Positions 1 to 43,557 of a DNA stretch of 43,557 nucleotides are shown here, piece after piece. The DNA comes from Verrucomicrobiota bacterium (GTDB lineage: Bacteria; Verrucomicrobiota; Verrucomicrobiia; Verrucomicrobiales; Verrucomicrobiaceae): positions 1 to 43,557 of the forward strand of contig CAUJJC010000054.1 in NCBI GenBank assembly GCA_963204975.1, given 5' to 3'. The translations under genes and the position numbers were made by a program. How positions within the stretch are numbered: position 1 is the first letter of the stretch; each line of letters begins with the position of its first letter. The notes under the pieces were generated by a model, which had not been told where the DNA came from, made no database searches, and worked only from the letters and a program-made list of their open reading frames with translations.

Positions 1-2138
1 CTGAACTCTGTCTGAACCTAGGTGTCAGCATCGCCGAAGGCCTTCACTACCTGCATCGGAACAAGCTCATCCATCGCGACGTCAAGCCGTCCAACCTCGT
101 CTTCATCAATGGCCAGTGCTGTCTGGCCGACATCGGATTGATCACCTTGCTCGGGCAACGCACCTTCGTGGGCACCGAGGGCTTCGTGGCACCGGAAGGC
201 CCTGGCACGCCTGCATCGGACATCTTCAGCCTGGGCATGGTCTTGTATGAAGCCAGCACGGGCAAGGACCGCCTCGATTTCCCCGACCTGCCCTCGTATC
301 GCGATGGCGGCTCCTCGTTGCAATTATGGCGTCGCCTCCAGGACGTCATCTGCGTCGCCTGTGCGACCAAGGCCGGCCAGCGCTACGAAAATGCCCAGGA
401 GATGGCGCTTGCCCTGCGTGGCCAGCCTCTGCCCTCGCAACGGCGGAAGATGTTCGTCATCGGTGGAGCGATTGCCGCTCTCGCGTTTACCAGCATCGGC
501 ATGTGGATCACGCAGGCGCGGAAGCCCGGCGGCGTGCTGTCCTCCGAGCAAGTGGTGGCCCAACCGCTGCTGACACTGCGCAGCGATCCGGCGGGAGCGC
601 AGGTGTTTGCCGGTGAGGACTTGTTAGGCGAGACGCCCCTCGATCTCAATCCTGTCGAGGGCGTGCCGACGATTTACCAGTTCCGCAAGACCGGCTTCAA
701 GCACTACGAGCTGGAGCACACCACCAGCTCCAGCAAGCCCGTGCTGCTCACCGTGAAGCTGGAGAAATCACGCCTCCCGCAGCAAGGCGAGCGCTGGACC
801 AACAGCCTGGGCATGGACTTCATGCCTCGTCAGGGCGGGCACATCTCGCAGGCCCCCGTGGAGATGAAGTTTTACCGCAAGTTCGTCGAGGCAGCGGACC
901 ATCCTTTCGAGGGCAAGGTGGTGCAGTTCCAGAGCGGCAAGGACAGCAAGGAAAGCCATTACATCGTGGTCGTGCCACCGAATGACACCGAGGCCTTTCG
1001 CTACTGGCTGACGGATCGTGACCGCAGCGATGGAGCGCTCAGCCAGGAGCATCACTACGAGATCGAGCGCTTCTACTACATGGATGACAAGAGCGCCGAT
1101 GAGACGCCCGATTCGGAGCCCCCGGAGGCGAAGGATGGGCAGGCGTTTTATTTGCGCGTGGTGCGGCAGACGTATGGCCGCGTCGCGATCAAGACCCAGC
1201 CCGCAGGCGTGCATGTCTTCCAGCATGACGAAAGCCTGGGCGTCACACCGGTCGAGATTCCGCGCGTGAAGTCAGGCCCGGCGGAGTTTGAATTGCGCAT
1301 GGATGGCTTCACCGATCTCGTGGTCGAAGGCGACGTGAAGGAAGGCGAGATCCTCGAAATCTATGCCGACATGGAAAAGCGGCGTGGCGTGACTTACGGA
1401 CGCGAGTGGCGCAATGCGGGAGGGATGAAATTCGTGCCCCTCGGTGATGTGCTCATGAGTGCGCATGAGACGCGATACTCAGACTTCCGGAAGTTCTGCC
1501 GAGTGAAGGGACGGCGTCCTCCGGCATTGCTCGAGGAGTCGGGCAAGAACGGATCACACCCCGTGACAGGCGTCACGCGTCAGGATGCTCGCGACTTCTG
1601 TGCCTGGCTGACCAAGGTGGATCAGGATGCCAAGTTGCTCGGGCCTGATGACATCTATCGGCTGCCCACGGACGAAGAGTGGAGCCGCGCCGTCGGTTTG
1701 CCCCTGGAGCGCGGCAGCACGCCTTCGGAGCGCAACGGGCGCATTCGTGGCATCTACCCGTGGGGCTTTGACTGGCCACCACCCGATGGCACGGACAACC
1801 TCGCCGATGCTCAGGCCGCCAAGAAGGCGGGGCTGGATGCAGTGATCCCTGATTACGATGACAATGCCTCCTTCACCGCACCGGTCGGATCACTCCCGGA
1901 CAATGATCGCGGCATCGCCGGACTCGGCGGCAACGTGAGTGAGTGGGTGGAGACAGACTTCGACAAGCCCGCCCCTGACAAGCCTGCCCTCGGCACCGTC
2001 CGTGGCGGCAACTGGCGCACGGCCAATGCGGATGAGGCGCTGTCCTCGGCCAGACTTGGCGTCGCGGAAGACACCAAACGCAACACCATCGGCTTCCGCA
2101 TCGTGGTTGCCCGCAAACCAGAGAAAGCGACACCATGA
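1..2138 (+). CDS. Ser/Thr protein kinase-PEGA-SUMF1 receptor, 5' truncated by window edge
   Basis: The frame is open from base 3 and lacks its N-lobe because the window starts inside the gene. The catalytic loop HRDVKPSN lies at about 72-95. The DFG triplet is replaced by DIG, followed by a GTEGFVAPE activation segment, so this is the C-lobe of a Hanks-type kinase. A membrane segment (MFVIGGAIAALAF onward, about 450-510) separates it from an extracytoplasmic part. That part holds two PEGA-like repeats (about 570-765 and 1180-1370, each with a DPAG or QPAG turn and a GxTP motif). A C-terminal formylglycine-generating-enzyme/SUMF1-type domain follows (about 1400-2120; YRLPTDEEW, GNVSEW, RGGNW, GFRIV). 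Between the PEGA repeats a stretch beginning NSLGMDFMP resembles a decayed SUMF1 start. It probably transmits an envelope signal to cytoplasmic phosphorylation. True SUMF1 enzymes modify sulfatases, but many members with this architecture are only binding domains. The stop overlaps the next start (ATGA). Confidence 0.9.
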   Translation, partial: ELCLNLGVSIAEGLHYLHRNKLIHRDVKPSNLVFINGQCCLADIGLITLLGQRTFVGTEGFVAPEGPGTPASDIFSLGMVLYEASTGKDRLDFPDLPSYRDGGSSLQLWRRLQDVICVACATKAGQRYENAQEMALALRGQPLPSQRRKMFVIGGAIAALAFTSIGMWITQARKPGGVLSSEQVVAQPLLTLRSDPAGAQVFAGEDLLGETPLDLNPVEGVPTIYQFRKTGFKHYELEHTTSSSKPVLLTVKLEKSRLPQQGERWTNSLGMDFMPRQGGHISQAPVEMKFYRKFVEAADHPFEGKVVQFQSGKDSKESHYIVVVPPNDTEAFRYWLTDRDRSDGALSQEHHYEIERFYYMDDKSADETPDSEPPEAKDGQAFYLRVVRQTYGRVAIKTQPAGVHVFQHDESLGVTPVEIPRVKSGPAEFELRMDGFTDLVVEGDVKEGEILEIYADMEKRRGVTYGREWRNAGGMKFVPLGDVLMSAHETRYSDFRKFCRVKGRRPPALLEESGKNGSHPVTGVTRQDARDFCAWLTKVDQDAKLLGPDDIYRLPTDEEWSRAVGLPLERGSTPSERNGRIRGIYPWGFDWPPPDGTDNLADAQAAKKAGLDAVIPDYDDNASFTAPVGSLPDNDRGIAGLGGNVSEWVETDFDKPAPDKPALGTVRGGNWRTANADEALSSARLGVAEDTKRNTIGFRIVVARKPEKATP

Positions 2139-2557
2139 GGCTTGCATGGCTGGCACTTGCCTTCGTCTTCACCGCCTGTGGTCGCGTGCCGCAGGAGGCT
2201 CCTACTTCACCGCCGCCCGTGGTGCTGCCGCAGAACTACCAGTCGCTCAGCCCTGCACAGGTGGAGACGCTGATGAAGCAAACGCAAGGTCTCGGCATTC
2301 TCGATGCGCGGCAGACCGACGAGATGCGCAATGGTCTGGGCTGGATTCCCGGAGCCCAGCCTTGTCCATGGCTCGATGGCAATCAATCGAAGCTCCAGGG
2401 TCTGGATCGCAACCAACCCTGGCTCGTGTATTGCACCATCGGTGGCCGTGCCGAATTGACCGCGCAGGCGATGGCCAAACTTGGCTTCAAGGAAGTGTAT
2501 CTGCTCAAGGGCGGCTTCGCTGAGTGGCTGGCGCAAGGCAAGCCCGTCGTGCGCTGA
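2135..2557 (+). CDS. Rhodanese-domain lipoprotein
   Basis: A 140-aa protein with a lipoprotein signal (lipobox FTAC, Cys15), followed by a Pro-rich linker and a single rhodanese domain (about residues 35-140). Characteristic elements are ILDAR (55-59), the active loop C100-T-I-G-G-R105 and the C-terminal GGFAEW. The loop cysteine would carry a persulfide in sulfurtransfer, so a catalytically competent periplasmic or outer-membrane rhodanese is plausible. The start ATG overlaps the stop of the kinase gene by 4 bases, indicating translational coupling and a joint role in envelope sensing or redox. The physiological substrate cannot be told from sequence. Confidence 0.85.
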   Translation: MRLAWLALAFVFTACGRVPQEAPTSPPPVVLPQNYQSLSPAQVETLMKQTQGLGILDARQTDEMRNGLGWIPGAQPCPWLDGNQSKLQGLDRNQPWLVYCTIGGRAELTAQAMAKLGFKEVYLLKGGFAEWLAQGKPVVR

Positions 2558-2561
2558 TGCT

Positions 2562-2855
2562 TCAGTTCAGCACCTTGGTCGCGATCTCATCCCACAAGGA
2601 ATCAATGTCCTTCGGCTTGCGCGAGGGCTTGCCCGCCTTGCTGAACCAGTAGTCCGCGTTCCATTGATCGCCTTCGATGACGTGGAGCAAGGCATGAATC
2701 CACGAGCCCATCGGGCTGTGAATGTCCTGCGCAATGCTGTGCGCTTCATCCCACTGGCCCTTCTTCGTATGCCACAGCGCCAGGGCCTCGTTCGAGAGCC
2801 CCTGGGGCGCGGCGGAATCACGGGTCGCTGAGTCGCGGAGTTCGGCGGCGGTCAT
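2562..2855 (-). CDS. Small conserved hypothetical protein
   Basis: A 97-aa soluble protein with no signal peptide or membrane segment. It is rich in Trp and His (WHTKKGQW, WIHALLHVIEGDQWNADYWF), and the helix pattern is reminiscent of a TPR-like unit. It ends convergently only 4 bases from the rhodanese stop. I do not recognise a named family. Coding is supported by a complete frame of ordinary composition and by the absence of a better frame on either strand. Confidence 0.65.
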   Translation of the reverse strand: MTAAELRDSATRDSAAPQGLSNEALALWHTKKGQWDEAHSIAQDIHSPMGSWIHALLHVIEGDQWNADYWFSKAGKPSRKPKDIDSLWDEIATKVLN

Positions 2856-2888
2856 GGTGGTGACAGTGAGAAGTCAAAAGGTGGAGAT

Positions 2889-2943
2889 GTGGAGAAGGGT
2901 CTCAGTCGTCTTCCCACCTCGTCACTTCTCCACCTCTCGACTG
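2889..2943. repeat. Intergenic inverted repeat (9-bp arms)
   Basis: GTGGAGAAG at 2889-2897 pairs perfectly with CTTCTCCAC at 2935-2943, with a 37-base loop that itself repeats GTGG/CCAC words. It lies between two minus-strand genes (MFS transporter stop at 2953 and the small gene start at 2855). It has no U-tract, so it is not a convincing intrinsic terminator. Confidence 0.4.
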
Positions 2944-2952
2944 CGAAGTAAC

Positions 2953-4344
2953 TCAATCTTCAGGGAGAGGACGGCCTTTGGTTTCAGGCAGGAAAATCAG
3001 GGCCACCAGCCCGATGAGGAACACACTGCTGATGTAGCAGGCTGCATTTCGGAAGGCATCGAGCTTCGCCGCCGCTTGTGCAATGGCATCGGCTCCCGCT
3101 GGCAATGCTGCGATAGCTGATTCGCCAAGTTTCTTCTGAAGCACACCGAGTGTGAGCGGTCCGCTCGCAGCGATGAAGCGCCCAACATTGTAGCAGAAGC
3201 TGGTGCCGGTGCTGCGCAGGCGCGTGGGGAAGAGTTCGGGGAGGTAAATGGCGAAGCCTGCGAAGAGCGAGAGCTGGCACACGCCCATGACGAAACTCAT
3301 CCAGATGTCCGAACGAGTTTCGAAGCACTGGTAGAAGAAGACGGTGGCTGCCAGAGCCGCGATGAAGGCACCGGCGAAGACGGGCTTACGTCCAAGATTG
3401 GCTGCGAGCTTGCTGAAGGTAATCATGCCGACGAAGGCACCAATGTTCAGCACGATGAGATTGGCGGCGGTCCACCACTGCTTGCCCTGCACAATCTCGG
3501 CGGCGGATTTACCCTCGGCTTTGAGCGCCGCTTCAATGGCTGGTCCGACGAGCGAACCGCTAAAGAAGCCGATGCCCCACAGTCCCACCACTGCGGACAC
3601 GCACAGCATCATGCCGAAGAGTGCGGATTTGCGCCAGCGTGCATCCGTGAAGAGGCTCAGATAGGAGCCCATCGCCTTGCTCTTGTCGGTCCGGCTGGTG
3701 GCCTTTGCTGCAAGCCACTTCTCTGGCTCCTTCAGGCGGATCATGATGAAGATGCATAGGAAGGCCGGTAGCGAACCGATCCAGAACAGATACTTCCACG
3801 ACAGCATCGGATCGACGTGGGAGAGGGACATGGCGCAAAGTCCGGCGGTGACATTGCCCACGGCCGAGAGTGCCTGGAGCATACCGAGCGCCTTGGGGCG
3901 GGCGCTTTCGGGGAGCGCATCGGCGACGAGTGCAACGGCGAGACCGAACACGCCACCCACACCAAGACCTGTCAGTGCACGGTAAATCATGAACTCAGTG
4001 ACGCTGCTTGAGAATGAGGAAAGCCCGGTGAACAGCGAGTAAATCAGCACCGTGATCGCTAGTGTCTTCGCGCGTCCGATGCGATCCCCCAGGGCACCAA
4101 AGATGAGTCCGCCAGTGGCCCAGCCTGCGACGAATACACTCATGGCATAGCCACCGAGCTTGCCGCGTTCGAGACTGTCCAGTCCTGGAGTTAGTGCGGC
4201 CACGGCATTATCGCGTGCTAGAATGAAGAGCTGCTGATCAAGGCAGTCAAAACACCATGCAGCGGATGCAACGAAGAAGACAAACCAGTGGTAGCCGTTG
4301 AGCTGCTTATACCAAGGGAGGTTGGAGTCGATGGGCTGGGACAT
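2953..4344 (-). CDS. Major facilitator superfamily transporter
   Basis: A 463-aa polytopic membrane protein with about 12 hydrophobic segments. The MFS signature loop after TM2 is present (GDRIGRAKT, the DRxGR motif), with its second-half counterpart near LGRKP. The arrangement (CFDCLDQQLF in TM1, PELFPTRLRSTG in the TM10-11 region) is typical of the sugar-porter/metabolite-H+ symporter subgroups. PELFPTRLR resembles the PxxxR(L/G)R signature of that group. Substrate is unknown. I chose the ATG at 4344 (MSQPIDSNLPWYKQLNG) because the 26 residues of the longer frame look non-coding and most relatives start just before TM1. No Shine-Dalgarno sequence is visible. Confidence 0.85.
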   Translation of the reverse strand: MSQPIDSNLPWYKQLNGYHWFVFFVASAAWCFDCLDQQLFILARDNAVAALTPGLDSLERGKLGGYAMSVFVAGWATGGLIFGALGDRIGRAKTLAITVLIYSLFTGLSSFSSSVTEFMIYRALTGLGVGGVFGLAVALVADALPESARPKALGMLQALSAVGNVTAGLCAMSLSHVDPMLSWKYLFWIGSLPAFLCIFIMIRLKEPEKWLAAKATSRTDKSKAMGSYLSLFTDARWRKSALFGMMLCVSAVVGLWGIGFFSGSLVGPAIEAALKAEGKSAAEIVQGKQWWTAANLIVLNIGAFVGMITFSKLAANLGRKPVFAGAFIAALAATVFFYQCFETRSDIWMSFVMGVCQLSLFAGFAIYLPELFPTRLRSTGTSFCYNVGRFIAASGPLTLGVLQKKLGESAIAALPAGADAIAQAAAKLDAFRNAACYISSVFLIGLVALIFLPETKGRPLPED

Positions 4345-4734
4345 GGGCGCGGATGTTGGAGAGAAAGCCGAGCCGTGGCAAGGCCAAACCGAGGGGTAGG
4401 CCATTCGACGCCGGAAGAACATTCAGCGCGCAGAGCCAGGGGCGGGTCCGTTCGGCATGGATCGCGTCAAACACACGCCGTCCGCCTCCACCGCCTCAAG
4501 CAGACCGCTGCTGGCGTCGGTGTGGGTGGGTTCTCAGGCTGAGGAGCTATGTTCGCGCCTAGCAGCTGTCAGTTCATGCGGGTGAAGGGCTTGCTGCCAC
4601 AGGCTTTGGAGGTGTTGAACTCACAATTTGCCTGGTGTTATTTACCGTAGATGAATCTGCACACAGCGAAAAGTGTTGCCTAATGTTGACATTAGCTTCG
4701 GCTATGTGAGAAAATTCACCGAAACCTCCGCCAC
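4345..4734. other. Intergenic region, A+T-richer toward its end
   Basis: This gap separates the divergently oriented MFS and kinase-like genes. From about 4619 it becomes more A+T-rich than the surrounding coding DNA and contains the inverted repeat at 4680-4695. I see no convincing gene, RNA or full sigma-70 promoter. A TTGACA word at 4686-4691 has no good -10 at the right distance. Confidence 0.5.
4680..4695. promoter_or_regulatory. Perfect 6-bp inverted repeat, possible operator
   Basis: CTAATG-TTGA-CATTAG is a perfect palindrome with a 4-base centre, about 40 bases before the kinase-like gene. It overlaps a TTGACA word. Position and symmetry suit a dimeric regulator site; no regulator gene is adjacent. 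Confidence 0.35.
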
Positions 4735-5631
4735 TTGAATGAACGCACAGGACAGCTTCAAATCGACTTCAGGACGGGTAGACCAACAGGTATTGTCGGT
4801 AATCGTATCTCAGAACCTGAGTGGCGAAGCATCGCACTCCTTAATAGCCACCGAGCGGGCGTTATCGAGACTGCAATTGGAGAGCATTCATCCAGGCAAT
4901 CGGCTTCGGCTGATGGCTGGCTTGAGCATGTTGCCGGAAAAGCGGCGCGGTTAGAAGTGCCCTTGATTCCTCTATCAAGGCTGGGCTTGACGTTGGAGGG
5001 CGATGGGTATCTGCAATCCAACACCCTGACTCGCATGAGAGAAGGGAGAGAAGCTTCGGCGTGGAAAGATGAGCAGTTTAGCTGTGTCTATAAGCTATTC
5101 GATCTTCGAACTGATGGTTCGCTTGGAATGAAGCTGATCATATCGATGATCGACGAATATGAATGTCGAGTCGAATACGCTAAAGCAACCATCACGGATG
5201 TTCTGACGCGCCAATGCACCACCCATAAAGCTGGTGCCTGTCCGACTGAGATTGTCGGGCTCAGTGAGTCATGTGACTACCTGATCTGCAAACAACCTTT
5301 CTGCGATGACTATGTGAGTCTGGAAGACGATAAACACAGTGCTGCCGAGAATATGAAGGCAGTGCGACCGACCGGCACATATGGGGCCGATGTGTGGCTT
5401 TACTGGATCGAGGACAAGGCATGGATTCTTGGTGACCTCCACAAAGGCAACATCCGAAGACTACATGGTTCCATTCCGACGGTGATTGACTGTCTTGTTG
5501 GTGAAGTGCCACCAGAGGTGATGACCAAACATGCGGCGATAGGCAGAGCGATAATAAGAGCAAAGGAGTGGCGAAAAGGAAACAAACCGAAGCCAGAGGG
5601 CCTCATTCTAAATTCCGACGACGACCTCTAA
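4735..5631 (+). CDS. Divergent kinase-like protein (polyvalent-protein kinase type)
   Basis: A protein of about 298 aa. VYKLF followed by a GMKL strand resembles N-lobe strands beta2/beta3. The segment WILGDLHKGNIRR (about 5425-5463) matches a kinase catalytic loop (D..H..N), and VIDC about 15 residues later supplies the second metal-binding Asp. This layout, together with EIVGL and ICKQPF between them, recalls the kinase domain found in phage and plasmid polyvalent proteins. The frame opens with TTG at 4735. No in-frame ATG occurs before residue 101, and an ATG at 4739 opens a 71-codon overlapping frame instead, so either TTG is used or the 5' end carries a frameshift. Base composition is less G+C-rich than in neighbouring genes, and the gene lies beside a broken hsdM, suggesting horizontal origin. 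Its target is unknown. Confidence 0.55.
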   Translation: MNERTGQLQIDFRTGRPTGIVGNRISEPEWRSIALLNSHRAGVIETAIGEHSSRQSASADGWLEHVAGKAARLEVPLIPLSRLGLTLEGDGYLQSNTLTRMREGREASAWKDEQFSCVYKLFDLRTDGSLGMKLIISMIDEYECRVEYAKATITDVLTRQCTTHKAGACPTEIVGLSESCDYLICKQPFCDDYVSLEDDKHSAAENMKAVRPTGTYGADVWLYWIEDKAWILGDLHKGNIRRLHGSIPTVIDCLVGEVPPEVMTKHAAIGRAIIRAKEWRKGNKPKPEGLILNSDDDL

Positions 5632-5687
5632 CTGTGTTCTATCAGTCCCGCTGTGCTTTCGTTGCAGCGGTCAACAGGCAAGGTGCA

Positions 5688-5817
5688 GTGCCAGCGTCCT
5701 GGACTGCGCTTGGCGAACCATCCGCAGCTATCGAATACACCCCACGCATCCCCGTGCGTTCCCCTCGGCCCATGCCGCAAAGCTCCAGAGGGCTGCAGCA
5801 CTCCACAACGCTGGCGC
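5688..5817. repeat. Palindromic REP-like element, diverged copy (copy D)
   Basis: The outer arms at 5688-5707 and 5798-5817 form an imperfect 20-base inverted repeat (GTGCCAGCGTCCTGGACTGC against the complement of GCACTCCACAACGCTGGCGC). Each arm matches the arms of the elements flanking the transposase at 42746-43303 at 17 or more of 20 positions. The inner segment AAAGCTCCAGAGG is also conserved. The left inner hairpin of the other copies is lost. The element lies in the frame-open but non-homologous tail of the hsdM fragment. Confidence 0.8.
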
Positions 5818-5927
5818 GCGACTCGGTAGCAGGGCCGCAGGCGTGGGCGGTGCATCGGCGAAAGGAAGAACTCCCAGGAAGCCCGTTCTGGCAGAGGCTT
5901 GCTTGGGGAGGTGATTTTCCATAGCCT

Positions 5928-5947
5928 GTCAAGAATCGTCTCCTGAC
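5928..5947. repeat. Second short palindrome at the hsdM break
   Basis: GTCAAGAATCGTCTCCTGAC is an imperfect palindrome (GTCA-A/G-GA arms) lying 9 bases from the point where HsdM homology ends. On the minus strand it reads GTCAGGAGACGATTCTTGAC, and it is preceded by an A-run and GG. Its form resembles the short GTCA-type palindromes associated with REP transposases elsewhere; this is pattern recognition only. Confidence 0.5.
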
Positions 5948-6634
5948 CCTTTTCTCCATGCCGCCGGAGCCGCAGGCGGGGTCGTAGATGCGGCCTTTGT
6001 AGGGGGCGAGCATCTCGACGAGGCAGCGCACGACGCAGGACGGGGTGTAGAACTGGCCGCCGTTCTTGCCCTCGGCGCTGGCGAAGCGGGTGAGGAAATA
6101 CTCATACACGCGGCCGAGCAGATCGACGGAGCGGTGCGTCTTCTCGCCCTCGCTGGCGGCGGTGAGGCTGATGGTGGCGATGAGGTCGATGAGTTCGCCG
6201 AGGCGGTGCTTGTCGAGGCCGGGGCGGGCGTAGTCTTTGGGCAGGACGCCTTTGAGGCGCGGGTTGTCGCGCTCGATGGCGACCATGGCGTCATCGACGA
6301 CTTTGCCGATGGTGGGCTGCTTGGCGTTGGCCTGGAGGTGGGACCAGCGGGCATCGGCGGGCACCCAGAAGACGTTCTCGGCCTTGTATTCGTCCGGGTC
6401 TTCGGGATTGGCCCCGGCGTAGTCGCCCTCTCCGGCGAGGAGCTTGGCGCGGTGTTCCTCGAAGGTGTCGGAGATGTATTTGAGGAAGATGAGGCCGAGG
6501 ACGACGTGCTTGTATTCCGCCGCGTCCATGTTGTTGCGCAGCTTGTCGGCGGCGAGCCAGAGCTTGGCCTCGAAGCCGATGTTGGCGGTGCTGGAAGAGC
6601 CGGAGTCGGGCTTGCTGGATGCTTTTCGGGCCAT

Positions 6635-7076
6635 GTGATTCAAAAGGAAGGGGTGCCTGGAGCTTGGGGGGCGTCGGACGAGCCAGGGGCGATGACTTGA
6701 GCAAGGCGTTAGCTCATCATACGAAGTCCTGCCAGTGAAGTTCTCTGCCTAGTTAATCAGCAAAGGGATGCCCTGAGGAAAGGATGAAGGGAGCAGGGAG
6801 CAGGGAGCAGGGAGCAGGGAGCAGGGAGCAGGGAGCAGGGAGCAGGGAGCAGGGAGCAGGGAGCCAGGACCCGGGGTTTGGGGGCGAGTTTTGTGCTTGC
6901 CTTGGTGTGCGGCGTGGCTGCAAGGACGTGTTTTCGGGCACTTTTCCTTTCCGAATCGCTCATCGAACGCGGGTTTCATGGCCCCGGTGCTGGCCTTTGA
7001 GCGTTAGCGAAGGTGGTTCTCGCGGGCTGCGTCTTCCTGCCAGACAGTTCGCTTTTCCTTCGTAACATCGCGCTCG
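6635..7076. other. Intergenic region holding heptamer array
   Basis: No gene is supported here. Besides the heptamer array (6789-6864), a weak hairpin word pair TTGAGC/GCTCA occurs near 6698-6716. The region separates hsdM and the secreted hydrolase, which are divergently transcribed. No clear promoter was recognised for either. Confidence 0.5.
6789..6864. repeat. Heptamer tandem array (GGGAGCA, about 10.9 copies)
   Basis: Ten perfect head-to-tail copies of the 7-mer GGGAGCA run from 6789 to 6858, followed by a partial copy to 6864. Because 7 is not a multiple of 3, all frames on the complementary strand read through as Ser-Leu-Leu-Pro-Ala-Pro-Cys repeats, which are not real proteins. The array is intergenic and slippage-prone. 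Confidence 0.97.
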
Positions 7077-9164
7077 ATGAAATCGCCGTTTCTCCTCGCT
7101 CTCACTTTCGCCATCGCCTCCACCCTTGTCGCGCAGGAGGCGGCACCGCCGGAGCTGCCGCGTCCGCTGCGAGAGCTGAACACGAGCTACTTCCCATTCA
7201 ATCGTCAGGCGGCGGCGAGCTGGAAGCTGCGCAAGGAGGAGATTCGCACCCGCATCCTGCTGGCCTCGGGCTTGTATCCGATGCCGACGAAGACGCCGCT
7301 CAAGGCCGTGGTGCATGGCCGCGTGGAGCGCGACGATTACACCATCGACCGCGTCTTCTTCGAGTCCTTCCCCGGTCACTTCGTCACGGGCAGTCTCTAC
7401 CTGCCCAAGACCAAGCCGAAGGATGGCAAGATGCCCGGCATTCTCTGCCCGCACGGGCATTGGCCTAACGGACGATTCATGGACAACGGTGCGGACACGC
7501 CCGCAACCAATCAGGAGCTGGCGATCGGTGCGGAGCGCTGGGAGAATGGTGCTCGTTCGCCATTGCAGGCGCGGCTGGTGCAGCTCGCACGCATGGGATG
7601 TGCCGTGTTCTTCTATGACATGCTTGGCTATGCGGACTCGATCCAGATCGCGGAGCATCGCAGCGGCAAGCGCGCGGACCTTGAAGGCTCAGAGCCCGGC
7701 ACCTTCGGCCTCTACAGCGCGGCGGCGGATCTTCGGCTGCAATCGAACTTCGGTCTGCAAACCTGGAACAGCGTGCGTGCCCTCGACTTCCTCCTCTCGG
7801 TGAAGGGCGTGGACCCGGCGCGTGTGTCGTGCACGGGGGCGAGCGGTGGCGGCACGCAGACGATGATCCTCGGGGCCATTGATGACCGACTCACGACGGA
7901 CTTCCCATGCGTGATGGTCTCCACGGCCATGCAAGGCGGATGCACCTGCGAGAACGCCTGCTACCTGCGCATCGGCCAGGGCAACATCGACATCGCTGCG
8001 GCCTTCGCGCCGAAGCCCATGGGCATGACTTCCGCTGATGACTGGACGATCGACCTCGAGCGCAAGGGCTTCCCCGACTTGCAGGCGGTGTGGAAGCAAC
8101 TGGGCAAGCCCGACAACGTGGAGGCGCACTTCAACACGCACTTCAAACACAACTACAACCACGTCTCGCGCACGCAGATGTATGGGTTCATGAACAAGCA
8201 CTTCAAGCTAGGCTTCAAGGAGCCGGTGCTGGAGCGGGATTTTGTGTTCAGCACGCCCGAGGACCTCACGGTGTGGACCAGTGAGCATCCCAAGCCCGCT
8301 GGCGACCAAGTGGGCGGCGAGCACGAGAAGGCGCTGCTCAAGCACTGGAGCGAGGACAATGACAAGGTGATCGGCAAGGACAAGAAGGTGCTGGCCACCG
8401 CCTGGCAGACCATGATCGGGCGTGGATTGCCGAGCGGAGCCGAAGTGAACTTCGACCTCCAGGACAAGCAGGACCGTGGCAGCTACGTGGTGCTCAAGGG
8501 CATCGTGCGAAACCTCAAAGAGAAGGAAGAGACGCCGGTCATCTTCCTTGGGCCGCAAGCCGATGACTGGAAGGGCTCGGTGGTGGTTTGGCTCACCGCT
8601 CGCGGGGTGGAAAGCTTTGGTGGTGAAGCCGGACCTCTCAGCCCCGAGGCCAAGAAATTGATCGAGGCAGGCACGGCCATCGCTGTGCCGCAGCTCTACC
8701 TGGCCGATGCCAAAGAGAACCCTCATAACCTAGTGAAGTCGAAGGACACGACGCGTCGCGAGTGGCAGTGGTCCGCCTGCTACACCTATGGCTACAATCC
8801 CACCCTGCTGGCCTGCCGCGTGCATGATGTGCTGAACCTTGTCTCCATGATGAAGAATCATCCCGAGACTCAGCCGAAGCAGATCTATCTCGCGGGCAGC
8901 GAAGGCATGGCACCCGTGGCTGCTGCGGCCGGTGCGATGCTGAAGGGGACCTTCGCAGGTGCCGTGCTCGATACCGAGGGCTTCCGCTTTGCTCAACTCA
9001 AGGACCAGTTCCACCCGTCCTTCGTTCCAGGTGCGGTGAAGTATGGCGACCTGCCCGCACTCATCCAGCTCTGCGCGCCTGCGAAGGTGACGCAGCTCGG
9101 CGAGGGCAAGGAACCTGGCGGTGCCGAGGCTGTCGCCAATGCGATCCTGAAGCTGACGAAGTGA
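7077..9164 (+). CDS. Secreted alpha/beta hydrolase (acetylxylan-esterase-like)
   Basis: A 695-aa protein with a signal peptide (about residues 1-20, ending VAQ). The first half is an alpha/beta hydrolase: GHFVTGSLYLP, an oxyanion-region CPHGHWPNGR, FFYDMLGYADS, and the nucleophile elbow GAS256GG (about 7836-7850). This arrangement matches the large acetylxylan esterase/dipeptidyl-peptidase-like hydrolases common in Verrucomicrobiota and Planctomycetota. The second half contains another hydrolase-like beta-alpha pattern (QIYLAGSEGMAPVAAAAGAML) that lacks a standard GxSxG and may be a degenerate duplicate. A role in deacetylating plant or algal polysaccharide is likely but not proven. The ATG at 7077 is chosen because it directly precedes the signal peptide. 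Confidence 0.8.
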   Translation: MKSPFLLALTFAIASTLVAQEAAPPELPRPLRELNTSYFPFNRQAAASWKLRKEEIRTRILLASGLYPMPTKTPLKAVVHGRVERDDYTIDRVFFESFPGHFVTGSLYLPKTKPKDGKMPGILCPHGHWPNGRFMDNGADTPATNQELAIGAERWENGARSPLQARLVQLARMGCAVFFYDMLGYADSIQIAEHRSGKRADLEGSEPGTFGLYSAAADLRLQSNFGLQTWNSVRALDFLLSVKGVDPARVSCTGASGGGTQTMILGAIDDRLTTDFPCVMVSTAMQGGCTCENACYLRIGQGNIDIAAAFAPKPMGMTSADDWTIDLERKGFPDLQAVWKQLGKPDNVEAHFNTHFKHNYNHVSRTQMYGFMNKHFKLGFKEPVLERDFVFSTPEDLTVWTSEHPKPAGDQVGGEHEKALLKHWSEDNDKVIGKDKKVLATAWQTMIGRGLPSGAEVNFDLQDKQDRGSYVVLKGIVRNLKEKEETPVIFLGPQADDWKGSVVVWLTARGVESFGGEAGPLSPEAKKLIEAGTAIAVPQLYLADAKENPHNLVKSKDTTRREWQWSACYTYGYNPTLLACRVHDVLNLVSMMKNHPETQPKQIYLAGSEGMAPVAAAAGAMLKGTFAGAVLDTEGFRFAQLKDQFHPSFVPGAVKYGDLPALIQLCAPAKVTQLGEGKEPGGAEAVANAILKLTK

Positions 9165-9252
9165 TCGCAGTCGGTGGCAATCGAGCCCCTGACATCTGCT
9201 TGCACCCCGGAGAGATTCGGCGACGTAACGCACGTCTCTCCATTCGATTCTC

Positions 9253-9894
9253 ATGTCCGCTACAGCCCCTTCACAAATCATCGACGCGCTGAACTGGCGC
9301 TACGCTACCAAGGCCTTCGACGCTTCCCAAGTCATCCCACCCGCCATCTGGAAGTCTCTCGAAGAGAGCCTGGTGCTGACCCCATCGTCCTTCGGCTTGC
9401 AGCCCTGGAAGTTCCTCGTCATTGAGGACAAGGCGTTGCGCGAATCGCTGGTGCCTCATTGCTGGAACCAGCGCCAGGTGGCCGATTGCTCGCACCTCGT
9501 TGTTATGGCCGTGAAGAAGGAACTTACGGTCGATGATCTCGATGCCTTCATTGCCCGGATGGTGGAGGTGCGCGGTGGCACTGCCGATGCGCTCGCTGGA
9601 TTCCGCAAGATGCTCGTGGGTATCTATGATCAGGGCTACATGACCACTCAGTGGTCGAAGTCGCAGGCCTACATCGCGCTCGGTCAGTTCATGCTCGCTG
9701 CGGCATTGGTCGGCATCGACACCTGCCCGATGGAAGGCTTTGTGCCAGCCAAGGTGGATGAGGTTCTCGGCCTGCCGGAGCTGGGCCTCACGGCAGCCGT
9801 GCTCTGCCCGGCGGGCTATCGCTCAGAGGATGATCGCTACGCGACGCTGCCGAAGGTTCGCTTCGCGCATGAGGATGTGGTGATCCGTCGATAG
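9253..9894 (+). CDS. Nitroreductase-family oxidoreductase
   Basis: A 213-aa cytoplasmic flavoprotein. The FMN-binding start NWRYATKAFD (Arg16, Lys20) and the TPSSFGLQPWKFLVIED segment are diagnostic of NAD(P)H-dependent nitroreductases of the NfsB-like group. The C-terminal GIDTCPMEGF and LPKVRF fit the same family. Such enzymes are FMN-dependent dimers that reduce nitro compounds, quinones or enals. It lies 88 bases after the hydrolase on the same strand but need not be in its operon. Confidence 0.88.
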   Translation: MSATAPSQIIDALNWRYATKAFDASQVIPPAIWKSLEESLVLTPSSFGLQPWKFLVIEDKALRESLVPHCWNQRQVADCSHLVVMAVKKELTVDDLDAFIARMVEVRGGTADALAGFRKMLVGIYDQGYMTTQWSKSQAYIALGQFMLAAALVGIDTCPMEGFVPAKVDEVLGLPELGLTAAVLCPAGYRSEDDRYATLPKVRFAHEDVVIRR

Positions 9895-9926
9895 TGATTT
9901 GGGAAGCCCGTTATCCCAACTGCCCA

Positions 9927-9963
9927 AGAAAAACGCCGCATCCACGCGAGGTGAATGCGGCGT
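9927..9963 (-). terminator. Rho-independent terminator of the EF-hand gene
   Basis: Reading the minus strand, ACGCCGCAT (complement of 9955-9963) pairs perfectly with ATGCGGCGT (complement of 9933-9941) across a 13-base loop. A TTTTTCTT tract follows (complement of 9925-9932). It lies about 40 bases beyond the stop of the minus-strand EF-hand gene, and the U-tract polarity fits that gene. Confidence 0.88.
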
Positions 9964-10001
9964 CTGTGATTCATCGGACGATCAGATGATCGTCGTCAGG
10001 C

Positions 10002-10286
10002 TCATTTTGGAGCCTTGGCTTTGCCCTTGCCGCCGGCCTTGAACTCTTCGAGGTCAAGGCTGCCGTCCTTGTTCTTGTCCTTGGCGTCGAACATCTTGGC
10101 GAGGCCATCAGCCTTGGTGGCGTCCTTGGTCTTGGTGAATTCTTCCTTGGAGACCTTGCCATCGCTGTTGGCGTCCTTCTTCTTGAAGGCTTCTTCAGGG
10201 GTCATTTTGGCCTTGCCCTTGTCCTGAGCGTTGACGGCGAAGGTGCCCAGAGCGAGCACGGCGAGGATGGTGGTGAGTGCTTTCAT
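10002..10286 (-). CDS. Exported EF-hand calcium-binding protein
   Basis: A 94-aa protein with a signal peptide (residues 1-20, ending VNA). Two canonical EF-hand loops follow: D38-A-N-S-D-G-K-V-S-K-E-E49 and D70-K-N-K-D-G-S-L-D-L-E-E81. The rest is very Lys-rich (GGKGKAKAPK tail). Spacing and residues are right for Ca2+ coordination. It is a single-gene transcript bounded by a promoter candidate at 10359-10388 and a strong terminator at 9927-9963. A periplasmic or extracellular calcium buffer or sensor is the likely role. Confidence 0.88.
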   Translation of the reverse strand: MKALTTILAVLALGTFAVNAQDKGKAKMTPEEAFKKKDANSDGKVSKEEFTKTKDATKADGLAKMFDAKDKNKDGSLDLEEFKAGGKGKAKAPK

Positions 10287-10352
10287 CAGTTTGGCTTTGA
10301 TCGTGTTGTTTTAGTGTTGGCGCTTGAACCCTGGAACACCCAGCGTCGAGCG

Positions 10353-10388
10353 TGCCCCATTAACGGGGCATTTGTTGAACCTATTCAA
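10353..10388 (-). promoter_or_regulatory. Promoter candidate with two overlapping palindromes
   Basis: On the minus strand TTGAAT (complement of 10383-10388) and GTTAAT (complement of 10359-10364) are separated by 18 bases, a fair sigma-70-type pair upstream of the EF-hand gene. The -10 word is the loop of a perfect hairpin, TGCCCC-attaac-GGGGCA (10353-10370). The -35 overlaps TTGAA-ccta-TTCAA (10375-10388). Such nested symmetry suggests an operator. Confidence 0.4.
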
Positions 10389-10438
10389 AAACTTTTGGTT
10401 CTTTTCGCGGCGATGATTTCTGAACTTTCTGGCGAATC

Positions 10439-11998
10439 TCAGAACTCATCAGCTCCACGGTCCACACGGCCTCCGCGCAGGCGTGAATCGCCGAAGAAAT
10501 CATCCTCTGCGTCGGCTGGCTGGTAGGCGGGGCTGGGCTCGCCAGTGTTGATGGCGGGGGAGCCGGTGGCAAGCTGCCAGGCGGTCTTGGGCTCGGCTGC
10601 GGTGGGATGGGAGACGACGAACTTCGGATCGCCGATGGAACTGCCGGCATCACCACCGCTGAGGGAGGTGGCCGCCTGCCAGGTGCTGAGGCTCTTGCTA
10701 CCGCTCACGCTGAAGACGGGGGCCGACCCTGAAGGCGCGTAATACAGATTGTAGCTGAACACATTGCCAGTGAACCCGCTCGCTGCGCTGCTGGTCACTC
10801 CGATCATCTCCGTGCCGTTGCCTCGGGTGACGACGATGTTGTTCTTGAAGATGTTGTTGGAAACGTGGTGCTGCACCTGAATCTGGGGTGCGCCGCCGAT
10901 GATGCCATTGCCATAGATCGTGTTGTTGATGAAGATGCAGTTCGTCGTGGAGCCACGGCCTGAGTTGTAGCCACCCATGATCAGGCCTGCGCCCTGGTTG
11001 TGGCGGAGGATGTTGTTTCTCAAGGTGATGAAGTCTGCGATGCCGGTGCCGAAATTCTCCTCGCTGGCGACTTCGATGCCGAAATTGCAGCCAAAGACGA
11101 GATTCCGCTCGATGATGATCCGTGTGCCGCCATCCACGTAGATGCCGCCAGCGGCGCGGTCGCCACCGCCAGTCGTGAGGTTGCCGTTGTAGGCCGGGTT
11201 GAAGGACGAGTCGATGTTGTAAACCACGTTGCCAGACACCACGCCGTCCCTTGCGCGATCAAGCGTGCTGGGCAGCGTGCCTTCGAAGCCGATGAGGTCG
11301 ATGCCGATGTTGTTGCAGTCGTGGACGAGGTTGTTGTTCACCCGGAAGTTCGTGACGTTGCCATTGATCACCAGCGCCTCGCTGGCACCGAGCCTGAGAT
11401 GGGAGAGGTGATTGCCTTCAATGACAATGCCGCTGACTGGCGTCGTGCCGCGTCCTGCCACCTTGATGCCGTGCGCGTTGGCGTTGAAGTTGCCTTTGAT
11501 CGTGTTGTTCTGCTCGATGTTGCGGATCGTGTTGTTGAGGAGGCGGATGTTCGTGCAGGTGCCACTGTTGCGGCCTGCGATGAGGATGCCTTCGGGCAGC
11601 CCCTTCTCGTTCGAGGTGCGCCAGTTCTGCAAGGTGAAGCCCTGGATGACGAGGTGGGAGCGGTTCTCGATCTTGATGATCGCAGCGTCCGAGTCATTCG
11701 ATGGCGGCGTCTGGCCAGTGAGGTCGAAGACCGGCGTTTCGTCCGCGTAGTTGCGGAAGATGATGGGCTGGGTGGCAGTGCCGCTAACGCTGATGGTCAC
11801 GGTGGTCGTGTAGGTGCCACCGCGGACATAGACGGTGTCGCCCGCCACAGCGGAGCTGGCCGCCTTGGCCATGGACCAGGGGGCGGCCAGTGTGCCCGCA
11901 TTGGAAGCGGATCCCGTTGGGCTCACGTAACGGTCTGCTCCCATCGCGAGCGGGGCGATGAGCAAAGCAAAGCTGAGGGTGAGAGCGGGCCGAAACAT
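10439..11998 (-). CDS. Secreted right-handed parallel beta-helix protein
   Basis: A 519-aa protein with a signal peptide (residues 1-20, PLAMGA). After ADRYVSPTGSASNAGTLAAPW, which is typical of DUF1565/pectate-lyase-like proteins, the chain consists of repeated beta-helix coils. These have Asn ladders (IRLLNNTIRNI, NFRVNNNLVHDC, FITLRNNILRHN). The C-terminus INTGEPS...RVDRGADEF resembles the anchoring end seen in choice-of-anchor Q proteins. Probable function is extracellular polysaccharide binding or cleavage. No unmistakable lyase catalytic triad is visible, so substrate is open. Confidence 0.85.
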   Translation of the reverse strand: MFRPALTLSFALLIAPLAMGADRYVSPTGSASNAGTLAAPWSMAKAASSAVAGDTVYVRGGTYTTTVTISVSGTATQPIIFRNYADETPVFDLTGQTPPSNDSDAAIIKIENRSHLVIQGFTLQNWRTSNEKGLPEGILIAGRNSGTCTNIRLLNNTIRNIEQNNTIKGNFNANAHGIKVAGRGTTPVSGIVIEGNHLSHLRLGASEALVINGNVTNFRVNNNLVHDCNNIGIDLIGFEGTLPSTLDRARDGVVSGNVVYNIDSSFNPAYNGNLTTGGGDRAAGGIYVDGGTRIIIERNLVFGCNFGIEVASEENFGTGIADFITLRNNILRHNQGAGLIMGGYNSGRGSTTNCIFINNTIYGNGIIGGAPQIQVQHHVSNNIFKNNIVVTRGNGTEMIGVTSSAASGFTGNVFSYNLYYAPSGSAPVFSVSGSKSLSTWQAATSLSGGDAGSSIGDPKFVVSHPTAAEPKTAWQLATGSPAINTGEPSPAYQPADAEDDFFGDSRLRGGRVDRGADEF

Positions 11999-12062
11999 GG
12001 AGCGACTGTAACCGCATCATACGGCCTAGGTCGCGCCCGGTCACGAAAATGATCGCAGTGTC

Positions 12063-14003
12063 TCAGGCGACGACGGCACCGGAAGCCCGCCGCTCGCTCC
12101 ACTTCAGCCATGCAGCGATGAGCAGGAAAACACACTGCGAGGCCCAGAACATCGAGAGCCAGAACCACACGCCGTCGGTGAAACCATAGGCATGGAGACC
12201 CACGCCGAGCTGGTTCACGCCGAACCATGAAAAGACGGTAATCATGCCGGTGATGATGTTGCACGCGTGCAGTCCGATCTCACGGATGTAGCCGCCGAGG
12301 CGAGCGTGAAGGATGATCAGGCACATGAGCACGATCATGAGCGCGCCATTTTCCTTCGGGTCCCAACCCCAGAAACGGCCCCAGGAGTAGTTCGCCCAGA
12401 TGCCACCAAGAATGGTGCCCACGAGCGAGAGGAACAGACCAGCACCGACAAAGCCATACGCCATGCGTGTGAGGCTGCGGGATGATTCATCGCCACCCTG
12501 AATGCTGCCGAAGAGGCGCTTGATGAAGTAGGTCATCGAGATGATCGCGGAGACCATCGCGGCGGAGTAGCCCAGATTGATCAGCGGCACATGCGTGGCC
12601 AGCCAGAAGTTCGTGATCAGCACGGCTTGAAGTTGCTGCATGGTGTCCTGCCCTTCCATGGTCTCAAAACGGATGGAGAGAAACATGCCCGCCGTGCCGG
12701 AGATCGCGGCGATGAGCAGCCCGTAGTGCTTGCGCGTCAGTGCCTCGGCGATGAGACCAAAGATGGCTGCGGTGGCCGTGATGAAGATGATCGTCTCATA
12801 GAGCGTCGTGATCGGCGGACGCTGCATGATGATGCAGCGGATGACGATGCCCACGGTGCAGAGGATGGTGGCGATGGAGATGGAGATCCAGGCTCCGCCG
12901 CGAAGCATCGAAGCCCAGCGTGCCATGGGCGACGCCCAGGTGATGGAGAGCAGAATCAGGCCCAGGAAGAAAAGGCAAAGCGCATAGTAGAAATAGTCCG
13001 TGCGGAGGTAGCTCGCTTCGAGGTTCACATACTTCGCTTCACCGCGCTCGGTAGCCGATGTGCGGATGTTGTTGGCGAGGCTGGTGACGGTGGCCTTGAA
13101 CTTCGCCGCATCGGGCAGCGCGAGGTAAAGCTCCTCGTATTGCTTGAGCCAGTTGAGATCGGCAGCGGTAGGCTCCTTGCCCTGCACGGCACCCATGATG
13201 ATCCAGCCAGGGCCATGCCAGGGCTCGATGTCCTTGGCGGGTGGCGGGAAGAGTCGCAAGCTCAGTTCTTGATTGCCGCTCATCATCGCGCCGAGGGCCG
13301 CACGCATGACGTTCATCATCCAGGGGTTCTGCATTGGCGCGGCAGCCTCGGGATGCGCCTTCACATGTGCCATCACAGCGGGAAGGAGTTCGGTCATGCG
13401 GGAAGGCTTGCCCTCCATCGCCTTGATGATCTCCGGCGGCATCGACTTCATGTCCTCGGAGATCTTGCGAACGAAATCGAAGTGCGTGATGAGCATCTCG
13501 TAGTCGAGGAAGTTCACGCCCAGATTGGCGATCATGCTCTGCACGGCGGTGCGCTTCTTCGAGTCGATCTCCTGATACTCGCGCATCTTGCTCATCAGCG
13601 TCTGACGCGCGGGCAGGATCTCGTTGTAGCTGTAGCGGTCGCGTTTGCCTTTGCCTTCCGTGCTCACGCCGATCTCAGTGATCGCAGCGGAGTTATCCAC
13701 CACGAACAAAGGCATCGTCTGCGAAAGCTCGGGCTTGAACCAGGTGACCAGCAGCCACTCCATCGAGGACAGGTATTCCTTTTTGTTCGTGTCCGGGTTT
13801 TGGAATCCGATGGTCCGCTTGCCGGCGAAGCGCAGCAGTCGATAGCGGGCCAGGGTGTCCAACGGCTTGAGGCGGCCGGCTTCCTGAACTGGGATGGTGG
13901 CGAAGGTGCGCACGACTTCCTTGTCGCGCAGCAGCGACAATGGAACGTCAGCGGCGAAGGTGCTTGTGGCACTCAGCAGAAGGGCGAGGAGAATGTTTTT
14001 CAT
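12063..14003 (-). CDS. ccsA: Cytochrome c biogenesis protein CcsA-like with long periplasmic N-terminus
   Basis: A 646-aa protein. Its C-terminal half is a CcsA/ResC-type integral membrane haem handling protein: several membrane segments with conserved histidines (NFWLATHVPLINLGYSA, LHACNIITG, LHAYGF) and the tryptophan-rich haem motif WGRFWGWDPKENGAL. The N-terminal about 310 residues start with a signal-type segment (ending TFAA) and form a large soluble region (RLKPLDTLARYRLLRFAGKRT). Classical CcsA is about 320 aa, so this is an extended form, as seen in some PVC and Bacteroidetes members. It acts with the neighbouring ResB-like protein to export haem and attach it to apocytochrome CXXCH motifs (system II). 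The gene follows resB by 9 bases. Confidence 0.88.
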   Translation of the reverse strand: MKNILLALLLSATSTFAADVPLSLLRDKEVVRTFATIPVQEAGRLKPLDTLARYRLLRFAGKRTIGFQNPDTNKKEYLSSMEWLLVTWFKPELSQTMPLFVVDNSAAITEIGVSTEGKGKRDRYSYNEILPARQTLMSKMREYQEIDSKKRTAVQSMIANLGVNFLDYEMLITHFDFVRKISEDMKSMPPEIIKAMEGKPSRMTELLPAVMAHVKAHPEAAAPMQNPWMMNVMRAALGAMMSGNQELSLRLFPPPAKDIEPWHGPGWIIMGAVQGKEPTAADLNWLKQYEELYLALPDAAKFKATVTSLANNIRTSATERGEAKYVNLEASYLRTDYFYYALCLFFLGLILLSITWASPMARWASMLRGGAWISISIATILCTVGIVIRCIIMQRPPITTLYETIIFITATAAIFGLIAEALTRKHYGLLIAAISGTAGMFLSIRFETMEGQDTMQQLQAVLITNFWLATHVPLINLGYSAAMVSAIISMTYFIKRLFGSIQGGDESSRSLTRMAYGFVGAGLFLSLVGTILGGIWANYSWGRFWGWDPKENGALMIVLMCLIILHARLGGYIREIGLHACNIITGMITVFSWFGVNQLGVGLHAYGFTDGVWFWLSMFWASQCVFLLIAAWLKWSERRASGAVVA

Positions 14004-14012
14004 GGTCGTCGA

Positions 14013-15272
14013 TCAGGCTGGATTGGAGGTGGGACTGGAGCGTTTCATGAATCGCCCGAGCATGGAGATGAAGTGGATGAGCAGACCAATGGCGGCGGCC
14101 ACGCAGGACCAGAGCGGCCAGTGATCGGAGGGGTTTTGTGCGACGGCGAAGACGGATTGTTTGATCCCGCTGCCACCGCTTTGATCCATGCTGAAGCTGG
14201 CCTGGAAGAGCACGTAGCCACTGTCACGCAGCGGCTCGTTCATGGTGATGATTTTCTTCTCTTCGTGGGTGCCATTGATCTTGGTGATGTGGCTGGTGAA
14301 CTTGCGCGCGCGTTCCGTGCCGGGATGCAGCTCGCGATCAAACTTGTCGAGCCGCACCGAGAACGGCAGCGACCAGCGCTGGCGTCCGAGGTCGATGGCG
14401 TATGTCTTCCCATCCACCTTCACCGTCCAGGGCAGGGGAGCGGTGTTCATGGCGGAGGCAAAGCCCCAGAGGATGCCTTTTTGCTCGGCTCCACTTTTCT
14501 CCTTCACCACCGCATACACGCCATCAATGTTTTGCTCGGAGGTGGGGTTGAGAGCCTTGGCTTGCAGGTAGTAGCCATCCACCGCTTCCTGGTTTTCTGT
14601 GCCCTCAGCGCGCTTGGGTTCGCAGTTGGGCTGGTAGTTTTTCAGCACGAGTTCAAATGGCAAACTGGAGTGCGTGAAGGTGCGGGCCTTGCCACCGGAA
14701 GAATCGGGCACAAGGTCCTCGAAGGCATCGTCATGGATCACGAGGGCCTTGCGTTTGCCATCGGAGGGCGGGGGATCGACTTGCTCGATTTCGACCACGC
14801 GGTTGTGGAAGCTCTGAAACTCGTCGCCGGTCTGGCCTTCGATCAGAGCGAGATTGCCCTCCTTCTTGAACGAGAAGGACACGGCTCCTGCGATCAGCAT
14901 GAACAGCATCGAGAAGTGCGCGATCACGACGCCGATGGTGCGCGGATTCTTCCGAATGCGGAGCAGACCACCCAGCAGCAGATTCAATCCGAAGATCGCC
15001 ATCACGAGGTATCCACCGGGCAGGATGACGGGCAGCTCGAAGTCCTTGGCAGGGACGCTCATAGCTCTCAGGCAGGCTCCAACATCAATGCTCCAGATGA
15101 GCATCGAATCGAAGTATTTGGCCTGCGAATTGAACAACCCGTGCTCCACCTGCTCCAGGGTGCCCAGCAGGGTGATGATCAGCAGCAAGATGAGGAGCAC
15201 CGTGGCGAGGCCGAACGAGCACAGGAAAAGGTAGATCCGTGCGGGGATGGATTTGGAAGTAGAGTCAGACAC
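14013..15272 (-). CDS. resB: Cytochrome c biogenesis protein ResB/Ccs1-like
   Basis: A 419-aa membrane protein. Its N-terminal membrane segments (FLCSFGLATVLLILLLIITLLGTLEQ; a pair near YLVMAIFGLNLLLGGLLRI and VVIAHFSMLFMLIAGAVSF) precede a large periplasmic region. That region contains FELVLKNYQPNCEP and DSGYVLFQASF, and a last helix lies near the C-terminus (CVAAAIGLLIHFISML). This is the ResB/Ccs1 layout of system II cytochrome maturation. The start appears to be GTG at 15272. The adjacent downstream ccsA-like gene supports the assignment. The two proteins form the haem transport and synthetase complex. Confidence 0.88.
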   Translation of the reverse strand: MSDSTSKSIPARIYLFLCSFGLATVLLILLLIITLLGTLEQVEHGLFNSQAKYFDSMLIWSIDVGACLRAMSVPAKDFELPVILPGGYLVMAIFGLNLLLGGLLRIRKNPRTIGVVIAHFSMLFMLIAGAVSFSFKKEGNLALIEGQTGDEFQSFHNRVVEIEQVDPPPSDGKRKALVIHDDAFEDLVPDSSGGKARTFTHSSLPFELVLKNYQPNCEPKRAEGTENQEAVDGYYLQAKALNPTSEQNIDGVYAVVKEKSGAEQKGILWGFASAMNTAPLPWTVKVDGKTYAIDLGRQRWSLPFSVRLDKFDRELHPGTERARKFTSHITKINGTHEEKKIITMNEPLRDSGYVLFQASFSMDQSGGSGIKQSVFAVAQNPSDHWPLWSCVAAAIGLLIHFISMLGRFMKRSSPTSNPA

Positions 15273-15379
15273 GGGAAAGAGTGGATGAAGTATGAATGCT
15301 GAATGCTGAACCGGATGGTGGGCGACGGATGATGAGGGAAGTCACGGAAGGGGATGTTTTTTTCATCCTTCACGCTTCA
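15273..15379. repeat. Short heptamer-like repeats between operon genes
   Basis: The gap between resB and the lipoprotein gene holds GAATGCT-GAATGCT-GAA at about 15293-15309 (period 7), and scattered ATTCATC/GATGAA words. The period matches the longer arrays at 6789 and 16981. Confidence 0.55.
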
Positions 15380-16021
15380 TCATTCAGCCTTTGGTTTGGG
15401 GCGGAATTTCACGCTGCCGCAGAAGGCATCGAAGGCGGCGGCGTTCTTCTCCACGATGTCTTTCGGGCCGGTCATTTTGATGAAGATCGTCAGTTCGGGT
15501 GCCTGTTGGATGATGCCGAGCATCCGATAGCCGGACTGGGCGGCCTCAGCGCCTACGCCTTTGAAGTCGCCATCAACCGTGACGAAGTGAGCCTCCGTAT
15601 CGAGCAAGGTCTTACGCGGGAGCTTGTTGATCTCGTCTTCGGTCAAGGCGGGCTGGCCCATCTGACCGCGCCAGCGATTGATGTTGGCGGCCAATCCACC
15701 GGCCTGTCCAGGCATGGCGGAGAGGTAGCACTCGCCTTCCTGCTTGGGACCGAACTTCAAATCAATGAGGCGCATCTGGCTCGGCGGACTTTCCTGCCAG
15801 CCCTCGGGCGTGGTCCACAGCAGGGGATGCTGGCGGGGTTCATTGCTGGACTCCTTGGTCTCGTCGAAGAAGCGGGTGGAGCTGCTCGCATTGAGCACCG
15901 GCTTGCGTGCCGTGGCGGACATCTCGCGAGAATCGGTGATCTCCATGCGCTCGCCCGCACGCTTGCACGACGGGAAGAGACAAAGCGTGATCAAGGCGAT
16001 CACAGGGCAGGTTTTTTTCAT
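15380..16021 (-). CDS. Lipoprotein of unknown function, upstream of resB/ccsA
   Basis: A 213-aa protein with a probable lipoprotein signal (LCLFPSC, Cys19). The soluble part contains PLLWTTPEGWQESPPSQMRLIDLKFG and a run matching small PVC proteins with a Trp-rich N-terminal segment (INRWRGQMGQPALTEDEINKLP). It lies just ahead of resB in the same direction (107-base gap with repeats), suggesting that it belongs to the cytochrome c maturation cluster. I do not know its biochemical role. Confidence 0.7.
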   Translation of the reverse strand: MKKTCPVIALITLCLFPSCKRAGERMEITDSREMSATARKPVLNASSSTRFFDETKESSNEPRQHPLLWTTPEGWQESPPSQMRLIDLKFGPKQEGECYLSAMPGQAGGLAANINRWRGQMGQPALTEDEINKLPRKTLLDTEAHFVTVDGDFKGVGAEAAQSGYRMLGIIQQAPELTIFIKMTGPKDIVEKNAAAFDAFCGSVKFRPKPKAE

Positions 16022-16104
16022 GAACGGAAAGACGGGGTGGGGTGCGAATGGAACGGTGCGAGGCTGCGATCCTTAGATGACGAAACGGTAACCGGGGAAA
16101 CAGA

Positions 16105-16122
16105 AGCGTATTTCCATACGCT
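16105..16122 (-). terminator. Possible terminator of yebC with GNRA loop
   Basis: On the minus strand AGCGTAT-GGAA-ATACGCT forms a perfect 7-bp stem with a GNRA-type tetraloop, followed by TCTGTTTCC. It lies about 40 bases beyond the yebC stop. The T-tract is weak, so this is a moderate call. Confidence 0.45.
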
Positions 16123-16160
16123 CGCCGCCGTCATTTCGTGTCAGGGAAGCACGCCAAGAA

Positions 16161-16871
16161 TTACTTCAAGGCCGCGTGAACGCGATGCACATCAGCATGA
16201 CCATCGAGAGCCTGAAGGAAGGTTGTGACCTCCTCGTGCTGCGCTTCGGTGAGTTCGGGGAATTCCTTCGCCCGATACGTCATCTCTGAAGTGGTCACAT
16301 TCCAGCCAGCCGCCTTGAGGGCCTTCGTGACCGTGTCGAGGTTCGCGATCTGGCAGTAAAAACGAGCGGCCACACCGGTCTCGCCTTCATCGAGGTCCAT
16401 CGGTTCCACATCATCCGCATCAGCCTCGATGGCAGCGGTTTCGGCGTCGATTGCGGCATCGGAATGCGTGGCCTCGATCATGCCGCAGTGATCAAACATC
16501 CAGGCCACCTTGCTCATGCTGCCCGCCTTGAAGAGCTGTTTGATCTCGGGGGCGGTGCGGTTGTTGTTGTCCGTGAGGCATTCGACCACGACGGGCACGC
16601 GATGCGGGGTGAACCCCTCAAACACCACCGTGTCATACTGCACGGCGTCAGGGCCGGTGCCGCTGCCCTTGGCCACGGCGCGCTCAATGGTGTCGCGGGT
16701 CACGCTTTGCTTCTTGGCATTCGCAATGGCTACAAAGAGGCGGGCGTTGAACTCGGGATTCGGGCCGCCAGTCTTCGCAGCGACCTGGATCTCACGCACC
16801 AGCTTGCCCACCAGCTTGCCTTTCTGATCGGCGGCCAGTTCGCGCCATTTCTGCTTCCATTGTGCTCCCAT
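16161..16871 (-). CDS. yebC: YebC/PmpR (TACO1) family regulator
   Basis: A 236-aa cytoplasmic protein of full family length. The N-terminus (GKLVGKLVREIQVAAKTGGPNPEFNARL) and the AIANAKKQSVTRDTIERAVAKGSG segment are diagnostic, followed by the typical acidic middle and C-terminal alpha/beta domains. Family members were first described as DNA-binding regulators; several are also reported to affect translation of proline-rich stretches. The canonical MAGHSKW start is replaced by MGAQWKQKW, which is seen in one subgroup. Confidence 0.9.
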   Translation of the reverse strand: MGAQWKQKWRELAADQKGKLVGKLVREIQVAAKTGGPNPEFNARLFVAIANAKKQSVTRDTIERAVAKGSGTGPDAVQYDTVVFEGFTPHRVPVVVECLTDNNNRTAPEIKQLFKAGSMSKVAWMFDHCGMIEATHSDAAIDAETAAIEADADDVEPMDLDEGETGVAARFYCQIANLDTVTKALKAAGWNVTTSEMTYRAKEFPELTEAQHEEVTTFLQALDGHADVHRVHAALK

Positions 16872-16980
16872 GTCGTGTGTCGAGGTTAGTTAAAGTGGCC
16901 GCGACTGTGGGGATGGACGGTTCTTTTGCAAATCAAACCATTGCGCGCGGGTTGCTGGCCGGAGGGAAGGGGATGGAAGA

Positions 16981-17122
16981 TGACCAATGACCAATAACCA
17001 ATGACCAGTGACCAGTGACCAGTGACCAGTGACCAGTGACCAGTGGGCCGGGCCTTCTCCCCATTCGTCATTCGGGCATTCATCATTGATTCGTCATTCG
17101 CCATTCGTTCATTAGTCATTCC
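16981..17122. repeat. Heptamer tandem array (TGACCAG and variants) with degenerate tail
   Basis: Nine 7-bp units run from 16981 to 17043: TGACCAA twice, TAACCAA once, then TGACCAG six times. From about 17064 to 17122 follow diverged CATTCGT/TCATTCG words, in effect a second decayed heptamer family. The array lies in the gap between divergent yebC and the small lipoprotein gene. Confidence 0.95.
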
Positions 17123-17127
17123 CCTTC

Positions 17128-17523
17128 ATGCGCTACCTTCTTTCCCTCCTGCTGGTCATGCTGGTCGCGTGCCATCGTGATCCGGGACCCAATCCCGACC
17201 TGAAGTTCGAGCTTTACGATCTCGGCTGGCAGCGGGGCTTCAATGATCAACTGATTCCGAACAAGGCCGACTGGGAGCGTTTTCGATCAGTTATCGAAGA
17301 GTATGCCTCCGTGTCGGATCGCGAGACGATCTTCTCCACCGGCTACAGCGATGGCTATCACCAGCACCCCGAGGTGCCTCGTGACGAGGACGAGATGCAA
17401 TATGATCGCGACTTCCGCCAAGGACGGCGAGATGCCTGGGCCGATGCACCCAAGGCCAATCAGAAGCCAGGCTACAGCGACGGCTACGAGCAGCGAACAC
17501 ACAAGTTCACGCGACCGTATTGA
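17128..17523 (+). CDS. Small lipoprotein with GxxDG repeats
   Basis: A 131-aa lipoprotein (LVMLVAC lipobox, Cys15). The mature part has four short repeats of aromatic-x-x-G-x-x-D type: DLGWQRGFND, FSTGYSDGY, DFRQGRRDAWAD and PGYSDGYEQ. It is rich in charged and aromatic residues. No known enzyme signature is present; it is probably a surface or periplasmic protein. Coding confidence comes from the clear lipobox and internal repetition. It starts directly after a heptamer array, so expression might be sensitive to array length. Confidence 0.7.
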   Translation: MRYLLSLLLVMLVACHRDPGPNPDLKFELYDLGWQRGFNDQLIPNKADWERFRSVIEEYASVSDRETIFSTGYSDGYHQHPEVPRDEDEMQYDRDFRQGRRDAWADAPKANQKPGYSDGYEQRTHKFTRPY

Positions 17524-17780
17524 GTGCTATCAAGGCGAGTGATCGAGGGTGCCATTTCGGTGCTCCACGTCACCACGAAAGCTCGGAATCGCATTCTCCC
17601 TGCCCCAACTGTGAATCGATGTCACTTTCTCCGCGCTGTTGAGGCGTTTCTTGCCTTCCTGGGCGAAATGAAAATGTAGCACGGTGCTGGTGCGTGGTTA
17701 TGGCTGCATCATCGACCGTCTTCAATTCTATGTCCGATCTGGAGCTTTAGCGCGGTATTGATACTCCTGTTTCCTCACGC

Positions 17781-20700
17781 ATGAAATTCCTCCTCGCTCT
17801 CGCCTTGCTCACAACGGCTGCCTTTGCTCAGCCACATGACATCTTCGATTACACCGGTCAAAACAACGCGCCCGCTGGCACAAAGCGGCTCGTTTTCATC
17901 GCGGCGAAGGGCACGCATGGCGGCGGCGGTCAGCATGAGTTCCTTGCTGGGGCTTCGTATCTGGCGCGGCGCATCAATGAGACCTATCCGCAGGCTTTTG
18001 CGGTCGTGTATCCCGAGAACAACTGGCCGAAGGATCTTACCAAAGCGGATGCGATCATCGTGCTGCTGAATCACGGCGGTCGCGCGGCGGATGATCCGAA
18101 CATCAAAGCGGCCTGTGATCGCGGCGCTGGCTTCGCGGCGATTCATTATGGCGTGGAGGCCAAGATCGGCTCGCAGGGCAAAAACTACCTCGACTGGATG
18201 GGCGGCTTCTTCGAGACGTTTTACTCGGTGAACCCGACGTGGGACGCGAGCGTGCAGCCGGGCCAGCATCCGGTGGCGAATGGCGTGAAGGCCTTCTCCG
18301 CGAAGGATGAATGGTATTACCACATGCGCTTTGTGCCGGAGATGCAGGGCGTGACACCGGTGCTCAGTGCCATCGCACCGCTTAACACGGTGAAGTTTAA
18401 AGAAGGCGACAAACCGAGTCCCCATGGCGGCAATCCCGACGTGCTGGCCGATGTGAAAGCGGGCAAGCCGCAGCATCTCGCGTGGGCCTTTGATCGGCCG
18501 AAAGGCGGTCGTGGCTTCGGCTTCACGGGCTTCCATTTCTTCGCGAACATGACGAACGACAGCTTCCGCACGACGATGCTTAACGGCGTCGCTTGGGCCG
18601 CTGGGTTCGAGATTCCAGCGAATGGAATCGCAACTAAGACACCGACTCAAGCAGAGCTGGATGCGATGATGGCCGAGGCTCGCGGTGCAGGTGCGATGCC
18701 GGTTGGCAATGCCAAGCCTGTTTTCGAAACGCCACTCATGACGGCGAAGAATCCGAAGCCGCGCATCCTGGACATCGACGTAGCGATCAAGAACGCGAAG
18801 GAACTGTATCTCGTCGCCTCTGATCAGGGCAGCATCTCCTGCGACTGGGCCACTTGGATCGAGCCAAAGCTCGTCATGGCAGATGGCAAGACCATCGACG
18901 TCACCTCATTGAAATGGAAAGGCGAAGAACGTGGCTATGGCCGCACCCAGATCGGCAAGAACAACGCTGGTGGCCCGATCAAGGTCGAGAGCAAGGTGTA
19001 TGAGAACGGTATCGGCACTCACGCGTCATCGACCATCGCGTATGATCTGCCCGCTGGTGTCGAGCGCTTCACGGCAAAGGTGGCGATTGATGACGGAGGC
19101 ATGGAGCGCGCTGGCAAGCCAAGCGATGCCGGGATGCGTTTCCATGTTTATACCGCGCTGCCATCGAAGCTTCAGCAGGGCGATATGAATGCAGGTCCGC
19201 CGCTCGTGCCTGCAGAGATGTTCAACGTGCCGGAAGGTCTGGAGGTCACTGTCTGGGCCGCCTCGCCGATGCTCTACAATCCGACGAACATCGACTTCGA
19301 TGCGCAGGGCAGGATGTATGTCGCGGAAGGCGTCAACTATCGTGGCAAAGGCAATCGCCGCCCTGAAGGAGATCGCATCGTGATCCTGGAAGACACCGAC
19401 CACGATGGCAAAGCCGACAAGAGCAGCATATTCGTGCAGGAAAAGGAACTCGCTGCACCGCTCGGCGTCGCCGTGCTCGATGACAAAGTGATCGTGTCGC
19501 AGCCGCCCGATCTTCTCGTTTACACCGACACCAATGGCGACCGCATTCCTGACAAACGCGAGGTTTTGCTCACGGGCTTCAACGGTCGTCAGCATGACCA
19601 CAGCCTGCACAGCCTCATCGCCGGACCTGATGGGCAGTGGTATTTCAATCAAGGCAACACGGGCGCGAAGTTCACCGACCGCAGCGGCAAGACCTTCCGC
19701 ATGGGCAGTCCCTACATGCTGCAAGACATCGCCGGCCAGAAGAGCGACGATGGCCATGTGTGGATCGGCGGCTTCAGCGTGCGCATGAATCCCGATGGCA
19801 CGAATGTGAGCATCATCGGGCACAACTACCGCAACAGCTATGAGCAAACGCTCACCAGCTACGGCGACCTGTTCCAAAGCGACAACGACGACCCACCTGC
19901 CTGCCGCGTGAGCCATGTGCTGGAAGGCGGCAATGCCGGTTTTGCCAGCGCCGATGGCCAGCGCAGTTGGGGTGCAGACAAGCGCCCAGGTCAGGACACA
20001 CCGACCGCCGAGTGGCGTCAGGAAGATCCTGGCACCATGCCCGCTGGTGATGTCTATGGCGGCGGATCGCCCACCGGCGTGGCCTTCTATGAAAATGGTG
20101 CGCTCGGTGAAAAATGGCGCGGCCTGTTGCTCGCTTGTGAAGCCGGTAAGAACGTCGTCTTCGGCTACCTGCCCGTGCCCGATGGCGCAGGCTTCAAGCT
20201 AGAGCGTTTTGATTTCCTCACCTCGAACAAAGAGAAGGAATGGGCAGGCAGTGACTTCCTTGGCGGTCGTCCCACTGGCGAGCTGAAGACCAAGTTCCGC
20301 CCCAGCGATGTGTGTGTCGGACCTGATGGAGCACTCTATGTCGCCGACTGGTTTGACCCCGGTGTCGGCGGCCACGGCACGCGCGACGACGGCTACACCG
20401 GTGCCATCTACCGCATCGCTCCGAAGGGTTTCAAATCCCAAGTGCCAGCGCTCAAGCTCGACACCGTGGAAGGCCAGATCGCTGCGCTGAAGAGTCCCGC
20501 GAACAATGTGCGCAACAGCGGCTTCACGCGTCTGAAAGCTGCCGGTGCCAAAGCTGTGCCTGCGGTGGCCGCGTTGCTTGCCGATAAGGATTCCTTCATC
20601 GCCGCTCGTGCCGCGTGGTTGCTCGCACAGATGGGTGATGAAGGCATCGCCAAGGTGAAGCCATGGCTGGAGTCCAAAAACGCCACACAGCGCCTCGTCG

Positions 20701-21782
20701 CCTATCGTGCGCTGCGTCGTGCAAATCACGAGGTGCTATTGATGGCGCTGAAGATGGCTGCCGACAGCGATGCCGCTGTGCGTCGCGAAGTGGCACTGAC
20801 GGTGCGCGACATGCCCGCAAGTGAGTGCGGGCCCATTCTCGTGCAACTTGCCCATTCCTTTGATGGCAAGGATCGCACCTATCTCGAAGCCCTCGGTCTC
20901 GGTAGCGAAGGTAAGGAACAAGAACTCTTCAGCGCTCTCACCACAGGCCACGCCAAAGGTTGGAAGACCTTCGAGACACTGGCGAAAGGCGGCAACGACA
21001 CCTGGAGCGACGCCTTTGCCCAAATCGCCTGGCGTTTGCATCCCGCCGAAGCCGTGAGCGATTTCAAAGCCCGCGCTCTCAATGACAAGCTCACGCCAGA
21101 TCAACGCAAGCTCATGGTCACCGCCATTGCCTTCGCTCCTGGACGCGAAGCCGCTGGTGCCATGCTCGAACTAGCGCACGCCAAAGGTTTCCCCATGCAG
21201 GACCTCGCCAAATGGTGGCTCATGAATCGCAATGGCAACGCGTGGAAGACCTATGACATCGACGGTAGCATGAAGGCGCTCGGCATCTATGATCCTGACA
21301 AAGTGAAGCTCGTCGCCTCGCCGATGCCATCCGCTCCTGCCAACGCACCGAAGCTCGACCTCGCGCAGATCGCCGCCTTGAAAGGCGATGCCAAGCAAGG
21401 TGCCACCGCCGTTGCCACCTGCTACACCTGCCATCGGATTGGAGCCGCAGGCGTGGATTTCGGCCCTGACTTAACAACCTACGGCAAGCAGCAGACCACC
21501 GACATCCTCATCCAAGCCATCGCCCAGCCCAGCCACACCATTTCCCACGGCTACGAAGGCAGTGAGATCAAGACCTCCGACGGCCTCATCATCACCGGCA
21601 TGGTTCTCTCCGACAGCGATCCCCTCATCATCAAGTGCATGGGCGGCGTGGTGCAGACCATCCCAAAGAGCCGCATCGCCAGCCGCACCAAACTAAAGAC
21701 CTCACTCATGTATGAGCCTTCCATGCTCGGCCTCACGCCTCAAAGCATCGCCGACATCGCAGCTTACTTGAAGGGGTTGTAA
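17781..21782 (+). CDS. ThuA-NPCBM-dehydrogenase-HEAT-cytochrome c fusion protein
   Basis: A 1333-aa exported protein (signal peptide residues 1-16). Domains in order: ThuA-like (about 25-285; FIAAKGTHGGGGQHEFL, AIIVLLNHGG, FTGFHFF); NPCBM carbohydrate-binding-like (about 325-465; SDQGSISCDWATWIEPKLV, VYENGIGTHASSTIAYDL); and a PVC 'putative membrane-bound dehydrogenase' propeller (about 475-880; VPEGLEVTVWAASPMLYNPTNIDFD, GPDGALYVADWFDPGVGGHG). A HEAT-repeat stretch (about 890-1100) and a C-terminal haem domain follow (CYTCH at about 21421-21435, then GVDFGPDL, with MYEPSML near the end as a possible ligand segment). Such multidomain proteins are a hallmark of Planctomycetota and Verrucomicrobiota and are thought to oxidise sugars or sulfated glycans. 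The single CXXCH would need the system II machinery encoded at 12063-15272. Confidence 0.87.
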   Translation: MKFLLALALLTTAAFAQPHDIFDYTGQNNAPAGTKRLVFIAAKGTHGGGGQHEFLAGASYLARRINETYPQAFAVVYPENNWPKDLTKADAIIVLLNHGGRAADDPNIKAACDRGAGFAAIHYGVEAKIGSQGKNYLDWMGGFFETFYSVNPTWDASVQPGQHPVANGVKAFSAKDEWYYHMRFVPEMQGVTPVLSAIAPLNTVKFKEGDKPSPHGGNPDVLADVKAGKPQHLAWAFDRPKGGRGFGFTGFHFFANMTNDSFRTTMLNGVAWAAGFEIPANGIATKTPTQAELDAMMAEARGAGAMPVGNAKPVFETPLMTAKNPKPRILDIDVAIKNAKELYLVASDQGSISCDWATWIEPKLVMADGKTIDVTSLKWKGEERGYGRTQIGKNNAGGPIKVESKVYENGIGTHASSTIAYDLPAGVERFTAKVAIDDGGMERAGKPSDAGMRFHVYTALPSKLQQGDMNAGPPLVPAEMFNVPEGLEVTVWAASPMLYNPTNIDFDAQGRMYVAEGVNYRGKGNRRPEGDRIVILEDTDHDGKADKSSIFVQEKELAAPLGVAVLDDKVIVSQPPDLLVYTDTNGDRIPDKREVLLTGFNGRQHDHSLHSLIAGPDGQWYFNQGNTGAKFTDRSGKTFRMGSPYMLQDIAGQKSDDGHVWIGGFSVRMNPDGTNVSIIGHNYRNSYEQTLTSYGDLFQSDNDDPPACRVSHVLEGGNAGFASADGQRSWGADKRPGQDTPTAEWRQEDPGTMPAGDVYGGGSPTGVAFYENGALGEKWRGLLLACEAGKNVVFGYLPVPDGAGFKLERFDFLTSNKEKEWAGSDFLGGRPTGELKTKFRPSDVCVGPDGALYVADWFDPGVGGHGTRDDGYTGAIYRIAPKGFKSQVPALKLDTVEGQIAALKSPANNVRNSGFTRLKAAGAKAVPAVAALLADKDSFIAARAAWLLAQMGDEGIAKVKPWLESKNATQRLVAYRALRRANHEVLLMALKMAADSDAAVRREVALTVRDMPASECGPILVQLAHSFDGKDRTYLEALGLGSEGKEQELFSALTTGHAKGWKTFETLAKGGNDTWSDAFAQIAWRLHPAEAVSDFKARALNDKLTPDQRKLMVTAIAFAPGREAAGAMLELAHAKGFPMQDLAKWWLMNRNGNAWKTYDIDGSMKALGIYDPDKVKLVASPMPSAPANAPKLDLAQIAALKGDAKQGATAVATCYTCHRIGAAGVDFGPDLTTYGKQQTTDILIQAIAQPSHTISHGYEGSEIKTSDGLIITGMVLSDSDPLIIKCMGGVVQTIPKSRIASRTKLKTSLMYEPSMLGLTPQSIADIAAYLKGL

Positions 21783-21968
21783 TTCATGATGGATGAAAGC
21801 GGTGCCGGCGCGTGGCCCCGCGTCCTCACACTTTGGTGAGAGGTCCGCAATCGCGGCAAAGGGTCGTTTTGCACGACCTGATCGTTGGTTCCTCTCGTAT
21901 CCAACTTGGTTCCCAGTCGCTCCGCTGGCGCAAGAACTCCCAGTGCAACGCGTTCGCTAATTCCCCTC

Positions 21969-23288
21969 ATGAAGCATCTCCACCGCCGCCAATTCCTCCG
22001 TGACCTGGGCATCTCCGCTGCCGCACTGCCCTTCCTGTCCGGACTGCCCAGCATCACCGGCGCTCCCGCTCCGCAGCGCCGTCAGCGGTTGGTCATCATG
22101 TTCTCGCCCAATGGCACCCTGCCCAAGGAGTTCTGGCCGGAGAAAGCTGGAGCCGAGTTCGAGTTCGGCCCCATCTTGAAGCCGCTCGAAGCCTTCAAAA
22201 AGCAGACCCTCGTCCTCCATGGCATCGCCAACAAGGTTCGTGGCGATGGCGACAGCCACATGCGTGGCATGAGCTGCCTGCTCACCTGCGATGAGTTGAT
22301 GAAGGGCAACATCATGGGCGGCGGCGGTAATCCTGCCGGTTGGGCGAGCAACATCTCCATTGATCAGGAGATCAAGAACTACCTGCAATCCAAAAAGGAA
22401 ACGAAGACACGCTTCGGCTCCCTCGAGTTCGGCGTCGCCGTGCCTGATCGTGCCGACCCCTGGACCCGCATGAGCTACGCCGGAGGCAATCAGCCCATCG
22501 CCCCCATTGATGATCCGCATCAAATCCTGAAGAAGCTCTACGGCCAGATGAAGGACAAGGAGAGCCTCGTCAGCATCCTCGACGACGTGCGCGATGACTT
22601 GAAGAAAGTCTCCTCCAAGCTCAGCGCTCGCGATAAGGCGTTGCTCGATCAGCACCTGACGCTCGTCCGCAGCCTGGAGCAGGACTTGGCCGATGCCGAC
22701 AAGCAGGGCAAGCTCGCCCACCCCGTTCCGAAGGTCGATCCCAGCATCGAACTCGTGAACGACAACACGCCTCAAATCAGCCGCATCCAGATCGACCTCC
22801 TCGTCAATGCCCTCGCCAACGACATGGCCCGCATCGGCACTCTGCAATACATGCGCTCTGTCGGCATGGCCCAGATGCGCTGGCTCGGCGTCGAGGAAGG
22901 CCACCACTCCCTCTCGCACGACCCCGATGACAAGGCCGACAGCTACGAGAAGCTCAAGAAGATCAACACCTGGTTCGCTGGCGAGTTCGCGTATCTCGCG
23001 AAGCGCCTCAGCGAAACCCCTGAGCCGACCGGCGATGGTTCCATGCTCGACAACACACTCCTCGTCTGGACCAACGAACTCGGCAAAGGCAACAACCACA
23101 CCCTCGACAACATCCCCTACGTCATGGTCGGCGGCGGTTGCGGGTTCACGATGGGCCGCTCCATGCAGTTCGACAAAGCCGCCCACAACCGCCTCTGGAT
23201 GGCCGTCTCCAATGCCATGGGCCACGAGTTGAAGACCTTCGGCAAAGCCGACCTCTGCGAAGGCGGAGCGCTGGACCTCATCGCCTAG
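21969..23288 (+). CDS. DUF1552 protein, twin-arginine exported
   Basis: A 439-aa protein beginning MKHLHRRQFLRDLGISAAALPFL, a twin-arginine signal. The body carries the DUF1552 pattern: RRQRLVIMFSPNGTLPKEFWP, LHGIANKV, DQEIKNYL, TRFGSLEFGV, EEGHHSLSHDPD and DNTLLVWTNELGKGNNHTLDNIPYVMVGG. The family is abundant in Planctomycetota and Verrucomicrobiota and distantly resembles the DUF1501 and sulfatase-like folds. It is usually encoded next to a DUF1592-type cytochrome protein; here it follows the 1333-aa cytochrome fusion by 186 bases. Function is unproven. The start at 21969 is preferred over an upstream in-frame GTG or ATG because it begins the signal peptide. Its stop and that of mcrC overlap on the sequence CTAG. 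Confidence 0.9.
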   Translation: MKHLHRRQFLRDLGISAAALPFLSGLPSITGAPAPQRRQRLVIMFSPNGTLPKEFWPEKAGAEFEFGPILKPLEAFKKQTLVLHGIANKVRGDGDSHMRGMSCLLTCDELMKGNIMGGGGNPAGWASNISIDQEIKNYLQSKKETKTRFGSLEFGVAVPDRADPWTRMSYAGGNQPIAPIDDPHQILKKLYGQMKDKESLVSILDDVRDDLKKVSSKLSARDKALLDQHLTLVRSLEQDLADADKQGKLAHPVPKVDPSIELVNDNTPQISRIQIDLLVNALANDMARIGTLQYMRSVGMAQMRWLGVEEGHHSLSHDPDDKADSYEKLKKINTWFAGEFAYLAKRLSETPEPTGDGSMLDNTLLVWTNELGKGNNHTLDNIPYVMVGGGCGFTMGRSMQFDKAAHNRLWMAVSNAMGHELKTFGKADLCEGGALDLIA

Positions 23289-24340
23289 CCAACGGCTTCC
23301 AGGTCACACCCTAGCAGTCCGATCAGGCTTTGTCTCAATGCCTGCCACGGCTGACTCAGGTCGAGCGTGGACGCTCGCACCTTGTGTCCGAGCAGCGTGT
23401 AGCTCAGGTCAAAGTGACGCTGCACGGCAGGATAGATCAGCAGTCCCTCCACACTCTCCCAGCCTGGATGCACGGCCTGGTTCTTGAGGTAGGCGAGCAG
23501 TTGATAAAGATGGCTGGAATGAAGGCGCAGCGTCTCGTGGCGTTCGGTCATGCTGCTGGCGTAGTATTTGCAATCAGCGATCAGCTTGCGCATAGGCCAC
23601 TCGACGGTCACATCCGTGATCATGCCGGGCAGATGCCCCAGGGCGATCTCATCAGCGCTCGCCTGCCAATGCAGTGCCTTGGAGCTGACGCTCGCATCAG
23701 GGCAATGCCGGGCGGCGAAGTTGCGCACGAAGCGCTCGAACAACTGGTGCATGAACTTCTCATCGCGCAGCACATCCTCCACCCGATGACTGCCGCCGCC
23801 GGGCTCTCCCGGCAGCATCATGCGATGGATCAAGGCGCAGAGGTTCAGCAGGAAACGGTAGATGCGATTGTTGCGATGAAGCTGCACGCGCTGAAACAAT
23901 GCGGAGGTCACGCGGATGCGTTGCACCGACTTGAGCGGTTCCATCGCGTGGCGCAGCCTCTGACGGTTTTCGCGAGTTAGCTCTGGGCTGCCGAGCAGCT
24001 TCGCCGCGACACTGTGCAGCAGTTGGTTGTGCAGCACATCGGCGCTCAGCTCGTCAAAGGCGCAGTGCATCCGGCCCGCGAGGTGCGTCTGCCGTCGCAG
24101 GCTCTGCATCAGCATCAGCCGACCCCTCAGGCGCGCGGTCTCTTCTTCATGCGGCACGTAGTCCCGGTCCACACCGTGACGCGCGAGCTGGCTCAAGCCT
24201 CCCGCCAGCATCACGGCGAAAAGGTTCTCCAGATCGGGGCACGCATCCGCCTCCACATCGTGCCGCTCGCCCGACTGATAACGCTCACAGGCATAGCTGA
24301 GCAAGTAGTAGAGATTGAGGATGGGAATGGGCGAGGCCAC
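23285..24340 (-). CDS. mcrC: McrC-type restriction subunit
   Basis: A 351-aa protein. The C-terminal third has the PD-(D/E)XK-like nuclease arrangement ITDVTVEW...LIADCKYY (about 23560-23630), with D and DxK residues available for metal binding. The N-terminal and middle parts have the McrC pattern (LSYACERYQSGE, a helical middle with LHRNNRIYRFLLNLCALIH). In McrBC systems McrC supplies the nuclease to the McrB GTPase ring, which recognises modified cytosine. The gene follows mcrB by 5 bases on the minus strand, and it ends convergently with the DUF1552 gene, sharing stop codon bases. Confidence 0.88.
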   Translation of the reverse strand: MASPIPILNLYYLLSYACERYQSGERHDVEADACPDLENLFAVMLAGGLSQLARHGVDRDYVPHEEETARLRGRLMLMQSLRRQTHLAGRMHCAFDELSADVLHNQLLHSVAAKLLGSPELTRENRQRLRHAMEPLKSVQRIRVTSALFQRVQLHRNNRIYRFLLNLCALIHRMMLPGEPGGGSHRVEDVLRDEKFMHQLFERFVRNFAARHCPDASVSSKALHWQASADEIALGHLPGMITDVTVEWPMRKLIADCKYYASSMTERHETLRLHSSHLYQLLAYLKNQAVHPGWESVEGLLIYPAVQRHFDLSYTLLGHKVRASTLDLSQPWQALRQSLIGLLGCDLEAVG

Positions 24341-24345
24341 GACAA

Positions 24346-26934
24346 TTAGAAGCCCAGCACCTGACGTGCGGCGGCGAGGTTCTTCGGTTCATCCACCCAG
24401 TATTCCTGGAGCAGTGGCAGCACCTCATGCGTGAGCACATCCGTCAGCCATGCATTCGCGTCCGATGGCGCACTTTCCGGAACGAAAAAGCTATGCCCGA
24501 TGCGATAGCCACCTCCAAGGTTCGCATCTGCCTCAATGAGATCATTGATCTGCGTCATCGCGGTGACGATGCGTTGAATGACATTGGACGGCACTCCTCG
24601 CTCCTTCAGCACTAGCTCAAAGCTGCGATGCCGAAAGCCTGGCTTCATCTCTACAAACGCGAAGCGTCGCCGCAACGCATAGTCCACGAGGCTGAGCGAG
24701 CGATCCGCGGTGTTCATGGTGCCGATGAGATATACATTGTCTGGCACATAGAACGAGTCCTCCGAATAAGTCAGCGGCAGCGCATAATCCTCGCTGCGTT
24801 TGTCTGGCTCGATGAGCATCATCAGCTCGCCCAGAATCTTCGATAAGTTGCCACGGTTGATCTCATCAATGATGAAGACATGGGGCTCATTCTTTCGCTT
24901 GGTTGCCTGGCGGCAGAACTTGTAAAACGGCCCGTCGCGCAGCACGAAGCCGCCGCTGCCATCAGGCCGGTAGCCCTGCACGAAGTCTTCATAGCTCATG
25001 CTCTGGTGGAACTGCACAACAGGCGCACGCGCTTTGTCCTTTGCCCCCATGAGAACATAGGCTAGCCGCCGAGCGATGAAGGTCTTGCCTGTGCCCGGCG
25101 CACCTTGCAGCACCAGATTACGCTTCCGTCGCAACGTCGCGCTAATGGCTTCGACCTCACTACGGTCCATGAACAAGCCCTTCATCGCCTCGTCCATGGA
25201 GTAGGCGTCGGTGATGGCTGGAGTCTCCTCACCATCTGCGGTCTCAGCTAGTTCCAGCACCGCTTGATACTCTTCGGAAGTCAGTCGCAGGATGGACGCA
25301 GGCGCGCTGTTGAGAGGCTCGCTGTTCTTCAAAACAGGATGCGCCCTCATCTCGTCGAGCAAGACTGGCCGCATCAGTTTCTCGATCAAAGCAAAGCCCA
25401 CGCCCTCTCCATCGGTCTCGGCCAGGCCGCGCGTGACACGACATATCGCCACTGCAAAGCGTTTGGGCGAAGTGACATACGCAATCGCCAGATCACCAGG
25501 CCGTGCGGCGGCGAACCATTGCGGCTTTTGACGTTTGCGCCCGTTGTCATTAACTGCATTGAAAAGCTCGACTTCATCTGCCGACATCTTCTCCACATCA
25601 ATGCGATCCTCCACGCTCCAGATGTCAGGATTGAAGTTGAACCACCAGTAATTCGAGGCCTCTGGCAGTGCGGTAATCTCGCGGACTACATTGCTCTCGA
25701 CTGCGGGCTCATCGCCATCGTTTTTGTCCACTATGCCTCGCTTGAGAATTTCAGGTCGCAGCTCTCGGTTTGAAATGAGGTTCCACAGCTCCGGGCGGTG
25801 CGCTGTCACGTATGAGCTGCGCTTCATGCTGCGGAAGTGATCGCGAATGACACGACTGTTCTCCAGATGCGCCTGACGCAAGGCCTCACTGTCCAGGTAG
25901 TCCTGCAGGATGAACGTGAATAAAGCATGCTTGCAGCCAGCGATCTCGATGTCGAAGCCAAACCACTTCTCCGCAGCTTCGGCTGCATGCGGTGAGTTCA
26001 TCGGCAGCGTAAGGCGAACGATCTTCGCGGTGTCGCTGGCACCGTAGTCCATCACGATCCAGCGCCCGTAAATGAGTCGGATGGCTGTCTTGGGGACGAG
26101 AGGCGATTGGGTGATCTGGTAGGCGCGACTGCTGCAAACGAGGCGAACGCCTGCGGTTCCGTCGCCGTCATCCAATTCGGCAGCAACGGTGTGCAAGTGA
26201 TCGAGCACCTTCTCCGCCTGCTCCATGTCATCGAACCACATGTCAAAAGGGTGCCCGAACTGTGGCTCGCGTTGAAGCGTCCACTCATGCGCCTGCCGTG
26301 AGAACTCAATGATATCCTCGCCCACCACTCGCTTCAGCTCGCGCACCCAGGCGAGATAGCCAGCACCATCCTCCGGTTTCAGGGCAATGCCTTTGCTTCG
26401 TGCGAAGGCGAGGTTCTTTCGGTCCAGTGAGGGCCAGTCATGAGGGCGGCACCAAAAGAAACCCATCGTCAGCGTCGCGTGCCCCACCTTGCGAAGCGCA
26501 AAGCATGCATCCAGCAACTCCGCCGTCATGGTGCCGCTCATCATGGCCTCAAACACCTCCCAAAGGCGCGACACGTGATCGGGCTGGCGCTTTGCCGCAT
26601 AGGGCAGCAGCCAGGCAGATTGATTGTTCATCACCGGCAGTCCTTCATAATCTGCGGGCACGGGCGCAGCGAGGTTCCAGCGCTCCTTGAGCACCTGCCA
26701 CATGGCAGTGCGATTCGCGGATGTGACTCCGCGGTTGAAGTTCGCCATGAAGGTGAACGGATCGATCTCGCGCAACGTGAAGCGTTCCCCACTCGCGCCC
26801 TCGTCCTCAATCAAAGTCGCCTTCAATCCACCCGCCCGCATGTCGGCTAGCAATTGCACCAGCTCGCTCTGCCGGTCGCGGAAACCACGCAGCTTCTCAG
26901 CCGCCTCTTGATGAATAGATACCCAGGTGAACAT
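24346..26934 (-). CDS. mcrB: McrB-type GTPase with EVE-like reader domain
   Basis: A protein of about 862 aa. The C-terminal AAA+ motor has a Walker A GAPGTGKT (about 25081-25107), a Walker B FIIDEINRGNLSKILGE, and the GTMNTADRSLSLVDYALRRRF signature characteristic of McrB. Ahead of it (about residues 425-560) lies an EVE/PUA-like domain: NYWWFNFNPDIWSV, QWFAAARPGDLAIAYVTSP, RFAVAICRV. This fold binds modified bases in related McrB variants. The first about 400 residues (SGERFTLREIDPFTFMANFNRG) match the large N-terminal region of many McrB homologues from diverse bacteria. ATG 26934 is preferred to GTG 26952. With mcrC it forms a type IV modification-dependent restriction system. Confidence 0.9.
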   Translation of the reverse strand: MFTWVSIHQEAAEKLRGFRDRQSELVQLLADMRAGGLKATLIEDEGASGERFTLREIDPFTFMANFNRGVTSANRTAMWQVLKERWNLAAPVPADYEGLPVMNNQSAWLLPYAAKRQPDHVSRLWEVFEAMMSGTMTAELLDACFALRKVGHATLTMGFFWCRPHDWPSLDRKNLAFARSKGIALKPEDGAGYLAWVRELKRVVGEDIIEFSRQAHEWTLQREPQFGHPFDMWFDDMEQAEKVLDHLHTVAAELDDGDGTAGVRLVCSSRAYQITQSPLVPKTAIRLIYGRWIVMDYGASDTAKIVRLTLPMNSPHAAEAAEKWFGFDIEIAGCKHALFTFILQDYLDSEALRQAHLENSRVIRDHFRSMKRSSYVTAHRPELWNLISNRELRPEILKRGIVDKNDGDEPAVESNVVREITALPEASNYWWFNFNPDIWSVEDRIDVEKMSADEVELFNAVNDNGRKRQKPQWFAAARPGDLAIAYVTSPKRFAVAICRVTRGLAETDGEGVGFALIEKLMRPVLLDEMRAHPVLKNSEPLNSAPASILRLTSEEYQAVLELAETADGEETPAITDAYSMDEAMKGLFMDRSEVEAISATLRRKRNLVLQGAPGTGKTFIARRLAYVLMGAKDKARAPVVQFHQSMSYEDFVQGYRPDGSGGFVLRDGPFYKFCRQATKRKNEPHVFIIDEINRGNLSKILGELMMLIEPDKRSEDYALPLTYSEDSFYVPDNVYLIGTMNTADRSLSLVDYALRRRFAFVEMKPGFRHRSFELVLKERGVPSNVIQRIVTAMTQINDLIEADANLGGGYRIGHSFFVPESAPSDANAWLTDVLTHEVLPLLQEYWVDEPKNLAAARQVLGF

Positions 26935-27259
26935 CGTGCGCGACGATGGCACGCTGAGTCATCCAGGAAAGCGCGGATTCACGGCCAGTGCGGCTTCAGG
27001 ATCTTGGGCACCCTCAAAGCCGAATGCTTTGGCACCGCCATCCCCGTTACATGTGCTCAAGCCTATCTCATGATTTTTCGACTTCGAACTATCCATCCAT
27101 CCCAACTCCTCGGGTCCTCATTTTCGAAGAATGATCAATTGAGCAGCGGCTCGATATGGGTGATGAATTAATCATCGCCTAGCGTGACTGAGGCGCTGAG
27201 CACGATGAGGACTCCGAGGCTGCGAAAGGCGGGTGGCATTCGCTAGTGCTCAACGTTCC
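26935..27259. other. Intergenic region downstream of lactonase, upstream of mcrB
   Basis: Both flanking genes are on the minus strand. The stretch contains an A+T-richer part (about 27060-27175) with the hairpin words GATGA-attaa-TCATC at about 27161-27175. It also contains TGAGCAC/GTGCTCA words about 50 bases apart near 27197-27250. I see no gene; these words are too spread out to call a terminator. Confidence 0.45.
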
Positions 27260-28525
27260 TCAGAGTTCGCGAAACACGATGATCGAGGGATTGCCCACAG
27301 GCGTGTAGTGGCCGGTGAACTTGAGGCCGCCGGTGGTCTTGTCCACGCGGAAGGCGGCGATGTGATCGGCGCGTTGATTGCAGGAGTAAAGAAACTCACC
27401 GGTGGGATCAAAGGTGAAGCTGCGGGGGTAATCGCCGCGAGTCCATTCTTCGGTGACGAAGGTGAGCGTGCCATCGCTGCCGATGGCGAAGATGGCGATG
27501 CTGTCGTGGAGGCGATTGCCCGCATAGACGAACTTGCCATCCGTGGAGACGGCGATTTCGGAGCAGAAATTGCTGCCCGCATACCCTGGCGGCAGGCTGG
27601 AGATGGTCTGGCGGGAGGTGAGCTTGCCGTGGTCGGCATCGTAGTCAAAGAGCACCACGGTAGAGCCTTCCTCCTGGATCGAGTAGAACCATCGACCATT
27701 GGGATGGAAGGCGAAGTGCCGGGGGCCATCGCCTGGAGGCAGGCTGACAAAGGGCGGGTCGTTCGCGATGAGCTTGCCCTTAGCAGCGTCGAACTTCCAT
27801 ACAATGATCTGGTCGAGGCCGAGGTCCACATGGATCACGAATTTGCCCGAGGAATCGGCTTCGATCATGTGAGCGTGGGTTTGATCATGACCGCTGAAAG
27901 CGAAGCTACCGGGGGCGGCGTTGGTGGCCTTGGTGGGGCCGACTTGTCCGGCATCTTTCTTTACATCCGTGGCCTCGCCGAGACTGCCATCGTCCTTGAT
28001 CGGGAGCACAGCCACGGAGCCTCCGAAGTAGTTCGCAACGAGCACAAACTTGCCCGACGGATGCACGCTGAGATGGGCGGGACCTTTGCCGCCGGAACTC
28101 ACCGAATTGAGCAGCGTGAGCTGGCCGGTGGATGGATCAACGGCGAAAGCGCTGACGCTGCCGGATTCGTCGTCGCCGAGACGCTCGGTTTCATTGGCCG
28201 AGTAGAGTCGTGTCTTGGGTGCGTTGAAGGCGAGCGCGCTGGGGCTGGTTCCCATCTCATACAATCCGCAGGGTGTGAGGGCACCCGTTTCGCGATTCAC
28301 ATCGAAGAGATGTATGCCTCGTCCGTTGCCCGGCGGCAGGTCCACCTGGGTGGGCCGCATGTTCTTGAGCGGCGAGGTGTAGGTGCCGACGTAGGCGATG
28401 AGCTTGGTGCCCGTCTTCGCAGCTTGCGCGACTTCGTTCGTCATCAGCAGAGGACTGGCGGCCAGCGCGGTGCTGGCTTTCAGGAACGAACGACGGGAAC
28501 GCGAGGAGGTGGATGATGGCTGCAT
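27260..28525 (-). CDS. Lactonase-family seven-bladed beta-propeller, twin-arginine exported
   Basis: A 421-aa protein. The start MQPSSTSSRSRRSFLKASTAL is a twin-arginine signal followed by a cleavable region. The mature part begins KLIAYVGTYTSP and is built of repeated blades (GKFVLVANYFGGSVAVLPI, GPRHFAFHPNGRWFYSIQE, GKFVYAGNRLHDSIAIFAI, DPTGEFLYSCNQRADHIAAFRV). It matches the 6-phosphogluconolactonase (Pgl-like) propeller family. Export makes a cytosolic pentose-phosphate role unlikely; extracellular or periplasmic lactone hydrolysis is more probable. The longer frame upstream of residue 70 runs against the divergent DUF1552 gene and was rejected. Confidence 0.88.
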   Translation of the reverse strand: MQPSSTSSRSRRSFLKASTALAASPLLMTNEVAQAAKTGTKLIAYVGTYTSPLKNMRPTQVDLPPGNGRGIHLFDVNRETGALTPCGLYEMGTSPSALAFNAPKTRLYSANETERLGDDESGSVSAFAVDPSTGQLTLLNSVSSGGKGPAHLSVHPSGKFVLVANYFGGSVAVLPIKDDGSLGEATDVKKDAGQVGPTKATNAAPGSFAFSGHDQTHAHMIEADSSGKFVIHVDLGLDQIIVWKFDAAKGKLIANDPPFVSLPPGDGPRHFAFHPNGRWFYSIQEEGSTVVLFDYDADHGKLTSRQTISSLPPGYAGSNFCSEIAVSTDGKFVYAGNRLHDSIAIFAIGSDGTLTFVTEEWTRGDYPRSFTFDPTGEFLYSCNQRADHIAAFRVDKTTGGLKFTGHYTPVGNPSIIVFREL

Positions 28526-28702
28526 GGAGAGCGGGCTACGTGGTCTGCGTGCGGTGTATTGCAAGGGTGGCGAGGTCCCGCAGGAAGTGCAGCAGGGGAT
28601 TGTTTGGCATACCTCGTGCGTGAATTGTTCGTATGCAGCATCAGATGGTCGGTTTTGAAAGCTCGCAGCCCCGATGTTCGTCTCCTGAGTCCCCCCAAAA
28701 AA

Positions 28703-30022
28703 ATGAACCATTCCCGTCGCAAATTTCTCCATGGTGCCGGCATCCTCATGGGATTGCCCTGGCTCGAATCTGTCTGCTCATTCGGCGCTGAATCGCTGAA
28801 GAAGAACGTGGCTCCGCGTCGCGTGGCAGTCTGCTTCACCGGCAACGGCGTGAATCCCTATCACTGGGGTGCCAAGCAGGGCCCCGGCGGCATGGAGTTC
28901 CTGCAATCGCTGAAGCCTCTGGAGCCGCTCAAGAGCAAGGTGAATGTGTTCACCGGCCTGTGGAATCCCACCACGGTGCAGGGTGAGGGCGGACACTATC
29001 CAAAGATGAATGTGCTCTCGGGTCTGAAGGTGAAAAAGACGACCACGGATGTGGAAGTAGGCATCACCATGGACCAGATCATTGCCGCCCACGCTGGCAA
29101 GGAAACGCCGGTGCCGAGCATGGTGCTGGGCACGGAGCGTCCGAGCTACAGCGTGGACTCTGGCTTCACCTCGATCTACTCGGCTTACATCTCGTGGAGC
29201 AATCCGACCACTCCGGCGCCGAAGGAAATCTTCCCGCAGCAGGCCTTCGATCAGCTCTTCGACGACGGCTCCCAGCGCAAGCGCGACAAGAGCATCCTCG
29301 ACCTCGTGCTCGACGACGCGAACTCCCTGCGCACCCGCCTCAGCCATCGCGATACGCAGAAGCTGGATGAATACCTGTCCTCGGTCCGTGAACTCGAGCA
29401 GCGCGTGGAGCGTGCTGAGAAGTTCAGCAAGGCGGAGACGAATGGAGAAGGCTGGCAGCCGATGGTCAAATCGGTGACGATGAAGCGCCCAGGCCCAGGC
29501 ATCCCAGCCGTGGCGGAAGAGCACCTGCGCCTGATGTTCGAGATTATGGTGCTCGGCTTCCAGATGGATCGCACGCGTGTGGCTACCTTCATGATGAACA
29601 ATGATTTGTCGAACATGCGCTTCCAAGGTTTGGCCGATGTGACCGGCGGCATCCATGAGCTGTCTCACCACGCAGGCGATGAACACCGCCTCGCGATGTA
29701 TCAGAAGGTGAACGAGTATCAGGTGAAGCTCTGGGCCGAGGCGCTGACCAAGATGGCCAACACCAACGAGGGCGAACGCAGCCTCCTGGACAACTCGATG
29801 ATCATGCTCACCAGCAGCCTCTTCGATGGCAATGCGCATGATTCCCGCCAGCTCCCCGTCGTGCTCGCGGGCCTCGGCGGCGGCACCATCAAGGGCGGCC
29901 AATTCTACGACTACAGCAAGGACGAGAACCGCAAGCTCTGCCGTCTGCACATGGCCATCATGGAGCGCATGGGCGTCCACATGGGCCAGTTTGGAGATGC
30001 TGATAAGGTGCTGGCGATTTGA
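28703..30022 (+). CDS. Second DUF1552 protein, twin-arginine exported
   Basis: A 439-aa protein, the same length as the DUF1552 gene at 21969. It starts MNHSRRKFLHGAGILMGLPW, a twin-arginine signal. Family pattern: RRVAVCFTGNGVNPYHWG, VFTGLWNPTT, GGHYPKMNVLSGL, GITMDQIIAAHAG, HELSHHAGDEHRL, and LLDNSMIMLTSSLFDGNAHDSRQLPVVLAG. It is divergent from the lactonase gene with 177 bases between starts, which probably holds both promoters. The two DUF1552 proteins are clearly different sequences, so they are not a recent duplication. Function is unknown. Confidence 0.88.
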   Translation: MNHSRRKFLHGAGILMGLPWLESVCSFGAESLKKNVAPRRVAVCFTGNGVNPYHWGAKQGPGGMEFLQSLKPLEPLKSKVNVFTGLWNPTTVQGEGGHYPKMNVLSGLKVKKTTTDVEVGITMDQIIAAHAGKETPVPSMVLGTERPSYSVDSGFTSIYSAYISWSNPTTPAPKEIFPQQAFDQLFDDGSQRKRDKSILDLVLDDANSLRTRLSHRDTQKLDEYLSSVRELEQRVERAEKFSKAETNGEGWQPMVKSVTMKRPGPGIPAVAEEHLRLMFEIMVLGFQMDRTRVATFMMNNDLSNMRFQGLADVTGGIHELSHHAGDEHRLAMYQKVNEYQVKLWAEALTKMANTNEGERSLLDNSMIMLTSSLFDGNAHDSRQLPVVLAGLGGGTIKGGQFYDYSKDENRKLCRLHMAIMERMGVHMGQFGDADKVLAI

Positions 30023-30097
30023 TGCCGATTCATGGCGCGCGCTCGAGATCGGGCGCGTGCTCTTGCATCACAGCGATCATTTCGATAGGCTGCGCGC

Positions 30098-31507
30098 ATG
30101 AAATACGGCGCTGCGCTCTTTGCTTTGATCTGGCTTGGTTCATGGGCAGCGGCCGGTGATCCTGTGGCCGCGATTCAGGAGCATCAGGCGAAGCATTCGA
30201 AGGGCGAGGCCTTGTGGTCCTTTGATCCTTCGATTTATGCGGGCGACCTCAAGCGACTCCCGGTGGGTGTTTTTGATTCGGGGATCGGGGGGCTGACGGT
30301 GCTGGATGCGATCCTCAAGCTGGATGCCTTTCACAATGACACGCTTCAACCGGGCGCGGACGGGGTGAGAGACTTCGCGGCGGAGCGGTTCACCTACTTC
30401 GGTGATCAGGCCAACATGCCGTATGGCAATTACCCGGCGGCGGGTCGCGAGGATCTTTTGCGCGAGCTGATCCTGCGCGATGCGACCTTCCTGCTTGGGC
30501 AGCGCTATCAATCCAAGCCTGAGGGCGAAGTGGTGGCCGACAAGGCGGGTGTGAAGGTCATCGTGATCGCGTGCAACACGGCGACGGCGTTCGGACTTGA
30601 AGACATTCGGGCCGTGATCGCGAATTGGGGCCTGAGCATCCCTGTGATTGGCGTGGTGGAAGCTGGAGCCCGTGGGGTGATGGAGTTGCTGCCACGCGAG
30701 TCTCGCCCCGATGCCATCGCAGTGCTCGCGACGGTGGGCACCTGCGGGTGCGAGGCCTACCCCAAGGCGATTTCTCAGGCCACAGGTCTGGCGGGCAAGC
30801 CGATGCCCGTCATCATCCAGCAGGGAAGCGTGGGCCTGGCGGGTGCCATTGAGGGCGATCCGGCTTTTGTTTCCACCACACCTGAACGACAGGCACCTTA
30901 TCAAGGTCCCTCGCCGGACCCGGCTTTGATGCCGGTGTATCAGTTCGATCCCGCTGGCATAATCGGCCATCAACTGAACAGCGTGGCCAATCACGTTCGC
31001 TACGAAGTGACGACCCTCGTCGAGCGCCACCGGAAGAGCGGGGACGACACACCGATCGGGATGGTGGTGCTCGGATGCACACACTATCCCATGGCGCAGC
31101 GCGAGATTGCGGCGGCGTTCGAGGCGCTGAGAGTTTATCGTGCTGCGGATGGCTCCCGGCCCTACGAGGCGCTGATTCGGGAGAAGCTCCAGTTCATCAA
31201 CCCGGCTGAATTCACGGCCAAGGAACTGTTCCGGGAGCTTGCCAGATCGAGGGTCCGTTTGAAGGCGGGGGAAAGCTGTGCGCAGGCGGCGGATCGATTC
31301 TTCCTGAGTGTGCCGAATCCCGGGTGGTCGGGTGCTAAGCTCACGCCAGCCGGGGCTTTGGACCCCGCTTACAAGCACGGTCGGGCACTGGCGGAGTTTG
31401 ATCGCATGGATGCGGTGCCGGTGCCGCTGACCGTCGATCTGCTGCCGAAAACGACGGCGTCGGCCCTGGAACGCCTGATGCCCGAGGTTTGGCGGCGAGT
31501 CCGGTAA
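30098..31507 (+). CDS. Exported glutamate/aspartate racemase homologue
   Basis: A 469-aa protein with an N-terminal signal peptide (LFALIWLGSWAAAG). The mature part matches MurI-type racemases: VGVFDSGIGGLTVL (Asp60, Ser61), FTYFGDQANMPYG, IACNTATAFGL (Cys159) and VVLGCTHYPMAQ (Cys327). The two cysteines are the acid/base pair that interconverts L- and D-glutamate in cytosolic MurI. Normal MurI is about 265 aa. The extra length comes from an N-terminal extension, an insertion before the first Cys (PEGEVVADKAGVKVIV region), a long insertion in the middle (about 253-300) and an extended tail. A canonical murI would be cytoplasmic, so this may recycle or produce D-amino acids in the periplasm, or have another substrate. 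Confidence 0.83.
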   Translation: MKYGAALFALIWLGSWAAAGDPVAAIQEHQAKHSKGEALWSFDPSIYAGDLKRLPVGVFDSGIGGLTVLDAILKLDAFHNDTLQPGADGVRDFAAERFTYFGDQANMPYGNYPAAGREDLLRELILRDATFLLGQRYQSKPEGEVVADKAGVKVIVIACNTATAFGLEDIRAVIANWGLSIPVIGVVEAGARGVMELLPRESRPDAIAVLATVGTCGCEAYPKAISQATGLAGKPMPVIIQQGSVGLAGAIEGDPAFVSTTPERQAPYQGPSPDPALMPVYQFDPAGIIGHQLNSVANHVRYEVTTLVERHRKSGDDTPIGMVVLGCTHYPMAQREIAAAFEALRVYRAADGSRPYEALIREKLQFINPAEFTAKELFRELARSRVRLKAGESCAQAADRFFLSVPNPGWSGAKLTPAGALDPAYKHGRALAEFDRMDAVPVPLTVDLLPKTTASALERLMPEVWRRVR

Positions 31508-31606
31508 CTCGTCAACGAGGGTGGTGTAAGTTTGAACGGAGGACGTGTGGGGCTGTCCCAAAGCGTTCTCATCGCGATTTAAAGTGTGAAAATTATAAAT
31601 TTTACC

Positions 31607-31648
31607 TTGAAATCAAACTCGTAGATGCTGTATATTAACAATCGTTAA
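31607..31648 (+). promoter_or_regulatory. Sigma-70-type promoter with palindrome, ahead of the haloperoxidase operon
   Basis: TTGAAA at 31607-31612 and TATATT at 31631-31636 are 18 bases apart in a strongly A+T-rich stretch, an unusual composition in this G+C-rich window. TTAAC-aatc-GTTAA (31635-31648) overlaps the -10 end and the probable transcription start, and AAAATT-ata-AATTTT lies just upstream (about 31589-31603). The first gene of the operon starts at 31674, 38 bases downstream of the -10. Confidence 0.65.
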
Positions 31649-31673
31649 TTTATTTCGCGCCCCTCTTCGACCC

Positions 31674-32642
31674 ATGAACGCGTTCACTTTCGCAATCTCC
31701 CGGCTCCGCTTCGCCAGTCTGGCCTGCGTTGCCTTCTTCTCGATGGCCTCGCTGTCGGAAGCCGCCACATCAGGGATCGTTGGCTTCTACCAAGTGCCTA
31801 TCCCTGTGGGCAACTCGGCATGGGTGTGCGGCTTGGTGGCCAAGGAGCTTTACCATGCGGCCTCTGTGACAGTGACCGCCGATGTGGATGGCAAGGCGCT
31901 GGTTGCCTTCGATGCGCCGGGCTGGACGGGCGGGGAGTTCACTCTCCACTATGCCGAGCCTGCCTCGGGATCATGCGCGGGGCTCGCCATCGACATTCTA
32001 TCGAACACTGCAACGACTCTGAAGCTCGATACCACGCCTGCGGCAGCGGGACTCTCCAACGGCATGGTCTTCACCGTCCGCAAGCACAACACCATCGCTG
32101 GTCTGTTTCCCGATGGAGGCGGATTCCTGCCTCTCACGGACAGCGTGAGTCTTTTTTCCAGCACCGGAGCGCAGCAGAATTACTTCTACAACAGCTTCAA
32201 CTCGACGTGGATCACCGCGCTGGGTGCCAACGCTAACAACGTCATCATTCGCCCCGGCCAAGGCATGGTGATTCAGGCCACAAACCCGATTACGCTGACG
32301 TTGGGCAAAGGTGAAGTGTGCCACGTCAAGACCACGCCCACCAAGATCAAAGCCAATGCCACGGTGCCCAATTTCATCGGGCCGCTCAATCCGCTGGGCA
32401 CCACCACCACGTTGAGCGCCCTGGGTATCACGAGCAGCCTGCTGCCATTGAATGACTCCATCGTGGTGCTCGCGCCGGGTGCCTTCAACCAGACCGGCAC
32501 CTACCTCAGCACTGGTGCCAATCTCATCAATGGTCTGGGCCAGAACGCCAACAACGTTAGCCTGCCCGCAGGTGCGAGTGTGGTGATCAATGTGGACACC
32601 GCCAAAAACATGGCGCTCTCGCCCATCACGGTCAGTCCCTAG
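31674..32642 (+). CDS. Secreted TIGR02597-like protein
   Basis: A 322-aa protein with a signal peptide (residues 1-30, ending SEAA). The chain reads as beta-rich pairs (GIVGFYQVPIPVGNSAWVCGLV; VRKHNTIAGLFPDGGGFLPLTDSVSLFSS; LNDSIVVLAPGAFNQTGTYLSTGANLINGLGQ; LPAGASVVINVDTAKNM). This is the pattern I associate with the TIGR02597 family of Verrucomicrobiota exported proteins, usually found beside PEP-CTERM genes. I could not run an HMM search. It is the first gene of a four-gene run (gaps 24, 20 and 76 bases), so likely co-transcribed from the promoter at 31607-31648. Confidence 0.75.
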   Translation: MNAFTFAISRLRFASLACVAFFSMASLSEAATSGIVGFYQVPIPVGNSAWVCGLVAKELYHAASVTVTADVDGKALVAFDAPGWTGGEFTLHYAEPASGSCAGLAIDILSNTATTLKLDTTPAAAGLSNGMVFTVRKHNTIAGLFPDGGGFLPLTDSVSLFSSTGAQQNYFYNSFNSTWITALGANANNVIIRPGQGMVIQATNPITLTLGKGEVCHVKTTPTKIKANATVPNFIGPLNPLGTTTTLSALGITSSLLPLNDSIVVLAPGAFNQTGTYLSTGANLINGLGQNANNVSLPAGASVVINVDTAKNMALSPITVSP

Positions 32643-32666
32643 TTTCAGCCTCCACTTCCCACGATC

Positions 32667-33608
32667 ATGAAAGGCTTTTCTCATCTCCTCTGCCTCGCCT
32701 CGCTCGCTGTCACAGTGGCACATGCGGGGACTGTCACCCTCACGAGTTCCGGCGGACGGCAGTTCACAGACTCCAAAGGCAAAGCATTGCCTGCGGGCTG
32801 CACCATCCGTGTGGGCACCTTCACTCTGCCCGAAGCCACACGCGATCAAACGCTGAGCACCACCACGGACCTCAACCAGCTCAAGGCTTGGTTTAAACCC
32901 CTGGCTGAAGGCATTACAGGCGCGGGCAGTGCTGTGCAGGCGGCGGGCGCGGGCACGATGCTGCGCACGAATGATTTCCCCACCTCAGGTGAGGTCTTTG
33001 GCACCGTGAGCGAGATCAACAGTGCTTACATGCCGACGGGCACCAAGCTCTACGTGTGGGTCTTCGATGCCGCTGATATTCAGCAGGCAACGCAGACCGG
33101 TATCTTCACCGCAAGCACCTGGACGGCACCTCCTGCACTTGGTGCCACGGCGATCTCGACCGGGGCCACCGTTCAAGCTTTGCAAGGCGAGACCATGGTC
33201 AATGCACTTCGCCTGGCACCCGTCGCCGCGAGCTATGGCAACTGGTCGTGGAAGAAGTTTGGCCCCGGTGCCTCAGGCGCTGGCGTGGGCTTCTCTGCTG
33301 ACACCGATGGCGATGGTTTGCAGAATCTGGCCGAGTATGCCTGGGGCCTCAATCCTTCCAGCCGGGACGCATCGCCTGCCTCCTTGGCGGGCACTGCCAA
33401 TGGCACAGGTGCCACCTTCACCTTCAAGAATCCGCGTGCGCTGCCGGATGTAGAAGTCATCGCGGAATGCTCGTCAGACCTGAAAACCTGGAGCCTCGCA
33501 GCCAGCACGGTGATTGCCACCGAAGGGGACTATGAGACCCGTCGCTGTGTCGCACCCGCAGACGCCCGCTGCTTCTTCCGGGTCCGCTTTCAATCCATCA
33601 CTCCCTAA
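32667..33608 (+). CDS. Secreted protein with calcium-type DxDxDG motif
   Basis: A 313-aa exported protein (signal peptide ending AHAG). The N-terminal about 190 residues are paralogous to the protein encoded next. Shared features are GxxIRVGTF, LKAWFKPLAE, GEVFGTVSEINSAYMPTGTKLYVWVFD and the TGIFTASTW segment. It then has DTDGDGLQNLAEYAWGLNP, a Ca2+-binding thrombospondin-type-3/EF-like motif common on PVC exported proteins. A beta-sandwich-like end follows (AECSSDLKTWSLAAS...CFFRVRF), also found at the end of the haloperoxidase protein. No PEP-CTERM tail is present. Function is unknown. Confidence 0.8.
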   Translation: MKGFSHLLCLASLAVTVAHAGTVTLTSSGGRQFTDSKGKALPAGCTIRVGTFTLPEATRDQTLSTTTDLNQLKAWFKPLAEGITGAGSAVQAAGAGTMLRTNDFPTSGEVFGTVSEINSAYMPTGTKLYVWVFDAADIQQATQTGIFTASTWTAPPALGATAISTGATVQALQGETMVNALRLAPVAASYGNWSWKKFGPGASGAGVGFSADTDGDGLQNLAEYAWGLNPSSRDASPASLAGTANGTGATFTFKNPRALPDVEVIAECSSDLKTWSLAASTVIATEGDYETRRCVAPADARCFFRVRFQSITP

Positions 33609-33628
33609 ACCTCAGCTCTCAAAAAACT

Positions 33629-34279
33629 ATGAACTCCCGCCTCTTTGTCCAAGCTCTCGTGGCACTCTGCCTCACGGCGTCGGCTGCGTTTGGAGCGACT
33701 GTCTCCATTACGGTCAGCAGCAATTTTGGCCCCTGCTATACCACCAGCACGGATCAATTGCTGACCGCAGGGTCCATCGTTCGCGTGGGATACTTCAACT
33801 GGAACGATTCCGGTGTGAGGAGCATCCTTTCCACGAGCAACGATTTCGCCACGCTTGACGCATTGTTCACGCCACTGGCCGAGTCCAAGCCCAATTCGGG
33901 CACGGTGCTGCAAACGGCTGCTCCAGGGCAGAACATGGTGATCAATGATCAGTTCGAGGCGGGGCATATTTTTGGTCAGATTGAGAATATCGAATCGACC
34001 TACCTGCCGACGACGACGGACCTAGTTCTGTGGGTGTTCAATTCCTCCACCGCTTCCGCAGCCACAGAGTGGGGCATCTTCACGACCTCGACGGGCTGGG
34101 AGTTTCCCGCAGCCAATGGATCACAGACGCTTGCGAGCATTGAGGTGGAGGAGTCCAACATCATCCGTGGCAGCTTCAATAGCGTGGACCAGCATCTCCG
34201 TCTTGCCGTCGTGCCTGAGCCCAGCGGCATCCTCCTTTTGCTGAGCTGCGCATTGGCCGTCCGTCGCCGTCGTCGCTGA
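33629..34279 (+). CDS. PEP-CTERM exported protein, paralogue of the preceding gene
   Basis: A 216-aa protein with an N-terminal signal peptide (VALCLTASAAFGA). The C-terminus VVPEPSGILLLLSCALAVRRRRR contains the PEP motif, a hydrophobic helix and a basic end, i.e. a PEP-CTERM sorting signal that an exosortase would recognise. The core matches the preceding protein: AGSIVRVGYFNWN, LDALFTPLAE, GHIFGQIENIESTYLPTTTDLVLWVFN and WGIFTTSTGW. So the two genes share a domain but have different C-terminal modules. No exosortase gene is present in the window. Confidence 0.88.
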   Translation: MNSRLFVQALVALCLTASAAFGATVSITVSSNFGPCYTTSTDQLLTAGSIVRVGYFNWNDSGVRSILSTSNDFATLDALFTPLAESKPNSGTVLQTAAPGQNMVINDQFEAGHIFGQIENIESTYLPTTTDLVLWVFNSSTASAATEWGIFTTSTGWEFPAANGSQTLASIEVEESNIIRGSFNSVDQHLRLAVVPEPSGILLLLSCALAVRRRRR

Positions 34280-34355
34280 TCTGCTTCCGTTTGTTTTTCC
34301 CCCGGCTGTTCTCGCCAGCCGCCTGGCCCGTCATCATCTCACCACTACTACGCCC

Positions 34356-37300
34356 ATGAGTTCTCTTCATGCCCGCCGCATTCTTCATTTGATCCTGCCT
34401 GCGATCCTTTGTGCAGGGGCAGCAATGGGCCAGTCTGCGGCTCGTGTGTGGAATGAGCAGTTGCTGGCGGCCATTCGGCGCAATGTGCCGAATCCACCGG
34501 CTCATGCGCGCAATCTCCATCACACGGCCGTGGCCATGTTTGATGCCTGGGCGGCCTACGATGCGACAGCCGTTGGCTACCTTTACAATGAAAAGGTTTC
34601 GCCCTTGCCGCCTGACATCGAAGCGTCCCGCCATGAAGCAATCAGCTATGCCGCCTATCGTGTTCTGCGTGCTCGATTTGCCACTGGGGCAGGTTCCGCG
34701 ACATCGCTCGCCAGCTTTGACGCTCAACTCACCACGCTTGGATACTCGACCAGCATTGCGCAGTCCCCGATCACCAATGGCACGACACCTGCCGAGGTAG
34801 GGAAACGTATGGCTCAGGCAGTGTTGAACTGGGGGGCAACCGATGGCTTCAGCAATACCTCATATCCCCAGGCTTACACCTCGGCGATCAATCCCAATCT
34901 GAACGTTCCAATGCCCGTGCTGGGGCAGAACACTGTGTTTCAATCCAATATGCCAGTGGGTTATGGCGTGCCTGCGGGCACGGACCCGAACCTCTGGCAG
35001 CCCCTGGACCTCTCGACCAGCGTCACGCAGAATGGGATTCCGATTCCTGGTGGTGCGCAGACTTTCGTGGGTGTGCAATCTCTGGCCACGGTGCCCTTCA
35101 GTCTTACTCGAACGGACCCAACGAAACCCTGGCTCGACCCGTATGGTGGCCCTTCCAAGATGAGTTACAACGGCGTCATCAGCCCCTCAGATGCCGCTTT
35201 CAAAGACAACTTCATGGACGTGGTGCGCAAGACAGCACAACTCAACGACGAGACACTGATCGACATCTCGCCTGGTGCCATGGGGGACAATCCTCTGGGT
35301 GCCGACACAGGAGACGGACGTGAATTAAACCCGGTGACTGGGCTGCCCTACACGGCCAACAACGTGAAGAAGGGGGACTACTATCGAGTGCTCGCCGAGT
35401 TCTGGGCGGATGGCCCGAATTCTGAAACTCCTCCCGGCCACTGGCATGTGCTGGCCAATCAGGTGGCTGATGATCCCGCTCTGGTGAAAAAGATCGGTGG
35501 AGTCGGTCCAGTGGTGAATGATTTGGAGTGGGATGTAAAAACCTACATGGCCCTTGCGGGTGGTGTGCATGATGCTGCCTGCGCCGCGTGGGCTCTGAAA
35601 CGCTACTACTCGGGCGTGCGTCCCATCACTGCCATTCGCTACATGTGCAGTATGGGGCAGTGCACAGATGATGGGCTTGATCCCGGAGACGATCCTGCTC
35701 TCCAGGCATCCTACGATCCCGAAGGTATTCCGTTGGAACCAGGGCTCGTGGAGGTCATCACAGCGTCCAGTTCGTCCGTGGGTGAGAGACACCACAAGAT
35801 CTGGAGCCTTGCCATTAACGGCGAAGACTTCGGCTCCAACCATGTGGGCGAGATTGTTGTCATGGGCTGGCCAGGCGAGCACCAAGCCAATCCGCCTGCT
35901 CCAGCCATCGCCACCAATCAGAGTCCTGTGCGGTGGATGTTGGGTAAGGACTGGCTGCCCTTCCAGCGCAAGACATTCAACACGCCCGCTTTCCCAGGCT
36001 ACGTCTCCGGGCACTCCACCTTCTCTCGTTCGGCGGCTGAAGTGCTGACGCTCATCACTGGATCTGCGAACTTCCCCGGCGGATTTCATGACCACACGGT
36101 GGCGGCCAATTCACTCCAGATCGATCTCGGCCCCAGCGCTCCCGTCGATCTGCAATGGACCACCTACTATGATGCGGCCGACCAAGCAGGGCAGTCCCGT
36201 CGATACGGCGGCATTCATCCTTATGAGGATGATTATCATGGTCGTGTGATCGGCTCCCAGGCGGGCATATCGGCCTACACCAAGGCGGTGAAGTATTGGA
36301 GCGGCTCCATCCTGAGCGAGGCCATCATTCCCACCGTGGCTTATCAAGCCGACGGCAGCGCGCTCATCACTTGGACCGCCACGCAGGGCAAGATGAACAA
36401 GATTCAGACGTCCACTGACTTCTCCTCATGGTCCGATGTGCATACCGGCTACGCTCGCACAACGAGCGGCAGCTATATTGTCAAGGACCCGGTCGCGGGG
36501 GCGACTTATCAAATCGTGGTCAGCGATCCTACACCAGCACGCATCTGGAACGAGCAACTGCTGGAAGCCATTCGCATGGACAAGCCGCATCCGCCTGCAC
36601 ACGCGCGCAATCTCTTCCACATTGCCACGGCGATGTATGACGCCTGGGCAGCCTACGACACCACAGCCATTGGTTACATCCATCACGAGCGCGCGACCGC
36701 TGGAGACATTGCCGCAGCCCGCAAGGAAGCTATCAGCTATGCGGCCTATCGAATGATGCGGAATCGCTTCGCTAGCTCGGTGAACGTGACGGCCATCTAC
36801 AACAGCATCAACGCCCAGATGCAGGAGCTTGGCTACAACACCAATACGACCACCACGGTGGGCACTACACCCGCTGCGCTTGGCAATCGAATTGCGGCCA
36901 AGATCATTGCCTGGGGGCTGGCGGATGGATCCAATCAACAGGGTGGTTTCAACGACACCTCTTACACCAATCCTCAGCCTGCGATGGTCGTCCTCCAGGG
37001 TGGCATCCCTCGTGGTTATGGCATTCCTGCGGGCACCGATCCCAATCTGTGGCAGCCACTGGCATTTGATGCCGCCTTCACGCAAAATGGTCTCCAGGCT
37101 GATCTCGTGCAGAAGTATGTCGGCGTCACCTGGCTGAATACGATTCCCTTCGCGCACACGCGCTCCGCTCCGAATGTGCCATGGATTGATCCCGGTCCTC
37201 CGTCCATGATCTACACGGCGGGTGGCACGCCTTCGCCTGCGGAAGCCGCGTCGGACCTCGAATACAAACAGGGCTGCCTCTACGTGCTCCAGGCCAGCGC

Positions 37301-38525
37301 CCGGTTGAATGATGAGACGGTCATCGACATGTCTCCTGCTACCTTCGGAGACAATACGCTGGGAGCTGACGATGGCGATGGCTATACGGTCAATCCATAC
37401 ACCGGACAACCTTATGCACCCAACCCGGTGAAGTTCGGGAACTACGCTCGAGTGATGGCCGAATTCTGGGCCGATGGTCCACAATCCGAAACACCTCCTG
37501 GCCACTGGCATGTGCTGGCCAATGAAGTCGCTGACAGCCCGCTCCATGTGAAGCGCATCGGCGGTGTGGGGCCGATTGTGGATGATCTCGAATGGGATGT
37601 GAAGACCTACTTCTCCCTCGCCGCCGCGACTCACGATGCTGCCTGCGCCGTGTGGGGAGTGAAGCGCTTCTATCAAGGCGTGCGCCCAATCACCGCGATT
37701 CGCTACATGGCGAGTAAGGGTCAATCCTCTGATCCAGGCCAGCTATCGTATCATCCTCAGGGGTTGATCTTGGAGCCCGGCGTGTGTGAAGTGGTCACGG
37801 GTGATACCGTCAATGGGCGTCATGCCGCAGCAGGTGCCAATGTTGGTGACATCGTGGTCTATTCATGGCCCGGTGAGCCGAACAATCCGTCCAGCGAAAC
37901 CAGTCCTGTGCGCTGGATGCGCGCGATCGACTGGCTGCCCTACCAGCGTGAAACCTTCAATACACCTGCCTTCCCTGGCTACATCTCCGGGCACAGCGGC
38001 TTCTCCCGTGCGGCTGCTGAGATCATGACGGCGATCACGGCCAATCCTTACTTCCCAGGCGGGCTCGGAACCTTCACCGCTCAGGCGAATAATTATCTCT
38101 TGTTCGAGATGGGGCCTTCTGAGACCACCACGCTCGAATGGGCGACCTACTACGATGCGGCGGACCTCGCTGGTAATTCACGCCGCTGGGGTGGCATCCA
38201 TGTTCGCGAGGATGATTACAAGTCACGCATCATCGGCGCTCAATCGGGCAAGCAGGTTTGGGAACTCGCGCAGAAGTATTTCAATGGCGAGATCATGGCT
38301 GAAGAAGTGGTGCCCGAGCAAGCCTATCAGCCAAACGGCACCGTGGTGCTCACCAGCCCGGCGCGTCGCGGTCTTTACTACCTGTGGGAATACAGCACGG
38401 ACCTCCAGAACTGGACCGCCCTGACTGCCAATGCCCAGAGCAGCGATACCTCGATCACTTACACGGACACTCCGCCTGCGGGCCAGCCGCGTTTCTATCG
38501 TGCTCGCTGGAGCGCCACGCCTTAA
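34356..38525 (+). CDS. Tandem double vanadium-dependent haloperoxidase-like protein
   Basis: A 1389-aa protein with a signal peptide (residues 1-25, AAMGQ). It consists of two copies of a PAP2/vanadium-chloroperoxidase-like domain (about 26-720 and 728-1389), each opening with ARVWNEQLL/ARIWNEQLL. Copy 1 has K415-x6-R422 (KRYYSGVRP), S551-G-H553 (GYVSGHS) and R615-x5-H621 (RRYGGIH). Copy 2 has K1103/R1110 (KRFYQGVRP), S1211-G-H1213 and R1276/H1282. This set and spacing (7 and 6) match the vanadate-binding residues of vanadium chloroperoxidase. Each copy is followed by a beta-sandwich-like segment (TSTDFSSWSD, YSTDLQNWTAL). Haloperoxidases oxidise halides with H2O2; related PAP2 proteins are phosphatases, so activity needs testing. 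The protein is last in a four-gene operon. Confidence 0.88.
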   Translation: MSSLHARRILHLILPAILCAGAAMGQSAARVWNEQLLAAIRRNVPNPPAHARNLHHTAVAMFDAWAAYDATAVGYLYNEKVSPLPPDIEASRHEAISYAAYRVLRARFATGAGSATSLASFDAQLTTLGYSTSIAQSPITNGTTPAEVGKRMAQAVLNWGATDGFSNTSYPQAYTSAINPNLNVPMPVLGQNTVFQSNMPVGYGVPAGTDPNLWQPLDLSTSVTQNGIPIPGGAQTFVGVQSLATVPFSLTRTDPTKPWLDPYGGPSKMSYNGVISPSDAAFKDNFMDVVRKTAQLNDETLIDISPGAMGDNPLGADTGDGRELNPVTGLPYTANNVKKGDYYRVLAEFWADGPNSETPPGHWHVLANQVADDPALVKKIGGVGPVVNDLEWDVKTYMALAGGVHDAACAAWALKRYYSGVRPITAIRYMCSMGQCTDDGLDPGDDPALQASYDPEGIPLEPGLVEVITASSSSVGERHHKIWSLAINGEDFGSNHVGEIVVMGWPGEHQANPPAPAIATNQSPVRWMLGKDWLPFQRKTFNTPAFPGYVSGHSTFSRSAAEVLTLITGSANFPGGFHDHTVAANSLQIDLGPSAPVDLQWTTYYDAADQAGQSRRYGGIHPYEDDYHGRVIGSQAGISAYTKAVKYWSGSILSEAIIPTVAYQADGSALITWTATQGKMNKIQTSTDFSSWSDVHTGYARTTSGSYIVKDPVAGATYQIVVSDPTPARIWNEQLLEAIRMDKPHPPAHARNLFHIATAMYDAWAAYDTTAIGYIHHERATAGDIAAARKEAISYAAYRMMRNRFASSVNVTAIYNSINAQMQELGYNTNTTTTVGTTPAALGNRIAAKIIAWGLADGSNQQGGFNDTSYTNPQPAMVVLQGGIPRGYGIPAGTDPNLWQPLAFDAAFTQNGLQADLVQKYVGVTWLNTIPFAHTRSAPNVPWIDPGPPSMIYTAGGTPSPAEAASDLEYKQGCLYVLQASARLNDETVIDMSPATFGDNTLGADDGDGYTVNPYTGQPYAPNPVKFGNYARVMAEFWADGPQSETPPGHWHVLANEVADSPLHVKRIGGVGPIVDDLEWDVKTYFSLAAATHDAACAVWGVKRFYQGVRPITAIRYMASKGQSSDPGQLSYHPQGLILEPGVCEVVTGDTVNGRHAAAGANVGDIVVYSWPGEPNNPSSETSPVRWMRAIDWLPYQRETFNTPAFPGYISGHSGFSRAAAEIMTAITANPYFPGGLGTFTAQANNYLLFEMGPSETTTLEWATYYDAADLAGNSRRWGGIHVREDDYKSRIIGAQSGKQVWELAQKYFNGEIMAEEVVPEQAYQPNGTVVLTSPARRGLYYLWEYSTDLQNWTALTANAQSSDTSITYTDTPPAGQPRFYRARWSATP

Positions 38526-38860
38526 ACCGGCGCATCCCTGACCACCTTGCCGCCGAGCGACAGGATGCGGGCCTTGCCCTTCGCGTCCTCCGCCTCGGCG
38601 ATCTGGCCGCCCTTCACATACATTTGTGAGAGCGCGGTCCAGGCGAGCAGATCATTCGGCTTCAAGGTGGTAGCCATGAGCCCGGCACCGATCGCTTCCT
38701 TGAGTTGATCCGTCTTCATCAAGGCCATGCCCAGGGAATGCCAGGCATCGAAGCACTGCGGGTCCTGGGCTACGCATTGCCGGTAGAGCGCGATGGCCTC
38801 TTCCAGCTCGCCCACCGCCACATGCCCGGAGGCTTCGTCCATCAACTCATCAATGCTCAT
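38522..38860 (-). CDS. TPR-repeat protein
   Basis: From the ATG at 38860 it encodes a 112-aa cytoplasmic protein (MSIDELMDEA...). It comprises about three tetratricopeptide repeats: VGELEEAIALYRQCVAQDP, FDAWHSLGMALMKTDQLKEAI, and LLAWTALSQMYVKGGQIAEAEDAKGKA. TPRs mediate protein-protein contacts. The longer frame from 38962 overlaps the divergent DUF971 gene and is rejected as 5' extension. Its stop shares TTAA with the haloperoxidase stop (convergent overlap). Confidence 0.8.
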   Translation of the reverse strand: MSIDELMDEASGHVAVGELEEAIALYRQCVAQDPQCFDAWHSLGMALMKTDQLKEAIGAGLMATTLKPNDLLAWTALSQMYVKGGQIAEAEDAKGKARILSLGGKVVRDAPV

Positions 38861-38915
38861 CATGGACGCGAGCAAAGCACTGGCAAACTCGCGCGCCACC
38901 GCTATCACTCGCGCG

Positions 38916-39221
38916 ATGATTTCCCCCCAACGCATAGATGCCATCGGCAATGAGATCGCCATCGCCTGGAGCGACGGCAGCGAGGACTACTATCCCATGG
39001 AACGCCTGCGCGCCTACTCGCCCAGCGCTGAGAACACGGGTGAACGCGATCTCCTGGGCAACAAGATCGGTGGCACGGACAAGACCGAGTTTCCCGGCGT
39101 TACGGTCAAAGGCTGGCGTGTGATCGGTGGCTATGCCATCCAGTTCGACTTCAGCGACGGCCACAACACCGGGCTCTTCGGCTTCGATTACTTGAAGAAG
39201 CTGGGCGAGTTGCTCGCGTGA
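38916..39221 (+). CDS. DUF971 (gamma-butyrobetaine hydroxylase-like N-terminal) protein
   Basis: From ATG 38916 it encodes a 101-aa protein beginning MISPQRIDAIGNEIAIAWSDGSEDYYPMERLR. It is followed by the family-typical GGYAIQFDFSDGHNTGLFGFDYLKKL. DUF971 domains occur as stand-alone small proteins in bacteria and at the N-terminus of gamma-butyrobetaine hydroxylases, where they bind zinc; the metal-binding cysteines are not visible here. The longer 142-aa frame includes antisense DNA of the neighbouring TPR gene. The TPR and DUF971 genes are divergent, 55 bases apart. Confidence 0.85.
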   Translation: MISPQRIDAIGNEIAIAWSDGSEDYYPMERLRAYSPSAENTGERDLLGNKIGGTDKTEFPGVTVKGWRVIGGYAIQFDFSDGHNTGLFGFDYLKKLGELLA

Positions 39222-39989
39222 TCACTTCATCCGCAGCAGCCGCCTCAGGTTGCCGCCGAAAATGAGGTGCTTTTGTTCCTCGGTGATCTCGGCTCCATGC
39301 ACCTTGGCGAGTTGAGTGGCAAAGCTGCGGCCTCCGGCGTCGGAGCCATAGATCACACGTTCGGCCCCGAGTTCGCGCACGGCCATCTCGGTGTAGCCGG
39401 CGGTGGGCTCGCTGCCAGCGAGGTCGGCGTAGAGGTTGGGGCAGTCCTTGATCGCACGGATGCCGAGTTCCCAGTCACCGCCCGTGTGCCCACAGATCAG
39501 CGGCACCTCGGGGAAACGTTTGGCGACTTCCACCAGATCGTCCGGTGTGGATTCGCCTGCGTAGTTACCATTCACCTTGAACCAAGTGTGCTGAAAAATC
39601 AGCGCCTTCAGTTCGGCGGCGCGTCGGATGATCGGATCGATTTCTTCGGTGGAGCAACGTCGAGCCACCCAGAGCTTCACGCCCACCATGGGGCCGTTGG
39701 CCACGCAGCGATCCAGTTCAGCGAGGCTTTCCTGCACATGTTTTGTGCTGAGATACACGAACCCAATCAAGCGATCTGGATGCGCCTTGAGAGCGCGGAG
39801 CACTTCATCGTTTTGCTTGCGGAGGTCTGCTGGTTCGGGGTCTTGCGACCACTTCATGCCCATGTAAATGCAGAGCTTCTCCATCTGCATCCGGTCCGCG
39901 TATCGAAGCAGTTGAGAGGCGCGCTCCTCAGGGGTCAATCCGGGCACGCCGGAAAGGTGAACGTGGAGATCCCAGATGCGGTAGTTCAT
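39222..39989 (-). CDS. Amidohydrolase-superfamily (TIM-barrel) metal hydrolase
   Basis: A 255-aa cytoplasmic protein. N-terminal WDLHVHLSG (HxH at His9 and His11), later FQHTWF, LICGHTGGDWE and VIYGSDAGGR provide the His, His and Asp metal ligands of the amidohydrolase_2 subgroup. The substrate is unknown; members include decarboxylases and lactonases. Its stop abuts the DUF971 stop convergently, and its start codon overlaps the upstream hypothetical secreted gene stop (4 bases, TCAT), suggesting translational coupling of these two. Confidence 0.85.
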   Translation of the reverse strand: MNYRIWDLHVHLSGVPGLTPEERASQLLRYADRMQMEKLCIYMGMKWSQDPEPADLRKQNDEVLRALKAHPDRLIGFVYLSTKHVQESLAELDRCVANGPMVGVKLWVARRCSTEEIDPIIRRAAELKALIFQHTWFKVNGNYAGESTPDDLVEVAKRFPEVPLICGHTGGDWELGIRAIKDCPNLYADLAGSEPTAGYTEMAVRELGAERVIYGSDAGGRSFATQLAKVHGAEITEEQKHLIFGGNLRRLLRMK

Positions 39990-40567
39990 GATTCGAAGCG
40001 CACGGTGATTTCGACCACAAGCGGATGCGCGGCCCGCAGGGCGGCACTGGAGGAGGGGACCTTCTTATCGCCCACAATCTCCAGGCTGTAGTTTTCTTCT
40101 GTCGGCGAGAAGCGCACGGTCAGCCCCGTGCCGAGAGTGCCATCGTCGAAGAAGGCGTAACCGCCGTAGTCCCAGTCGAAGCCGCTCAGGGTGAAGGGCT
40201 TGCCATTGATCTTCTCCACCTCCTCGATGCCCAGCCCCAGGCACAGGCCATTGTCGAGCTTCCAGTTTTTGCCCAGCAGGCTCACTTCCGAGATGCGCTT
40301 GTTCACGGCATCGGGCACCCAGATCACTTCCAGTTCGCGGCCCTCCGCCACCTTGATCCGTGCTCCGTCCACCGTCTCGCCCTCAGCGGCGGGCAGCTTG
40401 CCATCCTTCACCTTGTCCCGGCCGAACAAGGCCTGAAGCGTCGAGAGGGAAGAGTAGGCGGTGATGGGTCCCAAGCGCTTGCCGGGCTCCACCTTCCATG
40501 GCTCCTGAGCGCACACGACGCTCAGCGGGAGAAGTAAACTGGCGATGAGGAAGGTTCGAAGGGACAT
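39986..40567 (-). CDS. Secreted protein of unknown function
   Basis: A 193-aa protein with a signal peptide (LIASLLLPLSVVCAQ). The mature part (GKRLGPITAYSSLSTLQALFGRDKVKDGKLPAAEGETVDGARI) resembles small exported proteins that precede enzymes in PVC bacteria. Glycine- and aromatic-rich segments (SGFDWDYGGYAFFDDG) suggest a beta-rich fold. It overlaps the amidohydrolase gene by 4 bases and is therefore likely to be co-translated with it. No catalytic motif was recognised. Confidence 0.75.
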   Translation of the reverse strand: MSLRTFLIASLLLPLSVVCAQEPWKVEPGKRLGPITAYSSLSTLQALFGRDKVKDGKLPAAEGETVDGARIKVAEGRELEVIWVPDAVNKRISEVSLLGKNWKLDNGLCLGLGIEEVEKINGKPFTLSGFDWDYGGYAFFDDGTLGTGLTVRFSPTEENYSLEIVGDKKVPSSSAALRAAHPLVVEITVRFES

Positions 40568-40661
40568 GAGAGGACGAGGGTCGAGTGAAGATCAGACGCA
40601 GTGGCGAGGTGATCTTTTGCATCAGAGCGAGAGTCGCCGTGCGCGGTTCGTTGTGTGCCGA

Positions 40662-42047
40662 ATGTTCCTTCGCGCTCTTTTCTCCACGCTCCTCGTCGTT
40701 TCGTCAGTCGGTGCCGCAGACCTCGCCTCCGTGGCCGATGGTAAGGCCAATGCCGCGCCCGTGCTCCAGCAGATGATTGATGCGGGAGGTGGTGCTTTGG
40801 TGTTGCCGAAAGGCATCTATCGACTCAACCAAGGCCTGGTCATCGACCTCGACAAAGTGGGCCGCACCAGCCTCCAGGGCCAGGGCGTCGCCCGCCTCGT
40901 GATGGCGGGGAGCGGGCCAGCTGTCAAGGTGGTGGGCACACATCTCCAAGGCTCCGCCGCGCCTGAATCGCTGAAGGACAATGTGTGGGATAGGCAGCTC
41001 ATGCCGCTGATCGACGGACTGGAGATCGTGGGCGAACACGCCGAGGCGGACGGGATTGAAGCCATCGGCACCCACGAAATCACGATCACACGCACCAGCG
41101 TCCACCATTGCCGTCACGCGGTGCATCTGGTGGAGCGCAATCGCAACGTGATCATCAATGCCTGCCACTTCTACAAGAACACCGGCATCGGCGTCTTCTA
41201 CGACAACGTCAATCTGCACCAGAGCAACATCACCGGCTGCCACATCAGCTACTGCTACGGTGGCGGTGTGGTGTCGAGAGCGGGCAACGTGCGCAATGTC
41301 CAGATCAGCGGCTGCGACATCGAAAGCAACATGGCTGCCGACGCACCTCCCGCAGCCAACGTGTTTCTCGACAGCACGGGCGGCTCGATAGGCGAGGTGG
41401 CCATCACTGGCTGCACGCTTCAGCATAGCAGCAAGGGACCCGATGGGGCCAATGTGCGAATCATCGGCGCAGGCGACGATCCCTCGCTGGAGCGGCGCAC
41501 CGGGGGCAAATTCACTCGCGAAGGCAATGTCACGATCGCTGACAATGTGTTCAGTGACGTGCAGATCAATGTGGACATCACCGACGCACGCGGCGTGACC
41601 ATCACGGGCAACACCTTCTGGGAAGGCTTCCAGCACGACCTGCGCCTCAAGAACAGCTCGCACATCGTGATCGCGAGCAACAACTTCGACCGCAATCCGC
41701 GTTACCTCGTCAACGGCTTCAACGCCGCCGAGAACAACGGCATCGTCATCGCCGGATGCGACGATTGCAGCTTCCAAGGCAACATCATCTCCGGCGTCCA
41801 TCGCCAGCGCGCCGCCGTCGATCTCGTGGACTGCAACCGCTTCAACATCGCCCACAACTCCGTTCTCGATAGCGACGGCGTCGGCATTCGCCTTGAAAAC
41901 GTCCGCCGCAGCCTCATCTCCGACAACATCGTCCGCGATGACCGCGAGGGCGATCAGAAGAGCAAGGAGCCCTCCCTCCACATCATCGGCGGCAGTGACA
42001 ACCTCATCGGCTCCAACCTCCTGGGCAACGCGAAGAAGGTGGAGTAA
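40662..42047 (+). CDS. Secreted parallel beta-helix (CASH/pectate-lyase-like) protein
   Basis: A 461-aa protein starting at ATG 40662 with a signal peptide (LFSTLLVVSSVGAA). After an LQQMIDAGGGALVLPKGIYRLNQ segment typical of pectate-lyase-3/GH28-like beta-helices, coils recur: HEITITRTSVHHCRHAVHL, NVIINACHFYKNTGIGVFY, SNITGCHISYC, NVTIADNVFSDVQINV, GVTITGNTFWEG. Asn and Ser ladders mark the turns. It probably binds or cleaves a polysaccharide. The gene is divergent from the secreted hypothetical gene (40567, 94 bases). The N-terminal extension of the longer frame is not signal-like and was dropped. Confidence 0.85.
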   Translation: MFLRALFSTLLVVSSVGAADLASVADGKANAAPVLQQMIDAGGGALVLPKGIYRLNQGLVIDLDKVGRTSLQGQGVARLVMAGSGPAVKVVGTHLQGSAAPESLKDNVWDRQLMPLIDGLEIVGEHAEADGIEAIGTHEITITRTSVHHCRHAVHLVERNRNVIINACHFYKNTGIGVFYDNVNLHQSNITGCHISYCYGGGVVSRAGNVRNVQISGCDIESNMAADAPPAANVFLDSTGGSIGEVAITGCTLQHSSKGPDGANVRIIGAGDDPSLERRTGGKFTREGNVTIADNVFSDVQINVDITDARGVTITGNTFWEGFQHDLRLKNSSHIVIASNNFDRNPRYLVNGFNAAENNGIVIAGCDDCSFQGNIISGVHRQRAAVDLVDCNRFNIAHNSVLDSDGVGIRLENVRRSLISDNIVRDDREGDQKSKEPSLHIIGGSDNLIGSNLLGNAKKVE

Positions 42048-42223
42048 AGGGGGCCGCGTCTCAACCAGGGCTGCGTGGTATCAAGGTGTAGCCTGCGACT
42101 TGACGTAGCTTCGAGTGTCACTCGAAGGCGAACGGCTCCTCGGCTCCGTTTTGATCTCGCCCCCACCGGGGCATCGTGGTATCAGCGCGATCTCAAGGGC
42201 CGTGAACCACTGGCTGTTTTGAT
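42048..42223. other. Scrambled intergenic DNA with short direct and inverted repeats
   Basis: A perfect 9-bp palindrome CTTCGAGTG-t-CACTCGAAG lies at 42109-42127. CGTGGTATCA occurs twice (near 42074 and 42175, about 101 bases apart) and TTTTGATCTCGCC twice (near 42150 and 42218, 68 bases apart). No coding frame is supported. It joins the beta-helix gene to the gene fragment below, and looks like a rearrangement scar. Confidence 0.55.
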
Positions 42224-42472
42224 CTCGCCACCCCCGACGGCCAGACCGAGACCCTCCTCGACATCCCCCGCTACGACCTCAAGCAACCTCGCTTCATCCC
42301 CCGCGGCAGCACCCTGAAGATCACCGCCGTCTTCGACAACTCCCCCGGCAACCCCGCCAACCCCGACCCCGCCAAGACCGTCCACTGGGGGCAGCAGATC
42401 TTCGACGAGATGATGATCGGCTACGTCGAAGTCTTCACCCCCCTCCCAGCGAAATCCGTCGCCGCCAAGTAG
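42224..42472 (+). pseudogene. C-terminal fragment of a PVC-type copper monooxygenase/redoxin protein
   Basis: The frame ending at TAG 42470-42472 encodes about 82 residues: LLDIPRYDLKQPRFIPRGSTLKITAVFDNSPGNPANPDP, then TVHWGQQIFDEMMIGYVEVFTPL. This is the familiar C-terminal end of large PVC proteins containing redoxin and copper type II ascorbate-dependent monooxygenase-like domains (PRYDF, FDNS.NP.NPDP..TV.WG.Q..EEMM.GY). No start, signal or upstream domain is present; the 5' neighbour is repeat-rich non-coding DNA. It is a remnant of a gene deleted at its 5' end. Family naming is from memory of the motif. Confidence 0.65.
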
Positions 42473-42486
42473 GAGTCCCAGCCGCT

Positions 42487-42650
42487 CGAATGTCGCGCCA
42501 GCGTCCTGGACTGCGCTGGCCCTCCAGCGCTTTCCGAACGTCCCCCGACCAACGAAAGCCCCCGGCGCTTTCGTGTTGTCCCACAGTCTGCGACGAAAAG
42601 CTCCAGAAGACTGGAGCAGTCCAAAACGCTGACGCGCCATCCATAGCTCC
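42487..42650. repeat. Palindromic REP-like element, copy A
   Basis: Outer arms at 42495-42514 and 42616-42635 pair over 17 of 20 positions. Inside lie three hairpins: GCGCTGG-ccct-CCAGCGC (42513-42530), CGAAAGC-7-GCTTTCG (42553-42573) and GCTCCAG-aaga-CTGGAGC (42600-42617). Together they form a cloverleaf-like fold. The element ends about 95 bases before the transposase start. Confidence 0.85.
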
Positions 42651-42745
42651 GCTCTCCAGCCACCAAAGTTGGCGGTGATGCATCATCTCGGGACCCCCTG
42701 ACTTACCGACTTGCCAGCCGGTCACGATTTTGACAGCCTTGTGCC

Positions 42746-43303
42746 ATGCCCAAGAACGTTGACTGGCCCCATGCGCCGCCGCATCGACTCACCGAGCGGG
42801 GCACCTACTTCGTCACCGCGTCCACTTACTTGAAGGCGCATCACTTTCGTGGAGCACGTCGGCTTGAGGTGCTTCAGCGCGGACTGCTGAAGGTAGCCGC
42901 GCAGTATGGTTGGGACCTGGAGGCGTGGGCCGTGTTCTCCAATCACTACCACTTCGTCGCCAAGTCACCCGCCGACCCCGGCACGCTGGCGGACATGCTC
43001 AGCGTGCTGCATGTGAAACTCGCCAGCTGGGTCAACCGGCTGGACCACATGCCGGGACGCCTCGTGTGGCACAACTTCCGCGACACCCAGCTCACGTATC
43101 CCACGTCCTACTTCGCTCGGTTGAACTACACGCACGGGAACGCCGTGCATCATGGCCTCGTCGCCGTCGCCAATCAGTATCCGTGGTGCTCCGCTGCCTG
43201 GTTCGAGGCCACCACCAGCCCGGCCATGGTCAAGTCGATCCGCCGGTTCAAGACGGACACCGTCAAGGTGGAGGATGACTACGAGGCCGATGCCGACTGG
43301 TGA
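42746..43303 (+). CDS. REP-associated tyrosine transposase (RAYT, Y1 family)
   Basis: A 185-aa protein. The HUH motif is SNH67-Y-H69FVAK (about 42940-42965), which would bind the metal. A tyrosine in LNYTHGNAVHHGLV (Tyr128) is the probable nucleophile, corresponding to the YxxxNP region of RAYTs. The following NQYPWCSAAWF matches their W-x-x-S-S end. RAYTs are single-domain relatives of the IS200/IS605 transposase that act on palindromic REP elements and are usually single-copy, vertically kept genes. This one is flanked by copies of the palindromic element (copy A upstream, copies B and C downstream), exactly the arrangement expected. Length is complete for a RAYT and no frameshift was seen. 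Confidence 0.93.
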   Translation: MPKNVDWPHAPPHRLTERGTYFVTASTYLKAHHFRGARRLEVLQRGLLKVAAQYGWDLEAWAVFSNHYHFVAKSPADPGTLADMLSVLHVKLASWVNRLDHMPGRLVWHNFRDTQLTYPTSYFARLNYTHGNAVHHGLVAVANQYPWCSAAWFEATTSPAMVKSIRRFKTDTVKVEDDYEADADW

Positions 43304-43374
43304 CCCGCTTCGGTGGAGTGCCCCTCGAACGTCCCGCCGCCCTTTCGAATGACACCACCGCGCCATCCAGCCCC

Positions 43375-43538
43375 CGAATGTCGCACCAGCGTTCTGGACT
43401 GCGCTGGCCCTCCAGCGCTTTCCGAACGTCCCCCGACCCTCGAAACCACCCGGCGCTCTCGTGGTGTCCCCCCGCCTGCGACGAAAAGCTCCAGAGGACT
43501 GGAGCAGTCCAAAACGCCACCGCGTCACACCCAGCCCC
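43375..43538. repeat. Palindromic REP-like element, copy B
   Basis: It closely resembles copy A. The outer pair GCGTTCTGGACT and AGTCCAAAACGC, the left hairpin GCGCTGG-ccct-CCAGCGC and the right hairpin GCTCCAG-agga-CTGGAGC are kept. The middle hairpin is degraded (CGAAACC versus GCTCTCG). It starts about 70 bases after the transposase stop. Confidence 0.85.
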
Positions 43539-43557
43539 CGAATGTCGCGCCAGCGTC
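43539..43557. repeat. Start of a further tandem REP-like copy (copy C), cut by window edge
   Basis: CGAATGTCGCGCCAGCGTC repeats the beginning of copies A and B exactly 164 bases after the start of copy B, so the elements continue as a tandem array beyond the window. Confidence 0.8.

Follow-up and report, generated by a model that had tools for sequence, protein, structure and literature searches.

The solved structures nearest in fold to the enzyme described here are those of the vanadium-dependent haloperoxidases (VHPOs) NapH1, XhnO11 and NapH3 (PDB 3w35, 9l8x, 8cxl). In this class of proteins, chloroperoxidases with regio- or stereo-selectivity are recognised by a catalytic Lys and Ser (K324 and S427 of NapH1) (PMC12871659). 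The hypohalous acid made by macroalgal and cyanobacterial VHPOs generally leaves the enzyme and diffuses freely, and the Streptomyces enzymes are site-specific (PMC8407465). In several VHPOs the substrate tunnels lie where subunits meet; NapH1 was shown as a dimer and the Curvularia enzyme is active as a monomer (PMC11871015). Similar in active-site motifs is the vanadium iodoperoxidase (VIPO) of Zobellia (PDB 4cit/4usz), and the vanadium chloroperoxidase (VCPO) of Curvularia inaequalis (PDB 1vni) provides a further reference. Within the wider planctomycete-verrucomicrobial group, the VHPO of Rhodopirellula baltica (Q7UVW2), to which the present enzyme is likened by description, was assayed for halogenation and prefers bromide (PMC12871659). 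The genes that accompany our enzyme are compared below to the PEP-CTERM/exosortase surface proteins and to the TIGR02597 family. A literature search, with most subscription journals outside its scope, found no paper joining a haloperoxidase with PEP-CTERM, naming TIGR02597 or assigning a role to the Verrucomicrobiota relatives of VHPOs, and the papers on tandem or fused VHPOs, judged by title and abstract, pointed to no two-domain enzyme. This agrees with a first-pass annotation of this DNA, in which the haloperoxidase/PEP-CTERM combination was put forward as not known to be described.

The locus lies on the forward strand of a window of 43,557 nucleotides, by which we mean the whole stretch of DNA, from a Verrucomicrobiaceae bacterium, that was analysed. 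It consists of four open reading frames at 31674-32642 (g1), 32667-33608 (g2), 33629-34279 (g3) and 34356-38525 (the VHPO gene), separated by gaps of 24, 20 and 76 bases. All four predicted N-termini display a 12-residue hydrophobic core (mean KD 2.1-2.5) followed by A-x-A-type sites, as detected with a heuristic, and are read as signal peptides. A distinct A+T-rich stretch (72-78% A+T per 40 bases) precedes g1 and contains a promoter-like site, TTGAAA-18-TATATT (31607..31636, forward strand), which scored 10/12 in a consensus scan and is the best sigma-70-like site of the region. Gene positions, gaps, signal peptides and A+T-rich upstream stretch all agree with the first-pass annotation. A+T richness of the last ~100 bases upstream of g1 is found in 11 of the 11 cassettes identified below. 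The four genes would form one transcription unit whose products are predicted to be extracellular. No peroxide-producing gene is present in the four-gene unit. Among the minor features of the upstream region, an inverted repeat, TTAACAATCGTTAA, at 31635-31648 overlaps the -10 site, extends past it and is kept in the same-genus genome only, and an AATTAT-like candidate box is situated about 60-90 bases upstream of the g1 start in most cassette loci (L111-L121). The region 30098-31507, directly upstream and outside the unit, encodes an Asp/Glu racemase family protein with a signal-peptide-like start.

The first three genes encode predicted secreted proteins. The all-beta product of g1 had been called TIGR02597-like; the resemblance holds at 31.2 bits but stays under the curated cut-off of 50 bits, and the same profile is matched at E<=0.01 by 15 of 18 aligned g1 relatives. 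The structure prediction of g1, made from an alignment of 7 sequences, was unusable (pLDDT 40). The g2 protein combines an N-terminal domain common with g3, a DGDG-type linker and a C-terminal STDLxxW...FxRVR module, as delineated by similarity to g3 and by hhalign. At 37% identity (E 7e-28), sequence comparison indicates that g2 and g3 are paralogues, a point absent from the first-pass annotation. The g3 protein ends in a PEP-CTERM-type sorting tail (VPEPSG-hydrophobic-RRRRR; 34211..34276, forward strand), which scores 15.6 bits with TIGR02595, 0.4 bit short of the cut-off of 16, and 14.7 bits with PF07589 (cut-off 20.7). TIGR02595 is matched at E<=0.01 by 12 of 29 g2/g3 sequences. The window's g3 thus differs from curated PEP-CTERM proteins by a tail under the cut-off and resembles them by the tail itself and by its genome, which encodes two exosortases (E 4e-44 and 9e-37) and at least 12 PEP-CTERM tails. 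The secreted and PEP-CTERM-type partners that had been proposed for the operon are supported. The VHPO is devoid of a PEP-CTERM tail and may therefore be simply secreted.

The last gene (34356..38525, forward strand) encodes a predicted secreted protein of 1389 amino acids in which a signal peptide is followed by VHPO domain 1 (34434..36371), a beta-module, VHPO domain 2 (36531..38366) and a second beta-module. Domain 1, of A-type, was defined by half-against-half similarity, tree position and profile match, and domain 2, of B-type, by an AlphaFold2 model and its Foldseek matches. The two halves are 52% identical over 678 columns and the Pfam family DUF6851 exceeds its cut-off in both of them. 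Pfam VCPO_2nd, with a cut-off of 27 bits, scores 45 bits with the full chain, 30.3 with domain 2 and 22.7 with domain 1 alone. Both halves contain W-x2-K-x6-R-P, F-x4-SGH and S-R-x5-H-x3-D. On the forward strand, a motif scan located these motifs in domain 1 as WALKRYYSGVRP (W412, K415, R422; 35589..35624), FPGYVSGH (F546, S551-G552-H553; 35991..36014) and SRRYGGIHPYED (R615, H621, D625; 36195..36230), and in domain 2 as WGVKRFYQGVRP (W1100, K1103, R1110; 37653..37688), FPGYISGH (F1206, S1211-G1212-H1213; 37971..37994) and SRRWGGIHVRED (R1276, H1282, D1286; 38178..38213). The K/SGH/R-H trio appeared in order, even as one copy, in only 0.05% of shuffles. The first-shell residues are invariant across 42 aligned sequences and, like the motifs W-x2-K-x6-R-P, F-x4-SGH and R-x5-H-x3-D, were seen in every one of the 106 domain sequences that were checked; both domains of the window have these motifs. 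The gene does encode the two full VHPO-type domains that had been claimed for it. The VCPO-like spacing claimed for these residues stands within each motif and fails between motifs. In the published numbering of the Curvularia enzyme, 51 residues separate the Lys from the His and 92 separate His from His; here the distance from Lys to the SGH His is 138 residues in domain 1 and 110 in domain 2, and the two His are 68 and 69 residues apart, respectively.

Structure prediction of the halves, proposed earlier as a check, yielded for the C half (domain 2 with its module) an AlphaFold2 model of pLDDT 93.0 and pTM 0.93 from 42 sequences, in which the two-bundle VHPO fold is found. All 28 PDB matches of domain 2 with E<=0.001 in Foldseek are VHPOs, headed by XhnO11 (E 2.9e-21), NapH1 and NapH3, followed by Zobellia VIPO and Curvularia VCPO (E 2.5e-12); acid phosphatases appear only from E 0.03 upward. 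Domain 1, at 52% identity to domain 2, would adopt the same two-bundle fold. Clustering of the Lys, Arg, Ser-Gly-His, Arg and His in space is predicted from the fold match and from the alignment to solved VHPOs. The matches to NapH1, XhnO11 and NapH3 (E 1e-18 to 1e-21) have TM-scores of at most 0.80 by target length and identities of 17-19%, and the window enzyme differs from these proteins by its two domains per chain, its beta-modules, the lack of a surrounding biosynthetic cluster and a His at the Ser position of the selective class. The position aligned to SGH reads PSGS in XhnO11, PSGF in NapH3 and SGH in Zobellia VIPO.

Both window domains have SGH where the site-selective, NapH1-type enzymes have a Ser at the acid-base position (PMC12871659); because their acid-base residue is His, they fall outside this class by that criterion. 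The Zobellia enzyme is near-identical in FPxYxSGHS and AADxAxxSRxxGGIH and has the same Trp and Phe neighbours, but is a shorter, single-domain protein whose halide preference is not transferable to the window enzyme. The Curvularia enzyme has all first-shell residues and the W350/F397 equivalents in common with ours, and differs by its inter-motif distances, its one active domain and an identity of 13%. A Trp three residues before the catalytic Lys is found in chlorinating enzymes (PMC11871015). Alignment places the same Trp in the Zobellia iodoperoxidase, so this residue does not name the halide; likewise, the W350/F397 equivalents were discarded as proof of chlorination, since that iodoperoxidase has the same pair.

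The two VHPO domains are linked by a beta-module of STDLxxW...FYRxR type (36315..36503, forward strand), recognized by a profile match in its own genome and by hhalign to the C-terminal module (38298..38522, forward strand; profile match in its own genome). By hhalign, the linker is a homologue of the C-terminal module (98.8%, E 5.7e-17), and the C-terminal module of g2 (33393-33599) is a homologue of the VHPO module (95.5%, E 1.4e-8). The module occurs in 22 places of its own genome at E<=0.01 and in many places in relatives, up to 55 in one of them. It is therefore not specific to the VHPO unit; as far as sequence comparison goes, it seems to be a C-terminal module in general use among secreted proteins of Verrucomicrobiota.

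Conservation of the unit was surveyed across the family, in 68 genomes. Of these, 11 yielded strong g3 homologues, with g2 adjoining in each, and g1, g2, g3 and the VHPO gene are contiguous and in the same order in 10. In the eleventh genome (G036), the stretch with g1-g3 and the one with the VHPO both run into a contig edge. This neighbourhood survey had been set beforehand as the test of whether the four genes are conserved together, which they are, in carriers that belong to several genera. The genes flanking the unit in the window recur only in the same-genus genome G003, and the flanks of the other cassettes are common only to close pairs, except for one gene of L116 also present in L119 and L120. 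Since flanks differ outside the window's genus, the unit corresponds exactly to 31674-38525 and is at home in several unrelated places. Regarding plasmid carriage, only distant matches (<=31% identity) were obtained and this possibility was rejected. Three further families of the order have pairs of g1- and g3-like genes without a nearby VHPO (L135-L145, for instance L141 8385-10096), which makes the g1/g3 surface-protein module the wider part; this module is probably older and the VHPO an addition. In L135, a TIGR02597-like and g3-like PEP-CTERM pair sits beside a row of about 7 more PEP-CTERM genes.

The two-domain VHPO, described as an operon feature in the first-pass annotation, is present in 7 cassette genomes, whereas the enzyme is single in the other 4 of the 11; a fixed two-domain state is thus ruled out, and two sites are not essential. 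The doubles are either A+B (G000, G003, G008) or A+A (G002, G036, G039, G040), and the singles are B (G025, G031, G050) or A (G009). In the tree, domain 1 of every double falls in one clade (100/99) nested within A-type, and domain 2 is B-type or located elsewhere in A-type; the B-type second domains group with single-domain cassette enzymes at moderate support (92/93). As the halves belong to different clades and the kind of domain 2 varies by genome, the fusion is not a simple tandem duplication. A simple reading of the tree would be that an A-type domain was acquired once in front of a cassette enzyme, position 2 being later exchanged or lost; gene conversion and losses may also have contributed. 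G025 and G050 contain a linker-like module between the signal peptide and the single B domain, a layout that would fit the deletion of a domain once present in front.

The locus is a real and well-conserved unit, and its unusual two-domain VHPO is built from known enzyme parts. We consider it reasonably probable that the last gene encodes a secreted, hypohalite-releasing VHPO with two predicted sites, expressed together with a PEP-CTERM set of surface proteins. In the proposed mechanism, g1, g2 and g3 would constitute a surface or matrix set, with g3 as a PEP-CTERM-type exosortase substrate, g2 as its paralogue with a different C-terminal module and g1 as a TIGR02597-like protein, and the enzyme would be retained at the surface via a PEP-CTERM partner or its beta-modules. 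Each chain of this predicted vanadium-dependent haloperoxidase would hold two complete sites, in each of which the C-terminal His (H621 or H1282) would bind vanadate, cradled by Lys, two Arg and Ser-Gly. The SGH His would serve as the acid-base residue and H2O2 would oxidise halide to hypohalous acid, so that the predicted activity would probably produce reactive halogen at the cell surface. Since a His takes the acid-base position that a Ser occupies in site-selective chloroperoxidases, the product would most likely be set free, or used without selectivity, in the matrix surrounding the cell, where competitors, signals or organic matter could be its targets. Since several VHPOs have their substrate tunnels at subunit interfaces and NapH1 was shown as a dimer, the fusion may represent an internal heterodimer, fixing an arrangement that most VHPOs reach by joining separate chains. 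A more speculative version, which we hold as doubtful, states that a PEP-CTERM matrix module recruited a haloperoxidase for surface halogenation, in the form of a permanent heterodimer of VHPO domains of different descent, with the partner exchanged between lineages and the halide or substrate range tuned by domain swapping.

The same pocket could instead bind phosphate, the protein being a secreted phosphatase of the same superfamily that acquires phosphorus at the surface. The catalytic pocket is indeed common to VHPOs and bacterial acid phosphatases, and phosphatase activity was reported for VCPO (PMC4859513). Low vanadate in non-marine habitats would also favour such a function, but the acid phosphatase fold matches far worse than that of VHPOs (E>=0.03 versus 1e-21) and the protein has the full two-bundle VHPO architecture with DUF6851. 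The PAP2 acid phosphatase signature is KX6RP-X12-54-PSGH-X31-54-SRX5HX3D; its motifs are found in the window enzyme, but at distances exceeding 12-54 and 31-54, and the residue before SGH is Val (domain 1) or Ile (domain 2) instead of Pro. A phosphatase is therefore judged unlikely. The presence of NapH3 among the nearest folds could likewise suggest a non-halogenating homologue using the same fold for another reaction, which we regard as very unlikely given that NapH3 has PSGF where both window domains have SGH and that both domains keep all first-shell residues.

A possible reading, though one to which we give limited credence, holds that only one site is catalytic, the other domain acting as a structural or substrate-binding partner. 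The single clade of domain 1 in all doubles, the variable kind of domain 2 and the existence of single-domain cassettes would fit this view; the catalytic residues are nevertheless intact in both domains of every double, whereas their loss is expected in a dead partner. Finally, the VHPO could be independent of g1-g3 and their proximity accidental, as might be suggested by the 76-base gap before the VHPO and by the occurrence in the order of both solitary VHPOs and VHPO-less g1/g3 pairs. All 11 genomes, which span several genera and have unrelated flanks, keep the same gene order (interrupted in one by the end of a contig), which makes such a coincidence highly improbable. A two-site VHPO expressed with the PEP-CTERM set thus stays our preferred reading. 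Three points are new: the paralogy of g2 and g3, the g1/g3 pair without VHPO in other families and the position of both sites outside the NapH1-type class. The conserved, transferable association of a VHPO with a PEP-CTERM-type set provides a concrete setting in which environmental bacteria could carry out oxidative halogen chemistry in their surface matrix, with a bearing on competition between microbes and on the cycling of organohalogens. Enzymes with one and with two domains occur naturally and offer a ready series for gauging the contribution of a second vanadate site.

VHPO relatives are common in the phylum, with 537 confirmed stretches, and most of the best 80 relatives originate from Verrucomicrobiota. 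Doubles account for 3 of these best 80, all in the four-gene cassette. A 4.9-kb match in L061 resolved into a single-domain gene and a distant fragment. The long VHPO ORFs of another family were rejected as doubles, as they comprise one VHPO domain with FG-GAP-type and Ig-type repeats. These proteins of 1362-1496 amino acids (L148 4224-8714; L149 4049-8506; L150 6005-10093; L151 3774-8087) come from a different family of the class, and in them FG-GAP-type repeats and an Ig-like part precede the VHPO domain. In L122 (3198-7340), a solitary A-type VHPO domain is fused to a long Ig-like region in a protein of 1380 amino acids.
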